64,000 bases of DNA from Epilithonimonas sp. JDS (GTDB lineage: Bacteria; Bacteroidota; Bacteroidia; Flavobacteriales; Weeksellaceae), in NCBI RefSeq assembly GCF_021261315.1, contig NZ_JAJSAX010000002.1, forward strand, positions 434,001 through 498,000, given 5' to 3'. Positions 1-64,000 of the stretch are shown here, piece by piece. A model generated the notes under the pieces. That model had not been told where the DNA came from. It did not search any database and worked only from the letters and a program-made list of their open reading frames with translations. Each line of letters begins with the position of its first letter. The stretch's first letter is position 1. The position numbers were made by a program, and so were the translations under genes.

Positions 1-53
1 GTTATTAATTAAGGAATTAAGATTGATTTTAAATTAGTCCCAAAATGAATCAT

Positions 54-61
54 TATCTTTG
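54..61 (+). promoter_or_regulatory. Putative -7 promoter element of dusB
   Basis: TATCTTTG matches the Bacteroidota -7 consensus TAnnTTTG exactly. It ends only four bases before the ATG at 66, so transcription would start at or very near that codon. No convincing -33 TTG is seen at the usual spacing of about 19 bp. Confidence 0.5.
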
Positions 62-65
62 CAGA

Positions 66-1055
66 ATGGTAAAAATTGGCAACATAGAACTTCCTGATTT
101 TCCGCTTTTACTGGCGCCGATGGAAGATGTAAGTGATCCACCTTTCAGAAAACTGTGCAAAATGCACGGCGCAGATTTGATGTATTCAGAATTTATTTCT
201 TCTGAAGGTCTGATTCGTGACGCAATCAAAAGCCGTAAGAAACTTGATATTTTCGATTACGAAAGACCTGTCGGGATTCAGATCTTTGGTGGTGATGAGG
301 AAGCAATGGCGATGTCGGCAAGAATTGTGGAGACTGTGGAACCGGATATTGTTGATATCAATTATGGCTGTCCTGTAAAAAAAGTAGTCTGCAAAGGTGC
401 TGGCGCAGGCGTTTTGAAAGACATTGATCTGATGGTTCGATTGACAAAAGCCGTCGTGAATTCCACCCATTTGCCTGTGACCGTGAAAACCAGATTGGGT
501 TGGGATACAGATTCTATCAACATTGATGAAGTTGCAGAAAGATTACAGGATGTTGGCATCAAAGCATTGACCATCCACGCCAGAACACGCTCTCAGATGT
601 ACAAAGGTGAAGCAGATTGGGAACATATCTCCAGAATCAAAAACAATCCAAATATCGAAATTCCAATCTTTGGAAACGGTGACATCGATTCTCCGGAAAA
701 AGCTTTGGAATATAAAAACAAATACAATTGCGACGGCATTATGATCGGTCGTGGTGCGATTGGTTATCCTTGGATTTTCAACGAGGTGAAACATTTCTTC
801 GAGACAGGCGAGATCTTACCGGAACCTACGATTTCTGAAAGATTGGAAGCCGTGAAAAACCACGCGCTTTGGTCTGTGGAATGGAAAGGTGAACGTCCCG
901 GAATTGTGGAAATGAGACAGCATTACAGCAATTACTTCCGTGGCATTCCACATTTCAAAGAATTCAAAACTAAATTTCTTCAGGCATTAACGCTTGAACA
1001 AATTGATGAAATTATTGAAGAGACGAAACATTTTTATCAAGAAAATGTAATTTAG
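66..1055 (+). CDS. dusB: tRNA-dihydrouridine synthase
   Basis: This FMN- and NADPH-dependent enzyme reduces specific uridines in the tRNA D-loop to dihydrouridine. The TIM-barrel start LLLAPMEDVSDPPFRKLC is typical of Dus proteins. The active-site segment is NYGCPVKKVV, with the expected catalytic cysteine at about residue 102, followed by KGAGAGVLKD; the phosphate-binding stretch GNGDI and IGRGAIGYPWIF is present. The length (329 aa) is normal for DusB. An in-frame ATG lies seven codons upstream at 45, but the -7 box falls between the two, so the start at 66 is preferred. The gene stands alone at the left edge, facing a frameshifted gene in the same direction. Confidence 0.93.
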   Translation: MVKIGNIELPDFPLLLAPMEDVSDPPFRKLCKMHGADLMYSEFISSEGLIRDAIKSRKKLDIFDYERPVGIQIFGGDEEAMAMSARIVETVEPDIVDINYGCPVKKVVCKGAGAGVLKDIDLMVRLTKAVVNSTHLPVTVKTRLGWDTDSINIDEVAERLQDVGIKALTIHARTRSQMYKGEADWEHISRIKNNPNIEIPIFGNGDIDSPEKALEYKNKYNCDGIMIGRGAIGYPWIFNEVKHFFETGEILPEPTISERLEAVKNHALWSVEWKGERPGIVEMRQHYSNYFRGIPHFKEFKTKFLQALTLEQIDEIIEETKHFYQENVI

Positions 1056-1149
1056 TTTTATTCTGTTATTAAATAAACATACATCCCTTAATGGTGATTG
1101 AAAAAAAATATCCGCAGTATTAAGATCATAAACAAATTCAGATAATAGA

Positions 1150-1807
1150 ATGCAAAAAGACACTGAATCTCCAAATGAAAAATCTAATTTTCTTTTAAAG
1201 TCAAAAAAAAATATTAATTGAAATCATCGTTATTGTATTCTCTGTTTATGTCTCTATTTGGCTTTCTAATCTGAATGATTATAAAAAACAGCAAAAGGAG
1301 ACCAAAGAGTTTTTGCAAGATTTACAAATTGATTTGAAAACTGATATCAAAAACATCAATGAAGAAAAATCAAAGCTTATAGAGTCCCAACAAGGCATTA
1401 CTACTTTATTGGCTCTTACACCAGAGCAACAAAAAACCTTGGATCAAATTCAAATGAAAGTGAGATTCACAACCAGAAAAAATATTGAAGCTAATTACGA
1501 AGGTTTCAAATCAAGTGGAAAAATTGGAAATATTGAATCGCGGAAACTAAAAACAAATATCCTCTCATATTACCAAGAATATATGTCAACCACTGCGGAA
1601 ATAGAAAAAGATCTGAATATCGCAAAGAAAGAAGTTATTGAGATACTTGGCAGAAATTCCTTTAAAGCGACTACTCTTACTGATCCTTATTTAAGGACAA
1701 AATTGGACATCTATTTGGGTTTAACAAAAAGTTTAGTAGATGGTTACGATGAAGATTTGAAATTAGCTAAAGAAACAATACAAGAAATTAATAAGTATCT
1801 AGAATAG
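1150..1807 (+). pseudogene. Frameshifted small single-pass membrane protein (DUF6090-like organisation)
   Basis: An ATG at 1150 opens a frame beginning MQKDTESPNEKSNFLLKS that stops at 1219-1221. The downstream frame runs to 1807 and begins with a transmembrane helix (IEIIVIVFSVYVSIWL) and a charged, coiled-coil-rich segment of about 180 residues. The two frames meet at a run of nine A residues (1203-1211). Removing one A joins them into a continuous protein of about 218 residues: short cytoplasmic N-terminus, one membrane helix, helical extracytoplasmic domain. This layout resembles small flavobacterial membrane proteins of the DUF6090 type, although I cannot confirm the family. No ATG precedes the helix in the second frame; the first ATG after it lies deep in the helical domain. 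The cause could be a real mutation, slippage on the A tract or a sequencing error. Confidence 0.6.
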
Positions 1808-1883
1808 TTGCAAAATTATTACTTACGTGTTTGTAACTTTTAACAGTTCGCCATCAACTTATTAAATCTCAAAAAAAATAAAA

Positions 1884-3515
1884 ATGAAAAAACTACTTCT
1901 TCTTTCCATATTGGCAATGGGATTTTCCAATGCTCAGTTTTTCGAATCGCCTGAAAAATTTACCAAAACTGATTCTCTTAAAGGCTCTAATACCAATTTC
2001 AGGAACTTTTGGGATGTTAAAAAATATGACATTGTTTTAGAACCCAATTTCGAAGCAAAAAGCATCAAGGGAAGCAATAGGATTACTTTGCAAATCGAAA
2101 AAGACGTGAAAAATCCGACTTTCCAGATCGATCTTCAAAGTCCGATGAAAGCTGATAAAATCAAAGCAAGTTTTCCGATAACCAATCAAAAAGTGGACGG
2201 CGATTTTATTTTCTTAGCCACCAAAAAGAATTTCAAAAAAGGCGAAAAATTCACGATTGATATTGACTTTTCCGGAAATCCTGTAATTGCTAAGCACGCT
2301 CCTTGGGACGGCGGCTGGCTTTTTAACAAAGACAAAAATGGAAATCCGTGGATGACGGTTGCAGACGAAGGAATCGGTGCGAGCATCTGGCTTCCGACAA
2401 AAGATATCTGGAGCGATGAGCCTGATAATGGCATCACGTTTAAAATCATTACGCCAAAAGATCTTGTAGGCGTTGCTGGCGGAAGATTAATCAAACAGGA
2501 AAATATCGGCGACAAAAAAGCGTGGAATTGGGAAGTAAAAAACCCGATCAACGATTATTCTATCATCCCTTCCATCGGAAAATATGTGAATTTCAAAGAT
2601 ACTTTCGACGGTGAAAAAGGAAAATTAGACCTCGATTATTGGGTTTTGGATTACAATCTTGACAAAGCGAAAAAACAATTCGAGCAAGTGAAACCGATGT
2701 TGAAATCCTTTGAACATTGGTTTGGACCATATCCATTTTATGAAGATTCTTACAAATTGGTAGAGTCGCCGCATCTTGGAATGGAGCATCAGAGCAATGT
2801 GGCTTACGGAAATCATTACGGAAATGGCTATCTTGGAAATGATATTTCGGGAACGGGAATTGGTTTGAGATTCGACTACATCATCATCCACGAGTCCGGC
2901 CACGAATGGTTTGCCAATAATATCACGGCAAAAGACCAAGCTGATATGTGGGTTCACGAGGCTTTTACAGATTATTCCGAAACGCTTTACGTGGAAAGTC
3001 TTTGGGGAAAAGCTGATGCTGACAAGTATCTGCAGGGATTAAGAGATAAAATTGCCAACGACAAACCAATCATTGGGCAATATGGTGTGAGAAATGAAGG
3101 CAGCGGCGATATGTATTTCAAAGGTGCCAATATGCTTCACACGATCCGAACCGTTATTAATAATGACGAGAAATTCAGACAAATTTTGAGAGGTTTGAAT
3201 AAAGATTTCTACCATCAAACGGTGACCACTCAGCAAATCGAAAAATATTTTTCTGATAAATCCGGAATCGATCTGTCCTCAATATTTGATCAATATCTCA
3301 GAACAATCAAAATTCCGACTTTGCAATACAAACAAACCGGAAACCAGCTGACTTACAAATGGACCAACGTGATTCCGAATCTGAAATTCCCAATCAGGCT
3401 TGCAGACGGACAGGAATTGAAACCAACGGAAGAAATGCAGACCATCAATTTGAAATCTGACAAACCAGTGGAATTCAACAAAAATTATTACATCGAAGTC
3501 AAACAACTTTACTAA
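1884..3515 (+). CDS. Secreted M1-family zinc metallopeptidase
   Basis: This is a predicted extracytoplasmic aminopeptidase of the M1 (gluzincin) family. A signal peptide (MKKLLLLSILAMGFSNAQ) is followed by the N-terminal beta domain. The zinc site is HESGH at 336-340 with the third ligand Glu359 in MWVHEAFTDY, giving exactly the HExxH-18-E spacing of the family. The exopeptidase motif appears as GMEH at 299-302. At 543 aa it lacks the large C-terminal helical domain of aminopeptidase N, as is common for Bacteroidota M1 proteins. The substrate cannot be read from the sequence. It is monocistronic and ends in a palindromic terminator. Confidence 0.9.
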   Translation: MKKLLLLSILAMGFSNAQFFESPEKFTKTDSLKGSNTNFRNFWDVKKYDIVLEPNFEAKSIKGSNRITLQIEKDVKNPTFQIDLQSPMKADKIKASFPITNQKVDGDFIFLATKKNFKKGEKFTIDIDFSGNPVIAKHAPWDGGWLFNKDKNGNPWMTVADEGIGASIWLPTKDIWSDEPDNGITFKIITPKDLVGVAGGRLIKQENIGDKKAWNWEVKNPINDYSIIPSIGKYVNFKDTFDGEKGKLDLDYWVLDYNLDKAKKQFEQVKPMLKSFEHWFGPYPFYEDSYKLVESPHLGMEHQSNVAYGNHYGNGYLGNDISGTGIGLRFDYIIIHESGHEWFANNITAKDQADMWVHEAFTDYSETLYVESLWGKADADKYLQGLRDKIANDKPIIGQYGVRNEGSGDMYFKGANMLHTIRTVINNDEKFRQILRGLNKDFYHQTVTTQQIEKYFSDKSGIDLSSIFDQYLRTIKIPTLQYKQTGNQLTYKWTNVIPNLKFPIRLADGQELKPTEEMQTINLKSDKPVEFNKNYYIEVKQLY

Positions 3516-3540
3516 GATTTGACTACATTTATGTCAATTA

Positions 3541-3575
3541 AAACCATTTCAAAGCTTTGGAATGGTTTTGTATTT
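3541..3575 (+). terminator. Hairpin terminator after the M1 peptidase gene
   Basis: A 28-base near-perfect palindrome (AAACCATTTC... to ...GAATGGTTT, 3541-3568) is followed by TGTATTT, 26 bp past the stop codon. Confidence 0.6.
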
Positions 3576-3603
3576 AAAACGAATAAAATATTGAAAAAAT
3601 ATT

Positions 3604-5112
3604 ATGAGAAATAAATTCATCTTATGGGGAATCGTCGTTTTGATCGTCACGTGGACAACCGCCTTGCTTATAAAAGCACATTACTGGATCCCAATTCTGT
3701 TGACTTTCTTATACTTTTTGGGAATTTATAATACATATCAGACCAAACACGCCATCCTCAGAAACTTTCCTGTTTTAGGATATTTCCGTTATATTTTTGA
3801 GGAGATTTCGCCAGAGATTCAGCAGTATTTTATCGAAAGGGAAACGGACGGAAAACCTTTTCCAAGACATCAGAGATCTGCAGCTTACCGCCGTTCAAAA
3901 AACATAGGCGATACTGTACCTTTCGGAACTCAGCTGGGAATTAATCATAGAAAATATGAGGGAATTAAGCATTCCATCTACGCTAAACATCCGAAAGAAG
4001 AATTGCCAAGAGTAACTGTTGGCGGGCAAGATTGCAAACAACCTTACAATGCTTCCCTGTTCAATATTTCCGCAATGAGTTTCGGAGCTTTGAGTGACCG
4101 TGCTCAAATGGCTTTGAACCGAGGTGCGAAGAAGGGAAATTTCTATCACAACACAGGCGAAGGCGGGATCTCACCACATCATTTGGAAGGCGGCGATCTT
4201 TGCTGGCAGATTGGAACAGGCTATTTTGGCTGCCGAGATGAAAATGGAAATTTCGATCCGGAATTGTTTCAAAAGTATGCGAATCTTGAGAACGTCAAGA
4301 TGATCGAAATCAAACTATCTCAAGGAGCAAAACCTGGTCACGGCGGTGTTTTGCCAGGCGTGAAAAATACTCCGGAGATTGCGAAAATCCGACACGTAAA
4401 ACCTGGAGTCACGATTCTTTCGCCGCCATCGCACAGCGCATTTTCGAATGCCGAAGGTTTGCTGAGATTCGTACAGCAACTGCGTGATTTGTCTGTTGGA
4501 AAACCAACTGGTTTCAAACTTTGCATCGGAGACACCAAGGAATTCGAAGATATTTGTGAACAGATGAACATCCTGAACATCTATCCTGATTTCATCACAG
4601 TGGATGGCGCAGAAGGCGGAACCGGAGCTGCTCCACCGGAATTCTCTGACGGCGTTGGAATGCCATTGGAACCTGCACTGATTTTCGTCAACAGAACTTT
4701 GATTAATTATGAAGTTAGAGATAAATTAAGGATAATCGCGAGTGGAAAAGTTTTGACTTCGCTTGATATTCTGAGAGCAGTTGCAATGGGCGCTGATCTT
4801 TGCAATAATGCGAGAGGTTTTATGTTCTCACTTGGTTGCATCCAGGCTTTGAGATGTAATACCAATACTTGTCCGACAGGCGTTGCCACACAGGACAAAA
4901 TGCTGATCAAAGGTCTTGATACCAATGACAAAACAGAACGTGTGTACCAATTCCATAAAAATACTTTGCACACTTGCAACGAACTAATTGCTGCGGCAGG
5001 ACGGGAAACTTATGACCAAGTCGATGCCTCGATGTTTATGCGTGGTGATGAATTTGAGCATCTTTCTGACACTTATTTTCCGGATATTTTGGAGAATGTG
5101 AGGAAGAGATAA
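3604..5112 (+). CDS. FMN-binding glutamate synthase family protein
   Basis: The protein carries the glutamate-synthase FMN/iron-sulfur barrel domain (PF01645 type) over about residues 130-470, without the amidotransferase domain of GltB. Two N-terminal transmembrane helices (about 6-45) anchor it in the inner membrane. Substrate-loop signatures include GEGGISPHH, KLSQGAKPGHGG and DGAEGGTGAAP. Cys412, Cys418 and Cys423 (GCIQALRCNTNTCPTG) match the 3Fe-4S ligand pattern. Stand-alone proteins of this type are widespread, but their physiological electron partner and exact reaction are not established. No gltD-like partner is adjacent. A strong terminator follows. Confidence 0.85.
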   Translation: MRNKFILWGIVVLIVTWTTALLIKAHYWIPILLTFLYFLGIYNTYQTKHAILRNFPVLGYFRYIFEEISPEIQQYFIERETDGKPFPRHQRSAAYRRSKNIGDTVPFGTQLGINHRKYEGIKHSIYAKHPKEELPRVTVGGQDCKQPYNASLFNISAMSFGALSDRAQMALNRGAKKGNFYHNTGEGGISPHHLEGGDLCWQIGTGYFGCRDENGNFDPELFQKYANLENVKMIEIKLSQGAKPGHGGVLPGVKNTPEIAKIRHVKPGVTILSPPSHSAFSNAEGLLRFVQQLRDLSVGKPTGFKLCIGDTKEFEDICEQMNILNIYPDFITVDGAEGGTGAAPPEFSDGVGMPLEPALIFVNRTLINYEVRDKLRIIASGKVLTSLDILRAVAMGADLCNNARGFMFSLGCIQALRCNTNTCPTGVATQDKMLIKGLDTNDKTERVYQFHKNTLHTCNELIAAAGRETYDQVDASMFMRGDEFEHLSDTYFPDILENVRKR

Positions 5113-5116
5113 AGTA

Positions 5117-5155
5117 AAAGACCTATTCAAACAAGAATAGGTCTTTATTTTTTTT
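5117..5155. terminator. Terminator between convergent genes
   Basis: A perfect 12-bp stem (AAAGACCTATTC / GAATAGGTCTTT) with a six-base loop is followed by a T-rich run on the plus strand. It can serve the plus-strand GltS-domain gene and, in reverse, the convergent gene ending at 5163. Confidence 0.85.
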
Positions 5156-5162
5156 AAAACAT

Positions 5163-5978
5163 CTACTTTTTCATATCTTGGATTAGCTTATCCGTTTCTG
5201 CCTCTGTAAAAATACCTGCTATCTGAACTCTTCCATCATTAATGACATCATTTATAAACGGTGCAGATAAAATCTTTTTACTAAATACAATAGCAATTGG
5301 TTTTCCAATATTATTCTCTGTCAAAACTCTGAATTTCTTTGCGCCTTCTTTGTTCAAAATAATATCAATGACAGGTCTGCCATATTCATCCTTCAGCTTT
5401 TTAACTTCCAGAATTTCGTTCGTTGTTATTGACGGATTTGAGGAAAGCCGGAAATCTTTCAGCTTTTGACTAGGACCTTCATAATTAACAACACTGTAGA
5501 ATCCATCGACTCTGTCCGTCGGGACTGGATCTTCTTTTACTTTTTCAGGTTCCAAGGTACTTTTCATATTCATCTCTTCAGTTATTGGTTTGAACTCATT
5601 AAAGACATCCTGAAAACTTTCGTTAAATTTTTGCTCTAACACACCATAAGAATTAAAAAACTTTTGCCCTGCCGAAGATTTATAAAATTGATAAATTTCA
5701 CTTATTTCACCATTCGTAAAGACCTCAGAAAATGCTTTTGAAAGTCTTTTTGTAATTTCACTATCAGTCAGTTGATTCTCGATTTTTACCAATTTCAAAC
5801 TGTCCATTTTATCTTGATGATACTTCAAAGGGTTAGTTCCCATTTCAGTTAATAACAACTTATAGGCTTCTATCGTACCATTCGATTTTAAAATATATTC
5901 TGTTTTCTGCTCAGTATTCTGACTGAAACAAAAAGCATAAATTAAAACCAATAAAATCGGGAATATTTTATTTTTCAT
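5163..5978 (-). CDS. Secreted DUF2059-like protein with a SecD P1-head-like C-terminal domain
   Basis: The chosen start (5978) gives the signal peptide MKNKIFPILLVLIYAFCFSQ; an upstream ATG would add 19 residues and spoil it. Residues 70-145 are helical and resemble DUF2059 (EISEIYQFYKSSAGQKFF). Residues 180-271 closely resemble the head subdomain of SecD periplasmic domain P1: DIILNKEGAKKFRVLTENN, then IGKPIAIVFSKKILSAP, INDGRVQIAGIFT and a final helix. None of SecD's transmembrane helices are present, so this would be a free periplasmic or exported protein. Its role is unknown; an accessory function at the membrane or in protein folding is possible but not shown. It is a single gene between two terminators. 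Confidence 0.75.
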   Translation of the reverse strand: MKNKIFPILLVLIYAFCFSQNTEQKTEYILKSNGTIEAYKLLLTEMGTNPLKYHQDKMDSLKLVKIENQLTDSEITKRLSKAFSEVFTNGEISEIYQFYKSSAGQKFFNSYGVLEQKFNESFQDVFNEFKPITEEMNMKSTLEPEKVKEDPVPTDRVDGFYSVVNYEGPSQKLKDFRLSSNPSITTNEILEVKKLKDEYGRPVIDIILNKEGAKKFRVLTENNIGKPIAIVFSKKILSAPFINDVINDGRVQIAGIFTEAETDKLIQDMKK

Positions 5979-6017
5979 AACTAAGAATTTGAACCAAATA
6001 TAAATTATTAATTGCTT

Positions 6018-6051
6018 TAAAAAAAAATCCAGCAAATTTTAAATGCTGGAT
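6018..6051 (-). terminator. Terminator of guaA
   Basis: An 8-bp stem (ATCCAGCA / TGCTGGAT) is followed on the minus strand by a run of nine T, 26 bp after the guaA stop. Confidence 0.8.
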
Positions 6052-6076
6052 CTATCTTTATAATTTTATTAATATT

Positions 6077-7606
6077 CTATTCCCACTCAATAGTCGCAGG
6101 CGGTTTTGAACTGATGTCGTAAGCTACTCTATTGATTCCACGAACTTCGTTGATGATTCTGCTGGAAACCGTATCCAAAAACTCGTAAGGCAATCTGCTC
6201 CACGTTGCAGTCATAAAGTCGATTGTGTTTGCCGAACGAACAACCGCTGTATATTCGTAAGTCCTCTCGTCGCCCATTACGCCGACAGATTTTACTGGTA
6301 GCAAAACCACGAATGCTTGAGACACTTTTTCGTAAAGGTCATTTTTGTATAATTCCTCGATGAAAATATCATCTGCTTCTTGTAGAATTCTTACCTTCTC
6401 TGCATCCACTTCACCCAAAACTCGGATTCCCAAACCTGGTCCTGGGAACGGATGTCTGTAAACCAACTCGTGTGGAATTCCTAATTCCTCTCCTACTTTT
6501 CGCACTTCATCTTTGAACAATTCTCTCAAAGGTTCCAACAATTCGAATTCCATTTCTTCTGGCAATCCGCCAACATTGTGATGCGATTTGATGACTGCTG
6601 AAGGTCCTTTTACAGACTGAGATTCGATAACATCGGGATAGATTGTTCCTTGTGCTAGGAATTTGGCACCTTCAATTTTTTTGGATTCTTCGTCGAAAAC
6701 GTGAACGAACTCGTTACCGATGATTTTACGTTTTTGTTCTGGATCGCCAACGCCAGCCAATTTGGATAAGAATCTTTCGGAAGCTTCGACCAACTTGATG
6801 TTCATATGAAAATGCTTTCCATAATTTTCCATTACTTTTTTGTCTTCGTCTTTTCTCAAAAGTCCAGTGTCCACGAAGATGCAATTCAGTTGGTCACCGA
6901 TGGCTTTGTGAATCAAAACCGCGGCAACGGAAGAATCAACGCCTCCGGAAAGGCCTAGAATTACTTTGTTGTCGCCCACTTTTTCTTTGATCTCGGCAAC
7001 TGTCTTTTCGATATAATTGGTCAATTTCCAGTTTTTGTCCGCTTTACAGATCTCGAAAACAAAATTCTCGATCATCTTGCCACCTTCTTCAGAATGAGAA
7101 ACTTCCGGGTGGAATTGAACACCGTAGATTTTCTTTTCTGGATTTGAAATGGAAGCGATGACGCCAGATTTTGCATTCAGTTCGAAACCTGCTGGCAATT
7201 GGGAAACCTCATCGAAGTGGCTCATCCAAACGATGGAATTTTGGTAAACACCTTTCAGTAGATCATTTTCTTTTACGATTTCCAAATGTGCTTTTCCATA
7301 CTCGCCTTTTTCGCCTTTCGCTACTTTTCCACCCAAAAGATGTGCGGTCAATTGCATTCCGTAGCAGATTCCAAGAACTGGAATTCCTTGTTCGTAGATT
7401 TCTTTTTCTACCAAATGGGCGTTCTCTGCATTCACAGAGCTTGGTCCGCCAGAAAGGATGATCCCTCTAGGTTTCTTCTCCAAAATCTCTGACAATGGTG
7501 TGTTGAAAGGTAATATTTCTGAATAGACTTCCATCTCACGGATCCTTCTTCCGATCAATTGATTGTATTGGGAACCGAAGTCTAAAATGATAATTCCGTT
7601 GTGCAT
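6077..7606 (-). CDS. guaA: GMP synthase (glutamine-hydrolysing)
   Basis: GuaA converts XMP, glutamine and ATP to GMP in purine biosynthesis. The N-terminal class I amidotransferase domain has the nucleophile motif GICYGMQ and the His-Glu pair in QFHPEVSHSE. The ATP-pyrophosphatase domain carries the P-loop LGLSGGVDSSVAA, and the C-terminal dimerisation domain ends with PPATIEWE. At 509 aa it is full length. It starts 18 bp after the Tam-like methyltransferase gene, so the two are probably co-transcribed. No purine riboswitch-like structure was recognised upstream. Confidence 0.97.
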   Translation of the reverse strand: MHNGIIILDFGSQYNQLIGRRIREMEVYSEILPFNTPLSEILEKKPRGIILSGGPSSVNAENAHLVEKEIYEQGIPVLGICYGMQLTAHLLGGKVAKGEKGEYGKAHLEIVKENDLLKGVYQNSIVWMSHFDEVSQLPAGFELNAKSGVIASISNPEKKIYGVQFHPEVSHSEEGGKMIENFVFEICKADKNWKLTNYIEKTVAEIKEKVGDNKVILGLSGGVDSSVAAVLIHKAIGDQLNCIFVDTGLLRKDEDKKVMENYGKHFHMNIKLVEASERFLSKLAGVGDPEQKRKIIGNEFVHVFDEESKKIEGAKFLAQGTIYPDVIESQSVKGPSAVIKSHHNVGGLPEEMEFELLEPLRELFKDEVRKVGEELGIPHELVYRHPFPGPGLGIRVLGEVDAEKVRILQEADDIFIEELYKNDLYEKVSQAFVVLLPVKSVGVMGDERTYEYTAVVRSANTIDFMTATWSRLPYEFLDTVSSRIINEVRGINRVAYDISSKPPATIEWE

Positions 7607-7624
7607 ATAGTTGTTGTAATATTT

Positions 7625-8389
7625 TTAAAATTTTGCGTAAATAAATGTTCTTTTGAATGGATAGAAAACCGGCGAACCTGGAAACACTTTTTTAAGTTCT
7701 GCCTTGTAATCCGCTTTGTAGTTCTCTCTCAATTCTCCCGGTAATTTTTCTAAAAAAGGAATGATGGCTGTTCCGGAAGCCCATTCGAAAACGGCATCTG
7801 AGTTTTCCATCACGTGTGGATAGACTTTCTCAAACACATTGATGTCTTTTCCGTTGTTGTAATATAAGATCTTTGCGTACTCATCGATTTTCAAAACTGG
7901 ATATTCTCTGACCCAAGATTTGAATTCTTTTTTGTAAGGTTCCATCTCTGCTACTTTCGACAGCAATTGATGAACGATAAAATTATGATTGGAAGGCACC
8001 TGAACTGCCAATTGTCCATCTTCATTAAGTTTTGAAATGAGGTCTGGGAAAAGTTCCTGATGCTCTGTGCACCACTGCAAACTGGCATTGGCGATGATGA
8101 GATCAAATTTCTCGTCCAACTCCAATTGTTCTTCGACGCTTCTTTGGAAGAAATGCAGATTTTCTGTGGAATGTTTTTCTGCCTTCTCCAACATCTCGGC
8201 TGAAGAATCGATTCCAATAATGTTGGAATTTTCCAGATAACCAAAAATCCCCGAAGTCAGTTCGCCTGTTCCGCAACCTAGATCGATGACAGACAAATTC
8301 GGTTTTGAATCTACGAGATTCAAGAGGTCAAAAAAGGGCACTGAGCGTTCTGTTTTGAATTGATCGTATGTTTCCGGATTCCAAGGCAT
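7625..8389 (-). CDS. tam: Class I SAM methyltransferase, trans-aconitate 2-methyltransferase-like
   Basis: The N-terminus (MPWNPETYDQFKTERSVPFFDLL) and overall length (254 aa) match Tam, which methyl-esterifies trans-aconitate. The SAM-binding motif I is VIDLGCGTGELT, with the acidic motif II in IIGIDSSAEML and the post-motif IANASLQWC. Substrate specificity is inferred only from similarity. It sits directly upstream of guaA with an 18-bp gap. A heptamer tandem repeat lies 10 bp upstream of its ATG. Confidence 0.8.
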   Translation of the reverse strand: MPWNPETYDQFKTERSVPFFDLLNLVDSKPNLSVIDLGCGTGELTSGIFGYLENSNIIGIDSSAEMLEKAEKHSTENLHFFQRSVEEQLELDEKFDLIIANASLQWCTEHQELFPDLISKLNEDGQLAVQVPSNHNFIVHQLLSKVAEMEPYKKEFKSWVREYPVLKIDEYAKILYYNNGKDINVFEKVYPHVMENSDAVFEWASGTAIIPFLEKLPGELRENYKADYKAELKKVFPGSPVFYPFKRTFIYAKF

Positions 8390-8399
8390 CTTTTTATAG

Positions 8400-8434
8400 T
8401 TGATGGTTGATAGTTGATAGTTGATAGTTGATAG
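8400..8434. repeat. Heptanucleotide tandem repeat, five TTGATRG units
   Basis: One TTGATGG and four TTGATAG units lie head to tail, ending 10 bp upstream of the methyltransferase start codon, so they probably fall in its 5' untranslated region. A degenerate array of the same heptamer occurs at 26518-26545. Confidence 0.8.
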
Positions 8435-8451
8435 TGAATTTAATTCTTATT

Positions 8452-8540
8452 TTTTTAACGCAAAGTCCGCAAAGATTTTCTTGGATTTACTGAATATATT
8501 TTATAAGGTTCGCAAAGACGTAAAACTCATCAAAGATTTA
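8452..8540. repeat. Dispersed intergenic repeat, copy R1
   Basis: The landmarks are TTTTTAACGCAAAG, then TCCGCAAAG, then AAGGTTCGCAAAGACG, then CTCATCAAAGATT. The same landmarks in the same order recur at 13804-13890 and 25384-25466, with a partial copy near 46778. No coding potential is evident. Confidence 0.75.
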
Positions 8541-8638
8541 TTACAACTTCGTTTTTTAATAAGAATATCTATCTTCTCTTTTAACTTTATTTTTTTTAAA
8601 TTTCTTTGATTGACAAATCTTTAATTTATGTCGAAACC

Positions 8639-8747
8639 CATAGCCCCGATTGCAACGGCATCCTTTTTTTGTTTTTTGATCAATTTCTTTTTGATGACCA
8701 AACGCCGTAACAAAAAAAGATATAGTGGAAAGCGGGATCAAGCTCCT
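8639..8747 (-). ncRNA. Structured 3'-UTR element, copy 1 (Flavo-1-like)
   Basis: Read on the minus strand, the element starts with AGGAGCT, has TCCCGCT shortly after, then an apical stem CTTTTTTTGTT / AACAAAAAAAG, then GGATGCCGTTGCAATCGGGG ending in GGGGCTA. The outer ends pair as AGCT with GGCT and CCCG with CGGG. It begins 40 bp after the purD stop codon. Four further copies occur in this window, with compensatory changes in the stems. The strand is chosen because every copy follows a minus-strand stop codon. The name is from memory of the Rfam Flavo-1 motif and is unverified. Confidence 0.65.
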
Positions 8748-8751
8748 AAAA

Positions 8752-8780
8752 AAAAGAGACGCTAGTTGCCCAACATCTCT
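8752..8780 (-). terminator. Possible weak terminator after purD
   Basis: AAAGAGA and TCTCTTT can form a 7-bp stem around a wide loop (about 16 bases), followed on the minus strand by T residues. The long loop makes it a weak candidate. Confidence 0.35.
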
Positions 8781-8787
8781 TTATATT

Positions 8788-10026
8788 TTAAAATTTCGCA
8801 ATATCGTCTCGGTAAAAGGCGTAGTCGAAGTGTACCGGGATGGCGTCCTCGTAAACTTTTTTGCGCGCCTCGTCGTACGTGTCTCCCAAAGCCACGATGT
8901 TCAACACTCGCCCGCCTGTGGAAACCACTCTGCTGCCTCGGAAATCTGCACCTGCGTAAAGAACCTTACTGTTTTTCACTTTTTCTACTCCAATAATCTC
9001 GTAACCTGTCTCGTGGTTTTTTGGATAACCGCCGGAGCAAACTACCAGGCAAACTGCTTTTTGATTTTTGAATTTAAGATTCAATTCTCTGCCGTGAAGA
9101 CAATCCTCGATCACATCTACCAAATTGTTTTCCAAAAGCGGTAAAAGTACCTGCGTTTCCGGATCTCCCAATCTCATATTATATTCCAAAAGGTAAGTTC
9201 CGTTTTTGGTAATCATCAATCCGAAGAAGATAAATCCTTTGAAGTTAAGACCTTCTTTTTTAAGACCTTCCACAGTTGGATTCATAATATTCTGGATGAA
9301 ATCCTGATTGTGTGCTTCTGTAAATTCCGGACTTGGTGCCACAGAACCCATTCCGCCGGTGTTCGGACCTTTGTCGCCGTTTCCAGCTTTCTTGTAATCT
9401 TTTGCAGCAACGAAAGGGAATAATTTTTCGCCGTTTGAAACCCCGATAATTGAAGCTTCAAAACCTTGAAGAAACTCCTCTATCACCACCTGGATTCCGG
9501 CATCTCCGAAGATTCTTTTGATCATAAAATCGTGAATTGTTCCTTCTGCCTCTTCCAGATCGTCTGCAATCACAACACCTTTTCCGCCAGCAAGTCCGCT
9601 AGCCTTGATCACCAAAGGAAATTCCTGAGTCTGCAAATATTCTTTAGCTTCTACATAAGAATCGAAAATTACCGCTTTGGCTGTTTTGATTCCGTAGTTC
9701 TGCATAAACTTCTTAGAAAAAGATTTGCTTCCTTCCAAAGAAGCTGCCTTTTTTGAAGGACCGAAAACTTTGAGATCTACTTTTTTGAATTCGTCCACGA
9801 TGCCTTCTACAAGCGGTGCTTCCGGACCTACGATTGTAAGGTCCACTTTGTGTTGAATTGCAAAATCTCTAAGTGCCAAAATATCGGTTTCGTTGATATT
9901 TTCTCCTAATTTTTCGGTAGTGGCGTTTCCTGGCGCAAAATACATCTTTGTAATTCTGCTGTCTTCGCTCAGTTTCAAGGCTAAGGCTGAAGCACGGCCA
10001 CCGTTTCCTACAATAAGTAATCTCAT
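8788..10026 (-). CDS. purD: Phosphoribosylamine--glycine ligase
   Basis: PurD (GAR synthetase) joins glycine to phosphoribosylamine, step two of de novo purine synthesis. The N-terminal motif MRLLIVGNGGRASALALKL, the VGPEAPLVEG segment, the ATP-grasp loop ASGLAGGKGVV and the metal-binding region YNMRLGDPETQVLLPLL are all present. Length (412 aa) is close to the family norm of about 420. It is a single gene, with a TAAATTTG box about 110 bp upstream and the structured 3' element downstream. Confidence 0.96.
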   Translation of the reverse strand: MRLLIVGNGGRASALALKLSEDSRITKMYFAPGNATTEKLGENINETDILALRDFAIQHKVDLTIVGPEAPLVEGIVDEFKKVDLKVFGPSKKAASLEGSKSFSKKFMQNYGIKTAKAVIFDSYVEAKEYLQTQEFPLVIKASGLAGGKGVVIADDLEEAEGTIHDFMIKRIFGDAGIQVVIEEFLQGFEASIIGVSNGEKLFPFVAAKDYKKAGNGDKGPNTGGMGSVAPSPEFTEAHNQDFIQNIMNPTVEGLKKEGLNFKGFIFFGLMITKNGTYLLEYNMRLGDPETQVLLPLLENNLVDVIEDCLHGRELNLKFKNQKAVCLVVCSGGYPKNHETGYEIIGVEKVKNSKVLYAGADFRGSRVVSTGGRVLNIVALGDTYDEARKKVYEDAIPVHFDYAFYRDDIAKF

Positions 10027-10135
10027 TTGTTAATATTTAAATCTTTTTTTATTAAATGTAATGTTCAGAATCTTGGATAAAGAAATCCTGAAATTTTACA
10101 TTTTATTCAGTTTTCAGTTTCACTTTTTAAAGTGC

Positions 10136-10143
10136 CAAATTTA
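10136..10143 (-). promoter_or_regulatory. Putative -7 element of purD
   Basis: TAAATTTG on the minus strand fits TAnnTTTG. It would give a leader of roughly 100 nt before the purD ATG. No clear -33 element is seen at 19 bp. Confidence 0.4.
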
Positions 10144-10211
10144 AGATTTTTTGAGGACAAATGCTGTACCCTTTTTGCGCTAATTTCTTAAAAAAAATAT
10201 AAAGTTTGAAA

Positions 10212-10928
10212 TTATTTCGGCAATTCCATCGGAACTTCCATTAATAATATTTCTGAATCTTTTGTAGCTTCCAAGACAAAACTTTCTGTATCCCAGATTC
10301 CGAAACCATCTCTTTCATCAAGAATCTGATCTCCAATTTTTGCTGAACCTTTAATGACAAAAGCGTAAACGCCGTTTCCAGGTTTGTTAATTTTATATTC
10401 TTTAGAAAAACCTTTGTCAAACTTCGCCAGATTGAACCAAGCATCCTGATGAATCCAGACGCCAGCGTCATCTGCATTGGGTGACAATATTTGCTGAAAG
10501 TCATTCTTAATAGAATTTTCTTCGATGCTCACTTGGTTATATCTTGGTGTGACGTCGGTTTTGTTTGGAATAATCCAGATCTGAAGAAACTTCACAGGTT
10601 GTTCGGTAGCATTTTCCTCGCTGTGCATAATTCCCGTTCCGGCAGACATTACCTGAATATCGCCATTTTTGATGATCCCGGAATTGCCCATATTGTCGCC
10701 GTGACGCAACTCGCCTTCCAAAGGAATGGAGATGATCTCCATATCGCGGTGCGGATGTCTTCCGAATCCCATTCCGCCCTGAACAAAATCGTCGTTCAAA
10801 ACACGAAGGACGCCAAAATGAGTTCTTTCCGGATTGTGATAACTTGCAAAGCTGAAGGTGTGTTTGCTTTTCAACCACCCGTGGTCTGCGTGTCCTCTGC
10901 TGTCTGATTTATGATAAACTGTTTTCAT
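10212..10928 (-). CDS. Pirin family protein (YhhW-like bicupin)
   Basis: The N-terminal cupin contains the pirin metal-binding pattern: FGRHPHRDMEIISIPLEGEL, followed by MSAGTGIMHSE, giving the usual His and Glu ligands. Length is 238 aa, as for bacterial YhhW-type pirins, some of which have quercetinase activity. The real substrate or role here is unknown. It is transcribed alone between purD and ilvA. Confidence 0.88.
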   Translation of the reverse strand: MKTVYHKSDSRGHADHGWLKSKHTFSFASYHNPERTHFGVLRVLNDDFVQGGMGFGRHPHRDMEIISIPLEGELRHGDNMGNSGIIKNGDIQVMSAGTGIMHSEENATEQPVKFLQIWIIPNKTDVTPRYNQVSIEENSIKNDFQQILSPNADDAGVWIHQDAWFNLAKFDKGFSKEYKINKPGNGVYAFVIKGSAKIGDQILDERDGFGIWDTESFVLEATKDSEILLMEVPMELPK

Positions 10929-11016
10929 TTTTTTAATGATTTAATTTGTTAGACTTTTTTAATGACACAAATTTCCAGTTTTCAAAATCCCTAAGCATTG
11001 ATGTACGATAAGAACG

Positions 11017-11044
11017 GAAAACTCCGATCATTGCCGGAGTTTTC
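11017..11044 (-). terminator. Terminator of ilvA
   Basis: A perfect 10-bp stem (GAAAACTCCG / CGGAGTTTTC) lies 13 bp after the ilvA stop. Its 3' arm supplies a short T run on the minus strand. Confidence 0.65.
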
Positions 11045-11056
11045 AATTTATTTAAT

Positions 11057-12325
11057 TTAAATCAACATATTAAGGACATCTGGATTATCATTGAGGTAAG
11101 ATTCAAAATAACCGAGTTCTTGCATCCTTTGCTTCAAGCCGTCAAAGTCCAGAGGATTTGAAAGTTCGATTCCGACGATTGCCAATGCAGTTTCTCGCGA
11201 GTTTTTCTTGGTATACTCGAAATGCGTGATGTCGTCGTTTGAGCCGAGGACATTCAGAACGAAATCTTTAAGAGAACCAGGCCGTTGCGGAAATTTGACC
11301 ATAAAATAATGTTTCAGACCATTGTAAAGCAAAGCGCGCTCTTTGATTTCCTCCATTCTCGTAATATCGTTGTTGCTTCCGCTGACGATGCAAACCACAT
11401 TTTTCCCTTTGATTTGATTTCTATATTGTTCTAATGCAGAAATAGAAAGTGCTCCGGCTGGTTCCAAAACAATGGCATCTTTATTATACAATTGCAAAAT
11501 CGTTTCACAAATCTTTCCTTCATCCACAGAAATACAATCTTCCAGTGCAGTTTTACAAATCTCAAAAGTCAAATCGCCTACTCTTTTCACAGCTGCACCA
11601 TCGACAAAACTATCAACTTCTGACAATTCTGTATTAATGTTATTTTCAATGGACAATCTCATCGAAGGTGCACCTTTTGGTTCTACGCCAATCAATTTTG
11701 TTTCTTTTGAAAGTTCCTTGAAGACCGTTGATATTCCTGAAGCCAAACCGCCACCACCAATTGGAATGAAGATGAAATCGATGTTGTCTTTCTGTTGTTC
11801 CAAAATTTCCAAGGCCAAAGTCGCCTGACCTTCGATAATCTGAACATCATCAAAAGGATGAATGAAAGCGGCTCCTGAGGTTTCTGCAAATTGAAAAGCA
11901 GCCGTTTTTGAAGCATCAAAAGTATCGCCGACCAATCTGATTTCGGCGTAATTGCCGCCAAACATTTCAACTTGTTCCAACTTTTGTTTTGGTGTTGTCA
12001 CCGGCATAAAAATCGTTCCTTTGATTTGAAGTTGCTTGCAGGAAAAAGCCACACCTTGCGCGTGATTTCCCGCACTGGCGCAGACTATGCCTTGAGAGAC
12101 TTTGCCTTCATTGAAAAGCGTTTTGATTTTGTTGTAAGCACCTCGCAATTTGTACGACCTCACAGGTTGCAAATCCTCTCTCTTAAGGAAAATATTGGCT
12201 CCAAATTTTTCTGACAATCGTGCATTGTATTGCAAAGGCGTGTAGTTCACGACATTTTCAATACTTTTCCGGGCTTCTTTTACCGCTTCCAGAGTTGGAA
12301 ATATGAGCGTTTCGTTCATCTTCAT
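11057..12325 (-). CDS. ilvA: Threonine dehydratase (biosynthetic)
   Basis: This PLP enzyme deaminates threonine to 2-oxobutyrate, the entry step to isoleucine. The PLP lysine lies in SYKLRGAYNKI, the phosphate-binding loop is GGGGLASGI, and CASAGNHAQGVA is the substrate loop. A single C-terminal ACT-like regulatory domain (about residues 330-422, HYFMVKFPQRPGSLKDFV) indicates the shorter, roughly 420-aa type and likely isoleucine feedback. The gene begins 5 bp after the ModF-like ATPase gene and probably shares its transcript; the ilvEDBNC genes lie upstream across a 361-bp gap. Confidence 0.95.
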   Translation of the reverse strand: MKMNETLIFPTLEAVKEARKSIENVVNYTPLQYNARLSEKFGANIFLKREDLQPVRSYKLRGAYNKIKTLFNEGKVSQGIVCASAGNHAQGVAFSCKQLQIKGTIFMPVTTPKQKLEQVEMFGGNYAEIRLVGDTFDASKTAAFQFAETSGAAFIHPFDDVQIIEGQATLALEILEQQKDNIDFIFIPIGGGGLASGISTVFKELSKETKLIGVEPKGAPSMRLSIENNINTELSEVDSFVDGAAVKRVGDLTFEICKTALEDCISVDEGKICETILQLYNKDAIVLEPAGALSISALEQYRNQIKGKNVVCIVSGSNNDITRMEEIKERALLYNGLKHYFMVKFPQRPGSLKDFVLNVLGSNDDITHFEYTKKNSRETALAIVGIELSNPLDFDGLKQRMQELGYFESYLNDNPDVLNMLI

Positions 12326-12330
12326 TTATA

Positions 12331-13794
12331 TTACAGATTCTTTGATTTAGTTTTAATTTTCGTGGTTCCGTTTTCCAGAACGAGTTTGTGACTTAGTTTT
12401 TTTGGCAACTGTGATTCAAAATGTCCGACATAAATCAACGATTGTCCCTGACTTGCCAAATCATCAATCACCTGATTGAAATATTGTGTCTGTTCATTGT
12501 CCATTCCCTGACAAGGCTCATCCAGAATCAGAAGTTTTGGTTTTTTAATCAATGTTCTAGCAAGTAAAGCCAAGCGTTGCTTTCCGAGTGGTAAAGTGTT
12601 TAACTTTTTATTTTTATCGTCCTTCAAATCGAAAAAATAAAGAATCTGTTCCAACTGTTGCTGTTGGTCAAAACTCAGTTTCTGATACAAACTCATCGAA
12701 TCGAAAAAACCAGACGCAATCGTTTGCCCAACGTTCGCATTCATATCAAAATACCAATGTAACTCGGGCGAAATCATTCCAATTTTTTCTTTGATGTCCC
12801 AAATACTTTCGCCACTTCCCCGCTTCTGTCCGAAAAGATAAATTTCATTGGCGTAAGCTTGTGGATGGTCGCCATTCAGTAAACTCAACAAGGTTGATTT
12901 TCCAGAACCATTATGACCTTGTAACAGCCATTGTTCGCCGGAATTCACTTCCCAATCGATATTTTTCAGGACTTGTTTTTCGTCGTAAAAAATATTGACA
13001 TTTTCAAGTTTGATGAGACTTTCCTGTTTATTTTCCTGATTATTCTGAAGGAAAAATGGAAGTGATTTTGGAATCCTTTCTTCACCTTTTGAAAAGTCTT
13101 TTGGAGAATTTCTGTGAACTAATTTTCCATTTTCTATCTCAACAAAATATTGAACGTTTTCGGGATATTCGTCGTCATTATTAATTAAAATCAGTGTGAC
13201 ATTTTCTTTGATTAAATCATCAAACGCCTGATTCAAAAACTTTCTTGATTTGACATCCAAACCTGTGTAAGGCTGGTCGATAATCAGAACTTGAGGTTTG
13301 AGCCAAAGTGCTTTTAGCAATTGCAACTTTTTATGTTCGCCACTTGAAAGTTCTATCAGTTGTTGATTTCTAAAATTCTCAAATCCAAATGATTCTAAAT
13401 ATGATTCTAATATTCCGAAATCCAAGTTTTCTTCTTTTGCGAAATGATTGAGTTCTGCGGAAACATTTATAGTATCATTTTTTACTTGTTGATTATACCG
13501 CTGTTGGTAGTAAAAATTTCGGTCGCCTTCCAGATTGCTGAACTGAAACCAGTTGGAAACGTACAGAACTTTTTTTGTCAACTTCGATGTTTCATCAAAA
13601 CTGACTTTAACTCTTCCTTCGAAATTTTTGATTTCGCCGGAAATGATTTTGGCTAAAGTTGTTTTTCCGCTTCCACTCAAACCGCCAAGAATCCAACATT
13701 CGCCGGAAGATATTTCCCAGTCGAAATCTTTCAGTACGACTTGGTTGCCGTACTGGAAGTTTAGATTTGAAATTTGGATGACTGGGGTTGACAT
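12331..13794 (-). CDS. Double ABC ATPase, ModF/PhrA-like
   Basis: Two ABC nucleotide-binding domains are fused in 487 aa with no membrane segments. Domain 1 has Walker A GLSGSGKTT, a signature near LSSGEHKKLQLLKAL and Walker B VLIIDQP. Domain 2 has Walker A GHNGSGKST, a weak signature LPLGKQRLALLARTL and Walker B LLILDEP. This architecture matches ModF (PhrA) proteins, whose function is poorly defined. No molybdate transport genes are nearby. The 5-bp gap to ilvA suggests co-transcription, though a functional link to isoleucine synthesis is not implied by the sequence. Confidence 0.8.
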   Translation of the reverse strand: MSTPVIQISNLNFQYGNQVVLKDFDWEISSGECWILGGLSGSGKTTLAKIISGEIKNFEGRVKVSFDETSKLTKKVLYVSNWFQFSNLEGDRNFYYQQRYNQQVKNDTINVSAELNHFAKEENLDFGILESYLESFGFENFRNQQLIELSSGEHKKLQLLKALWLKPQVLIIDQPYTGLDVKSRKFLNQAFDDLIKENVTLILINNDDEYPENVQYFVEIENGKLVHRNSPKDFSKGEERIPKSLPFFLQNNQENKQESLIKLENVNIFYDEKQVLKNIDWEVNSGEQWLLQGHNGSGKSTLLSLLNGDHPQAYANEIYLFGQKRGSGESIWDIKEKIGMISPELHWYFDMNANVGQTIASGFFDSMSLYQKLSFDQQQQLEQILYFFDLKDDKNKKLNTLPLGKQRLALLARTLIKKPKLLILDEPCQGMDNEQTQYFNQVIDDLASQGQSLIYVGHFESQLPKKLSHKLVLENGTTKIKTKSKNL

Positions 13795-13803
13795 TATTTT
13801 TAA

Positions 13804-13890
13804 TTTTTAACGCAAAGGGCGCAAATTTTTTTTTTATTTTTATTGAAAATATTTTAAGATTCGCAAGGACGCTTCGCTCATCAAAGAATA
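13804..13890. repeat. Dispersed intergenic repeat, copy R2
   Basis: It has the same order of landmarks as R1 (TTTTTAACGCAAAG, CGCAAA, AAGATTCGCAAGGACG, CTCATCAAAGAAT), with CTTCG replacing TAAAA in the middle. It starts 9 bp upstream of the ModF-like start codon. Confidence 0.7.
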
Positions 13891-13898
13891 AACATTCA

Positions 13899-13978
13899 TT
13901 TGTCATTCCGTAGGAATCTCGGCAGTTTTAGATTGACTTTGTCGAACGACTGCGCTAAGTTTCCGTTGGAATGACAAA
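13899..13978. repeat. Inverted-repeat element
   Basis: TTTGTCATTCC and GGAATGACAAA form perfect 11-bp terminal inverted repeats around about 58 bp that also contains GTCGAACGAC. It resembles a small non-coding palindromic element. Only one copy is in this window. Confidence 0.5.
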
Positions 13979-14018
13979 ATTCGAATTTAGGAACACACTT
14001 TATTTTTATGACAAATCC

Positions 14019-14151
14019 CATAGCCCCGATTGACTCACAGTTTATATTTTTTTATTTGAATCGTCGAAACTCCTTCCTCGTTTTGCAACGGCATCCTTTT
14101 GTGATGAGGAACGAAGAGCAAAAGATATAGTGGAAAGCGGGATTAGCTCCT
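14019..14151 (-). ncRNA. Structured 3'-UTR element, copy 2 (Flavo-1-like, with insert)
   Basis: On the minus strand it begins TAGGAGCTAATCCCGCTT only 4 bp after the ilvC stop codon and ends in AATCGGGGCTATGG. The apical stem is CTTTTG / CAAAAG. Compared with the other copies, about 50 bases are inserted between the GCCGTTGCAA and ATCGGGGCT segments, while the outer pairing is kept. Confidence 0.65.
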
Positions 14152-14155
14152 AATT

Positions 14156-15637
14156 TTAAACTGTTTTGATTGACTTCATCGCCGTCATTGCCTGACGTAA
14201 TTTTTTACCGACAACCTCAACGGGATGATTTCTCAAGATGTCGTTCACGTGAACCAATTGGGCGTTGTCAACCGACGCATTTTTCCCTTTGTTGAAGTCT
14301 TTTCCGACCAAATCTGTGTCCACCGATTTCATAAAATCCGCCAGCAAAGGTTTGCAGGCCTGGTCGAAAAGGTAACAGCCGTACTCTGCGGTGTCGGAAA
14401 TCACACGGTTCATCTCGAAGAGTTTTTTTCTGGCGATAGTGTTGGCAATCAAAGGCGTTTCGTGAAGCGATTCGTAGTAAGCAGATTCCGGTTTGATGCC
14501 GGCTTCAACCATCGTTTCGAAAGCCAGTTCAACGCCGGCTCTGATGAATGCTGACATCAAAAGATAGTTATCGAAATAGTTCTGTTCATCGATTTTTACA
14601 TCGCCTGCAGGTGTTTTTTCGAAAGCGGTTTCGCCGGTTTCTGCGCGCCATTTCAGGAGGTTTTTGTCGCCGTTTGCCCAGTCTTCCATCATTGTTTTGG
14701 AGAACTCGCCGGAGATGATATCGTCCTGATGTTTTTGGAAAAGCGGACGCATAATGTCTTTCAGTTCCTCAGACAATTCGAAAACTTTCAGTTTTGCAGG
14801 ATTGGAAAGTCTGTCCAACATTCCGCTGACACCGCCGTGTTTAAGGGCTTCTGTGATGACCTCGACGCCGTATTGAACCAATTTGGAAGCGTAACCTGCG
14901 TCGATTCCTTTCTCCACCATTTTATCGAACGAAAGGATAGAACCCGTTTGTAAAAGTCCGCACAAAATGGTTTGTTCGCCCATCAAATCGGACTTCACCT
15001 CAGCTACAAAAGAGGATTTCAAAACGCCGGCTTTGTGACCGCCAGTTCCTACGCAATAAGCTTTTGCTTCTGCCCAGCCTTTGCCTTGCGGGTCATTTTC
15101 GGGATGAACGGCAATCAAGGTTGGAACGCCGAAACCACGCAGATATTCGGCACGAACTTCGGAGCCTGGGCATTTTGGAGCAACCATAATTACGGTGATA
15201 TCTTTACGGATTTGCATCCCTTCTTCTACGATATTGAAACCGTGGGAATAGGACAAGGTTGCGCCTTGTTTCATCAAAGGCTGAACGGCATTGATTACTG
15301 AAGTGTGCTGTTTGTCGGGCGTCAGATTGATGACCAAATCCGCAGTTGGAATCAGTTCTTCATAAGTGCCGACTTTGAAGTTATTTTCGGTCGCATTTTT
15401 CCAGGAATCTCTCTTCTGGTCGATGGCTTCCTGACGTAGTGTGTAGGAAACATCCAGTCCGCTGTCGCGAAGATTCAGGCCTTGATTCAGACCCTGAGCG
15501 CCACATCCTACGACCACGATTTTCTTTCCTTTCAACGCGAAAACACCGTCAGAAAATTCTGAACTTTCCATAAAATCTGCCTGTCCTAACTGATGCAACT
15601 GGTCTCTGAGTGATAAGGTATTGAAATAATTTGTCAT
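14156..15637 (-). CDS. ilvC: Ketol-acid reductoisomerase, class II
   Basis: IlvC isomerises and reduces acetolactate or acetohydroxybutyrate in valine and isoleucine synthesis. The N-terminal Rossmann domain has [20 protein letters not shown], and metal-binding acidic residues lie in the knotted helical domain ([11 protein letters not shown] and a second duplicated half). At 493 aa it is the long class II form, like that of E. coli, rather than the 330-aa class I form. It is the last gene of the ilvEDBNC series, 100 bp after ilvN, and is followed at once by a structured element. Confidence 0.96.
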
Positions 15638-15737
15638 ATTTTTTTGTAAAAAGTAAAAAGTATGTTGTACTAAGTAATGAGAATTGTACTACTTTTTCGG
15701 ATTAATATTTTTTTAAAATTTTAAATTTTTCTTTGAA

Positions 15738-16328
15738 TTACATTGTGAAAACGTCGCCTCGTTTGTCCAGGAATTCGTTTTCTACGATTTCGGCAGAAGG
15801 TTCTCTTCGTTCGAACTCGAGAACTTTGTCGTGGATTCCTCGGCTGTTTTTGATGATTGCGATTCTTGCCCCTCGTACAAATTCGATGAGTCCATATTTG
15901 TTGAGTTCTTCGGTCAAGCGGTCGATTTCTTCGCGGTGTCCTGCCGTTTCGAAGACGATATAATCTTGTCGAATTACAACCGTTGATGCGCCGTATTGAC
16001 GAAGCAATCTTTCGACATAAACCTTTTCTGTCACCACACTTGCCGGAACTTTGTAAAGTGCCTGTTCCTGCCAGACAATCTCATCATCTGTGTTGAAATA
16101 GGCTTTCATAATGTCAATCTGCTTCTCGAGTTGTCGGCAAAGTTTTCTTACGACCTCATCATTTTCATTAATGACAATCGTGAATCTGTGAATGCCATCC
16201 ACCTCGGAAGGCGACGTGTTCAGACTTTCGATATTGATTTTTCTTCGAGAGAAAATCCCTGATATTCTGCCGATTAACCCTACAGAATTTTCGGTGTATA
16301 ATGTGATGGTAAATTCTTGTTTTTCCAT
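15738..16328 (-). CDS. ilvN: Acetolactate synthase small (regulatory) subunit
   Basis: The N-terminal ACT domain (MEKQEFTITLYTENSVGLIG, then GIFSRRKINIESLNTSPSE) binds valine for feedback control of the catalytic subunit. The C-terminal ALS_ss_C-like domain follows (to about residue 165), with a variable tail. The length of 196 aa is normal. It lies 90 bp downstream of ilvB. Confidence 0.94.
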   Translation of the reverse strand: MEKQEFTITLYTENSVGLIGRISGIFSRRKINIESLNTSPSEVDGIHRFTIVINENDEVVRKLCRQLEKQIDIMKAYFNTDDEIVWQEQALYKVPASVVTEKVYVERLLRQYGASTVVIRQDYIVFETAGHREEIDRLTEELNKYGLIEFVRGARIAIIKNSRGIHDKVLEFERREPSAEIVENEFLDKRGDVFTM

Positions 16329-16418
16329 TTTACGTTTGTATTGATTCCGTATTTGATTCCATAGGTTTCACCTACGGCTACTGATATTGAACCCTTTGGG
16401 TTCTTACTAATTGAAAAT

Positions 16419-18161
16419 TTATTTTAAACGAATTTCGGAAACCGATGAACCCTGAGTTACCATTGGGAATACATTATTTTCTTTTCCAACCATTACTTCC
16501 AGAAGATACGCGCCGTCGTGATTCAGCATTGTTTCTAAAGCAGGTTTTAGTTTCTCTCTGTCAGAAATCCTTTGTCCATCGATGTAATAAGCTTTTGCGA
16601 CTGCGACAAAATCCGGACTTGTGATATTCACGAAAGAATAGCGTCTATCATTGAACAATTGTTGCCACTGCCTTACCATTCCCAGAAACTCGTTGTTGAG
16701 AATCATAATTTTGACTTTCGCTCCGAACTGCATAATCGTTCCCAACTCCTGCAAGGTCATTTGGAATCCGCCATCTCCGATAATGGCAACAACTGTTTTT
16801 TCCGGTGCGCCATACCAAGCGCCAATCGCAGCTGGCAAACCAAATCCCATCGTTCCCAAACCACCTGATGTTACGCTAGATTTTGAATGATTGAATTTTG
16901 CATATCGGCACGTGACCATCTGATGTTGACCAACGTCTGTTGCGATGATTGCGTCGCCGTTCGTTAAATCATTCAGAACTTTGACGACCTCTCCCATCGT
17001 CAAAACTTCAGATGTTGGATTGAGTTCTTCCTGGATAACTTCTTTGATTTCGTCTTTTTCCAATTCACGGAATTCATTTAGCCAAGCTGAATGGTCATTT
17101 TCTGTGAGAAGCGCCGTCAACATCGGTAAAGTCTTTTTGCAATTTCCCCAAACCGGAACTGTGGTTTTCACATTTTTATCGATTTCGGCAGGGTCAATAT
17201 CAAGGTGAATGATTTTAGCCTGTTTCGCATATTTGTCCAAACGTCCAGTCACTCGGTCATCGAAACGCATTCCGACCGCAATCAGAACATCGCATTCGTT
17301 TGTCATTAGGTTTGGTGCATAATTGCCGTGCATTCCCAACATTCCGACGTGTAACGGATGAGTGGTTTCCAACGCACTCAATCCCATTACAGTCGCTGCT
17401 GCGGGAAGATTTGTTTTCTCAACAAACGTTTTGAATTCCTCTTCTGCTTTTCCTAAAATCACGCCTTGTCCGAAAATGACAAATGGTTTTTTGGCTTGGT
17501 TAATGAGTTCTGCAGCTTGCTCGATATATTCGTTTCTAATTTCCGGTTCGGGGCGATAACTTCTAATATGATTGCATTTTTTATATCCCAGATATTCGAA
17601 TAATTGTATCTGAGCATTTTTGGTAATGTCAATCAAAACCGGACCTGGACGACCTGTGCTTGCGATGTGAAAAGCCTTGGCAATCGCTTCAGGAATTTCT
17701 GTGGCATCCGTGACTTGGTAATTCCATTTTGTGACTGGCGTTGTGATGTTGATGACATCTGTTTCCTGAAAAGCATCCGTTCCCAAAAGTGAGGCAAAAA
17801 CCTGACCCGTGATGCACACAATCGGATTGCTGTCTATCATTGCATCGGCCAAGCCCGTCACCAAATTCGTAGCGCCCGGACCACTCGTTGCAAACACAAC
17901 GCCTGTTTTCCCAGAAGTTCTCGCAAATCCCTGAGCTGCGTGGATCGCGCCTTGCTCGTGGCGAACCAAAATGTGTTTCAGTTTGTCGGAATAGTCGTAC
18001 AGAGCATCATAGATTGGCATAATGGCACCACCAGGATAACCGAAAATAGTATGTACATTTTCCTGTAACAACGCTTCTAAAACAGCTTTTGAGCCACTGA
18101 TTTCTATCGTTTTCTGAGACTCTGATTCTGTGTTTTTTATTTTTGAAATAGTATCATTCAT
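16419..18161 (-). CDS. ilvB: Acetolactate synthase large (catalytic) subunit
   Basis: This ThDP- and FAD-dependent enzyme condenses pyruvate with pyruvate or 2-oxobutyrate. The N-terminal ThDP domain contains FGYPGGAIMPIYDAL and the catalytic Glu in RHEQGAIHAAQG. The C-terminal domain contains the Mg/ThDP motif IIGDGGFQMTLQEL ending in NNEFLGMVRQWQ. At 580 aa it is full length. It lies 216 bp after ilvD; that gap holds a variant structured element. Confidence 0.96.
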   Translation of the reverse strand: MNDTISKIKNTESESQKTIEISGSKAVLEALLQENVHTIFGYPGGAIMPIYDALYDYSDKLKHILVRHEQGAIHAAQGFARTSGKTGVVFATSGPGATNLVTGLADAMIDSNPIVCITGQVFASLLGTDAFQETDVINITTPVTKWNYQVTDATEIPEAIAKAFHIASTGRPGPVLIDITKNAQIQLFEYLGYKKCNHIRSYRPEPEIRNEYIEQAAELINQAKKPFVIFGQGVILGKAEEEFKTFVEKTNLPAAATVMGLSALETTHPLHVGMLGMHGNYAPNLMTNECDVLIAVGMRFDDRVTGRLDKYAKQAKIIHLDIDPAEIDKNVKTTVPVWGNCKKTLPMLTALLTENDHSAWLNEFRELEKDEIKEVIQEELNPTSEVLTMGEVVKVLNDLTNGDAIIATDVGQHQMVTCRYAKFNHSKSSVTSGGLGTMGFGLPAAIGAWYGAPEKTVVAIIGDGGFQMTLQELGTIMQFGAKVKIMILNNEFLGMVRQWQQLFNDRRYSFVNITSPDFVAVAKAYYIDGQRISDREKLKPALETMLNHDGAYLLEVMVGKENNVFPMVTQGSSVSEIRLK

Positions 18162-18263
18162 TTTAAAGTCTTTTTATTTTTACTGTAGATTTTCTCTACA
18201 ATTACTTATCTTGAATCTTTTGAATTCTTTGAGATTAAATTATTTTTAGAACGCCATACGATT

Positions 18264-18351
18264 GCAGCCCGACCTGAGTGGAAATTCTTTTTTTGCGATG
18301 GAAAAAGCCAAGGCAAAAAAGATTGGGAACAGAGGGCGGAAATAGCTGCCC
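18264..18351 (-). ncRNA. Structured 3'-UTR element, variant copy 5
   Basis: On the minus strand it runs from GGGCAGCTATTTCCGCC to GGTCGGGCTGC, with an apical stem CTTTTTTGC / GCAAAAAAAG. Its outer stem GCAGCT / GGCTGC is longer than the AGCT / GGCT of the other copies, and both sides have changed together. It begins 26 bp after the ilvD stop codon. This is a divergent member of the same family. Confidence 0.55.
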
Positions 18352-18377
18352 AAAATGATATTTCATCTATTATAATT

Positions 18378-20063
18378 TTACAAATCGGTGACGCAACCTT
18401 GTGATGCGTCTGCTACAGATTTGGCATATTTGTACAACACTCCACGCTTCACTTTGTAATCTGGTTGCTGGAATTCGGCTTTTCTTTTATTAATTTCTTC
18501 GTCTGAGAGAAGTGCGTTGATGGTGTTTTTTTCGGCATCCAATTCTATCACATCACCATCTTTTATCAAGCCAATCAATCCTCCGGCAAAAGCTTCCGGT
18601 GTGATATGACCGACTACGAAACCGTGCGTCCCTCCGGAAAATCTGCCATCTGTAATCAAGGCTACATTTTTGCCGAGACCGGAACCCATTAAAGCGGAAG
18701 TTGGTTTGAGCATTTCCGGCATTCCGGGTGCGCCTTTAGGACCTTCGTTTTTGATAACGACTACATTTCCTTCTTTGATTTTTTTATCTTCGATGCCTTT
18801 GATGAACTCTTTTTCGCCGTCGAAAACGATGGCTGTACCTTTGAAATAATCGCCTTCTTTGCCTGTAATTTTTGCTACAGAGCCTTTCTCAGCAAGATTT
18901 CCGTACAAAATTCTGATATGTCCTGTCGCTTTGATTGGGTCTTTGATATCGTGAATGATATTTTGTTGTCTATCGATAATCGAAGTGACGTGTTCCAGAT
19001 TTTCAGCAATTGTTTTTCCTGTTACTGTCAAACAATCGCCGTGAAGCAAGCCTAAATCCAAGAGATATTTCATCACCGCTGGAACGCCACCAACGTTATG
19101 AAGGTCTTCCATCAGGTATTTTCCGCTTGGTTTGAGGTCAGCCAAAAATGGTGTTTCATCGCTGATTTTTTGAAAATCATCTAAAGTCAAATTATAGCCG
19201 ATGGACTTTGCGATGGCGATAAAATGGAGAACCGCATTCGTACTTCCACCCAAAATCATAATTAGCCTTAAAGCATTTTCAAAAGCTTTTGGCGTCATTA
19301 TATCGGATGGTTTGATGTCTTTTTCCAAAAGGATTTTGACGTAATGTCCGGCGAACTGGCATTCTTCTTTTTTCTCTTTGCTTAAAGCTGGATAAGATGA
19401 CGAATACGGCAAACTCATTCCCAGTGCTTCGATTGCTGAAGCCATTGTGTTTGCTGTGTACATTCCGCCACACGCACCGGCGCTTGGGCAGGAGTTTTTT
19501 ATCACACCTTTGAAATCTTCGTCAGAAATTTTACCTGCGATTTTGTTTCCCAAAGCTTCGAAAGCCGAAACGATGTTCAAATCCTGACCTTTGTAATGTC
19601 CCGGCGCAATACTTCCGCCATAAACCATTATCGAAGGACGGTCGAGACGAGCCATTGCCATCAAAGAACCCGGCATATTTTTGTCGCAACCCGGAACTGT
19701 GATTAATCCGTCATAATATTGACCGGCACAAACCGCTTCGATGGAATCTGCAATGATATCACGACTTACGAGCGAATAACGCATTCCGTCGGTTCCATTG
19801 GTCATTCCGTCGCTGATTCCGATGGTGTGGAACATTAAGCCAACTAAGTTTTGTTCCTTAACGCCTTTTTTAACGATTTCAGCCAAACCATTCAGGTGCA
19901 TATTGCAAGTGTTGCCGTCGTAGCCCATACTTGCGATTCCAATTTGCGCTTTGTCGAAATCCTCTTCTTCAAAACCAATTCCGTAAAACATTGCCTGAGT
20001 TGCAGGTTGCGTCGGGTCTTTCGTAAGCGTTTTGGAATATTTGTTCAGTTCTACATTACACAT
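18378..20063 (-). CDS. ilvD: Dihydroxy-acid dehydratase
   Basis: IlvD dehydrates the dihydroxy acids of the valine and isoleucine pathways using an Fe-S cluster. The cluster cysteines appear in [10 protein letters not shown] and [26 protein letters not shown] and the C-terminal [16 protein letters not shown] motif are also present. The length of 561 aa is typical. Its start codon overlaps the ilvE stop by 8 bp, indicating translational coupling. Confidence 0.96.
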
Positions 20064-20958
20064 ATTGCAAGTCTGATTTTAAATAAGAATAATCTTCTTC
20101 TAACACCAAATGACGATAAGCTTTCTGAACTTTCGATGCTAAACTCTCTTCCCAGTTCAATTTGAAAGGAACATCATCAAGAGAACCCAATGCCACTATT
20201 TCGGCTGCCGTTCCACAGAAAAAACCGGCGTCTGCACCTTTCATTTCTTCTGGTTTGAAGAATTTTTCCTCGTAAGGAATTCCCAGTTGGTCGCAGATTT
20301 CGAAAACTGTTGCTCTTGTAATTCCTGGAAGGATGCTTCCTTTTGCAGGTGTGAAAAGTTTGCCGTCTCTTTCGAAGAAGATATTAGCGCCGGAACTTTC
20401 GGCTACATTTCCATCAGCATCCAGAACCAAAGCTTCATCGAAACCTTTGTCTTTTGCTTCCTGACAAGCCAAAATCGAGTTTACATAATGACCGCTCACT
20501 TTTGCTTCCACTTTGAAAGCTTTTGGATTTGGACGTTCAAATGATGATGTCATAATTCTCATTTGATTGGCCATATAACCATTGTCCCAATTCCAAACCT
20601 CGATGACGAGATAACTTTTTTGTCCTTTTGACAAGGCCATATTTGGAGAACAAATGACGAGTGGACGAATGTATGCGTTTGATAAATTATTAATTTCCAA
20701 TAATTTGTAAGTTGCTTCCACCATTTCTTCGGTAGAATAATCGAAAGGCATCATCATCGTTTGGGCAGACCTTCTGAGCCTGTCGTAATGTTCTTCCGCT
20801 TTGAAAATTTTGGTTCCGTTCGCGGTTTTATAAGATTTAATCCCTTCGAAAACAGCATATCCGTAGTGTAACGATTGACCATACAAGTCGGTCTTGGCTT
20901 CTTTTGCTTTTACATATTCCCCATCAAAAAAGAGAACACTGTCGTCATTGTAATACAT
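20056..20958 (-). CDS. ilvE: Branched-chain amino acid aminotransferase
   Basis: This class IV PLP aminotransferase carries out the last step of Ile, Leu and Val synthesis. The PLP-binding lysine lies in [18 protein letters not shown], and [16 protein letters not shown] plus [13 protein letters not shown] are class IV signatures. The length of 300 aa is normal. It is the first structural gene of the ilv operon, preceded by a leader peptide and an attenuator-like terminator. Confidence 0.94.
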
Positions 20959-20993
20959 TTTGTATCGATTTTATATTTGTTTGTTAGATTCAG

Positions 20994-21027
20994 GAAAATA
21001 AAAAACCATCCTCGCAGTGAGAATGGT
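20994..21027 (-). terminator. Attenuator terminator upstream of ilvE
   Basis: On the minus strand ACCATTCTC and GAGGATGGT form a 9-bp stem (one G-U pair) with a five-base loop, followed by TTTTTTATTTT. It lies between the leader peptide and ilvE. Its 5' arm is complementary to the segment at 21060-21070, the presumed antiterminator. Confidence 0.8.
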
Positions 21028-21059
21028 CTGTATTATTTCAATTCAATAATTAGTACAAG

Positions 21060-21070
21060 CCATCACTCAC
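21060..21070 (-). promoter_or_regulatory. Presumed antiterminator segment of the ilv leader
   Basis: GTGAGTGATGG (minus strand) overlaps the stop codon of the leader peptide and can pair with CCATTCTCAC at 21017-21026, the 5' arm of the terminator (GTGAG with CTCAC and ATGG with CCAT). A ribosome stalled on the Ile/Leu/Val codons would leave it free; one reaching the stop codon would cover it. Confidence 0.65.
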
Positions 21071-21123
21071 CACCGGAATCCGATAATGACAAGAATGACA
21101 AGAATAATGATTGTGCTATTCAT
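21067..21123 (-). CDS. ilv operon leader peptide
   Basis: The 18-residue peptide MNSTIIILVILVIIGFRW contains ten consecutive branched-chain residues (six Ile, two Leu, two Val). It starts about 20 bp after a TACATTTG promoter box, ends about 40 bp before a rho-independent terminator, and lies upstream of the ilvEDBNC genes. This is the layout of ribosome-mediated transcription attenuation: shortage of charged branched-chain tRNAs would stall the ribosome and favour readthrough. The peptide itself is not expected to have another function. Confidence 0.8.
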   Translation of the reverse strand: MNSTIIILVILVIIGFRW

Positions 21124-21142
21124 CTGTTTGTTTTCAACGGTA

Positions 21143-21150
21143 CAAATGTA
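21143..21150 (-). promoter_or_regulatory. -7 promoter element of the ilv operon
   Basis: TACATTTG on the minus strand matches TAnnTTTG. It is placed about 20 bp before the leader peptide ATG. The -33 region is not clear. Confidence 0.55.
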
Positions 21151-21383
21151 TAAACTAATTCCAATAAACATTGATGTTTTCACAAAAATTTCTTTTTAAA
21201 AGTATTGAAAACATATAAAATACTTGATTTTATACGATATTCATCAAAACCAAAATCAGAGATAAAGTATTGATTTTCAAGTTTTGAAAGCTGAAAAAAT
21301 TACGATGCCTAAAATTTTACTTTGAATCCAAAATTTTGGTTTTGAATTTTAATTTTTGATGAAATTTTAATCAGTAAAAGCGA

Positions 21384-21407
21384 AAAATCCACCGATTGGT
21401 GGATTTT
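21384..21407 (-). terminator. Terminator after the MFS sugar transporter gene
   Basis: A perfect 10-bp stem (AAAATCCACC / GGTGGATTTT) with a GATT loop lies 49 bp after the transporter stop codon. It marks the 3' end of the starch-utilisation gene group and insulates it from ilvE. The remaining sequence between 21151 and 21383 shows no gene. Confidence 0.7.
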
Positions 21408-21455
21408 ATATTTGCAGACACTTTGACAAGCTAAGTTTGTCAACTTACTTTATCA

Positions 21456-22838
21456 TTAAAAATGAACCTGTTGAATTTCTTCTTCAATTTCTTTCGGTGA
21501 TTCTTCCTGAGATTTAATGAAAATCAAAGTAATCAAAGCACCCAACAACATACAAGCACCGCCTACGACAACGTAATCAATGGCCATATTTCCGAAAAGC
21601 TTCGAAACTATTGGTCCTCCAAAAACACCATTGATAATTTGAGGAACGACAATGAAGAAATTGAAAATCCCCATATAAACACCCATTTTTCTTTGTGGAA
21701 TAGCGTCAATCAACATTGCGTAAGGCATCGCCAAAATACTTGCCCAAGCAAAACCTAATCCTACCATCGAAATCCACAGCATCGAAGTATCTTTGATGAA
21801 ATACATCGAAATCAATCCTAAACCTCCACTTGCCAAAGCCAATGCGTGCGTTTGTTTTTTCCCAATCGCTTTAGCAATTGGAGTCAACAAGAATGCAAAT
21901 GGAATCGCAAATAAATTATAAAGACCGAATAAATGTCCAGTCAAATCTCCAGCTTTATTAAACTCAACCGATTTTGTATCTTCTGGTGAAAGTCCAAAAT
22001 GATGCGTTGCCAAAGCACTGGTTGTGAAAACCCACATCGTGAAAAGCGCGAACCAAGAGAAGAATTGTACGATTCCCAATTTCTTCATCAAGTTCGGAAT
22101 ATTTGCAAAATCTCTGAACATATCAGAAAACTTCGAAGGTTCCTCTACCACGTCTTTTCCGCCTTCGAATTCTGCAAACTCTGCTGGAGAATATTCTTTT
22201 GTCGTGAAAATCGTGTACAAAATTGAAACAATCAAAACAGTTGCGCCAACATAAAATGCATAAATAACGTTGTCTGCCACATAACCTTCTGCTGCTACGT
22301 TTGAAACACCTAATTTCGTTAACCAATTTGGCATTTCCGAACCAATCACGGCTCCAACTCCAATCAAAATGGTTTGGATTGAAAAACCTAAAGTTCCCTG
22401 ATGTTTCGGCAACATATCACCCACCAAAGCACGGAAAGGCTCCATTGCAATATTGACAGAAAAGTCCATCATTGCAAGGAAAATTACGGCTAACAACAAA
22501 ACATTTGCAGCAATCATATGTGTTACGGAAGCGGCATTTGGAAGGAGAACCAATCCAATCGCACAGAGAACCGCTCCAATCAAAAAGTAGGGTTTTCTAC
22601 GACCAAGCGGACTCCACGTATTATCGCCCATATGACCAATAATTGGTTGCACAATCAATCCTGTCACTGGTGCCACCAACCAGAACCACGAAAGCTCGTG
22701 AACGTCAGCACCAAGGTTTGCGAGAATACGGCTCGCGTTTCCGTTTTGCAATCCAAATGCCATCTGGATTCCCAAAAATCCCATACTCATATTGATAATC
22801 TGAGCGATGGAAAGATTTGGTTTGACTTTTTTTATCAT
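21456..22838 (-). CDS. MFS sugar transporter (SLC45/GPH-like), probably for maltose or maltodextrin
   Basis: A 12-helix membrane protein of 460 aa. The N-terminus (SMGFLGIQMAFGLQNGNASRI) and the loop GDNTWSPLGRRKPYFL are typical of the SLC45-like MFS transporters found in Bacteroidota maltose loci. It lies downstream of GH13 and GH97 enzymes and the SusC/D genes, so inner-membrane uptake of maltose or short maltodextrins is the natural inference; the direct substrate is not readable. A terminator follows it. Confidence 0.85.
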   Translation of the reverse strand: MIKKVKPNLSIAQIINMSMGFLGIQMAFGLQNGNASRILANLGADVHELSWFWLVAPVTGLIVQPIIGHMGDNTWSPLGRRKPYFLIGAVLCAIGLVLLPNAASVTHMIAANVLLLAVIFLAMMDFSVNIAMEPFRALVGDMLPKHQGTLGFSIQTILIGVGAVIGSEMPNWLTKLGVSNVAAEGYVADNVIYAFYVGATVLIVSILYTIFTTKEYSPAEFAEFEGGKDVVEEPSKFSDMFRDFANIPNLMKKLGIVQFFSWFALFTMWVFTTSALATHHFGLSPEDTKSVEFNKAGDLTGHLFGLYNLFAIPFAFLLTPIAKAIGKKQTHALALASGGLGLISMYFIKDTSMLWISMVGLGFAWASILAMPYAMLIDAIPQRKMGVYMGIFNFFIVVPQIINGVFGGPIVSKLFGNMAIDYVVVGGACMLLGALITLIFIKSQEESPKEIEEEIQQVHF

Positions 22839-22861
22839 TGTTTATTTTTAAGGTTTTTTTA

Positions 22862-23380
22862 TTATTTTAATTTCTGAATCAACGCATCTTCAATTGGTGC
22901 TTTGATTTTTGTCACTTCGTCCACCACTTCATTCGGAACTGTTACCGACAGAACATATTGTCTCACTTTCCATTTCCCGCCGATTTTTTCGACAACGCCG
23001 GAGCCTCTGCAGATTTTCATTTGGGTATCAAGTATTTCGTCGAACCACGCGTAATTTCCGTCTTTGCTGAAGTAGATATTTCGTTTCAAAGATTTGAAAT
23101 TCCAGGTTGTTTTTTTATCGAAAAATGGTTTTGCCCATTCTTTGAATTCCTTTTTGTTCCATACTTCAGTCGCGTCTGTGCCGATGAAAGTAGATTCTTC
23201 TGCGAAACAATCGAAGTATTTATCGAAATCTGCATTCGCTGCAAGTGTGTTGAAATCGTCTAATAATTTGTTGATATTCTTCTTCTGAACATTTTCGTAA
23301 AAGCCTTTTTTCTGGGCTAATAATGTATTTGAGAACATTAAGAACGCCGACAGGAAAAAGAGTGAAATTGTTTTTTTCAT
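22862..23380 (-). CDS. Secreted NTF2/SnoaL-like protein (DUF4440-type)
   Basis: A signal peptide (MKKTISLFFLSAFLMFSNTLLAQ) precedes a single NTF2-like alpha-beta cone domain (about residues 35-165), with the family pattern FDKYFDCFAEESTFIGTDATEVW and DGNYAWFDEIL. Such domains bind small molecules or act as simple enzymes; no catalytic residues can be assigned. It sits between the GH13 gene and the MFS gene in the starch locus, 23 bp upstream of the transporter, so it may be part of the same transcript. A role in starch use is only inferred from position. Confidence 0.75.
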   Translation of the reverse strand: MKKTISLFFLSAFLMFSNTLLAQKKGFYENVQKKNINKLLDDFNTLAANADFDKYFDCFAEESTFIGTDATEVWNKKEFKEWAKPFFDKKTTWNFKSLKRNIYFSKDGNYAWFDEILDTQMKICRGSGVVEKIGGKWKVRQYVLSVTVPNEVVDEVTKIKAPIEDALIQKLK

Positions 23381-23413
23381 TTTGATTATATTTTTGAATC
23401 AAGCTTAATTTTA

Positions 23414-23433
23414 ATTATGGCAAATTCGCCATA
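23414..23433 (-). terminator. Weak hairpin between the GH13 and NTF2-like genes
   Basis: TATGGC / GCCATA form a 6-bp stem with a six-base loop in AT-rich DNA. There is no strong T run, so it may only pause or protect the transcript. Confidence 0.3.
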
Positions 23434-23440
23434 TTTAATT

Positions 23441-25288
23441 TTATTTAAGTTCTAAAATTAATGAAGATTTTCCAGCGACAGATAAATTTGTTTTCAAATC
23501 GAAATCTTTGTCGGAAAGGATGTCTTTTCCTTTTGTCAAATTATTAAGACCTTCGGAAAAACGCTTCAAATCCAGGTTTTGAGTTTCTTTGTTGTTATTG
23601 ATAACTACCATTACCCTTTTGCTATCGGTGTAGCGGAAGTAAACATAAACATTGTTGTTCGGAATGTAATGCAAGGTTTTTCCTTTGTGAATGGCTTCAT
23701 TTCCCTTTCTCCAGTTCAGGATTTTTTTGGTGTAATCGAAGTATTCACTTTGAGAAGCCGTTCTACCAGATTTTGTGAAAGCGTTGTTTTTGTCGCCAGC
23801 CCAACCGCCTGGAAAATCCTGACGAATCTCTCCGTCCCCACCTTTTCCTTTGTCGCCAGCCATTCCGATTTCGGAACCGTAGTACAATTGTGGAATCCCA
23901 CGAACGGTCAGGATTAAGCTCATTGCGAGTTTGTAATCTGCAACATTTGGATAGGTTTGATTCAATCTGTTCGTATCGTGATTTTCTGCGAAGACCAAGA
24001 TATTATTGATGTCGGGATAAAGGAAATCATTCGTAAAATTGCCATAAACTCTTTGCATTCCTGCGTCCCATCCGGGTTCTTCTTTGAAAGCCTGACCAAC
24101 AGCATCAAACAATGTAAAATCCATTACAGAAGGCAAATGGGAATTATAACCTTCAATCGCTGCGATTTTGGAATCCTTCTGCCAATACGCCATTTGAGCC
24201 TGGTCTTGCATCCAAACCTCACCAACGATATTGAATTTCGGATACTCGTCTGTGATACGTTTTGTCCATTCTGCTATTCCTTTTTTGTCGTTGTAAGAAT
24301 AAGTGTCAACTCGAAGTCCGTCAAGTCCAGCAAATTCTATCCACCAAATCGCGTTCTGAGCCATATAATTGACAACCATTGGATTACCTTGATTCATATC
24401 CGGCATTGTGGTATCAAACCAGCCGTCCATACAAGCGGCTTCGTCCACTTTTGCTGCGTTGGTGTCAAACTGTGTGGTCATTCTGTAATTGCTTCTCTGG
24501 AAACCGTTTTTTCCTTCTTCCCAATAATGAATCCAATCTTTCGCAGGCAAATCCTGGATAATCCAACTTTTTGAACCCCAATGGTTGGTGACATAGTCCA
24601 TCACGAGCTTCATTTTGCGTTTGTGAAGTTCGTCAGCCAGATTTTTGTAGTCATCATTTGTTCCGTAGCGCGGGTCGATTTTGTAATAATCGCTTTGTGC
24701 GTAGCCGTGGTAAGAATAGCTTGGCTCGTTGTCTTCCAACAATGGTGTGTTCCAAAGTGTGGTGACACCCAATTCGCTTAGATAATCCAGGTTTTTTACA
24801 ATTCCGGCAATATCGCCACCGTGACGGCCGCCCGTTTTTGTTCTGTCAGATTTCTCGGCTGTGTCTGGTGTGTTGTCATTTTTCGGATTTCCGTTGGCGA
24901 AACGGTCCGGCATTACCAGATACATTACGTCTGACGAAGTGTAAGAATCTCTGTTGGCAGAATTCTGTTGTCTTTGTTTGAATTCGTAATCAATGGTTTT
25001 TACGGTTTTATTTCCATTTTTGAAGTTTAATTTTATTTTTCCTGGTTGAACGCCGTTGGTATCAATCGTTACAAAAAGATAGTTTGGATTTTCTACTTTT
25101 TTGACCTCCTTGATTTTGATTCCGTTGGAGAATTCGGGTTGAAGGTTGTTGATGTCTTTTCCGTACACCAAGAGTTGTAGTTCCGGATTCTTCATTCCGC
25201 TCCACCAGAATGCAGGTTCTACTTTCTGAACCTGAGAATAGAAAATGGATGAAAGGATGATTGAAGAAAATGTGATTATTTTTTTCAT
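23441..25288 (-). CDS. Secreted GH13 alpha-amylase family enzyme (neopullulanase/cyclomaltodextrinase type)
   Basis: The enzyme is predicted to cleave alpha-1,4 bonds of starch, pullulan or cyclodextrins in the periplasm. After the signal peptide (MKKIITFSSIILSSIFYSQ) there is an N-terminal beta domain (about 22-105) and then the catalytic barrel. All four GH13 regions are intact: DYVTNH at 231-236, GLRVD with the nucleophile Asp328, VGEVW with the acid Glu357, and ENHDTNR with His437-Asp438. A small C-terminal beta domain ends the 615-aa protein. It corresponds in role to SusA of the Bacteroides starch system. A repeat (R3) separates it from the upstream SBF transporter gene. Confidence 0.9.
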   Translation of the reverse strand: MKKIITFSSIILSSIFYSQVQKVEPAFWWSGMKNPELQLLVYGKDINNLQPEFSNGIKIKEVKKVENPNYLFVTIDTNGVQPGKIKLNFKNGNKTVKTIDYEFKQRQQNSANRDSYTSSDVMYLVMPDRFANGNPKNDNTPDTAEKSDRTKTGGRHGGDIAGIVKNLDYLSELGVTTLWNTPLLEDNEPSYSYHGYAQSDYYKIDPRYGTNDDYKNLADELHKRKMKLVMDYVTNHWGSKSWIIQDLPAKDWIHYWEEGKNGFQRSNYRMTTQFDTNAAKVDEAACMDGWFDTTMPDMNQGNPMVVNYMAQNAIWWIEFAGLDGLRVDTYSYNDKKGIAEWTKRITDEYPKFNIVGEVWMQDQAQMAYWQKDSKIAAIEGYNSHLPSVMDFTLFDAVGQAFKEEPGWDAGMQRVYGNFTNDFLYPDINNILVFAENHDTNRLNQTYPNVADYKLAMSLILTVRGIPQLYYGSEIGMAGDKGKGGDGEIRQDFPGGWAGDKNNAFTKSGRTASQSEYFDYTKKILNWRKGNEAIHKGKTLHYIPNNNVYVYFRYTDSKRVMVVINNNKETQNLDLKRFSEGLNNLTKGKDILSDKDFDLKTNLSVAGKSSLILELK

Positions 25289-25383
25289 AAAATATTTTTT
25301 AAGGTCTATATTAAATTTAATAAAAATTCAGATACTATTGAAAATTAAATTGTTTGAAATTCTGTTTTGATAGTAATGAGAAA

Positions 25384-25466
25384 TTTTAACGCAAAGTCCG
25401 CAAGGATTTTTTTAATTAACTAACTGTTTTTAAGGTTCGCAAGGACGTAAAACTCATCAAAGATTA
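25384..25466. repeat. Dispersed intergenic repeat, copy R3
   Basis: TTTTAACGCAAAG, TCCGCAAGGA, AAGGTTCGCAAGGACG and ACTCATCAAAGATT occur in the same order and spacing as in R1 (8452-8540). It fills most of the gap between the SBF transporter and GH13 genes. Confidence 0.7.
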
Positions 25467-25515
25467 TTGTTTGTTCAAAAATTATTAAAGTGAATAATTA
25501 TGTTTAAATATTGAT

Positions 25516-26511
25516 TTAAATCTCAACAATTTCTGTTCTTTTTGCGATTTTGTTGGCGAGCCAACTAACGTAGAATAATTGGAAGCTGTGGTAAATCATT
25601 ACTGGCAGCAAAAACAAAACTTTCTGCTCGTCCGGAATTCCTAAAACCAACAGGAATAAACTTCCGTGAACTAAGGATTTCTTCGAACCACAGAATGTAG
25701 TTGTGATGACATCTTTTGGTTTGAAGTTCAGTTTTTCGGCAATGAATTTCAAAATGTAGTAAGTGGCGAAAAACAAAAAGACAACGCTTAAAGCCAAAGC
25801 AACGAACACCAATGAAGGTACAGAAACGAAGATATTTTCTACAAATGCTGTTGAAAAACTTTCGTAAACAATTAGTAAAATAATCAGTCTGTCGAATTCT
25901 GAAATGACATTCGCATATTTGGTTACCCATTTTTTGAAGATAGGATTAAGCAAAATTCCTAAGATGATTGGGAGCAAAACTTTGAGTAATAATTGCTGGA
26001 TGATTTCGGATTGATTGCCTCCTTCTCCATTTGATGTCAGGAAAAAACTCATCAAAAGCGGCGTCATTACGATGCCGATGATTCCTGAAATCGAAGCATT
26101 GAAAATCGCTGATGTGACATTTCCTTTTGCGATGGAAACCATTACAACCGATGATGAAACCGTGGAAGGTAAACTTGCCAAAAAGAAAACTGAGAGCCAT
26201 ATATTATAATAAGCCGTGTCTTTTAAAAACGGATAAAACAGCAATGCCAACAATGGAAAAATAATGAAAGTTCCCGATTGAATCAGCAAATGAAGTTTCC
26301 AGTTGGAGACATCTTTTACGACTTCTTTTAGATTAAGTTTGAGTCCATACAAAAGAAAAATTCCTGCAATTCCCCAATCTATGAATCCGGCCAGATTGAA
26401 ATACTGGTTGTAGGATTCGTGGAAGGGAATGACCTTGGCCAAGATGACCATTCCAATCAATAGGAAAAGGAAGATGTTTTGTTTGTTGAAAAGTTTGGAA
26501 ATCCAATTCAT
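25516..26511 (-). CDS. Bile acid:sodium symporter family (SBF-like, YfeH-type) membrane protein
   Basis: A 331-aa polytopic protein with nine to ten predicted helices, matching the SBF-like family (PF13593 type) in its opening (KLFNKQNIFLFLLIGMVILAKVIPF) and the conserved loop TTTFCGSKKSLVHGSLF. Family members are Na+-coupled organic anion carriers, but this subfamily is largely uncharacterised. It lies between the GH97 and GH13 genes of the starch locus; whether it belongs functionally to it is uncertain. A degenerate heptamer repeat sits 6 bp upstream of its start codon. Confidence 0.8.
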   Translation of the reverse strand: MNWISKLFNKQNIFLFLLIGMVILAKVIPFHESYNQYFNLAGFIDWGIAGIFLLYGLKLNLKEVVKDVSNWKLHLLIQSGTFIIFPLLALLFYPFLKDTAYYNIWLSVFFLASLPSTVSSSVVMVSIAKGNVTSAIFNASISGIIGIVMTPLLMSFFLTSNGEGGNQSEIIQQLLLKVLLPIILGILLNPIFKKWVTKYANVISEFDRLIILLIVYESFSTAFVENIFVSVPSLVFVALALSVVFLFFATYYILKFIAEKLNFKPKDVITTTFCGSKKSLVHGSLFLLVLGIPDEQKVLFLLPVMIYHSFQLFYVSWLANKIAKRTEIVEI

Positions 26512-26517
26512 TTTTAG

Positions 26518-26545
26518 TTGATGGCTGATGGTTGACAGTTGATGG
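26518..26545. repeat. Degenerate heptamer tandem repeat
   Basis: Four head-to-tail heptamers (TTGATGG, CTGATGG, TTGACAG, TTGATGG) are the same motif as the array at 8400-8434. They end 6 bp before the SBF transporter start codon. Confidence 0.65.
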
Positions 26546-26643
26546 TTTTTAATCAGTATTCTGTGAACAATTTATTGCTGAATGATGGAAAAAACTTTGT
26601 CAAAGCGTTGAACCTTGACAAAGTTTTGATTGAAGTGGAAACC

Positions 26644-26733
26644 CATAGCCCCGATTGCAGCGGTTACCCCACAGCAAGCCTTGGGAAAAGCTGTGGCGCG
26701 AGGAGTAGTAGCGGAAAGCGGGAAATAGCTCCT
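26644..26733 (-). ncRNA. Structured 3'-UTR element, copy 3 (Flavo-1-like)
   Basis: On the minus strand it begins AGGAGCTATTTCCCGCTT and ends AATCGGGGCTATGGG, as in copies 1, 2 and 4. The apical stem is completely different in sequence (CCACAGC / GCTGTGG), replacing the T/A-rich stem of the other copies while keeping the pairing. It begins 66 bp after the GH97 stop codon. The intervening DNA has two further palindromes (GATTTTCGAAC / GTTCGAAAATC and CCCCTTC / GAAGGGG). Confidence 0.65.
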
Positions 26734-26799
26734 AAAAAAACTACCCCCGATTTTCGAACAAGTTCGAAAATCTCCCCTTCAGGGAAGGGGAATTTCTTA

Positions 26800-28956
26800 T
26801 TATTTTATCGCTTTCAGGGAAATGGCGTAACCACCGCTTCTTACCAAGTGGATTGGAAGTTTGGTTTTGCTGTCCACTTTCTTTTTGTAGATTTTGTAAC
26901 TCTGCGGATTGTTGATGTAATCGGCATCTTTTCCATCCTCATAAACTGTTGCTTCGTACTTTTTACCTTTGTCCAGGAATGAGAAATCTACGGTGTAGTC
27001 TCTTGGATTTTCGTCGGTCACACCGCCTACGAACCAGTTTTCAGTTCCTTTGGCTTTACGCGCTGTGTGGATGTAGTCGCCAGGTTCCGCAGAAAGGATT
27101 TTGGTGTCGTCCCAATCTGCCGCAACGTCCTTGATGAACTGGAATGCGTCCATATGTTTGGCGTAGTTTTCCGGTAAATCTGCCGCCATCTGAAGAGGCA
27201 TATACATCACGACGTAAAGCGCCAATTGTTTAGCTAAAGTCGTCTGAACGAAACGCTTGTCGCCTGGGAAATAGTAGTCCAATTTGGTCTGGAAAATCCC
27301 TGGCGTGTAGTCCATAGAACCGCCCATCCAACGGGTGAAAGGCAGAATCGTCTGGTGGTCCGGCTTGTTTCCGCCGAACGCTTCGTACTCTGTTCCACGA
27401 GCGGCTTCTGCAGAAATATAATTCGGGTAAGTACGGCTTTCTCCACCCGGACGAACGGATTCGTGGGAGTTGACCATAATTTTGTAATCGTTTGCTTTTT
27501 CTACAATTCTGTAATAATGGTTGATGGTCCATTGCGAATAATGGTGTTCACCTCTTGGGATAATGTCGCCTACGTAACCTGTTTTTACGGATTTGTAACC
27601 GTATTTGTTCATTGTTTCGAAGGCTTTCTCAGACCATCTTTCGTAGTTTGAAGCGGAGCCTGAGGTCTCGTGGTGCATAATCAAATCTACGTTTTTGGAA
27701 TGTGCGTAGTCGTTCAACATCTTCAAATCAAAATCCGGATAAGGTGTGACGAAATCGAAAACGAATTCTTTGGAATGTCCGAACCAATCTTCCCAGCCTG
27801 TGTTCCAGCCTTCTATCAACAAGCCTTGGAAACCGTTTGCCGATGCAAAATCGATATATTCTTTGACTTTTGTATTGTTGGCGGCGTGTTTTCCGTTAGG
27901 TGTCAGTTTGGAGAAATCGGTTTTTCCGATGTGAACATTTTCTGCTGTAGAATACGCCCATTGGGATTTTCCGATAATCATTTCCCACCAAACGCCCATA
28001 TATTTCGTTGGTTTGATGTAAGATGTGTCTTTGTATTTTGTAGGCTCGTTCAGGTTGAACATCATTTTGGAATCCATTACCACTTCCGCTTTCGGCGAAA
28101 CGATGATGGTTCTCCAAGGCGTTGTAGAAGGTGTTTGGATGTAACCTTTTGCACCTTGTCTGTCAGCCGTCAAATGTGTTTTGAATTTGAAATTCTGAGC
28201 GTCCACTTCCAAATGAGAAGCCGGATAATCCAGAACTGCCGCCTCGCCAACATTCACGTAAAGAGGTTCTTTGCCTTCTTTTTTCAACATCAAAGGTGAT
28301 TGAACAGCATTTTTGATTAAGGTCTGAGATGCGTTTGAGTCAAAAGCTTTTGGCCATTGTGTTGGAATCTCGGAGATTTTTGTGGTTTGATATTGATATT
28401 CCTGAGAGTCGTAATCTGCCACAATCCACCAAGCTTTCATATCAGTAGGAAAATCAATCTCGGAATCTTCTTCTCTGATGACGAAATAATTCAGGTTTTT
28501 CTGTTGAGGAAACTCGTATCTGAAACCTAAACCGTCGTTGAACAATCTGAATTTGATAACGATGCTTCTGTCAGACGAAGTTTGATTAAGAGTCACCGCC
28601 AACTCATTATAATCATTGATGTAATTCTTTTTCTCACCAAGAATTGGTTGCCAAGTTTCGTTTTTGGAATCTCTTTTTTCGGCTGTCTTTGTAAAGCCAT
28701 TATTAAGGTCAAAACTTGCATCTTCCGGTTTTGCAATCTCTGAAGCGAACTTGATGGATGAGTCTTTGAAAAGTCTCAATCCTAATTTGGAATCTTCTAC
28801 AACAACATTTCCATTGTACTTTAAATTATAAAATGGAACGCCGTTCTTCAGTTGAAAATTTGCTTCGAATTTGCCGTCCGGAGACTTCAAACTTTGGGCA
28901 TTGATTCCTGTAAACATCATAGAGAGCAAAGCTGCTCCAATGGTGAATTTTTTCAT
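26800..28956 (-). CDS. susB: GH97 alpha-glucosidase (SusB-like)
   Basis: The enzyme is predicted to release glucose from the non-reducing ends of maltooligosaccharides. A signal peptide (MKKFTIGAALLSMMFTGINAQ) is followed by the N-terminal beta-sandwich, the barrel (about 310-610) and the C-terminal beta domain. Glu430 (MHHETSG), Glu499 (VNSHESV) and Glu523 (RGTEYEAF) correspond, with a constant offset of nine, to the base pair Glu439/Glu508 and acid Glu532 of Bacteroides SusB. This pattern marks the inverting alpha-glucosidase branch. At 718 aa it is full length. A terminator hairpin separates it from the upstream susCDEF-like genes. Confidence 0.93.
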   Translation of the reverse strand: MKKFTIGAALLSMMFTGINAQSLKSPDGKFEANFQLKNGVPFYNLKYNGNVVVEDSKLGLRLFKDSSIKFASEIAKPEDASFDLNNGFTKTAEKRDSKNETWQPILGEKKNYINDYNELAVTLNQTSSDRSIVIKFRLFNDGLGFRYEFPQQKNLNYFVIREEDSEIDFPTDMKAWWIVADYDSQEYQYQTTKISEIPTQWPKAFDSNASQTLIKNAVQSPLMLKKEGKEPLYVNVGEAAVLDYPASHLEVDAQNFKFKTHLTADRQGAKGYIQTPSTTPWRTIIVSPKAEVVMDSKMMFNLNEPTKYKDTSYIKPTKYMGVWWEMIIGKSQWAYSTAENVHIGKTDFSKLTPNGKHAANNTKVKEYIDFASANGFQGLLIEGWNTGWEDWFGHSKEFVFDFVTPYPDFDLKMLNDYAHSKNVDLIMHHETSGSASNYERWSEKAFETMNKYGYKSVKTGYVGDIIPRGEHHYSQWTINHYYRIVEKANDYKIMVNSHESVRPGGESRTYPNYISAEAARGTEYEAFGGNKPDHQTILPFTRWMGGSMDYTPGIFQTKLDYYFPGDKRFVQTTLAKQLALYVVMYMPLQMAADLPENYAKHMDAFQFIKDVAADWDDTKILSAEPGDYIHTARKAKGTENWFVGGVTDENPRDYTVDFSFLDKGKKYEATVYEDGKDADYINNPQSYKIYKKKVDSKTKLPIHLVRSGGYAISLKAIK

Positions 28957-28991
28957 TTTTTCTAAGGTTTATATATGTGTTACAATATAAA

Positions 28992-29019
28992 AAAAGTGTT
29001 GCAACTAGGCAACACTTTT
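28992..29019 (-). terminator. Terminator between the SusE/F-type genes and GH97
   Basis: A perfect 11-bp stem (AAAAGTGTTGC / GCAACACTTTT) with a six-base loop continues into T residues on the minus strand. It lies 21 bp after the outer-membrane lipoprotein gene, so expression probably drops before the enzyme genes. Confidence 0.8.
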
Positions 29020-29040
29020 CTTATAGATAATGTAATTCAA

Positions 29041-30381
29041 TTACTGTTTTACAAGTGTGTAAGTCATTCTGAATGGATTGAATGATACTTTGTAAGTACC
29101 AGCAGTAGTGATTGCAATATTTTCACCACCTGATACCGCAGAACCGTTGGCTCCGCCATAGTTTTCATCCCACTTATCATTAACTCTAAATTTCATGCTA
29201 CCTACAGTAAGATTTGTAGTTGCAGTCCAGGAAAGAGTTGAATCATCCCAAGTCATTGCTACATCTGGTCCATTCCAGCCGTTTGTAGTAGCATCTCCTA
29301 CAAGACCCATTGCATATGGTGCCAAGGCAAATGTAAGATCATTGGTATTGACCGTTAGTTTTTGGTAACCTACTGATGTAGCAGATATATTACCTCCATT
29401 GTTGTAAAGCAAATGGATGTTATCATTCGTACCGTAGCTATTATCCCAACTTCTTGCAGGCGTAATTTTGAATTCAAGATTGCCAGCTGTAAAATCGATA
29501 AATCCAAAATATACACCATTACTTGTTGAAGAAACAAGCGTGTTGGCAGTATCTATAGACCATCCCTGATAAGCTCCGGGAACATAAAGGTAAGATACCA
29601 TCTCGTAAGGAGTAGTGTTGAATGAAAGCAAATCGGAAACTTTTGTAATAGTACCTCCTGTAGAAACTGTAGTTGCTGTGACTCTAACACTCATCTCGGA
29701 AGAGACTCCAGCCATTGCACCAGTTTTAAGAACCAGTGTGTTCAAATCTTTTACCGAAATTGGAAATGATTTGGCATTTGTAACAGTTGCTACCGGATAA
29801 TATGTTGTCGATCCTTTTTTAGCAATCTCCAAAAGATAAGAAACATTCACGCCATAGCTAGCATAATCGTTCCAAGTAAAAGTAGTTGCTGTAGCATTAG
29901 GTGTTGCAGAGTTTAAAGTTACACTTGCACCAGAAGCAGGAGCCGTAACAATAGGAATAGCTATAGGATAAGGCGTCACTGCAAAACTGATTGCATTAGA
30001 AACTTCTGAACCCGATTCAATTCTAACATAAACTGTAGAAGAAGCGTATGGCGACAATCCTGCCTGAAGAAACTTGCTGTTTACATCTCCAACTGTGGTT
30101 GTAAAAGTATTTGTAGCAGCAGTTCCTAAAGTAGCTTTTGTTGCAAAGTCTTCAGTTTTAGAAAAAACTACGGTATAATCAGATGCTCCGGTTTTATCCC
30201 ACGTCATAACGAAAGGATTATTTTTCATAGTCTCATACAAGACGTTGCTTCCTAGAGATGTATCATAAAGTTTGAAACTAGCCTCTGGTTTTGTCCAGTC
30301 TCTGTCTGCGTCATTATCACAAGCAGTAATAACGAAAGCAGCGACTAAAGCAACAAGAAAATATTTAAATATATTTTTCAT
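29041..30381 (-). CDS. SusE/SusF-type starch-binding outer-membrane lipoprotein
   Basis: The start at 30381 gives a lipoprotein signal (MKNIFKYFLVALVAAFVITAC); a longer frame beginning at 30456 would overlap the previous gene and lacks a signal. N-terminal immunoglobulin-like segments (SusE-type, about 30-270) precede two similar C-terminal modules (YLYVPGAYQGW..., MGLVGDATTNGWNGPD...), the arrangement of SusE/SusF starch-binding modules. It is expected to hold starch at the cell surface beside SusC and SusD. It lies 34 bp after the related gene upstream. Confidence 0.85.
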   Translation of the reverse strand: MKNIFKYFLVALVAAFVITACDNDADRDWTKPEASFKLYDTSLGSNVLYETMKNNPFVMTWDKTGASDYTVVFSKTEDFATKATLGTAATNTFTTTVGDVNSKFLQAGLSPYASSTVYVRIESGSEVSNAISFAVTPYPIAIPIVTAPASGASVTLNSATPNATATTFTWNDYASYGVNVSYLLEIAKKGSTTYYPVATVTNAKSFPISVKDLNTLVLKTGAMAGVSSEMSVRVTATTVSTGGTITKVSDLLSFNTTPYEMVSYLYVPGAYQGWSIDTANTLVSSTSNGVYFGFIDFTAGNLEFKITPARSWDNSYGTNDNIHLLYNNGGNISATSVGYQKLTVNTNDLTFALAPYAMGLVGDATTNGWNGPDVAMTWDDSTLSWTATTNLTVGSMKFRVNDKWDENYGGANGSAVSGGENIAITTAGTYKVSFNPFRMTYTLVKQ

Positions 30382-30415
30382 AAAGTTTTTATTAAAATTA
30401 AAAAATACGCTGAAG

Positions 30416-31504
30416 TTATTCTGTTGGAATGACCGTATAATTACCTGTGACATCATTAAAATAAATGTCGTAAGTCCAATCTGCAGTCAATGGAATATCT
30501 GCTCCGCCTGCAACTCCAACTCCAAAATACTCAGAATTTGTGCCCCAATTTACATCCCAAGCATTGTTTGCTCTGAATTTGAAAACACCAGTTTTTAAAT
30601 TTACTTTTTTTGCAGTCCATAAGTGGCCATCAAATGTAGATTTTGTAAGTTGAACATCCGTACCATTTGTTGCAGTTCCAATGATGGAAATATTTGTATA
30701 AGTTGTTCCAGGATTGGTTGTTGGTACAATAGTGTAGGTGAGAGCTGCAGTATCAACAGTAAGTTTATAATAACCTTCTGTAAGAATTTTGATATCGCCC
30801 GATCCACCATCCGTGCTTAGTACTCCAGCAGATGCACCTAGACCAAATTGAGCATCCCAAGAACCTTTCACTTTGATCATTTTGAAACCTCCAACTTTAA
30901 ATAATCCAGTAAATTCGTATTTAGTACCAGATGATGTCTTTAACAAAGGAATCAAATTACCATTGGTGATAAGATTATCCCATCCTCCCGCAGTTGCATC
31001 ACCTATCAGATAAAGATCTGTATAATTATACAATGGTCTTGCTAAATATGGTGTTATCGTTATGGACGTAACTTTGGAAGCTTGTAGCAAGTCGCTGTTT
31101 GAACCAACAAACGAAGATACCCGAAAGTACATTTTTTGAGCAACGTCCGGAACCAAACCTATTTTCTTTGCGGCATTATTCATCTCAAGCGTTGTGAATG
31201 AAGAGTTAGTTTGAGATTGTGCAGTAGAAATTAGAGGTTGAGGATTTGTGAATGCTTCTGTTGCACTAATTTCAACTTGATACTTTACTTCAACAGGAAC
31301 TGTAAGCGTTGCTGCGTCCCAATTAATAGTTAGCGCAGGATTTGCTGGAAAATTGGAATCCAAAAACAAATTCTGAGTAGAAAGATCCATTAAAATAGGA
31401 GCAGACTGATTCTCTACAGTTATGATTTCACGATCTTCACACGATGCCAGACCCAGACAAGTCGCAGTCGCAAGAAAAAAGTGTTTGAATATATTATTTT
31501 TCAT
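30416..31504 (-). CDS. SusE-domain outer-membrane lipoprotein
   Basis: A lipoprotein signal (FLATATCLGLASC, about residues 10-22) leads to a SusE-like domain (ITVENQSAPILMDLSTQNLF and PALTINWDAATLTVPVEVKY) and then two carbohydrate-binding-like modules (LYLIGDATAGGWDNL at about 166 and ISIIGTATNGTDVQL at about 272). At 362 aa it is the shorter of the two adjacent related lipoproteins. The 18-bp gap to susD suggests one transcript. Confidence 0.85.
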   Translation of the reverse strand: MKNNIFKHFFLATATCLGLASCEDREIITVENQSAPILMDLSTQNLFLDSNFPANPALTINWDAATLTVPVEVKYQVEISATEAFTNPQPLISTAQSQTNSSFTTLEMNNAAKKIGLVPDVAQKMYFRVSSFVGSNSDLLQASKVTSITITPYLARPLYNYTDLYLIGDATAGGWDNLITNGNLIPLLKTSSGTKYEFTGLFKVGGFKMIKVKGSWDAQFGLGASAGVLSTDGGSGDIKILTEGYYKLTVDTAALTYTIVPTTNPGTTYTNISIIGTATNGTDVQLTKSTFDGHLWTAKKVNLKTGVFKFRANNAWDVNWGTNSEYFGVGVAGGADIPLTADWTYDIYFNDVTGNYTVIPTE

Positions 31505-31522
31505 TATTTATAAATTAGTTGA

Positions 31523-33085
31523 TTAATAGCCAGGATTCTGTTTTAGATTTGGGTTTACGGCCAAATCATTGTTTGGAATTGGAAACAGGTTACGATACTC
31601 ACCAACAGCAACACCATCTTTAACATTTCCTTTCCAAGGCCATAAATATGCTGAAGAAGTGAATTTTCCAAAACGAATAAGATCTGTTCTTCTTGTCATT
31701 TCCCAAGACAATTCTCTTGATCTCTCATCAAGAATAAAATCAAGATTAAGCACAGAGATTGTTGAAGCATTTGCTCTTGTTCTGATTGCATTTACATAAC
31801 CTAAAGCAGTACTCATACTACCTCCGCCTCCTCTTACAACTGCTTCTGCGTACATAAGGTAAATATCGGCTAATCTGTACATTGGTAAATCTGTATCAAC
31901 CCATTGTACATCTTGAGCTGCACCACCATTACTCTTCAAATTTTTGTATTTGATAAATGCATAGCCATCATTAAAGTTGCCTAAATCGTTGATCTCCAGT
32001 GTCTGTCCATCTTTATAAAACCGACCTCTTAGATCTGCAGGTTCAAACTTATTCACGAAAGCTTTGGTAGTTCTAAGACCACCCCAACCTCCGTTGACTC
32101 CAAACTGCGCAGGATCCATAGATCCACCAATTGCAGCGTGTACGAGGTAAGTTGTACCTCCATTGGTTTGAGTTCTAACACCGTCATAAACAACGGAAAA
32201 TATATTCTCCGGGTTGTTAACATTATTATCAGCCAAGAATAAATTCTCATATTTCGGATTCAATCCGTATCCTGCAGAAATAACTTTGTCGCAATTAGCG
32301 ATGACATCGGCATTTCTTTCTGTTCCAGTGTAAACTTTAGCATTTAGATACAACCGTGCCATTAAACTCCAAGCAGCAGCTTTGTCTAATCTACCGTACT
32401 CATTGGTTTTAGGAGCTTTTAATCCTGCTTCTGCTTCTTTTAACTGCGCCTCTACATAGTTGAAAAGATCGGCTCTCATTATCTGTTTTGGAACTGTTCC
32501 CAAAGTTGTTTCATCTACAAAAGGTACATTACCGTACATATCCAGAAGATGATAATATGCTTGAGCTCTAAGAAATCTGGCTTCTGCTCTCATCACTCTC
32601 GCTTCGTCTGCATTCGCTCCAGAAATACCGTTGGTACTTAGCATCTCATCGGTCGTATTTCTGATAAACTCATTACAAAAAGCAATCTCTGTAAATAATC
32701 TGAAATACATAGCATTATTGAATTCATTGGCAGGTGTCCAGATCATTTTATGAAACTCATGCAAAGTTCCATCGTTCCAGCCAATTACCGCTTCATCTGT
32801 GGTAATAACCTGTAGAGTGTAAAGTAAACGTGTATATATCGAGAAACCTCCATCGATCCCCGCAACGTCTCCATTACCATCACCAGCAGATTGTCCCCCC
32901 ACAGCCAAACCGCCATAAAGCTTCGCTAACATATTTTTATAATTACTAAAGTCTTTAAAGACGCTTGCCGAAGTTATCCCTATATTAGGTTCTTGTTTTA
33001 GATCATCAACACAAGAACTTACGGACAGTGTAAATGCTAAAAATGCTGTTGCAATTGATTTATTTTTTATTTTGAAATTTTTCAT
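31523..33085 (-). CDS. susD: RagB/SusD family nutrient-uptake outer-membrane lipoprotein
   Basis: SusD caps the SusC transporter and captures the glycan at the cell surface. A lipoprotein signal ends at Cys25 (TLSVSSC). TPR-like helices follow, including RAEARFLRAQAYYHLLDMYG near residue 170 and LDKAAAWSLMARLYLNAKVY near 240, then the C-terminal SusD segment with LPMYRLADIYLMYAEAVVRG and LDFILDERSRELSWE. At 520 aa it is full length. It is 11 bp downstream of susC. Confidence 0.94.
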   Translation of the reverse strand: MKNFKIKNKSIATAFLAFTLSVSSCVDDLKQEPNIGITSASVFKDFSNYKNMLAKLYGGLAVGGQSAGDGNGDVAGIDGGFSIYTRLLYTLQVITTDEAVIGWNDGTLHEFHKMIWTPANEFNNAMYFRLFTEIAFCNEFIRNTTDEMLSTNGISGANADEARVMRAEARFLRAQAYYHLLDMYGNVPFVDETTLGTVPKQIMRADLFNYVEAQLKEAEAGLKAPKTNEYGRLDKAAAWSLMARLYLNAKVYTGTERNADVIANCDKVISAGYGLNPKYENLFLADNNVNNPENIFSVVYDGVRTQTNGGTTYLVHAAIGGSMDPAQFGVNGGWGGLRTTKAFVNKFEPADLRGRFYKDGQTLEINDLGNFNDGYAFIKYKNLKSNGGAAQDVQWVDTDLPMYRLADIYLMYAEAVVRGGGGSMSTALGYVNAIRTRANASTISVLNLDFILDERSRELSWEMTRRTDLIRFGKFTSSAYLWPWKGNVKDGVAVGEYRNLFPIPNNDLAVNPNLKQNPGY

Positions 33086-33096
33086 GTCTTAAATTA

Positions 33097-35871
33097 TTAA
33101 AATTGAAAGTTTAACCCTAATGAATAGATCTTTGGACGTTGATAGAAACCATTATCAATATTTCCAAAAATCTCCGGATCTACGCCTTTATAATCTGTGA
33201 TTACGAAAACGTTCTGCGCCATACCAAAGACTTTAAGGTTACTACCATTGCCAAAAACATCTCCAAAGTTGTAGCCTAGAGTCAAATTATCCATTCTTAT
33301 AAATGATGCGTCTTCTACAAAGATATCACTCCAGAACTGTGGTGTTTTAAAACCATAATCTACAGCTGTACTGGATATATTTTGCATAAAATCATTGGTT
33401 GCAATACTTTGAACATTGGATTCTGATGCGGCGTTGTTGTAAACATAGTTTCCTAAAACTGCTCTTAGTGAAGTAGAAAGATCCCAGTTTTTATATCTGA
33501 ATTTTGTTGAAAAACCGAATGTAGCGTCAGGTGTTGTTGATTTGTAAAGATATTTATCTGCTACAGTAATCCTTCCGTCTCCATTTCTGTCTACATACAC
33601 TCCTTCTAATGGCTTTCCGTTGCTATCATATACTTGTTGATAAACTTTAAAAGTATAAGGATTGTAACCTTCCATATGAGCCTGAACGTAGTTTCCAATC
33701 CCTCCAGAAATCCCACCTACTGTTTCAATACCATAACCTTCGGCTACATCATTAAACTTGGTAACTTTAGGATTATAATGAGCAACATTAAAGCTAAATT
33801 CCCAATTAAAATCTTGTGTCTTAATAGGATTAATATTAATCAAGAACTCAATACCATCACTTTCTAGCTCTCCGATATTTTTGTTATTCATATTGCTAAC
33901 TTCTCCAGCGGGAACTTGCACATAAACCAGTAAATCTTTCGTTTTCTTTTTGAACCAATCAAAAGATCCGGTGATTCTATTATTCCAAAAGCCAAAATCC
34001 AATCCAGCATTGGTGGTTTCTGTGGTTTCCCAGGTCAGGATTGGGTTGATTTGTAATGGTTTCAACATTGTGTAGAATTGCTCAGCAAATCCATATGATG
34101 CTCCAGGTTCTGAATAGCTATAAGAAGCAAAAGAGTTATACCAGGTTCCAATTTCTGCTTGTCCTGTTTGTCCCCAACCTGCTCTTAGTTTCAAATCAGA
34201 GAATACTTTAGAATCTTTTAAGAAATTTTCATTTTTAATTTTCCAAGCTCCAGATGCAGCAGCAAATGTCCCCCACATATTATCTGTAACATCTGTACCA
34301 TTATAAAATCTAGAAGTACCATCTCGTCTGATAGATCCTGTTAAGATGTATTTATCTGCAATTGTAAAAATACCCCGACCATAGAAACCTACTTGAACTA
34401 GATCATCATCTGTCGGAACTGTTTCACTTCCCATTGGCGTTACAGTACTTCCAAAATAAGTTCTTGTAATGGGTATCTTATTTGAGAAAGCTTGGTACGA
34501 ATATCCTGCCATTACATCAACTTTTGTATTGATTGCAGAAATATCTTTTACGTAGTTAAGATAAGACTCGAACAATTTATTACTTTTTTCTTGTTCATAA
34601 TCTCTGCGGGAGTTCAAATTTTGTGATCTTACGACACCTCCATAATTCGGAAATTCTGTAACTGCACCTGTTCCCTTTTGATAATCGTAGCCACCATTGA
34701 TATTGATATGCAAATCTGGAAGGAAGTGTAGTTTATAATCCAATTGTACTCCTGTAATAGCTCTGAACACAGTAGAAACATCTCTCCGACCATACAAAGA
34801 GCCCAACGGATTCAAAGTTCCATTCACATTCATTGCATCCCCAAACACGCCATTAGAATCTGGCAGATACCATTCCCAATAATTATTAACTTTATTTCCT
34901 CGTGTAGAATAATCATAGATAGACTGTGTAGGATCCATTTTTTGTGCAGCACCAATTACGCCAGCATTAAAACGGTTTTCCGTCATCGATCCTTTGATAT
35001 TAGCATTTACGCTTAAATGATTATCAAAAAACTTTGGCGTTAAACTTAATCCAAAAGAAGTTCTTCTGAATTCATTGGTTTTTACGATACCGTTTTGCTC
35101 TGTATAGCCCAATGACAATCTATAAGGTAATTTTTTGATACCCCCAGAAATCGATACATTATTATCTGTTCCAAAAGCTGCTTGATAGATTTGATCTTGC
35201 CAATTTGTATTAGAAGTCCCCAACATATTTATGTATTTCTGTTGTGGTGCGTTTTCCGTCACATATTTTCTGAATTCGTCTGCGGTTAAAACATCTACAT
35301 TTTTCATCTTCGTAGAAACAGAAGCCGAAGTAGAAAAGTTAACTTTCAATTTTCCTGCAGAACCTTTTTTAGTTGTAATCAAAATTACACCATTGGAAGC
35401 TCTGTTACCATAGATAGCTGCAGCTGAAGCATCTTTCAAAACATCAAAAGATTCTATATCATTGGGATTAATCAATGCTAAAGCATTAGAGGCTCCAGAT
35501 ATACCAGAAAAATCCATTGGAATTCCATCAATCACAATCAATGGATCATTCAAGGATGTAAGAGATGCACCACCTCTGATTCTAATTGTTGCTCCAGATC
35601 CAGGATTTCCACCGTTACCAGTTACCGTAACACCCGGCGCTTTACCAATGATTAATTGGTCTGCTGACGTAGAGCCACCATTAAAATCTTTTGAAGTAAT
35701 AGAAGCAATAGATCCCGTTAGATCTTCTTTCTTCTGCTTACCATAACCAATCAACACAACCTGCTCGATCTCGGTTTCTTTTTTCACCGTATCTGTGCCT
35801 TGTTGTGCATGTAGCATTGATCCGAGCAATAAGAATGCAGGAGCAATTTTTAATACATTATAGTTTCTCAC
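33097..35871 (-). CDS. susC: SusC/RagA family TonB-linked outer-membrane transporter
   Basis: This is the beta-barrel that imports starch oligosaccharides with energy from TonB. A signal peptide (MRNYNVLKIAPAFLLLGSML plus HAQ) is followed directly by a TonB-box-like and plug region (EQVVLIGYGKQKKEDLTGSI, then the plug motif RGGASLTSLNDPLIVIDGIP and AAAIYGNRASNGVILITTKK). The usual N-terminal carboxypeptidase-regulatory-like domain of about 90 residues is absent. The start codon is GTG; no in-frame ATG precedes it before the signal peptide. The 924-aa length is consistent with loss of that domain. It is the first gene of the sus-like locus. No SusR-type regulator is in the window. Confidence 0.93.
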   Translation of the reverse strand: MRNYNVLKIAPAFLLLGSMLHAQQGTDTVKKETEIEQVVLIGYGKQKKEDLTGSIASITSKDFNGGSTSADQLIIGKAPGVTVTGNGGNPGSGATIRIRGGASLTSLNDPLIVIDGIPMDFSGISGASNALALINPNDIESFDVLKDASAAAIYGNRASNGVILITTKKGSAGKLKVNFSTSASVSTKMKNVDVLTADEFRKYVTENAPQQKYINMLGTSNTNWQDQIYQAAFGTDNNVSISGGIKKLPYRLSLGYTEQNGIVKTNEFRRTSFGLSLTPKFFDNHLSVNANIKGSMTENRFNAGVIGAAQKMDPTQSIYDYSTRGNKVNNYWEWYLPDSNGVFGDAMNVNGTLNPLGSLYGRRDVSTVFRAITGVQLDYKLHFLPDLHININGGYDYQKGTGAVTEFPNYGGVVRSQNLNSRRDYEQEKSNKLFESYLNYVKDISAINTKVDVMAGYSYQAFSNKIPITRTYFGSTVTPMGSETVPTDDDLVQVGFYGRGIFTIADKYILTGSIRRDGTSRFYNGTDVTDNMWGTFAAASGAWKIKNENFLKDSKVFSDLKLRAGWGQTGQAEIGTWYNSFASYSYSEPGASYGFAEQFYTMLKPLQINPILTWETTETTNAGLDFGFWNNRITGSFDWFKKKTKDLLVYVQVPAGEVSNMNNKNIGELESDGIEFLININPIKTQDFNWEFSFNVAHYNPKVTKFNDVAEGYGIETVGGISGGIGNYVQAHMEGYNPYTFKVYQQVYDSNGKPLEGVYVDRNGDGRITVADKYLYKSTTPDATFGFSTKFRYKNWDLSTSLRAVLGNYVYNNAASESNVQSIATNDFMQNISSTAVDYGFKTPQFWSDIFVEDASFIRMDNLTLGYNFGDVFGNGSNLKVFGMAQNVFVITDYKGVDPEIFGNIDNGFYQRPKIYSLGLNFQF

Positions 35872-36084
35872 AAAAAATAAATTTTTAAGGTTTATATTAT
35901 TTTCAAATTTGTTTCTAAATCACATTCAATCTAGTTTCGCAATTTATAAAAAAAACAACATTCTGTTAAAATATTTTTAAAATTATTCATTTTACTGATA
36001 AATCCAGATAGTTATTATCAATTTTAACATCACTAAATATTAAAAATCAGACACTTAAACCATTTAACACTTTTTTACCAAATG

Positions 36085-36100
36085 TAAAATTTTAACATTT
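36085..36100. promoter_or_regulatory. Possible operator half, TAAAATTTTAACATTT
   Basis: The exact reverse complement of this 16-mer occurs 84 bp away. With its left flank it is itself nearly palindromic (AAATGT, AAAATTTT, AACATTT). AT-richness raises the chance level, so the role is only suggested. Confidence 0.35.
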
Positions 36101-36183
36101 TTTCAAACGATTGTTTAACGTTTTCTTCTCCTAAATTAACCAATATTAATCCTATATTAATGAAAAATGAAATCTAAATCAAC

Positions 36184-36199
36184 AAATGTTAAAATTTTA
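36184..36199. promoter_or_regulatory. Possible operator half, AAATGTTAAAATTTTA
   Basis: This is the inverted copy of the 16-mer at 36085-36100, located between that site and the metG promoter. Confidence 0.35.
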
Positions 36200-36281
36200 A
36201 TTATCGATATTCGAACACTTTTTAACATTCGCCATCAAATTAATAATATCCAAACGCCTCTTATTTTTAAACGGAAAATCG

Positions 36282-36289
36282 TACTTTTG
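36282..36289 (+). promoter_or_regulatory. -7 promoter element of metG
   Basis: TACTTTTG matches TAnnTTTG and is followed 21 bp later by the metG ATG. The -33 region is not clear. Confidence 0.55.
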
Positions 36290-36310
36290 CAAATCTAATT
36301 TCAGATTATA

Positions 36311-38398
36311 ATGTCAGACAGAAAATTGATTACGGCGGCATTGCCTTACGCAAACGGACCGGTTCATATAGGGCATTTGGCGGGAGTTTACATCCCGGCA
36401 GACGTCTATGCGAGATTCCAGAGAAGACTGGGAAAAGATGTCGCTTTCATTTGCGGAAGTGATGAACACGGTATTCCAATCACGATCCGTGCAAAAAAAG
36501 AAGGCGTGACGCCTCAGGACATCGTGGACAAATACCACGGTATTATCAAAAAATCCTTTGCAGATCTTGGAATTTCTTTTGATGAATATTCCAGAACGAC
36601 TTCTCCAAAACATTACGATGTGAGTCAGGATTTTTTCAAGACATTATATAATAAGGAGAAATTCACGGAAGAAGTTTCCGAACAATATTTTGACGAGCAA
36701 GCCAACGAGTTTTTGGCAGACCGTTACATTGTAGGAACCTGCCCAAATTGTGGCAACGTAAATGCTTACGGTGACCAATGTGAAAATTGCGGCTCTACCC
36801 TATCTCCATCTGAACTCATCAATCCGCATTCCATGTTGAGCGGTAATGTTCCGATCCTGAAAGAAACCAAAAACTGGTATCTGCCTCTGAATGACTACGA
36901 AACTTTCCTTAACCAATGGATCATAGAGGGTCATAAAGACGATTGGAAAACCAATGTTTACGGACAAGTCAAATCCTGGCTGAATGACGGTTTGAAACCA
37001 AGAGCGATGACGCGCGACCTCAACTGGGGTGTTCCTGTTCCTTTACCAAATGCAGAAGGAAAAGTGCTTTACGTTTGGTTTGATGCACCAATTGGTTATA
37101 TTTCTTTTACCCAAGAATGGGCAGAGAAAACCGGGAAAAGCTGGAAAGATTACTGGCAAAGTCCGGAATCTGATTTGATTCACTTCATCGGAAAAGACAA
37201 TATTGTTTTCCATTGCATTATTTTCCCAGCGATGATGAAGGCTCACGGCGATTACATTATGCCAACCAATGTTCCCGCTTTCGAATTTCTGAATCTTGAA
37301 AATGAAAAAATCTCAACTTCCCGCAACTGGGCAGTCTGGGCGCACGAATATGTAGAAGAATTTCCTGGACAACAGGATGTTTTGCGTTACGCATTGCTTT
37401 CTTCCGCTCCGGAAACTAAGGATAATAATTTCACTTGGAAAGATTTCCAAACGAAGAACAATTCTGAATTGGTAGGAATTTTCGGAAACTTTATTAACAG
37501 AGTTGTAGTTTTAATTCATAAATATTACGATGGTGTCATTCCAACCGGAAATGCAGACGCTGAAGAATTGGTTGAAATCAAAAGATCGGCCGCAGAAATT
37601 GCTCAGTACTTAGAAAACTTCGAATTCCGAAATTCTTTGACAGCTCTGATGAATCTGGCAAGATTTGGAAACCAGTATCTGCAAGTTGAAGAACCTTGGA
37701 AAACAATCAAGGATAATCCTGAAAAAGCAGCTCATTCATTATTTGTTGCTGCGCAGATTGCGGTGGCTTTGGCTCAGTTATCAGAACCATTTATGCCTTT
37801 CAGCTCTGAGAAATTGCTGACGATGTTTAATGTTGAAAAACTGAACTGGAATGACATTGAAACTAAAAATATCCTGATCGAAACCGGACATCAAATCAAT
37901 AAAGCATCTCTTCTTTTCTCAAAAATTGAAGATGCAACGATAGAATTTCAAATTCAAAAATTAGAGAATACGAAGGAGGAAAACAAAAAAGCAACTGCTC
38001 TTCAAACGGTTTCACAATCCGAAGGCGCAGAAGCAGAAGCTCAGATTCCTAAAATCCTGTTGCCGGAAAAAGATCAGATTCAATTTGATGATTTTACTAA
38101 AATCGATTTGAGAACTGCAACCATTCTGACAGCCGAAAAAGTAGAAAAAGCCGACAAGCTTCTGAAATTTACTGTGGATACCGGCGTTGATGTGAGAACA
38201 GTTGTTTCAGGTGTTGCAGAGAGTTTTAAACCAGAAGAATTGGTTGGAAAGCAGGTGATGATTTTATTGAATCTTGCACCAAGAAAAATCAGAGGGATAG
38301 AATCTCAGGGAATGTTCCTTCTTACTACAAAATCAGACGGAAAGTTGACTTTTGTGACGCCTGATGAAACGGTTGGGAATGGAATTGAGATTGGGTAA
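36311..38398 (+). CDS. metG: Methionyl-tRNA synthetase
   Basis: MetG charges tRNA-Met with methionine. HIGH is at residues 19-22, and the zinc-binding knuckle is Cys144-x2-Cys147 with Cys157-x2-Cys160. The KMSKS loop is present as KISTS at 333-337. A C-terminal EMAP/Trbp111-like tRNA-binding domain covers about 590-695 (IDLRTATILTAEKVEKADKL). At 695 aa it is the long, dimeric type. It is transcribed alone, divergently from susC, and ends in a strong terminator. Confidence 0.97.
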   Translation: MSDRKLITAALPYANGPVHIGHLAGVYIPADVYARFQRRLGKDVAFICGSDEHGIPITIRAKKEGVTPQDIVDKYHGIIKKSFADLGISFDEYSRTTSPKHYDVSQDFFKTLYNKEKFTEEVSEQYFDEQANEFLADRYIVGTCPNCGNVNAYGDQCENCGSTLSPSELINPHSMLSGNVPILKETKNWYLPLNDYETFLNQWIIEGHKDDWKTNVYGQVKSWLNDGLKPRAMTRDLNWGVPVPLPNAEGKVLYVWFDAPIGYISFTQEWAEKTGKSWKDYWQSPESDLIHFIGKDNIVFHCIIFPAMMKAHGDYIMPTNVPAFEFLNLENEKISTSRNWAVWAHEYVEEFPGQQDVLRYALLSSAPETKDNNFTWKDFQTKNNSELVGIFGNFINRVVVLIHKYYDGVIPTGNADAEELVEIKRSAAEIAQYLENFEFRNSLTALMNLARFGNQYLQVEEPWKTIKDNPEKAAHSLFVAAQIAVALAQLSEPFMPFSSEKLLTMFNVEKLNWNDIETKNILIETGHQINKASLLFSKIEDATIEFQIQKLENTKEENKKATALQTVSQSEGAEAEAQIPKILLPEKDQIQFDDFTKIDLRTATILTAEKVEKADKLLKFTVDTGVDVRTVVSGVAESFKPEELVGKQVMILLNLAPRKIRGIESQGMFLLTTKSDGKLTFVTPDETVGNGIEIG

Positions 38399-38422
38399 AA
38401 TTCATTAACAGAATATAAATCA

Positions 38423-38459
38423 AAAGAACCTGCAATTGATTTTGCAGGTTCTTTTTTTT
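38423..38459. terminator. Terminator of metG, shared with the convergent kelch gene
   Basis: A perfect 12-bp stem (AAAGAACCTGCA / TGCAGGTTCTTT) with an eight-base loop is followed by a T run on the plus strand. Confidence 0.85.
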
Positions 38460-38482
38460 ATTGAAAAATTAGAAAAGTTAGT

Positions 38483-41098
38483 TTATTCTTTGATGATTTT
38501 GAAGCTCTTAATTTCTTTATCTGACTCTACCTTCACGACATAATTACCCTTCATCAGATTTGTGACATTGATAGCCTTGCTACCCTTAGTCATAAAAACC
38601 TGTCTTCCATTAATATCATAAATAGTCACCGATTTTACATCATTATCAGTCTTAATATGTAAAATATCTTTGACCGGATTAGGATAGAGAGCTAAGGAAT
38701 TAATTTTAGTTTCCGCTGTAGCCAGAACCTCATTATCCAGATACATATATAGCTCACCATCGTGTAGTGTATCTGTAGATTCAAAATAAAGATCAGAACC
38801 ATACTGACCAATTGTATAAGCAACATTTTTATTAATAAGGCCAGCATTATTACGTGGATCATAATCACCAACCGCAGGATAATTACTGTAGGTCACCATT
38901 TTAATATCATTGATTGTTTTCGAAGTATTATAAGTTGTATTAAAATTGTTGACAAATGCCTGTAACTCTTGAGTAGTCCAGTAGAAACGTACTTTTTCGT
39001 CGGAGGTTTTAACACTGAAGATATAACTCTTGTTAAGATATGTTTTTCTTTTATTACCATCGACGTGTGTAAAATAAGGCAAGGACAAAGCGCGGGAATT
39101 AACCTTAATACAAGCACTGAAAGCACTTTGCTGATTCCCAATGATACTTGCAAACAGATTTCCTTTAAAATCATATAAAGCAGCGGTAGAGTTTGCGCCT
39201 TGCAGATTTACACCCAAATTACAAATCGGATTATAATTGGCATCTCCCAAATCATCATCATACAGACCAATTTGAAACACACCCACATCTGTGGAAACAG
39301 CTGCATTAAACCTCATCTTGGACCAGCTGTTGGATATATGCACAGATGGATACTCAAACCTTCTGCCCATTCCGAAAAACACACCATCCGGAACGTCAAC
39401 TACCAACTGATAATCAGCCACAAAAGGAATGTTAGAAAAATAATCAGCGCCGGCAAACTGGTTGGTTGCTGTATTATATTCTTTGATGACAGAACCCAGG
39501 TTAATATAAAGTTTGTTATTATACCCAAACAGTTTCAAAGATATTGCGCTTGCAGCACCTGCACCTACAGGAACATTTAGCGCTACAGTGCTCCAGCTGT
39601 TATTCATAAGAGAATATTTGTAAATGTTGGTATCATTTCCATTAAGAGCCAAATAGTAAACCTCATTTCCTATCTTAGTCAGGGCTCCATTATAGGTAGA
39701 CATCCCTACCGGCGCAGATGCTAAGGAAATCCAGGAATCGCTGGTCTGGTTATATTTTCTGACAGCAGAATTATTTTGTCCGCTATTCATACCACCAAAA
39801 GCATAAAGCTCATTATTGTAAACCAAAGTGTAGACATAGCCCAACCTTAGTGGGTAGTTATTTTTCTGAGTCCAGGTATTGGTCGTAAGATTGTATTCTG
39901 ACACTGCATTACTGTAAAGCTGTGAAGTATTGTAAGGATTGTATCCACCAACAAAATACATCTTATCATTTATAATGGCTGCATTCATTGGATTTTGACT
40001 GTGATATGAAGGAAAATCTGTCTTTTTACTCCAGCTATTTGAAGCCATATCATATTCAAAAATATCATTAGGAGAAATCCCCAATCCATCGAACCCATTT
40101 GCTACGTAGATTTTCCCGTTCTGATATACGCCTGCAGTTTGATACCGGTTGTCGCCCAATTTTTTTATGATTGTCCATTGGTTTGTAGCAGTATTGTATT
40201 TCCTTATCACACCACTGTAGGGTACTCCTGCACTACCTCCGCCACCATAAACATAGATTTCATTTCCAATGCTTGCCAGTGAAGGATTGTATGTAGCTCC
40301 TACACCAGTCTGATCTGCTTTTTCAGCCCAAGTATTGGATGCAGGCGTATATTCATACCATTTTGCATTAACTATCGGCGTAGAAGTCGTCACTCCCAGT
40401 CCGGCATATCCTTTACCATTCACAGCAGTTCCCACACCGTAGTGGATAGCCTTTGGCAAAGAAGCTTTCGGTGTCCAGACATCAGTCTGAGGATCATACT
40501 CGTAGAATGAAGCAGTAGAATTGGCAGCAGCCCCTCCTCCCATGTAGCCTTTGTTTCCTATACTGAAGGCAAAGAAACCTCTAATGTTAGCTACCGGTTT
40601 ATTAGCTTTTTTTGCAAAAGTCTTCGTGATGGTATCATAAGCCACCATCGCAGAAAGCTCATCAATATAATAAATAGTCGTTCCTATTACAAATCCACCA
40701 CCAACTCTTGAAAGTGCCACATTATTATCAAGCGGTGCAGAAGTCCAATTACCGGTCTGAACATCATAAATATAAATCCTACCTGTGTAGATAGTGTAAA
40801 ACTTTCCACCAACTTCAAACATTCCCTGAAAAGTTGGATTGGCGGTGTCATAAGAAAAGGATTTCAAAATGGTAAGCTGATCTGTCTGTGGATTATACTT
40901 CGCAAAATCCTTGCCTCCACCGATATTATCATAGCCACCAAAAATGTAGATCTCACTATTATAAGCCAGCATATTGGCGTCTCTTCTATTGGAAAAGTTA
41001 TTACCTAATGGAGCAAGTTTTGCCCATGATGTAATAGTCTGCGCCTGTATTGCTATCATTAGTAATGAAGCTGCAATAATTGATAATCTTAGTTTCAT
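38483..41098 (-). CDS. Secreted kelch-repeat protein with T9SS C-terminal sorting domain
   Basis: The signal peptide (MKLRLSIIAASLLMIAIQAQ) is followed by kelch-type beta-propeller repeats (about 30-560; blades such as IYIFGGYDNIGGGKDFAKYN, IYVYGGGGSAG, MYFVGGYNPYN and LYAFGGMNSG). A middle domain of unknown type (about 570-780) is followed by a T9SS type A sorting domain (about 795-871: LYPNPVKDILHIKT, VTIYDINGRQV, GNYVVKVE, KSFKIIKE). It is expected at the cell surface or released. The binding partner is unknown. At 871 aa it appears complete. Confidence 0.85.
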   Translation of the reverse strand: MKLRLSIIAASLLMIAIQAQTITSWAKLAPLGNNFSNRRDANMLAYNSEIYIFGGYDNIGGGKDFAKYNPQTDQLTILKSFSYDTANPTFQGMFEVGGKFYTIYTGRIYIYDVQTGNWTSAPLDNNVALSRVGGGFVIGTTIYYIDELSAMVAYDTITKTFAKKANKPVANIRGFFAFSIGNKGYMGGGAAANSTASFYEYDPQTDVWTPKASLPKAIHYGVGTAVNGKGYAGLGVTTSTPIVNAKWYEYTPASNTWAEKADQTGVGATYNPSLASIGNEIYVYGGGGSAGVPYSGVIRKYNTATNQWTIIKKLGDNRYQTAGVYQNGKIYVANGFDGLGISPNDIFEYDMASNSWSKKTDFPSYHSQNPMNAAIINDKMYFVGGYNPYNTSQLYSNAVSEYNLTTNTWTQKNNYPLRLGYVYTLVYNNELYAFGGMNSGQNNSAVRKYNQTSDSWISLASAPVGMSTYNGALTKIGNEVYYLALNGNDTNIYKYSLMNNSWSTVALNVPVGAGAASAISLKLFGYNNKLYINLGSVIKEYNTATNQFAGADYFSNIPFVADYQLVVDVPDGVFFGMGRRFEYPSVHISNSWSKMRFNAAVSTDVGVFQIGLYDDDLGDANYNPICNLGVNLQGANSTAALYDFKGNLFASIIGNQQSAFSACIKVNSRALSLPYFTHVDGNKRKTYLNKSYIFSVKTSDEKVRFYWTTQELQAFVNNFNTTYNTSKTINDIKMVTYSNYPAVGDYDPRNNAGLINKNVAYTIGQYGSDLYFESTDTLHDGELYMYLDNEVLATAETKINSLALYPNPVKDILHIKTDNDVKSVTIYDINGRQVFMTKGSKAINVTNLMKGNYVVKVESDKEIKSFKIIKE

Positions 41099-41138
41099 AA
41101 TAATTTATTTTTAATTAGAACAAAATTAAGTCAGCTGA

Positions 41139-41174
41139 AAACAAAAAAAAATACGCCAAAAGGAGTATTTTTTT
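41139..41174 (-). terminator. Terminator of the delta-60 repeat gene
   Basis: An AATAC / GTATT stem extended through CC / GG around an AAAA loop is flanked by an A run and a T run. The same 36 bases recur exactly at 42792-42827. Confidence 0.75.
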
Positions 41175-41294
41175 AAAGTGACATTAAAAATGTTTAATAA
41201 AAAATTTTACAAGATTCTCATGGTAATAAATCGAAACATACTTCAAAAACATTCAATTGATTTCTAAAGTGAAATTACATTATCAAAAAATATT

Positions 41295-42689
41295 TCAATC
41301 TTTAATGAATTGACTGCTCAGCAACTGTATTCCCTTGCCATCGTATAATATTAAAATATAATTACCTTTGGGTAACTTGCTCATATTAACTTTCGTAACT
41401 TCCTTAGTGGTTAGAACCTTTCTGCCACTCATGTCAAAGACCACTGCACTCTCAACATTTCTGGTCTTGTTCCAGATTTGCAAGATGTCTTTCACAGGGT
41501 TTGGATAGATAATCATATTATGTTTATCAACATCCTGCGCCGATAGCGTTCCCGCAGAAATCCTTGCAATTCGCGATCTATTGGTTGCATTGTAGGAAGA
41601 GAAATTTCCCGAAATCAAGATCTTGGAATCCGGCTGCACTGCAATAGATGCAATTACATCATTAGGTCCTGATCCAGTATTAAAAGTTGTATCAAGAGTT
41701 CCACCTGCATTCAGCCTGGCAAAATATTTCCTGGCAGTTCCATTGTAAGTTGTCAGATTTCCACCAGCCAGGATTTTACCGTCAGCTTGTAAAACTATGT
41801 CGCTAATATGCCAATCTGCGCCTGTACCTTGGTTGAAAGTTGCATCTAAACTTCCATTAGCTTGTAGTCTCGCAATCCTGTTAGCGGTTATATTATTATA
41901 ATTTTTAAACTGCCCGCCAATTAATATTTTACCATCGGGTTGCAGCGCAACAGCATAAATATCAGCGTCTGCTCCATTTCCCGGATCAAAACTCACATCC
42001 AATGTTCCATCAGCATTGAGTCTGGCAATACGTTTTCTTGAGATTCCATTGTAAGTGGTAAAACCATAACTTGTCACAATGACCTTTCCGTCCGGTTGCA
42101 AAACCATATTATCTATACTACCATTTGCCCCGGTACCTGTGTCAAAAGAAGAATCCAAACTTCCGTCTGCATTAAGCTTCGCAATATATCTTCTAACCGC
42201 ACTCCCAAAAGTCACGAAATTACCACCTATTAAAATTTTTCCGTCAGGCTGCAACACAAGAGAATAAACAACATTTCCCGGTCCTGCTCCAGGATTGAAG
42301 GTAGTATCTAAAGTTCCATCCGCATTAATTCTTGCCACTCTATTGATTGCTGTTCCATTATAAGTCGTGAAGTTTCCTGCAATGAGAATTTTACCATTGG
42401 ATTGCAAAGCCATATCATAGATAGAAGCATTTGCTCCAAAACCTGGGTCAAATGAAGTATCAAGGCTTCCATTGGCATTAAGTCGGGCGATGCGATTTCT
42501 GGAAACATTATTATACGACGCAAAATAGTAGCCGGAAACTAAGATTTTTCCGTCAGGCTGAACAATGATATCATCAGCATTACCACTAAGTCCTGTTCCG
42601 GTATTACTAAATGTCGTATCCAACATGCCAGCTTGCGCAGATAAACCTATAGTAACAAAACCGTAAAAAAGAAGTAAAATTTTTTTCAT
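41295..42689 (-). CDS. Secreted delta-60 repeat protein with T9SS C-terminal sorting domain
   Basis: Starting at 42689 gives a proper signal peptide (MKKILLLFYGFVTIGLSAQ); the frame extends 41 codons upstream without a signal. Seven delta-60 repeats of about 50 residues follow, each with the pattern LQPDGKILIGG ... RIARLNADGSLDTSF. The last 75 residues form a T9SS type A sorting domain (IIYPNPVKDILQIW, AVVFDMSGRKVLTTKE, LPKGNYILILYDG). The protein is expected to be exported to the surface; the repeats probably form a beta-propeller with unknown ligand. It lies between two identical terminators. Confidence 0.88.
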   Translation of the reverse strand: MKKILLLFYGFVTIGLSAQAGMLDTTFSNTGTGLSGNADDIIVQPDGKILVSGYYFASYNNVSRNRIARLNANGSLDTSFDPGFGANASIYDMALQSNGKILIAGNFTTYNGTAINRVARINADGTLDTTFNPGAGPGNVVYSLVLQPDGKILIGGNFVTFGSAVRRYIAKLNADGSLDSSFDTGTGANGSIDNMVLQPDGKVIVTSYGFTTYNGISRKRIARLNADGTLDVSFDPGNGADADIYAVALQPDGKILIGGQFKNYNNITANRIARLQANGSLDATFNQGTGADWHISDIVLQADGKILAGGNLTTYNGTARKYFARLNAGGTLDTTFNTGSGPNDVIASIAVQPDSKILISGNFSSYNATNRSRIARISAGTLSAQDVDKHNMIIYPNPVKDILQIWNKTRNVESAVVFDMSGRKVLTTKEVTKVNMSKLPKGNYILILYDGKGIQLLSSQFIKD

Positions 42690-42791
42690 GATCGAAATAT
42701 TAAAAAATGAAGGAAAAATTAATGGACAGTAAGTTTTAAAAAAGATTCGGAATCTGAAATTTACCATTTTGCACAAAGCTATATCGTTTCT

Positions 42792-42827
42792 AAACAAAAA
42801 AAAATACGCCAAAAGGAGTATTTTTTT
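42792..42827 (-). terminator. Terminator of the LuxR-type regulator gene
   Basis: These 36 bases are identical to the terminator at 41139-41174 (core ATACGCCAAAAGGAGTAT with an A run before and a T run after), 25 bp past the regulator's stop codon. Confidence 0.75.
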
Positions 42828-42851
42828 TGAAAAATTTGATGAGAAAAGAAA

Positions 42852-43616
42852 CTAAATTATTCCTTGCTGAAAACAATTTTTGATCAGCTGTGCGGTATTG
42901 CTGCATCCTGCTTTATCAAGGATATTACTCCGGTGTTTTTTAACTGTCAGAGGACTGATGGAAAGTTTATCACTGATGAGATCTGTACTGGCACCATCGC
43001 TTATGAGTTTGATAATATCGATCTCGCGTCTGGAGAATTCGATCTTATTTTGACCATCGTCATCCAGACTGATATTCATAAAAGAAGGCTCACCATTGAG
43101 GCCAATTAATGAAATCTTATAAGTATTACGATCACTCAGATGATCGATATGGGTATGAATATTCAGGGATTTTCCATAGCCTCCATTTTCATCCATCGTC
43201 AGCATCAGAGCCTGATGATTGAACAATCCGAATTTCCCATTTTTCAATTTGGATCTAAAACAATAACTTATTTTATAAGTCAGAAGTTTTTCCCGATTGA
43301 TTGTATCAGAAAAAAATTTAGTTAAAAAAGCTTCCGCACGTACAACAAAATCAACATCATCCGGATGCATCGCTTTTAACACGTCGTCAAATGTTGCCTT
43401 TCTATCTTCGAAATCATGAATATCATAAATAGAATCACTCACATTGGAAATTGACATATCAAAAAAATCAATAATGTAATAATAAAAAGGACCACTGTTC
43501 ATAATTGAATTAGTCAACTCATCAAACTTAATCCTGTTATTAGCTGAAAACTTCTTAGGCTTGGCAACCGACCACACTTCATGAAGATTTTCTAAATTTT
43601 TTAGAGTTTCTTTCAT
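42852..43616 (-). CDS. LuxR-type HTH transcriptional regulator with an N-terminal PAS-like region
   Basis: The C-terminal 60 residues form a LuxR/GerE helix-turn-helix (FSRREIDIIKLISDGASTDL, then KLSISPLTVKKHRSNILDKA). The preceding 190 residues look like a PAS-type sensor fold (FYYYIIDFFDMSISNVSDSI, then YDIHDFEDRKATFDDVLKAM, HPDDVDFVVRAEAF), as in a family of flavobacterial LuxR regulators. No receiver domain is present, so it is not a classic response regulator. It is transcribed alone, upstream of the delta-60 gene; its targets are unknown. Confidence 0.82.
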   Translation of the reverse strand: MKETLKNLENLHEVWSVAKPKKFSANNRIKFDELTNSIMNSGPFYYYIIDFFDMSISNVSDSIYDIHDFEDRKATFDDVLKAMHPDDVDFVVRAEAFLTKFFSDTINREKLLTYKISYCFRSKLKNGKFGLFNHQALMLTMDENGGYGKSLNIHTHIDHLSDRNTYKISLIGLNGEPSFMNISLDDDGQNKIEFSRREIDIIKLISDGASTDLISDKLSISPLTVKKHRSNILDKAGCSNTAQLIKNCFQQGII

Positions 43617-43786
43617 AATTTTAGTTTAAAGTAAATATAATATAAATTACATTATAATTCAAAATAATTAATTTTATCCACTTAATAATCTTTTTTATTC
43701 CTAAAAACAACACAATATGATAACATAAAACACTTATTATAACTTAAACGATAATTTAATATTTGATAATTATTATGACTTAAACT

Positions 43787-43831
43787 ATAAAAAGTAAAGC
43801 CCCGCTTTGAAAAACAAAACGAGACTTTACG
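43787..43831 (-). terminator. Terminator of the efflux MFS gene
   Basis: GTAAAG / CTTTAC with inner pairs (CG / CG and TTTG / CAAA) forms an imperfect long hairpin followed on the minus strand by TTTTTATAG. It lies 19 bp after the MFS stop. Confidence 0.6.
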
Positions 43832-43849
43832 GGTAAAAACAAGGTTTCT

Positions 43850-45439
43850 TTATAAGGCCGGACCGGTGGCGCCTTTGAGGTCTTCTTCTAATTTCTTTCT
43901 TTCACGGGCTCTGCGTCTGGCGATGACTGACTTCCCGTTAAGAATTCTGATGACTTTTAAATATTCTGTACGTTTTCCGAAATGATGGGTAATTACATAC
44001 AGCATTACTCCGAAACTGGCAACGATAATATAGCCAAATATCTTTTTGTTGGCGGAGATGATGGCGTTGAGCTGAATGGTTTTCATATTGGTGGCAACCG
44101 TTTGTGGCGTGATGGTCATTCCGTCCATATAGACTGCCAAATCTCCTAAACTGACGATTTGAAACTGATACTGAAACCACGAAAACAGGGCTGAGAAAAA
44201 TCCTACCGCGAGGAAGGTTCGCCATACCAAAACCAATCCGATGGCCGCCAGCATTTCGTTGAGTTCCAATTTGTCTAACGTGTAATACCAAACCGAGATA
44301 AAGAGCGAACACATTCCGTAGCCTTTAAGGAACATCGGTAAGTACCAGCTTTCATAATTAAATTCCAATACCATTGAAAAGTACATTATAATCGCATAAG
44401 CCGTCATTGATGCGAAGCCTGAAAAGATGAACATTTTGAGCGGTCTTTCTTTTTTAAACCAAAATACTGCGATGACTCCGGCTAAAAATAATCCGGGAGT
44501 CATCATCACATTCAGTTTGGCATTCGTCAGTTGGTCGTAGCCCAAAACTCCGACAGAATAGATGTTTTGAAGCGATGTTGTTCCCAAAAACATTCCCAGC
44601 CACAGGAGCATAAACAGTCCGTTCAGCACATTGCTTTTGGTGAAAATATGAAATGAAATATACGGTCTCTTCAAAGTTAACTGACGGATGGCCAACAAAG
44701 CGAAACTCACAAATGCGGCAATGCTGGCGTTAATGATATTTTTTGAATTGAGCCAATCCTGCTGTTTTCCAAACGAAAATACGTATGCCGAAAACATAAA
44801 CGTTGAGACAAACAAAATGATACTGAGCCAATCGATGTAGTGCAACGGAACTTTTAAGGCAAAATATCTGTCGTGCATCAAAATCCAACATAACAATGCC
44901 AAGACAAAACATAAAACAGCCGCCAAAATAAAGAACTGCTGGAAGTTGTACAGTATTGAAACTTCTACCGCATAATACGCTGAGACCTGATTTAATATCA
45001 AAACAAATGTGTAGAAAACGCCGTAAAAAATCCCACGTCCGCCCAGCATTGCCATTAACGGAAGGAATAATTCGATGGTAATCATCATTTTTAAAAATCC
45101 GATAACCAAAGAGGTCATCACAATAACCATCGGTTCGAAAGTGGTCGAGTTAACATAACTTAACAATCCTAAAAGCACCAATAACATCACCAATTTATCA
45201 CGGACTTTGAACCGCATTTTCATTCTTAAAACCACAGGCATACACGCTCCCATCCCAATGGTGGTGGCATAGTTTGCCCACAGAAAATATTCCTGCATCA
45301 CGCCGGTTCCGCCCACCATAAAACTGATGTTTCCGGTGTAAACGCCTCCCAAAGGCATTACCACGATAAGCAGTAAAACCATCATTAGAAGCTGTACGGG
45401 TTTCGGAACCCAATCGTTGAAAAGACCTTTGTTGTACAT
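43850..45439 (-). CDS. EmrB-like MFS efflux transporter (DHA2 type)
   Basis: A 529-aa inner-membrane protein with about 14 predicted helices, consistent with DHA2 drug:proton antiporters. It follows HlyD/EmrA and TolC genes, so the three should form an EmrAB-TolC-like tripartite pump. The C-terminus is basic and cytoplasmic (VIARRRARERKKLEEDLKG). Motif C is degenerate, and substrates cannot be predicted. It starts 125 bp after the adaptor gene. Confidence 0.85.
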   Translation of the reverse strand: MYNKGLFNDWVPKPVQLLMMVLLLIVVMPLGGVYTGNISFMVGGTGVMQEYFLWANYATTIGMGACMPVVLRMKMRFKVRDKLVMLLVLLGLLSYVNSTTFEPMVIVMTSLVIGFLKMMITIELFLPLMAMLGGRGIFYGVFYTFVLILNQVSAYYAVEVSILYNFQQFFILAAVLCFVLALLCWILMHDRYFALKVPLHYIDWLSIILFVSTFMFSAYVFSFGKQQDWLNSKNIINASIAAFVSFALLAIRQLTLKRPYISFHIFTKSNVLNGLFMLLWLGMFLGTTSLQNIYSVGVLGYDQLTNAKLNVMMTPGLFLAGVIAVFWFKKERPLKMFIFSGFASMTAYAIIMYFSMVLEFNYESWYLPMFLKGYGMCSLFISVWYYTLDKLELNEMLAAIGLVLVWRTFLAVGFFSALFSWFQYQFQIVSLGDLAVYMDGMTITPQTVATNMKTIQLNAIISANKKIFGYIIVASFGVMLYVITHHFGKRTEYLKVIRILNGKSVIARRRARERKKLEEDLKGATGPAL

Positions 45440-45564
45440 AATTTTAGGTTTGTAAGAGCCAAGGTGTTGGAAGTCCTTAATAATTAAATCATTGATTACT
45501 AAAACTTTCTCTTTAAAAACAAAATCGTTTTACTTCGACCGCACTACTTTTTACTTGATTCTTT

Positions 45565-46698
45565 TTACTTTTTACTTGCTACGCTCACATTCATATTCAT
45601 CCCCGCGCTCAGTTTCGCCACATCTTCTTTTTTGTTGGCGTCTGTAAACTCGATTCTTACGGGAATTCTCTGCTGTACTTTGATGAAGTTACCTGTTGAG
45701 TTGTCTGTAGGTACACTTGAATATCTTGAACCTGTTGCTGCAGAAACTGCGGTTACGACACCTTCAAACTGTTTTCCGCCTAATGCATCGGCAGTCATCA
45801 TTAGTTTTTCACCGATTTTAATATTTGGCATCTGGCTTTCAAGAAAATTGGCAGTCACCCATTTTTGATTGTTTAAAACGATAGTGGCAACTTGCTGTCC
45901 GGGTTGAATTAACTGTCCTTCAGAAATCGTTCTTCTTCCCATCACACCGTCGTAAGGCGCAGTGATAACAGTATAAGAAAGATTGATTTTGGCCATATCC
46001 AATGCAGCTTTTGTTCTTTTAATTTCCGCATCATTGATTCCTAATTTACTTTTCACTTCGGTTGTCGAAAGGTTGGCCGACTGTTTCTGATTGACCAACG
46101 TTTCATAGGCTGCCTTTTGCGCATCATACTCTGTTTTAGCCTGGTCAAATTGCTGTCTCGTCACCGCTTCTGCCGCCAAAAGGTTTTTGTATCGGCCTAA
46201 ATTCTGTTCGGCGTTCCACAATCTTGCTTTTGCACCAGCGATGTTGGATTCCATCACGCTGACGTTGTTGGAAACGGTATTGATTGAAGAACCTGTAGCC
46301 GAACGTTGAGCCAATGCGTTTTGATATGCCGCTTCCGCCTGCCCGAGTTGCGTGATGATTTCACGGTCATCCAAAATGGCCAATGTATCGCCTTTTTTCA
46401 CCTGCTGATGTTCGATGAATTTTATTTCTTTAATATAAGCCGAAACTCTGGTGTTGATTGGATTGATAAATTCTTCCACCTGGGCCGCTTCCGTGTAGGT
46501 TTTGTCGCCGATGTGAAAGTACTGACGAATCAGCCAAAACAATCCGAAACCTATTACTGCAAAAACGATAACGTTTGAAATGATGGCTCTGATTTTATTT
46601 TTCCTGTTTTGTTTTTTCTTGGCTTCAGCACTTGAAACCACAGGTTTTACCGGCCCTTGTGGTTGTGTATTTTGAGTATTTTGTTCCTTGTTTTCCAT
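45565..46698 (-). CDS. HlyD/EmrA family membrane-fusion protein
   Basis: The adaptor has a cytoplasmic tail, one transmembrane helix (IRAIISNVIVFAVIGFGLFW, about 36-56), a split barrel-sandwich (AQVEEFINPINTRVSAYIKE and LSYTVITAPYDGVMG), a coiled-coil hairpin (about 115-215) and a beta-barrel (QKWVTANFLESQMPNIKIGE). The 377-aa length is normal for EmrA. It links the MFS pump to TolC. The upstream gap of 355 bp contains repeats rather than genes. Confidence 0.9.
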   Translation of the reverse strand: MENKEQNTQNTQPQGPVKPVVSSAEAKKKQNRKNKIRAIISNVIVFAVIGFGLFWLIRQYFHIGDKTYTEAAQVEEFINPINTRVSAYIKEIKFIEHQQVKKGDTLAILDDREIITQLGQAEAAYQNALAQRSATGSSINTVSNNVSVMESNIAGAKARLWNAEQNLGRYKNLLAAEAVTRQQFDQAKTEYDAQKAAYETLVNQKQSANLSTTEVKSKLGINDAEIKRTKAALDMAKINLSYTVITAPYDGVMGRRTISEGQLIQPGQQVATIVLNNQKWVTANFLESQMPNIKIGEKLMMTADALGGKQFEGVVTAVSAATGSRYSSVPTDNSTGNFIKVQQRIPVRIEFTDANKKEDVAKLSAGMNMNVSVASKK

Positions 46699-47053
46699 TG
46701 TTTTTGTTTTATATCTTTTTTGAACACGACGTTCAGAGAGGTTTTTCTTATTAAATGTTTTGAGTTCGCAATGCCGTTTTTAACGCAAAGATTTTATCTT
46801 GAAACTGTTGATTTCTAAGTATGCAAAGGCAAATAACTTTGCTTCGCGAAGCTTACGTACAAGCTTAATAAAATCAACTTGTTGATTTTATGTTTATTTA
46901 TTTTTTTCTATTACTGCTTTTAGTCATTTAAAAATTGTTCAAAATTATTTCCCCAGCCCTAAAGGGTGTAATTTTGACCAATTTTTAAGAGAATTTTTCC
47001 TCCCTTTAGGGTTGGGGCAAAGAAAAAATTCTTTTGAAAATTTACACGCCAAA
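46699..47053. other. Repeat-bearing intergenic region between the TolC and HlyD genes
   Basis: No gene is seen in these 355 bp. They contain a partial copy of the R1-R3 repeat (TTTTTAACGCAAAG near 46778, with a CTTTGCTTCGCGAAGC palindrome near 46838) and an inverted repeat at 46951-47017. The gap interrupts an otherwise compact efflux gene set. Confidence 0.6.
46951..47017. repeat. Inverted repeat CCCCAGCCCTAAAGGG / CCCTTTAGGGTTGGGG
   Basis: The 16-bp arms (one G-T difference) are separated by 35 bp. It has the look of a small interspersed palindromic element, between tolC and the adaptor gene. Confidence 0.6.
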
Positions 47054-48364
47054 TCAAAGTGTCCCAGTAGATTTCAATAAGTTATAATATTGATACAGTA
47101 CATTGATTTCCGCATTCGCAAAGTCTAGTTCTGACTGAAGTTTCTGGTTTTGCGCATCAATCATTTCCGCCTGCACCGCCAACTGATTGAGGTATTTTGC
47201 TTCAGTGATTTTATAGTTTTCTTCCGCCAGTCTTTTCGCATCATTTAAAATATCGGCCTGCTGAATCGCTTCCTGATATTTGACGTAAGAAGCGTTTACA
47301 TTCATATCAATATTCTGTTGGGTAAAAGTCAAAGCGTCATTAGCCTGTATTTTCTGGAATTCGCCCAGCTTTACTTTTTCTTTGGTTTTATACAGATTAT
47401 CGATGTTGTAGCTTAAAGAAATTCCACCCTGCCAACCGCTCGCATACATATCCAATACAGGATTTCTATTGGTAATCGGCCTTTGCAGACTGTACCCACC
47501 AAAACCGGAAAGCGTGGGCATTCTGTCGGTTTTGATAATTTCAATATTTTTGTCGGCAACGCCGATGTTGGTTTGCGCAGATTTCAATTGTGGATTACTG
47601 TCGTGAGCAAGATTTAAATAATAATCCATTCCAATTCCCGATTCTTTATTTTCTAAATTTTCGACCGGAATAATTTCGGTATCGGCAGGCAATCCTAAAC
47701 CGATATTTAAATTGTAATTAAGGATTTTTCTGTTGTTGGCTAAAGTCAGAATGCTTTGGTCAAGATTTTTAATCGCCAGTTCCCCACGGATGACTTCATT
47801 TCTCGTTACCATTCCCTGTTTGTAAAAATCGTTGATGTTCTTCAAACGTTGCTGAGCCAGTTTTTTATTATTATCAAAAACCGATTGTTGATTGATTATT
47901 TTATAAACATCCAGATAATTAGATATCACTAAAAATTTCACATCCTGCTGATTCTTTTCTAAATCCAGTTCAGAAAGCTGTTCACGAAGGCCTGCCAGTT
48001 CAATTGATTTATTGACCAATCCGCCTTTGAAAATCAGTTGAGTAGCCTGCACACCATACGTACTTCCGTAATGAGGCATCGGAATCGAGGTTGAGTTAGA
48101 GAAATCTTTGTCGATTGCCACTACGTTTCCTAAATAGAATTGAGTTGTTGAAGCTGTGATTGAAGGAAGTTTCCGAAGTTTTGTAATATCGGTCTGCTGT
48201 TTGGCAATATTGATATTCTGCGCAGAAACTTTTAACTGATAGTGATTCTGAAGCGCCAGTTCGGCAACTTCATTCGCTGTCATCTGTTTTATTTCTTGTG
48301 AAAAAAACAGCGTAGGAAAAATAGCTATCACGAGTGATAGTGCTGTTTTAATGTTCTTTGTCAT
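47054..48364 (-). CDS. TolC family outer-membrane efflux protein
   Basis: The protein has a signal peptide (LSLVIAIFPTLFFSQ, about residues 9-23) and two repeated OEP halves made mostly of long helices (ELALQNHYQLKVSAQNINIA and LAHDSNPQLKSAQTNIGVAD). The 436-aa length and absence of a lipobox cysteine point to the TolC rather than the OprM subtype. A promoter with a palindromic operator overlapping its -33 box lies directly upstream, and the gene heads the TolC-HlyD-MFS set. Confidence 0.9.
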   Translation of the reverse strand: MTKNIKTALSLVIAIFPTLFFSQEIKQMTANEVAELALQNHYQLKVSAQNINIAKQQTDITKLRKLPSITASTTQFYLGNVVAIDKDFSNSTSIPMPHYGSTYGVQATQLIFKGGLVNKSIELAGLREQLSELDLEKNQQDVKFLVISNYLDVYKIINQQSVFDNNKKLAQQRLKNINDFYKQGMVTRNEVIRGELAIKNLDQSILTLANNRKILNYNLNIGLGLPADTEIIPVENLENKESGIGMDYYLNLAHDSNPQLKSAQTNIGVADKNIEIIKTDRMPTLSGFGGYSLQRPITNRNPVLDMYASGWQGGISLSYNIDNLYKTKEKVKLGEFQKIQANDALTFTQQNIDMNVNASYVKYQEAIQQADILNDAKRLAEENYKITEAKYLNQLAVQAEMIDAQNQKLQSELDFANAEINVLYQYYNLLKSTGTL

Positions 48365-48383
48365 TTTACCTTGTTTTACGAAG

Positions 48384-48414
48384 CAAAGTTACGACGGATG
48401 CAATCTCAAACAAA
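48384..48414 (-). promoter_or_regulatory. Promoter of the TolC-HlyD-MFS operon
   Basis: On the minus strand a -33 TTTG (48411-48414) is separated by exactly 19 bp from the -7 box TAACTTTG (48384-48391), the best flavobacterial promoter match in the window. The ATG follows 19 bp after the -7 box. The -33 lies inside the palindrome at 48402-48425. Confidence 0.75.
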
Positions 48415-48425
48415 TGTTTGAGATT
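48402..48425. promoter_or_regulatory. Palindromic operator of the TolC-HlyD-MFS operon
   Basis: Perfect 11-bp arms (AATCTCAAACA and its complement) flank a two-base centre. The core TCAAACAAATGTTTGA is repeated exactly at 56392-56407, upstream of the RND pump. Overlap with the -33 box suggests a repressor, probably a TetR-type dimer. Confidence 0.7.
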
Positions 48426-48452
48426 TGGAAAAAGATGTTCAAATGTAGGATT

Positions 48453-49298
48453 TTAACCTTCGAACTGATTTCGGTATTGGGAAGGGCTGACCTCGAGATG
48501 TTTCTTAAAAAAGTGAGAAAACGAATACTGGTCGCTGAAACCAAGTATTGTCGAAATCTCTGAAACAGGCTTTTTAGAAGAGTTTAATAAAACCTTTGCC
48601 TCATTGATTACAATTAAAGCAATAATCTGACTCGCCGACTTTCCGGTAATGGCTTTTACCACCGACGAAAGATGTCTGGTTGTAATCGACTGACGTTCGG
48701 CATAGAATTCCACCGTTCTGTCATTATGATGATGAGAAGCCAAATCATTGAGAAAAACGAAAACAATTTCCTCCTGTCTCGACATCTGATTCATTGAGTT
48801 GCTGTCCTCGTTGGATATAATCCCAGCCATTTGGTAACAGAAAACCGAGAAAAGGTGCTCCACCATTTCCTTTTTATAAGTCATCTCTGTCTGAGAATCG
48901 AGAATATATTTTAAAAAATTGACACTTTTCCAAACTACATCCATATCATCCTGATGAAAAGGAACGCCCACATTCATCTGCTGACGGAAATATCGGTACG
49001 TTATTAAACGGTTGAATTTCAATGACAAAGCTGAAATAAATTCTCTCTTATAAGAAACCATTCTCGATTGGAAATCGTCACTTACGGAAATGAGTTCGTA
49101 AACAGTCTGCGGGTCGGTCACCATAAACATATTGGCAGACAGCTCGAGATCGCTGAAATGCTGTCGCAGTTTAATAGAACCGCTTCTGATAAAGATAAAA
49201 GCAGGATTATCGGGACGGAAAGGTTTGTCGGCGGAGATTCTTTCAAAGATATTGTGTTGCGTAAAAATCTCGACCCCGAATTTTTCTAAAGCAGACAT
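48453..49298 (-). CDS. AraC family transcriptional regulator
   Basis: The N-terminal cupin-like sensing domain (about 1-160) is followed by an AraC/XylS double helix-turn-helix (about 185-280), with AKVLLNSSKKPVSEISTILG and FSDQYSFSHFFKKHLEVSPS. It is co-directional with, and 88 bp upstream of, the TolC gene, so local control of the efflux operon is likely. A TAAATTTG box ends four bases before its ATG. Confidence 0.88.
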   Translation of the reverse strand: MSALEKFGVEIFTQHNIFERISADKPFRPDNPAFIFIRSGSIKLRQHFSDLELSANMFMVTDPQTVYELISVSDDFQSRMVSYKREFISALSLKFNRLITYRYFRQQMNVGVPFHQDDMDVVWKSVNFLKYILDSQTEMTYKKEMVEHLFSVFCYQMAGIISNEDSNSMNQMSRQEEIVFVFLNDLASHHHNDRTVEFYAERQSITTRHLSSVVKAITGKSASQIIALIVINEAKVLLNSSKKPVSEISTILGFSDQYSFSHFFKKHLEVSPSQYRNQFEG

Positions 49299-49302
49299 TG
49301 GG

Positions 49303-49310
49303 CAAATTTA
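49303..49310 (-). promoter_or_regulatory. Putative -7 element of the AraC regulator gene
   Basis: TAAATTTG on the minus strand fits TAnnTTTG but lies only four bases before the ATG at 49298, so the transcript would be nearly leaderless. Confidence 0.4.
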
Positions 49311-49395
49311 ACGATTTCTAATTTTGAACAGAAGTTAGAGATTAGATTTTAGAAATTAGAGATTAATTGATTCTATAATGAGGAAAACTAAACAA

Positions 49396-49425
49396 AAAAC
49401 CTCAGAGAAAACTCCCTGAGGTTTT
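49396..49425 (-). terminator. Terminator after the AIM24 gene and its 3' element
   Basis: A perfect 10-bp stem (AAAACCTCAG / CTGAGGTTTT) with a ten-base loop is followed on the minus strand by a T-rich tail (TTTTTTGTTT). It lies beyond the structured element, so that element would be inside the AIM24 transcript. Confidence 0.8.
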
Positions 49426-49432
49426 GGACATT

Positions 49433-49540
49433 CATAGCCCCGATAGTAGCGGCATCCTTTTTTGTCTTTCGTGAAATGTTCTACTAATGACAAAACGCTG
49501 AAGACAAAAAAGATATAGCGAATAGCGGGATTAAGCTCCT
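49433..49540 (-). ncRNA. Structured 3'-UTR element, copy 4 (Flavo-1-like)
   Basis: On the minus strand it begins AGGAGCTTAATCCCGCT six bases after the AIM24 stop codon and ends CTATCGGGGCTATGA. The apical stem is CTTTTTTGTCTT / AAGACAAAAAAG (12 bp). A rho-independent terminator follows directly, which places the element in the 3' untranslated region and supports the chosen strand. Confidence 0.7.
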
Positions 49541-49546
49541 AAAAAT

Positions 49547-50239
49547 TTATTTTGTTACGACGTAAACTTCCTCGTATGGCTGAATCAGCACCCAACCGTT
49601 GCCGGAAAATTTCATTTGGAATTCTTCGCCACTTCCTCTGCCGATGAGGCTTTTGAGGGAAACGTTGGTTTTGAGTTCTGGTGTCAGATTTCCGGACCAC
49701 GCAACTGTTGCATTTGGGTCTGTGAAAACTGGATTTTCTGGTGTTACCAAAAGTGTCAATGGATGCCCGTGGGTTGTGATGGCGATGTGACCGGTTCCCG
49801 TAAGTTTTACTTGGAAAAGTCCGCCTGCCATTACACCTGCGATGCTTTTCAGCATTTTGATGTCGCTTTTGATGCTTTGGTCGTGCGCCAAAACGTCGTT
49901 TCCGTTGACTGAAATGGATTCGTTATTAAGGTGTAGGATTCTTACCTTTTTGCCGTTGTCTGCAACGTACAATCTGCCGGTTCCTTCGGCTTTCATCAGT
50001 TTTGTGCCTTCGCCCGAAATTGCTTTTTTGAGAAGGTTGCCCAGTCCGCCGGAAAGCATTCCTTGTCTTTCGAAATTGACGTTCCCAACGTAGCCCACCA
50101 TACTTCCGGCCTTTGTCCAGACTGCCTGATTGTTCAGATTGATTTCGAGAAGTTCTGGTTTCTCCAGCTCGAAATAGTCTTTTTCCTGTGAATTTTCTTT
50201 GGTCTCGTTGACGAAAGCTTCGATTGAAAATTTGCTCAT
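49547..50239 (-). CDS. AIM24 family protein
   Basis: A 230-aa beta-rich protein matching the AIM24/TRAP-like fold: PELLEINLNNQAVWTKAGSM, GTGRLYVADNGKKVRILHL, LTGTGHIAITTHGHPLTLLV and a final EEFQMKFSGNGWVLIQPYEE. No signal peptide or membrane helix. Bacterial homologues have no settled function. It stands alone between the RND operon and the AraC gene. Confidence 0.85.
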   Translation of the reverse strand: MSKFSIEAFVNETKENSQEKDYFELEKPELLEINLNNQAVWTKAGSMVGYVGNVNFERQGMLSGGLGNLLKKAISGEGTKLMKAEGTGRLYVADNGKKVRILHLNNESISVNGNDVLAHDQSIKSDIKMLKSIAGVMAGGLFQVKLTGTGHIAITTHGHPLTLLVTPENPVFTDPNATVAWSGNLTPELKTNVSLKSLIGRGSGEEFQMKFSGNGWVLIQPYEEVYVVTK

Positions 50240-50296
50240 ACTTTATTTTTTTTGGTCTTACCAAACTAAGGATTTTTTTGATAGGATTAATATTAA

Positions 50297-50328
50297 ATAA
50301 AGAAAAACCCAACAAAATTGTCAGGTTT
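50297..50328 (-). terminator. Terminator of the RND efflux operon
   Basis: A 10-bp stem (AAACCTGACA / TGTTGGGTTT on the minus strand, two G-T pairs) with an ATTT loop is followed by TTCTTTATTT, 27 bp after the OprM-like gene. Confidence 0.7.
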
Positions 50329-50355
50329 TAAATATAATAGGTAAAAATTTGGTCT

Positions 50356-51753
50356 CTAAAATTGTCCGCCTCCGAGTGCTCTGTAGAATTCGGTAACGGC
50401 CTGCAATTGTTGCAATTTGTCATTCACGCCGGAAAGTCTGGCTTGCAGTAAGGATTGCTCGGATGTCAACACATTCACGTAATTGGTATTGGATGAGTAG
50501 GTTAACAATTCCTTGTTGTATTCCAGTGCTTTTTCCAAAGACTGGATTTGAAGTTGTCTTGTGCTTTCTTTTTCTTTCGCTTTTTGGTAAGACAGTAATG
50601 AGTTTGAAACTTCGGAACCTGCTGTCAATAATGTCTTTTCAAATGTATAGTAGGCCTGCATTTTTCGCGCTTCCATTATTCTGACCTGTGCTTTTCTGGT
50701 TCCCATTTGGAAGATATTCTGCGTTACCGTTCCTCCGAGTGTGTAAAACAAAGAATTGGTGAAAAAACTTTCCAAAGTTCTGGACGATAAGCCCAAAGTT
50801 CCCGTGATGCTGATGGTAGGATAAACCTGCGCCATTGCCATATTTTTGTTTTCGAAAGCTTGTCGGAAGGTCAATTCTGCAGCCTGAACATCGGGACGGT
50901 TTTTCAGTAGTGATGCAGGAACTCCGGTTTTCAAATCGGTGTAAACGACTTGGGAATCAATGGAATTTCTCTCGATGGATTGCGGATTGTCATTCATCAA
51001 AATAGTCAAGGCATTTTCTGTCTGTTGGATTTGCAGTTCCAAATCCGGAACCGTCAACTGTGCTGAATAAAGATTGGCCTTGCTCTGCTCCACATCTGCG
51101 CCGGTCAAATAAGCGGCGTGCATCAAAAGCTCGACAGTTTCCACATCTTTTTTACGGAGTTCGATGGTTTGCTTGGTGATTTCCAATTGTTTATCCAAAG
51201 AAATCAATTGATAGTACAAACTGGCGGCCTGCGCAACCATTTGCGTCTGAACAGCACGTTTCGCCGCATCGGTCTGAAGAAATCCTGCGTAAGCTGAGTT
51301 TTTCAGCGCTTTGATTCTTCCCCAAACATCTATTTCCCAACCTGTGGAAATCCCCAATCTGTAAACCAACAAATCGGGCATTACAAAATTGCCACCTTGT
51401 GCTGCGCCACTATTTTTAGTTTCCGTGATAGAAGCAACACCATCTACACTTGGAAGATTTTGAAGTTTGGATTGTTTGAAAACCGCGCTGGCTTCCTGAA
51501 TCCTAGTAACGGCTATTTTTAAATCCAGATTGTTCTGAATAGTCTTATTGATAATCCCTTGAAGTTTTTCATCGGTGAAAATCTGCTTCCAACCTACATT
51601 TGCAACAGACGTGCTGTCACTATTGGTTTTTTGTCGGAAGAGATTGTCCTTTCGGCTTTGCTCTACCTCGGGAGTTTTATAAGTATCTGTGACTTTACAC
51701 GAGTAAAAGAAACCAGCGACACCTGCTAATATGATTAGATTTTTTAAATTCAT
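50356..51753 (-). CDS. OprM/NodT-type outer-membrane efflux lipoprotein
   Basis: The lipoprotein signal (LIILAGVAGFFYSC, Cys at residue 19) and two OEP repeats (LQGIINKTIQNNLDLKIAVT; VPASLLKNRPDVQAAELTFR) define the NodT/OprM/CmeC branch. The 465-aa length is typical. It provides the outer-membrane channel for the AcrA-AcrB pair encoded just upstream (65-bp gap). Confidence 0.92.
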   Translation of the reverse strand: MNLKNLIILAGVAGFFYSCKVTDTYKTPEVEQSRKDNLFRQKTNSDSTSVANVGWKQIFTDEKLQGIINKTIQNNLDLKIAVTRIQEASAVFKQSKLQNLPSVDGVASITETKNSGAAQGGNFVMPDLLVYRLGISTGWEIDVWGRIKALKNSAYAGFLQTDAAKRAVQTQMVAQAASLYYQLISLDKQLEITKQTIELRKKDVETVELLMHAAYLTGADVEQSKANLYSAQLTVPDLELQIQQTENALTILMNDNPQSIERNSIDSQVVYTDLKTGVPASLLKNRPDVQAAELTFRQAFENKNMAMAQVYPTISITGTLGLSSRTLESFFTNSLFYTLGGTVTQNIFQMGTRKAQVRIMEARKMQAYYTFEKTLLTAGSEVSNSLLSYQKAKEKESTRQLQIQSLEKALEYNKELLTYSSNTNYVNVLTSEQSLLQARLSGVNDKLQQLQAVTEFYRALGGGQF

Positions 51754-51818
51754 CTGTTAGATTTAATTTTAAAGAGGTCATATGCAACGCTATGCGTTTC
51801 ATTGTTCTCAACTTTTGG

Positions 51819-54800
51819 TTATTCGCTTAGTTCGCCTTCGTATTTATCAGACACTTTTTTGCTGCTCACTTTTTCCTGCAAATACATAAACACTGCAAAC
51901 AAAATCGGAATAAAAAACACTCCGAATATAGTTCCGAAAAGCATTCCTCCAATCGCTCCAATTCCGATGGATTGGTTACCGACAGCTCCAGCTCCAGTTG
52001 AAATCGCCAATGGAATCAAACCGAAAATGAACGCGAATGAGGTCATCAAAATCGGACGAAGTCTTTGCTTAGCACCACTGATTGCCGCGTGTGCGATCGT
52101 GTAGCCTTTTTTCCTTGCATCGAGGGCAAACTCTACAATTAGAATCGCATTCTTTGCCAAGAGTCCGATTAGCATAATTAATGAAATCTGCGTGTAAATA
52201 TTATTAGAACCACCAATCCAGCTACTGAACATCATTACACCAGCCAAACCAACCGGCAATGACAACATTACTGCAAATGGTAAGATATAACTCTCATATT
52301 GCGCTGCCAAAAGGAAATAAACGAATACACAACACAAGATGAAAATGTAAACCGTCTGTCCACCAGCTGTAACTTCTTCTCTCGTCAATCCGGAAAACTC
52401 GTAGCCATAACCTTGAGGTAAAGTTTCTTTTGCCACTTTTTCCACTGTAGTAATCGCATCTCCGGAAGAGAAACCGGGGTTTGGTGTTCCGTTGATTGAG
52501 ATTGCAGTAAATAGATTGAAACGTCCAATAGCTTGCGGACCATAAACTCTTCTTGCCGTGATGAATCTGCTTAAAGGCGCCATATCGCCATTTGAATTTC
52601 TTACCTGAACCATATTGAAACTTTCCAGATTTTCTCTGTCTTCAAAAGGTGCCTGATAAATTACACGGTATTGTTTCCCGAAAAGATTGACATTCGACGC
52701 GTAAACACCACCGTAATAACCTTGCATTGTACTCAAAATATCATTGACAGAGAATCCTGCAGCTTTGGTCGCGGCAATATCAATATCAATCATATATTGC
52801 GGATAGTTCGGATTGAATGATGTAAACGTCCTTTGAATATCAGGTTGCTGATTCATCTTATCAATAAAATCATTGGTCACTTTCGTCAAGTCAGCAATAC
52901 TTCCACCTTTCTGATCTTGGATCTGCATTTCGAAACCTGCGGCATTACCAAAACCTTGCAGAGTTGGTCTTCCGAAGAAAGTCATCTTCGCATCCTTGAT
53001 TCCGGCAGTTTCCTTGTACATCCTCGCAACGAAGGATTGAAGGTCGGTGCCTTTATCGGTTCTGTCTTTCCAGTCTTTCAGTTTTACGATGAGCATTCCG
53101 TTATTCGAGCCACTTCCACTGATCATTCCCCGACCGGAAACTTTGAAAATATGCAGAACTTCCGGTTGTTTTTTAACGATGTCTTCCACTTTTTGCATCA
53201 CTGCTTTCGTTCGGTTTTCATTGGAACCGATAGGAAGCGAGATATCCATAAAAATCCCACCCATATCTTCACTTGGAACGAAGGATTTCGGTGTGGTATT
53301 CATTAGCCAAACGAAGATTCCTGCAAAAACAGCTAATCCTGCAAATGCCATCCATTTTTTTCTTAATAAAAATAAAATTCCACGCGTATATTTCTTTACC
53401 ATTGCATCAAAAATGATGTTGAAATTGGTAAAAAATCGTTGAAGGAAATTCTTTTTCTGCTCTTCGTGAGAATGAGGTTTTAGGAAAATCGCACATAACG
53501 CGGGACTTAAAGTCAAGGCATTAACGGCTGATAATATAATTGAAATTGCTAATGTTAAACCAAACTGCTTGTAGAAAACTCCAGCTGATCCTGAAATAAA
53601 ACTTACCGGAATGAAAACTGCTGCCATTACCAATGTAATACTGATAATCGCCCCACTGATCTCATCCATCGCCGTCACGGATGCTCGAAGCGGAGATTTT
53701 TCGCCTTGTTCCAGCTTACTGTGAACGGCTTCTACAACCACGATCGCATCATCGACTACAATTCCCACTGCTAAGATCAATGCGAAAAGCGTTAATAAAT
53801 TAATCGTAAATCCAAAAATACTCAGAAAGAAGAACGTTCCAACAATTGCCACCGGAACCGAAATTGCCGGAATCAACGTTGAACGCCAATCCTGTAAGAA
53901 AAGGAAAACCACGATAAATACGAGAATAAATGCTTCAAACAACGTATGAATTACTTTCTCAATAGATGCATCTAAAAAGTCATTTGCATTTACCAAAGCT
54001 TCATATCGCACTCCTTTCGGGAAAGACTCCTGAGCTTTATCAAGAACTGCAATCGATTGATTAATAACATCCTGAGCATTAGATCCAGCAGTCTGCGCAA
54101 CCGCCATACCAATAGATGGATGACCGTCTGTAAAACTGCTTCCTGTATAATCCTGCGCACCAAGCTCTACTCTAGCAACGTCTTTAAGTTTTAAAGTCTG
54201 TCCGTTTTCTGTTGCTTTGATAACGATATTGTCGAATTCAGGAATTTCTGTCAATCTCCCTTTATATTTTAAAGTATATCTGAAACTCTGGTCGCTCTCG
54301 TCGCCCAAACTTCCTGGTGCTGCTTCAATATTCTGCTCTGCTAAGATTGTACTGATGTCGGACGGAACCATTCCGTAAGATGCCATTTTGTTTGGATCAA
54401 GCCAAATTCTTATCGAATAATCCTTAGACCCGAAAACCGTCACATCTCCAACTCCAGTCACCCTTTTGATCTGCGGAACGATGTTGATGTTAGTATAATT
54501 TTGCAGAAAAGTCATATCATACGCAGGATTCTCACTGTAGAGCGAGAAAATCAATACGTTTGAACTTTGTCTTTTCGTTACCGTAACTCCGGCTTGCGTT
54601 ACCTCTCTTGGCAACAATGAATTCGCTCTGGAAACCCTGTTTTGAACGTTAACCGCCGCAATATCAGGATTCACTCCCTGCTTGAAATAGACAGTTACCG
54701 ATCCAGAACCATCATTGGTTGCAGAAGAGGTCATATAAGTCATTCCTTCCACCCCATTGATCTGCTCCTCCAGGGGAACGATTACACTTTTGAGGATCAC

Positions 54801-54965
54801 GTCGGCATTTGCACCTTGATAACTTGTGTTCACCACGACCGTTGGCGGCGCAATATCGGGATATTGAGAAACCGGCAAAGTCACAATTCCCAAAACACCG
54901 AGAATCACGATGATAATGGAAATTACGGTGGATAATACCGGACGTTCTATAAATTTTTTAAACAT
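51819..54965 (-). CDS. RND multidrug efflux permease (AcrB/HAE1 type)
   Basis: At 1048 aa it has the 12-helix, two-porter-domain layout of hydrophobe/amphiphile exporters. The N-terminus MFKKFIERPVLSTVISIIIV, the proton-relay aspartates in VGIVVDDAIVVVEAV, and GVEGMTYMTSSATNDGSGSV are signatures of AcrB. It uses the proton gradient to expel drugs, bile salts or solvents through the neighbouring OprM-like channel. It starts 103 bp after the adaptor gene. Confidence 0.95.
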   Translation of the reverse strand: MFKKFIERPVLSTVISIIIVILGVLGIVTLPVSQYPDIAPPTVVVNTSYQGANADVILKSVIVPLEEQINGVEGMTYMTSSATNDGSGSVTVYFKQGVNPDIAAVNVQNRVSRANSLLPREVTQAGVTVTKRQSSNVLIFSLYSENPAYDMTFLQNYTNINIVPQIKRVTGVGDVTVFGSKDYSIRIWLDPNKMASYGMVPSDISTILAEQNIEAAPGSLGDESDQSFRYTLKYKGRLTEIPEFDNIVIKATENGQTLKLKDVARVELGAQDYTGSSFTDGHPSIGMAVAQTAGSNAQDVINQSIAVLDKAQESFPKGVRYEALVNANDFLDASIEKVIHTLFEAFILVFIVVFLFLQDWRSTLIPAISVPVAIVGTFFFLSIFGFTINLLTLFALILAVGIVVDDAIVVVEAVHSKLEQGEKSPLRASVTAMDEISGAIISITLVMAAVFIPVSFISGSAGVFYKQFGLTLAISIILSAVNALTLSPALCAIFLKPHSHEEQKKNFLQRFFTNFNIIFDAMVKKYTRGILFLLRKKWMAFAGLAVFAGIFVWLMNTTPKSFVPSEDMGGIFMDISLPIGSNENRTKAVMQKVEDIVKKQPEVLHIFKVSGRGMISGSGSNNGMLIVKLKDWKDRTDKGTDLQSFVARMYKETAGIKDAKMTFFGRPTLQGFGNAAGFEMQIQDQKGGSIADLTKVTNDFIDKMNQQPDIQRTFTSFNPNYPQYMIDIDIAATKAAGFSVNDILSTMQGYYGGVYASNVNLFGKQYRVIYQAPFEDRENLESFNMVQVRNSNGDMAPLSRFITARRVYGPQAIGRFNLFTAISINGTPNPGFSSGDAITTVEKVAKETLPQGYGYEFSGLTREEVTAGGQTVYIFILCCVFVYFLLAAQYESYILPFAVMLSLPVGLAGVMMFSSWIGGSNNIYTQISLIMLIGLLAKNAILIVEFALDARKKGYTIAHAAISGAKQRLRPILMTSFAFIFGLIPLAISTGAGAVGNQSIGIGAIGGMLFGTIFGVFFIPILFAVFMYLQEKVSSKKVSDKYEGELSE

Positions 54966-55068
54966 ATAATTAGACTAAGAGAGGAAAGATGATAGAAAAA
55001 AGACTTTAATATTATTGTTAAATCTTAATTCGTTTTACTTTCATATTGATATATTGATAGGACTAATA

Positions 55069-56217
55069 CTATTTTTTGCTGATCGCATTTTGCAAAGTGG
55101 TTTCTTTCGGAACAACAATAGTCTCGTCTTTCAGGAGACCCACACCTTCAACCACAACTTTATCACCTTGCTTCAATCCGGAAGTTACTGCGTAAGTCAA
55201 TCCATCCGGAAGATCTTCCACTTTGATTTCTGTCGATTTCACTTTATTTTCAGCGCCAATCAGGTAAACAAAAACTTTCCCTTGTAGCTCGTAAGTGGCA
55301 GATTGTGGGATGGTAATTACATTTTCTAAATTGTTCGGAAGCTGAACTGTTGCGCTGTAACCACTTCTGATAAGGCCTTTTGGATTCGGGAACGTTGCAC
55401 GCATTGAGAATGAACCGGTGTTTGGATCAACCAATCCACTGATAGATTCGATTTTTCCTTTTTCATCATATTTGCTTCCGTCGGAAAGAACCAAATCCAC
55501 CAAAGGCGAATTTTTCAATTTTTCTTTGATTGTGGCACCTTCTGCGTGTTTGAAGAATTCCAATTGTTGTTTTTCATTAATTGAAAAATAAGCGAATATT
55601 TTTGAAACATTGGAAACGGTTGTCAATGGTTGAGTTGTAGCTGTGCTGATGTAACTTCCTGCTTTGTAAGGCAATGTTCCAACAACGCCACTTACCGGAC
55701 TATAAAGCTTGGTATAACCTTGATTTACCTGAGCATTTGTCAATTGCGCCTGCGTTTCTGCCAAAGAAGCTTTTGCGGATTTCAATGCTAATTCTGCTGC
55801 TTGAAGCTCGTATGCTGAGATGATCTTTTTATCAACCAAAGGTTTGGTTTTTGTGACCTGCATTTGGGCAGTTGCAACGGCAGCTCTCGCACTGTTTACC
55901 GTTGCCTGAGATGCTAAAACTGATTGTTCGTACTGAGGATTTCTGATGAGGAAAAGCAGTTGTCCTTTGCTGACCTGGCTGCCTTCATCGATGTAGATTT
56001 TTTCTACAAAACCATCGATTTTCGGGCGGATTTCTACATTTTCAATTCCTTCCAATCGGGCAGGATATTGTGTCAAATTTTCAGCGGGACCACTTTTTGC
56101 AACGATATATTGATATGGTTGAGGCGGTAATTCTTTTTTCTCGTCTTTGTTTTCTGACTTGGAACAAGATGTCAAAAGACCTACAACAACAAAAAAGCTA
56201 AGCGCGATATTCCTCAT
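55069..56217 (-). CDS. RND periplasmic adaptor lipoprotein (AcrA type)
   Basis: The start at 56217 gives a lipoprotein signal (MRNIALSFFVVVGLLTSC); the frame extends a further 32 codons upstream without a signal and across the promoter. The lipoyl halves (RLEGIENVEIRPKIDGFVEK and GYTKLYSPVSGVVGTLPYKA), a coiled-coil hairpin (about 100-165), the beta-barrel and the membrane-proximal domain are in order over 382 residues. It is the first gene of the adaptor-permease-channel operon. Confidence 0.93.
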   Translation of the reverse strand: MRNIALSFFVVVGLLTSCSKSENKDEKKELPPQPYQYIVAKSGPAENLTQYPARLEGIENVEIRPKIDGFVEKIYIDEGSQVSKGQLLFLIRNPQYEQSVLASQATVNSARAAVATAQMQVTKTKPLVDKKIISAYELQAAELALKSAKASLAETQAQLTNAQVNQGYTKLYSPVSGVVGTLPYKAGSYISTATTQPLTTVSNVSKIFAYFSINEKQQLEFFKHAEGATIKEKLKNSPLVDLVLSDGSKYDEKGKIESISGLVDPNTGSFSMRATFPNPKGLIRSGYSATVQLPNNLENVITIPQSATYELQGKVFVYLIGAENKVKSTEIKVEDLPDGLTYAVTSGLKQGDKVVVEGVGLLKDETIVVPKETTLQNAISKK

Positions 56218-56255
56218 AAATACTAATTTTTTAGATGTGTTTTCAAACAAACGTT

Positions 56256-56263
56256 CAAATTTA
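56256..56263 (-). promoter_or_regulatory. -7 promoter element of the RND operon
   Basis: TAAATTTG on the minus strand fits TAnnTTTG. Immediately downstream lies GAACGTTTGTTTGAA, an imperfect relative of the efflux palindrome, at a position suited to repression. Confidence 0.5.
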
Positions 56264-56391
56264 TTGATTAAATATAAAATACACATTATGTATCCAATAA
56301 TAATATCTATCAAATATAATCAAGAAAAACTATTATTGCTGACATCCAATAAGTTAAAAAATAATTTTAATGAATATTTAACACAATGTTA

Positions 56392-56407
56392 TCAAACAAA
56401 TGTTTGA
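56392..56407. promoter_or_regulatory. Palindromic operator TCAAACAAATGTTTGA upstream of the RND operon
   Basis: Perfect 7-bp arms flank a two-base centre. The sequence is identical over 16 bp to the core of the operator at 48402-48425. It lies about 130 bp upstream of the adaptor promoter box, with no gene of its own nearby. Confidence 0.6.
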
Positions 56408-56718
56408 ACTAATTTGCGATATTGATTTATTCAAAGAGTTCAATATTTATACTGATGTCCAAAATCCATTTCATTATTGTTTCATTAAATTGAGAAATTG
56501 GCAGGAACAAAAGTATGTTCTATGTATCACAAAGAGCTTACCTAAATTACGGAATCAATTACCAATTTTACTTATGAGTACCACCAATTATAAATTGAAA
56601 AATTAGATGAATTGGTGAAGTGGAAATTTATTTTGATATTTGATACTTCTAAGGATTTATGGAAACTTTGAAGCAGTAGGAAAAGTAAATTTTTGTAACT
56701 CAACTAAACTGAAAATCT

Positions 56719-57285
56719 ATGATTGGAATGACTAAGGAAAACAAATATTTACCAATCTTTTACACGCTCAACTCCTTCTACCTTTCCTTCCTCTATTTCA
56801 GATTATTCTGGATTTCCGATGGCGAAGAAACGCCGGAATTACTGATTTACAAGTATATGCTGTACTCCGTATTTTTGGTTTATCCGCTTTTTATTTTTTC
56901 GGTTTTAATTTTCTCCAAAAGTTTCAAAGGCGGAATGTTTCTAAAATTCCTGATTTTCGGGCTGGTTTCTTTAGGCGCGATTGCCTACTTCTACACTTTC
57001 GATTTATTCCAGCAAGAAGAATTGACATGTGGCTATCTTTTGATGCTCATACAATGTCTTATCCAGTCACAAACTATAAATGATGAGGAAATGGTTGCCA
57101 GAGTTGCTGGCGTTTACGCGGGAAAACTGTTGTTGTGGTTCTTAATCCTACTTTTGTCAATGCTATACCTCATCCACTCCGATAAAGATATTTTGATGAA
57201 TATGCTGTTTGGCGGAATATATTATCTGTGCGTCGGAATATTCGACTATTGGGTCAACCGTTCGACTTTTTTGACCCAGAAATAA
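56719..57285 (+). CDS. Hypothetical multi-pass membrane protein
   Basis: The family was not recognised. The 188-aa sequence has about five hydrophobic segments (for example YLSFLYFRLFWI, YSVFLVYPLFIFSVLIF, FLKFLIFGLVSLGAIAYFYT, LLLWFLILLLSMLYLI and a C-terminal one) and no signal peptide. An alternative start lies three codons in (56728). It is the only plus-strand gene in this part of the window and converges on the methyltransferase gene with a 15-bp gap. Confidence 0.65.
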   Translation: MIGMTKENKYLPIFYTLNSFYLSFLYFRLFWISDGEETPELLIYKYMLYSVFLVYPLFIFSVLIFSKSFKGGMFLKFLIFGLVSLGAIAYFYTFDLFQQEELTCGYLLMLIQCLIQSQTINDEEMVARVAGVYAGKLLLWFLILLLSMLYLIHSDKDILMNMLFGGIYYLCVGIFDYWVNRSTFLTQK

Positions 57286-57300
57286 TTAGAAAAAAAAATA

Positions 57301-58065
57301 TTATTTCCTAACAATCGGCAAAATCTCATTTTTATTAAGACCAAATCTTTTGATTTCAGCTTCAGAGAATTTTTGAGAATAGAAATTAACATAAGCTTCG
57401 AAACCAACACTTCTTAACCGATCAAAATAGTCCATTCCATACCAACGAACGTGATCGTACTGTCCGAAATGTTTTTGACGTTCTTTTGGGTCTGTAATCG
57501 TAAAATCTTCGTAAGTTTTTTCGAGCGAATTCTTCATCGGAACCTGAACAATTCCCCATCCATTGGGTTTCATCACGCGGTAAAGTTCGGACATCGCTTT
57601 TCTATCATCAACAATGTGTTCCAAAACGTGGTTGCAGATGATGACGTCGTAAGTATTATCTTCAAAAGGTAAATCCAAAATATCTGCTTTCACATCCACA
57701 ATCGGTGAGAAAAGATCGGCTGAAGTGTAATCGAGATTTTTCATCTTTTTGAATTTCCTCAAAAATTCCTGTTCTGGAGCGATGTGAAGAACTTTCAGAT
57801 TAGCTGTGAAAAAGTCAGTTTCGTTTTGAAGATACAGCCACATCTGGCGGTGTCTCTCCAAAGACAAAGTTCCAGGCGAAAGTGCATTCGAGCGTTGTTT
57901 TCCGTAGCCGTAAGGTAAAAATTTACGATAAGATTTCCCATCAATCGGGTCGGTGAAATTATCGCCTTTGAAAAATAAAACAATCAACGGACGTAAAAAA
58001 ATGCTCAGATTAATAAGCATTGGTCTTGGAATCTTATTCAGTAGAAATTTGGTAAACTTTTTCAA
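57301..58065 (-). CDS. Class I SAM-dependent methyltransferase
   Basis: The Methyltransf_11-like core spans about residues 90-185: LKVLHIAPEQEFLRKFKKMK in place of the usual glycine-rich loop, then DVKADILDLPFEDNTYDVII and CNHVLEHIVDDRKAMSELYR. A hydrophobic N-terminal stretch (about 15-35) may associate with the membrane. The substrate is unknown; similar proteins are often listed only as SAM methyltransferases. The 254-aa sequence appears complete. Confidence 0.8.
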   Translation of the reverse strand: MKKFTKFLLNKIPRPMLINLSIFLRPLIVLFFKGDNFTDPIDGKSYRKFLPYGYGKQRSNALSPGTLSLERHRQMWLYLQNETDFFTANLKVLHIAPEQEFLRKFKKMKNLDYTSADLFSPIVDVKADILDLPFEDNTYDVIICNHVLEHIVDDRKAMSELYRVMKPNGWGIVQVPMKNSLEKTYEDFTITDPKERQKHFGQYDHVRWYGMDYFDRLRSVGFEAYVNFYSQKFSEAEIKRFGLNKNEILPIVRK

Positions 58066-58082
58066 TTTATAGTTTTATGGAA

Positions 58083-58108
58083 GCGACGAAGTCGCGAAAT
58101 GTTGGTAG
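58083..58108. repeat. REP-like hairpin L1
   Basis: The hairpin GCGAC-GAA-GTCGC is followed by GAAATGTTGGTAG. It lies 18 bp upstream of the methyltransferase start, left of the transposase gene. Confidence 0.75.
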
Positions 58109-58136
58109 AAAATTAGAATGACGTTTATTAAAAAAA

Positions 58137-58163
58137 GGTGCGAAGCACCGAGATGTCGGTTTA
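58137..58163. repeat. REP-like hairpin L2
   Basis: The hairpin GGTGC-GAA-GCACC is followed by GAGATGTCGGT and abuts the transposase stop codon at 58164. It has the same orientation as L1. Confidence 0.75.
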
Positions 58164-58634
58164 TCACATCAATTCATTAAAAATATATTCTTCATTAAAT
58201 TCGACTTCAAATTTATTCAAAAATTCCAGATATTCATCTTTAAATGATTTTTTCTGATGATGAATTTCCTGATTATTAATATAATTTATAACGTTCGAAA
58301 TTTGAGACTTTCCATAAGAAAATACACCGTAACCCTTTTGCCATTCGAATCTTGAAGCAGAAAACCGACTTTCATTAATCCATTTTGACGAATTACTTTT
58401 AATCTGATTTACTAATTCGGAAATAGATTGGTTTGGCCTTAGTCCAATCAGAATATGAATATGATCCGGCATTCCATTAATGCACAAAAGTTTATGATTA
58501 TTATTTTGTACGATTCCGGTAATATATCTGTATAGCTCTTCCTTCCAATGTGTTTTGATTATTGAGTCTCTGAATTTAACAGCGAAAATTAGTTGAATGT
58601 GTATTTGTGAGTAGGTTGCGTTGGAATCTGCCAT
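58164..58634 (-). CDS. REP-associated tyrosine transposase (Y1/IS200-like, RAYT)
   Basis: This HUH single-strand nuclease family moves or processes REP hairpins. The start at 58634 (156 aa) avoids the adjoining REP. The HUH motif is MPDHIHILIG (His58, His60), and the catalytic tyrosine is Tyr118 with Gln122 in VINYINNQEIHH, the Tyr-x3-Gln spacing of IS200/IS605 TnpA. WQKGYGVFSYGKSQ is a family signature. All key residues are intact. It is bracketed by five REP-like hairpins in inverted orientation, and no IS605 TnpB is present. Confidence 0.88.
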   Translation of the reverse strand: MADSNATYSQIHIQLIFAVKFRDSIIKTHWKEELYRYITGIVQNNNHKLLCINGMPDHIHILIGLRPNQSISELVNQIKSNSSKWINESRFSASRFEWQKGYGVFSYGKSQISNVINYINNQEIHHQKKSFKDEYLEFLNKFEVEFNEEYIFNELM

Positions 58635-58661
58635 AATTACAGTATTATTGATCGTATTTAT

Positions 58662-58686
58662 TACCAACATTTCGGTGCTTTGCACC
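58662..58686. repeat. REP-like hairpin R1
   Basis: TACCAACATTTC followed by GGTGC-TTT-GCACC is the inverted counterpart of L2. It lies just upstream of the transposase start codon. Confidence 0.75.
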
Positions 58687-58712
58687 TTTTCTAAATCATA
58701 AATGTTTTGCTA

Positions 58713-58738
58713 CTACCGATATGTTACGACTTCGTCGC
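58713..58738. repeat. REP-like hairpin R2
   Basis: CTACCGATATGTTA is followed by CGAC-TTC-GTCG, the inverted counterpart of L1. Confidence 0.75.
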
Positions 58739-58765
58739 TTTAAATACTTCTTTAAACTACAAATC

Positions 58766-58792
58766 CTACCGATATGTCACAACTTCGTCGTT
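58766..58792. repeat. REP-like hairpin R3
   Basis: CTACCGATATGTCA is followed by a decayed CAAC-TTC-GTCG hairpin (one mismatch). It is a direct repeat of R2, 53 bp away. Confidence 0.7.
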
Positions 58793-58814
58793 AAATAGTA
58801 CAAATTTAAATTAA

Positions 58815-59624
58815 TTAAAAATCCAGCTGAAATGCTTTTTCCTCATCGGATTTGATTCCTAAAGCTTCGTAAATGTAATCGTAAGTAGAGAGCAAAACCG
58901 GTTTTCCATTGATGATACAAACATCGTGTTCGAAATGGGCAGATGTTTTGTTGTCCAAAGTCGTCACCGTCCAGCCGTCACTATGGAATTTCACTTTCTC
59001 TGTTCCAAGGTTGATCATTGGTTCGATGGCAAGGCAAATGCCGTCTTTCAGGACTTTTCCGCTTCCGGGTTTTCCGTAATTAGGAACTTGAGGATCTTCG
59101 TGCATTTTTCTGCCAACACCGTGTCCAACCAATTCGCGGACAACACCATAACCTTCTTTTTCACAATGTTTCTGAATCGCATTGGAAATATCGCCAACAC
59201 GTTTTCCTCTGATACATTGCTCAATGCCTTTGTACAAAGATTCTTTTGCAACTCTCAGCAATTTTTTGTTCTCGGCAGAGACTTCTCCAACTTCAAAAGT
59301 GTAAGCGTGATCGCCAACGAATCCGTTCCAGAAAACACCACAATCCACAGACAAAACATCGCCTTCCTTCAAAATATCGGTATTTGGAAAGCCATGAACA
59401 ACTTGGTCATTCGGAGAGATACAAAGTGAAGCCGGAAAGCCGCCATAACCCAAAAATGCAGGTTCAGCACCGTGGTCTTTTATGAATTCGTGTGCTAACT
59501 TGTCAAGAGACAAAGTATTGATGCCCGGTTTTATTTCCTTTGCCAACATTCCCAATGTCTGGGAAACCAATCTTGCACTTTGCTTCATCAACCGAAGCTC
59601 CTCTGTTGTTTTGAGTTGAATCAT
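58815..59624 (-). CDS. map: Methionine aminopeptidase, type I
   Basis: Map removes the initiator methionine from new proteins. Metal ligands lie in DCGVFWNGFVGDHAYTF, VGHGVGRKMHEDP and LAIEPMINLG. The start at 59624 (MIQLKTTEELRLMKQS, 269 aa) is preferred, since the extended frame adds 19 residues encoded partly by a tandem repeat. It is downstream of the HAD gene but separated from it by 94 bp. Confidence 0.95.
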   Translation of the reverse strand: MIQLKTTEELRLMKQSARLVSQTLGMLAKEIKPGINTLSLDKLAHEFIKDHGAEPAFLGYGGFPASLCISPNDQVVHGFPNTDILKEGDVLSVDCGVFWNGFVGDHAYTFEVGEVSAENKKLLRVAKESLYKGIEQCIRGKRVGDISNAIQKHCEKEGYGVVRELVGHGVGRKMHEDPQVPNYGKPGSGKVLKDGICLAIEPMINLGTEKVKFHSDGWTVTTLDNKTSAHFEHDVCIINGKPVLLSTYDYIYEALGIKSDEEKAFQLDF

Positions 59625-59639
59625 TATTATATTGTATTG

Positions 59640-59664
59640 ATGTAAAATGTAAAATGTAAAATGT
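59640..59664. repeat. Heptamer tandem repeat, ATGTAAA units
   Basis: Three and a half head-to-tail ATGTAAA units begin 16 bp upstream of the map start codon. A related 15-base direct repeat (TTAATAC-k-TTTTTACA type) follows at about 59680-59710. Confidence 0.65.
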
Positions 59665-59718
59665 ACCTTCAATTGATACATTAATACTTTTTACATTAAT
59701 ACGTTTTACAAAAAAGAC

Positions 59719-60153
59719 TTACCAAAATAAGCCTTTTTTCTTTTCTTTTTTCATTTTGGAGTAAGCATGGACTTCTCCTCCAGCCACCTGGAATTCAATT
59801 CTTTCATTGATGATCTGATAGATTTCGCCCCATCCGGGGAATCCCCCAAGATTTCTGTCATCTATGAAAAGATCGGCATCTATTTTTCTGGATTGTGTTT
59901 CGTGATCGAAAACTTCGCCTTCGAAACTTGAGTTGACTGCATAAAATTCTAAACCGTTTTTTCTGCAGAATTCGATTGCTTCATCCAGTGATTTGCCGTG
60001 GCGGTAAGTCCAAAGAATCAGACGGTAACCTTCGCCCTGAAGCTTTTTCAGCGTTTCAAAAGCAAATGTCTTTGCCTTTCCAATTCCTGGATAAGCATCG
60101 TCGACAACAGTTCCGTCAAAATCGATAGCCAGTTTTTTGTTACTTTTTATCAT
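59719..60153 (-). CDS. Small HAD-like hydrolase (BT0820-like)
   Basis: The start at 60153 gives MIKSNKKLAIDFDGTVVDD, with HAD motif I (DFDGT) near residue 10. Motif II-like LILWTYRHGKS and the acidic FIDDRNLGG (motif IV) follow within 144 aa. There is no cap domain, so it belongs to the short C0-type group; its phosphatase substrate is unknown. A TATATTTG promoter box lies about 25 bp upstream. Confidence 0.85.
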   Translation of the reverse strand: MIKSNKKLAIDFDGTVVDDAYPGIGKAKTFAFETLKKLQGEGYRLILWTYRHGKSLDEAIEFCRKNGLEFYAVNSSFEGEVFDHETQSRKIDADLFIDDRNLGGFPGWGEIYQIINERIEFQVAGGEVHAYSKMKKEKKKGLFW

Positions 60154-60178
60154 TGTGTAGTTTTTGTAAAATAGTGAG

Positions 60179-60186
60179 CAAATATA
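60179..60186 (-). promoter_or_regulatory. -7 promoter element of the HAD hydrolase gene
   Basis: TATATTTG on the minus strand matches TAnnTTTG and ends 25 bp before the ATG at 60153. Confidence 0.5.
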
Positions 60187-60256
60187 CAAATTATGTGGAT
60201 GAAAGAAAATAGAGAAAAAATAAAAGACTCACAATCAACTTTAAATTGTAATTCAT

Positions 60257-60282
60257 GAAAAAATGCGCTGATTCAGCGCATT
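60257..60282 (-). terminator. Terminator of the acyl-ACP desaturase gene
   Basis: A perfect 9-bp stem (AATGCGCTG / CAGCGCATT) with a three-base loop is followed by a T run on the minus strand. It lies 3 bp after the stop codon. Confidence 0.85.
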
Positions 60283-60285
60283 ATA

Positions 60286-61263
60286 TTAACTTTTAACCCA
60301 TTTGAAACTGTAAGGCAGTTCCGGCGTTTTTATTCTATCTGAAATATTCTGCAATCTGTTTGGTAATTTCATCAGATAATCTCTCGCTCTTTCCGCTTTG
60401 TCGTTCAGATTTTTCATACTGTCGATTTTCCATTCATCCAAAAGATCAGAAAGGATATTGATATAATCCTGAGCTGTGTAAACCATTGCTCTCTGCGCAG
60501 CATCGGAAAAGTGTTCCCAAAGTTCACCGGCTTTCTGTCCGGATTCTCTTAATAAATGAGCCGGCATTACGATTTTCCTTCTCATCATATCTTCGAAGGC
60601 AAGCATCATTCCGCTGGCATCCATTTCAAAAATTCTGGCAGAAAAATCTTTGTAAGCTTTGGCGTGTCTGGCTTCGTCTGCTGCAATGACGCCACACATC
60701 TGAGCCAGTTTTTTGTTTCCGGATTGCTTTGCCAAAGTCCCTACTCTTCTGTGCGAAATATTGGTTGCCGTTTCCTGAAAACTGGTGTAAACGAAATTTT
60801 TATAAGGATCTGAACTCGTTCCAATATCGAAACCGTCGCTGATCAAATGTTGTGTTGTGATTTCCATTTCGCGCATATTCACGCGTCCGCAGAGATAAAG
60901 ATATTTCCCCAAAAGATCACCGTGACGGTTTTCTTCAGCGGTCCAGGCTCTGATCCATTTGGTCCAACCTGTATTTTTTTCCTGATTTACACCATCGAGG
61001 TTCATTAACCAAGATTCGTAGGTTGGCAATGCTTCCTCGGTAATGCAGTCTCCGATTAATGTTACAAAAAGGTCATAAGGCATTTCTCTGGCAAAGGTTT
61101 GCAACTCCTCAATTTCGTATTTGAAATTGTCGCTGGAACTGTCCGGAAGGAAATCCGAAGGCTGCCAAATTTTTTCGATCGGTGTCAGATATGATGCGAT
61201 AAACTCATCCATATTCTTTTCCATCGATCTCATAACTTCTATTTGTAACTCTTTTTCGTGCAT
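60286..61263 (-). CDS. Acyl-ACP desaturase (ferritin-like di-iron)
   Basis: The soluble enzyme introduces a double bond into acyl-ACP. The di-iron ligands appear as EENRH at 110-114 and DEARH at 196-200, with the bridging Glu164 in ETATNISH. The 325-aa length and WIRAWTAEENRHGDLL match bacterial stearoyl-ACP desaturases. It is transcribed alone and would adjust membrane unsaturation. The regiospecificity and electron donor are not visible. Confidence 0.92.
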   Translation of the reverse strand: MHEKELQIEVMRSMEKNMDEFIASYLTPIEKIWQPSDFLPDSSSDNFKYEIEELQTFAREMPYDLFVTLIGDCITEEALPTYESWLMNLDGVNQEKNTGWTKWIRAWTAEENRHGDLLGKYLYLCGRVNMREMEITTQHLISDGFDIGTSSDPYKNFVYTSFQETATNISHRRVGTLAKQSGNKKLAQMCGVIAADEARHAKAYKDFSARIFEMDASGMMLAFEDMMRRKIVMPAHLLRESGQKAGELWEHFSDAAQRAMVYTAQDYINILSDLLDEWKIDSMKNLNDKAERARDYLMKLPNRLQNISDRIKTPELPYSFKWVKS

Positions 61264-61286
61264 TAACTTTTATTATTTTCTGTCTT

Positions 61287-61294
61287 CAAAGATA
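61287..61294 (-). promoter_or_regulatory. -7 promoter element of the desaturase gene
   Basis: TATCTTTG on the minus strand matches TAnnTTTG, 23 bp before the ATG. Confidence 0.5.
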
Positions 61295-61340
61295 CGATAA
61301 AAACCATTTATTGGTTTTCCGTTTATTAACTTTGATACAA

Positions 61341-61377
61341 ACAAAACCTGATCCAAAAAATTGTGATCAGGTTTTGT
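61341..61377 (-). terminator. Terminator of the T9SS-sorted protein gene
   Basis: A perfect 13-bp stem (ACAAAACCTGATC / GATCAGGTTTTGT) with an 11-base loop lies 21 bp after the stop codon. Confidence 0.8.
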
Positions 61378-61398
61378 AAAAATATAAACTAACTATAA

Positions 61399-62778
61399 TT
61401 ATTTTTTAATCATCTTAAAAGTCTTCGTCTCACCATTTTCTAGAATTGCATTTACAAAATAAACACCTTGTGAAAGATCTGAAATATCCAATTTAGAATC
61501 CTGAAGTTTATCAGAAGTTTTAACCATCTGTCCAACAGAATTATAAACCACAACTTTTTTAATTTCTTTAATTGAATTAATATTCAAAACATCCGAAACT
61601 GGATTTGGATAAACTGATATGGTATTGTTTTTAAGATCATCAACAGCCAAAAACTGTTTTGTAAATCCAGAAACTTCAAAAACAAAATTGTAACCCGCAT
61701 TCGCCTCCCAAGATTCTCCGCCGTCATAAGATGTGTAAGAATCATATCCTGTTCCCGGCTGCGAAGTCGCTTCCCAACGCTGATAATCCGTAAAAGGCTG
61801 CGGCGTAGAGATAACTTCGATGAAATATTTACCTGGTAACAATTCGACCGGCTGGTTCCATTCAAATTCCAAATCTGCTGCAACCACATCCAGCGGATAA
61901 CCGCCTACTGTATGGTAGCCATAGAAATTCTCTGTCTTTGGGCCTATGTTTTCAAAAGAAAAGAGGATTTCTCCCGGCATATCATTTTGGGAAGATCTTA
62001 CATTGATGGTAGCTTTTTTTACATTACCAAGTTGTAAGGTTGACATTTTAAATTTTGTAAATGTAAATTTCTTATCCTCGGGAACGATGAAGTCATCAGC
62101 CAAACTTACGCCTACCATACTTCCGCCCGTCTCGTAATTGTTTCCTGCAGTGCCTTGGCTGTATGCGGTTCCGAAATCCTGCTCTGGCTCTCCTGTATCA
62201 TTACAATTTCCTGTGATAGCAAAAACGTGATCATAGTAGGAAAAACCGCCAAACCAAGGTTCTGCATTCATTTTTGTATAATCAAATCTTCCCACTTTTC
62301 GGGTTGTTTCTTTTGTAATCTCCCAAAATACCGGCGATGCATCTGCATTCTTTGCCTGAATCTGCACAAAATATTTGCCTTTGGGAAGGTTAAAGCTTTC
62401 AGGAAAAGTGACGGCAATCTTATAAGCCGCCAAATTTTCTTCCCCAGTTTCATACACCAAAGCCTGAGAAGTAGGCGTCAAATCTGTAAAAGCGTGAAGC
62501 ATTTCGCCAGGCATTCCTTCAAATTCTTTCAGGATGTTAACTTTGACTGAGCTCACATTTGCAGCACCTTTTATGACATTAAATGTCAATTCTTTTGCTG
62601 TCAGTATTTTTCCGTATTCAACGTCAAAATCTGTTGCGGCACTGTATTCAAAACCACCTCCGGTTGTGATATTTTCTCCATTTGAAGTCTGGTCCGAGCC
62701 AATGCCGTAATTACAATTGCTCTGTGCAAATCCTAAAAATCCGGATAACAGAAACGCAAAAAATAAGTTTGTCTTCAT
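61399..62778 (-). CDS. Secreted protein with T9SS C-terminal sorting domain
   Basis: A signal peptide (MKTNLFFAFLLSGFLGFAQ) precedes two similar beta-rich repeats of about 170 residues (SSVKVNILKEFEGMPGEMLH in the first, KATINVRSSQNDMPGEILFS in the second), each followed by a 'LPKGKYFVQIQ' or 'LPGKYFIEVIS' strand. The last 75 residues are a T9SS type A sorting domain (ISVYPNPVSDVLNINS, VVVYNSVGQMVKT, GVYFVNAIL, KTFKMIKK). The repeated domain was not recognised. The protein should be exported across the outer membrane. Confidence 0.82.
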   Translation of the reverse strand: MKTNLFFAFLLSGFLGFAQSNCNYGIGSDQTSNGENITTGGGFEYSAATDFDVEYGKILTAKELTFNVIKGAANVSSVKVNILKEFEGMPGEMLHAFTDLTPTSQALVYETGEENLAAYKIAVTFPESFNLPKGKYFVQIQAKNADASPVFWEITKETTRKVGRFDYTKMNAEPWFGGFSYYDHVFAITGNCNDTGEPEQDFGTAYSQGTAGNNYETGGSMVGVSLADDFIVPEDKKFTFTKFKMSTLQLGNVKKATINVRSSQNDMPGEILFSFENIGPKTENFYGYHTVGGYPLDVVAADLEFEWNQPVELLPGKYFIEVISTPQPFTDYQRWEATSQPGTGYDSYTSYDGGESWEANAGYNFVFEVSGFTKQFLAVDDLKNNTISVYPNPVSDVLNINSIKEIKKVVVYNSVGQMVKTSDKLQDSKLDISDLSQGVYFVNAILENGETKTFKMIKK

Positions 62779-62911
62779 ATCAATCTATTAAATTTTATTT
62801 GAAGCTAAACTATTGTGAATAATCATAAAATCCTAAGAAACACCTTCCAAAATCCTCAATTTTGAAAGACAATATACTTAATTAAACAATTATAAATCAG
62901 AATATTATAAT

Positions 62912-64000
62912 TTATTCAATTGTTTTTTGATTGAAATTTTTAGAAGCCTCGCGCAAGAAAGCAGAAGGCGAAATCCCTGTGATATTTTTGAAAACCGTAG
63001 CAAATGCACTGTGGGAAGTGAAGCCGCTTTCCTCTGCCAAATAGCTGATTTTGTAATTCAGATATTCTTTGTTATTATAAATTTTTTCGCAGATGTAGGC
63101 GATTCTCAATTCATTAATGTAACTGTTGAAATTCTTTCCTTTGTGATGATTGATGACATCGGAAAGATAACTTGTATTAGTTTTCAGAGCGACTGCGAGA
63201 TTGGAAATATTGAGTTTCGGATTGGTGAATTTCCCCGACTCTTCGAATTTCGAAAGTTTAATGAGCAATTCTTTTTCAGCCAGCTCAGGAACATTAAATC
63301 TATCTGTTTTCAGTTCGTGTTTTTCCGAAGGATTTGCTTGTTTAATGACATTCTGGTCGCGTTTCAGATGGTTAATGACTTGTTCAAAAGCAGATCTTTC
63401 CTTTTTCCTTTTATATAACAGATAAAATATAAATAACAAAAACAGAACAAGAAATACAAAACTAATCAGAGCAACCCATTTTGTATTGCTGTCTGCATCG
63501 GAAATTTCCGCTTTGAAATCCTTCTGTTCCTCATTCATTGCAGAATTAATCGCTTTGAACTCCTTCTCTTTGTTGGCGTTATCCAGCTTTACATATTTCT
63601 CATTATAAAAAATGGATTTGTCATAATCCCCAATCTTTTTGTAGTTCTGAGAAAGTGCGTAATAAATATCAGATTCCAGACGGACGTTATTCAGATTTTT
63701 ATTATTAATGATGTTCGTCAAAGAATCAATAGCGCGCTGATATAATCCTTTTTGAGTGTAAATCTGAGATAATGAAGTTGTTATAAAAAAATTAAGCTCT
63801 ATATTCTCATCATCTTTTATGACCAATGCTTTATTGAGAAATAGCTCCGCAGAATCTATTTTATTAATGTTAATAAACGAATTACCAATATTGTATAAAG
63901 ATCGTCTGTAATGATAAACCGGAATATTCTTCGCTGATTTTGCCGACAGGAATTCTTTAAGGGATTTTTTATAATAAAGATTAGCATCAACAAATTTTTT
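62912..64000 (-). CDS. TPR-transmembrane-AraC regulator (5' end outside the window)
   Basis: The frame stays open to the right edge (last residues read FVDANLYYKKSLKEFL), so the N-terminus is missing. In order: helical TPR-like repeats, a transmembrane helix (WVALISFVFLVLFLLFIFYL), a cytoplasmic linker, and a C-terminal AraC helix-turn-helix (NTSYLSDVINHHKGKNFNSY; SYLAEESGFTSHSAFATVF). This architecture occurs often in Flavobacteriia as a membrane-bound one-component regulator. Signal and targets are unknown. It is co-directional with, and 133 bp upstream of, the T9SS-sorted gene. Confidence 0.87.
   Translation of the reverse strand, partial: KKFVDANLYYKKSLKEFLSAKSAKNIPVYHYRRSLYNIGNSFININKIDSAELFLNKALVIKDDENIELNFFITTSLSQIYTQKGLYQRAIDSLTNIINNKNLNNVRLESDIYYALSQNYKKIGDYDKSIFYNEKYVKLDNANKEKEFKAINSAMNEEQKDFKAEISDADSNTKWVALISFVFLVLFLLFIFYLLYKRKKERSAFEQVINHLKRDQNVIKQANPSEKHELKTDRFNVPELAEKELLIKLSKFEESGKFTNPKLNISNLAVALKTNTSYLSDVINHHKGKNFNSYINELRIAYICEKIYNNKEYLNYKISYLAEESGFTSHSAFATVFKNITGISPSAFLREASKNFNQKTIE

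Follow-up and report, generated by a model that had tools for sequence, protein, structure and literature searches.

Which signal decides whether the ilv genes of Epilithonimonas sp. JDS are transcribed? The question is raised by a short region on the minus strand of a 64,000-nucleotide stretch of DNA (the window), between a transporter-like gene (21456-22838) and a cluster with the order ilvE-ilvD-ilvB-ilvN-ilvC-(ABC)-ilvA (Table 1). A sequence-only reading had placed a leader-peptide attenuator here, directly before ilvE, and the NCBIfam assignment of the next gene agrees with that placement. With a probability of roughly 0.9, as judged from modelled folds together with comparison among relatives, the element is a ribosome-mediated transcription attenuator of the ilv operon, in which a ribosome that stalls when isoleucine, leucine or valine runs short very probably turns the ilv genes on.

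Table 1. The predicted ilv switch and the genes around it; positions are those of the window.
Feature	Position	Strand	Basis
-7 promoter box TACATTTG (consensus TAnnTTTG)	21150-21143	-	Sequence
Predicted transcription start	21138	-	Box position (-12 to -5) in F. psychrophilum (PMC9723704, available part)
Leader peptide ORF MNSTIIILVILVIIGFRW with stop codon	21123-21067	-	Sequence; kept in relatives
Possible protector: leader codons 4-7 with 21066-21060 and 21058-21055; inner hairpin 21089-21067	21055-21114	-	Predicted full-length fold
Antiterminator 5' arm GUGAGUGAUGG, includes leader stop codon	21070-21060	-	Predicted fold
Antiterminator 3' arm CCAUUCUCAC, also terminator 5' arm and part of terminator loop	21026-21017	-	Predicted folds
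Intrinsic terminator: 11-bp stem (21029-21003), 5-nt loop, T-rich tail	20995-21029	-	Folding; covariation in relatives
ilvE, branched-chain aminotransferase, first gene downstream of switch, ATG at 20958	20056-20958	-	NCBIfam TIGR01122 above cut-off
ilvD	18378-20063	-	TIGR00110 above cut-off
ilvB, acetolactate synthase large subunit	16419-18161	-	TIGR00118 above cut-off
ilvN, acetolactate synthase small subunit	15738-16328	-	TIGR00119 above cut-off
ilvC	14156-15637	-	TIGR00465 above cut-off
ABC-type ATPase gene, between ilvC and ilvA	12331-13794	-	
ilvA, threonine ammonia-lyase	11057-12325	-	TIGR02079 above cut-off
Terminator-like hairpin after preceding transporter-like gene (neighbour, outside switch)	21407-21384	-	

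The element opens with the promoter box that had been described from its letters. In Flavobacterium psychrophilum this -7 box sits at -12 to -5 relative to the start site, according to the available part of the source (PMC9723704), and the window transcript is therefore predicted to begin at 21138 with a 5' UTR of about 15 nt. Inspection by eye revealed no clear -33 element upstream of the window leader. Bacteroidota largely do without Shine-Dalgarno initiation, and no Shine-Dalgarno-like sequence was seen in the predicted 5' UTR. The leader ORF runs from ATG (21123-21121) to TGA (21069-21067) and has 18 codons, with codons 5-14 constituting the claimed ten consecutive Ile/Leu/Val residues. 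Eighteen residues, which the sequence-only reading calls very short, is nothing unusual for attenuator leader peptides. Between the leader and the first gene lies a predicted intrinsic terminator whose stem is followed by TTTATTTT. A competing pairing of GTGAG(T)GATGG (21070-21060) with CCATTCTCAC (21026-21017), a duplex of -17.4 kcal/mol, is predicted to be exclusive with this terminator and to have its 5' arm hidden when a ribosome stands on the leader stop codon.

Both structures are more stable than expected by chance, which agrees with the earlier description of a T-tract terminator and a competing fold. Predicted folding energies are -16.8 kcal/mol (z -3.94) for the antiterminator segment and -13.8 kcal/mol (z -4.15) for the terminator, in each case with 0 of 200 shuffles as good. 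When both strands of the window were scanned in 424 half-overlapping 600-nt pieces for an I/L/V-rich ORF with a T-tract terminator behind it, this module was found together with two other ORFs, neither of which has an I/L/V run longer than two. Dinucleotide shuffling of 126 ilvE upstream regions, five times each, produced a module in 1 of 630 sequences. A chance origin of the module is rejected on the strength of these shuffles and of a window scan that returned no comparable I/L/V run. Also rejected, as hardly credible, is a T-box or riboswitch reading tRNA or a metabolite directly; such elements control ilv genes in some Gram-positive bacteria, but no Rfam family reaches its cut-off at the window element, where Phe_leader (RF01859) scores 18.5 bits against a cut-off of 55 and His_leader (RF00514) 16.2 against 49. 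Across the window the only Rfam family at gathering cut-off is Flavo-1 (RF01705), located elsewhere, with three motifs at 8638-8743, 26643-26729 and 49432-49536 (+).

Conservation of the element is strict within the genus and broad beyond it. The closest named IlvE match is that of E. lactis (99%). An ilvE orthologue is present in 16 of 23 Epilithonimonas genomes searched, the other 7 having no more than a distant paralogue, and all 16 orthologues are preceded by leader, terminator and a TAnnTTTG box 19 nt ahead of the leader ATG. The sequence-only reading had named relatives devoid of the codon run or the terminator as evidence against itself; the genus supplies none, and across genera the I/L/V-rich composition is retained as the nucleotide sequence of the leader changes, the pattern it had asked of such a comparison. 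At family level ilvE was detected at E <= 1e-60 in 104 of 246 genomes. Among the 90 upstream regions examined (the remaining 14 matches lie outside the count), 86 have a suitably placed ORF coding for at least six Ile, Leu or Val residues, one of which (L050) is not credible, and ORF and terminator occur together in 85. The recurrence of a T-tract terminator behind the leader, and the roughly 108 nt separating the leader stop codon from ilvE, both speak against translational control, in which the leader ORF would govern ribosome loading on ilvE; leader and ilvE do share one predicted transcript, but this explanation is very unlikely. Outside the family, 10 of 40 ilvD upstream regions have an I/L/V-rich leader and terminator immediately before ilvD (four in genus g35, four in family f35, one each in f23 and f21), and 3 more (family f3) have them some 210-290 nt upstream; in the other 27 the scan found no leader, ilvD not necessarily being the first gene there.

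What is held constant in the leader is its run of codons and where that run ends. The peptide varies across relatives (MNSTIIILVILVIIGFRW, MYQLLSVIIIVIIIPLRL, MNLYNNNIIISIIISSPP) and the I/L/V run is kept. Differences among leaders show no clear excess at third codon positions, so that coding constraint rests on composition and frame. Of 116 ilvE-proximal modules, 100 end their final stretch of at least three I/L/V residues 3 or 4 codons ahead of the stop (exactly 4 in 87). A sensor of the nascent peptide, or a leader peptide acting in trans like peTrpL of Sinorhizobium as presented in the available text (PMC7298713), would draw on the similarity of peptide ends within clades (IIGFRW, IIIPLRL). 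Between clades, however, the C-terminal residues differ (GFRW, PLRL, SSPP, RSFE), the constant elements being the I/L/V run and its spacing, and action through the peptide itself is extremely improbable. Codon choice in the leaders is skewed, with GTC for 196 of 354 Val codons and ATT for 991 of 1202 Ile codons (126 distinct regions, uncleaned modules); the corresponding counts in twelve genes of the window are 67 of 345 and 181 of 377. As the leaders are mutually related, this bias is no more than a lead. In Chryseobacterium sp. ISL-6 and C. paridis (L135, L136) several hundred additional nucleotides separate the attenuator from ilvE; the attenuator is retained more than 500 nt upstream, and the pair is counted below as one region without a module.

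Comparative support for the two competing helices takes different forms. In an alignment (A2) of 29 segments hand-picked from the 126 distinct regions, 28 of them used (L105 left out), the terminator helix is paired in 99.3% of cells and both partners vary in 7 of its 10 pairs; among 500 shuffles, which do not preserve relatedness, none attained either its paired fraction or its covariation score. The antiterminator, taken in the window's register across all clades, shows no excess of covariation (0.166 vs 0.167 shuffled) and slightly higher pairing (67.9% vs 64.9% shuffled); its registers differ between clades in the alignments. Scored within each sequence, the antiterminator duplex averages -15.1 kcal/mol vs -8.2 for shuffled arms (n = 106 distinct proximal modules) and -12.2 when arms are exchanged between loci. 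In 99 of the 106 proximal modules the leader stop codon lies at least partly within this helix. In second modules such overlap occurs in only 20 of 67, the arm there lying inside the ORF.

How ribosome position might select between these folds was modelled by folding the window leader with a ribosome at each codon, the front edge being set 12 nt past the point where the A-site codon starts. Full-length folding predicts the antiterminator with a probability of 0.92-0.98 when the A site is at codons 9-14 (Val, Ile, Leu, Val, Ile, Ile), and the terminator with 0.93-1.00 when the ribosome stands anywhere from codon 15 to the stop (15-19). The last Ile codon would thus be the last read-through position, and the predicted switch between codons 14 and 15 agrees with the earlier proposal that the antiterminator overlaps the leader stop and ribosome position decides the fold. 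With the ribosome at codons 1-8 or absent the terminator is again predicted (0.91-0.99, and 0.99 in the ribosome-free fold), through pairing of leader codons with the antiterminator arm in the possible protector. This outcome tells against the attenuator model in one respect: codons 5-8 also encode Ile/Leu, but the terminator is predicted to persist with a ribosome on them. The protector is absent from folds of RNA truncated before the terminator 3' arm is made. In those folds the antiterminator has a probability of 0.84 for ribosome-free window RNA, 0.72-0.89 with the ribosome at codons 1-8 and 0.81 at codon 15, declining to 0.35 when codon 16 is occupied and to 0.00 when the stop is; the two treatments disagree on the ribosome-free state, which makes the protector uncertain.

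The same calculations were extended to relatives. Full-length equilibrium folding with a 12-nt edge finds a switch in 32 of 112 proximal modules vs 5 of 336 controls (29 to 35 modules for ribosome edges of 11 to 14 nt), in 3 of 63 second and in 0 of 7 third modules (controls 0 of 189 and 0 of 21). The remaining proximal modules either keep the terminator throughout or change by less than the cut-off, and equilibrium full-length folding is without support as a general test. The truncated view considers how far the terminator 5' arm is sequestered while the 3' arm is still missing from the transcript. Numbering modules outward from ilvE, the mean for the first, second and third is 0.75, 0.76 and 0.62 when the ribosome stands on the final codon of the run; it is 0.19, 0.07 and 0.01 once the stop is reached, and 0.60, 0.71 and 0.54 on ribosome-free RNA. 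Shuffled controls give 0.43, 0.44 and 0.41 at the last run codon and 0.37, 0.29 and 0.14 at the stop. By a fixed cut-off the truncated view detects a switch in 76 of 112, 60 of 63 and 7 of 7 modules, respectively, with controls at 25 of 224, 26 of 126 and 3 of 14.

Comparable leaders stand before other amino acid genes of this genome. Upstream of hisG is a His5 leader, MTTQFMHHHHHFLAQTGRS, with a -7 box and terminator (L217, 1162-1297), and upstream of trpE a Trp3 leader, MKTMYNIWWWLSNSLSGLKGLSVF, likewise with a -7 box and terminator (L220 reverse complement, 707-860). The his and trp operons of this genome are probably under ribosome-mediated attenuation as well, and the two leaders support the attenuator reading of the ilv element. 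The ATG of the trp leader follows its -7 box by about 5 nt. No leader was seen upstream of the leuA-like gene of the same genome (L218). These sibling leaders bear on a further explanation, that the terminator is real, the ORF incidental, and read-through governed by a protein that binds the RNA or simply by a constitutively leaky terminator. It draws on the terminator being the structural element with the clearest covariation, leader translation itself being a prediction. Against it stand an I/L/V-rich ORF kept across genera with its run mostly 3 or 4 codons from the stop, a switch point in the full-length fold that coincides with the last Ile codon, and the His and Trp runs of the leaders ahead of hisG and trpE. 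It is considered unlikely.

Under ribosome-mediated attenuation, RNA polymerase would start about 15 nt ahead of the leader AUG. When charged tRNA-Ile, -Leu and -Val are ample, the ribosome would reach the stop codon and cover the antiterminator 5' arm, whereupon the terminator would form ahead of ilvE. When branched-chain aminoacyl-tRNA is short, the ribosome would stall with one of codons 9-14 in its A site and its front edge short of the GUGAG arm, leaving that arm to capture the terminator 5' arm; transcription would then proceed into ilvE and the genes behind it. With no ribosome present, the protector hairpin may hold the antiterminator arm, and this is the least certain step.

A census of ilvE upstream regions suggests that the window holds the simplest version of a more elaborate arrangement. 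The input comprised 154 regions, 126 of them distinct in the last 400 nt, and included 64 of 71 named loci (L139, with no upstream DNA, and the distant matches L171-L176 were left out). After cleaning, 10 regions have no module, 53 have one, 56 two and 7 three. Six false second modules were dropped, five being the tail of a transporter-like gene with its terminator (L004, L008, L010, L015, L017) and one another ORF (L042); these six are still included in the shuffle, run-spacing and duplex counts given above, the ilvE-proximal figures being unaffected. The automatic census misses L046, which the family scan detected, the long leaders of L145 and L146, and a second unit of L168 recognised by eye; the single module it assigns to L134 is not a credible leader. 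Three regions without a module (L144, L148, L150) have a long ORF directly upstream, isopropylmalate dehydrogenase-like as named by eye. Doubles occur in 40 of 58 regions of g20 (taken as Chryseobacterium), in Kaistella haifensis, Vaginella massiliensis and Winogradskyella epiphytica. Triples (L152, L154, L155, L159, L160, L162, L164), found within 700 nt before ilvE behind one TAnnTTTG-type box, include four Aequorivita species, Bizionia algoritergicola and Brumimicrobium oceani; L161, L163 and L170 look triple as well, their first leader not being accepted by the scan.

One promoter seems to serve each whole array, since no exact TAnnTTTG box was found between modules in 70 gaps. The distance from the end of the box to the first leader ATG (nearest in-frame ATG allowed) is exactly 4 nt in 34 of 56 doubles, and in 7 of the 56 no box was found. 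A box in this position puts the ATG at the predicted transcription start, so that the first leader is predicted to be leaderless. In Chryseobacterium (L051-L085 and others) first leaders such as MNFTNQKNIIVISIIAVVISNSKETAF lie about -320 to -270 from ilvE; a leaderless ribosome would enter the first unit there, and the following unit would start internally. In ten triple or likely triple loci, units 2 and 3 are 76-96% identical within a locus, against between-locus means of 82% (unit 2 vs 3), 85% (unit 2 vs 2) and 81% (unit 3 vs 3). The within-locus identity exceeds the 82% mean only modestly and fits, weakly, the duplication of a unit, by which the arrays may have grown. As a separate observation, some Chryseobacterium (L032-L041 and named members such as L114, L116 and L117) have an ilvE 82-95% identical to that of the window together with a single-unit leader, and others an ilvE 64-75% identical with a double array; transfer of the whole unit is possible.

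The window and the other 15 genus members carry a single module rather than a series. It is likely that the window element is the single-unit form of a system, widespread in Flavobacteriia, in which one promoter is followed by one to three complete leader-peptide attenuators in series, each tuned to branched-chain amino acids. Full transcription is proposed to be the product of the read-through probabilities, which would render the starvation response steeper and tighter. The relatives' arrays are natural one-, two- and three-unit versions of one switch, and whether repetition sharpens the response thereby becomes directly testable in common laboratory flavobacteria.

These comparisons provide broad support for classical ribosome-mediated attenuation of ilv in Bacteroidota. 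As in the enterobacterial ilv, his and trp attenuators, a leader ORF is rich in codons for the pathway product, antiterminator and terminator are mutually exclusive, and the stop codon lies inside an antiterminator arm. The claim that the window element mirrors the enterobacterial ilv attenuators therefore stands as analogy; homology finds no backing, no Rfam leader family reaching its cut-off at the element. Unlike its enterobacterial counterparts, the window element also has a Bacteroidota -7 box and a predicted 15-nt 5' UTR with no Shine-Dalgarno-like sequence seen, and its cluster begins with ilvE. A comparative study by Vitreschak et al. in 2004 is said to have predicted classical attenuators for amino-acid operons in Bacteroidetes/Chlorobi. 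In F. psychrophilum, strong clues for leader-peptide attenuation ahead of amino-acid biosynthesis operons have been described, in a summary-level statement with the operons unspecified, for the same phylum and the same proposed mechanism as in the window (PMC9723704). The window element belongs to this class already noted in flavobacteria, and the two accounts together make it an attenuator of an already known kind. The available text on Bacteroides thetaiotaomicron, of the same phylum, likewise describes leader-peptide-like short ORFs within long 5' UTRs and likens them to attenuation (PMC7366714); its example is the UTR of a hypothetical protein, unlike the amino-acid operon of the window. 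Serial leader-peptide attenuators responding to the same signal were not recognised among the literature matches listed, mainly openly available texts, a scope too narrow to prove absence. The mgtCBR operon of Salmonella, as far as the available text extends, has tandem attenuators with two short ORFs in one leader mRNA that respond to ATP and proline (PMC3641672). It resembles the relatives' arrays in placing two short ORFs with attenuator-like control in a single leader mRNA, and differs in that mgtCBR reads two different signals, whereas the arrays repeat the same branched-chain codons in up to three leader-plus-terminator units.
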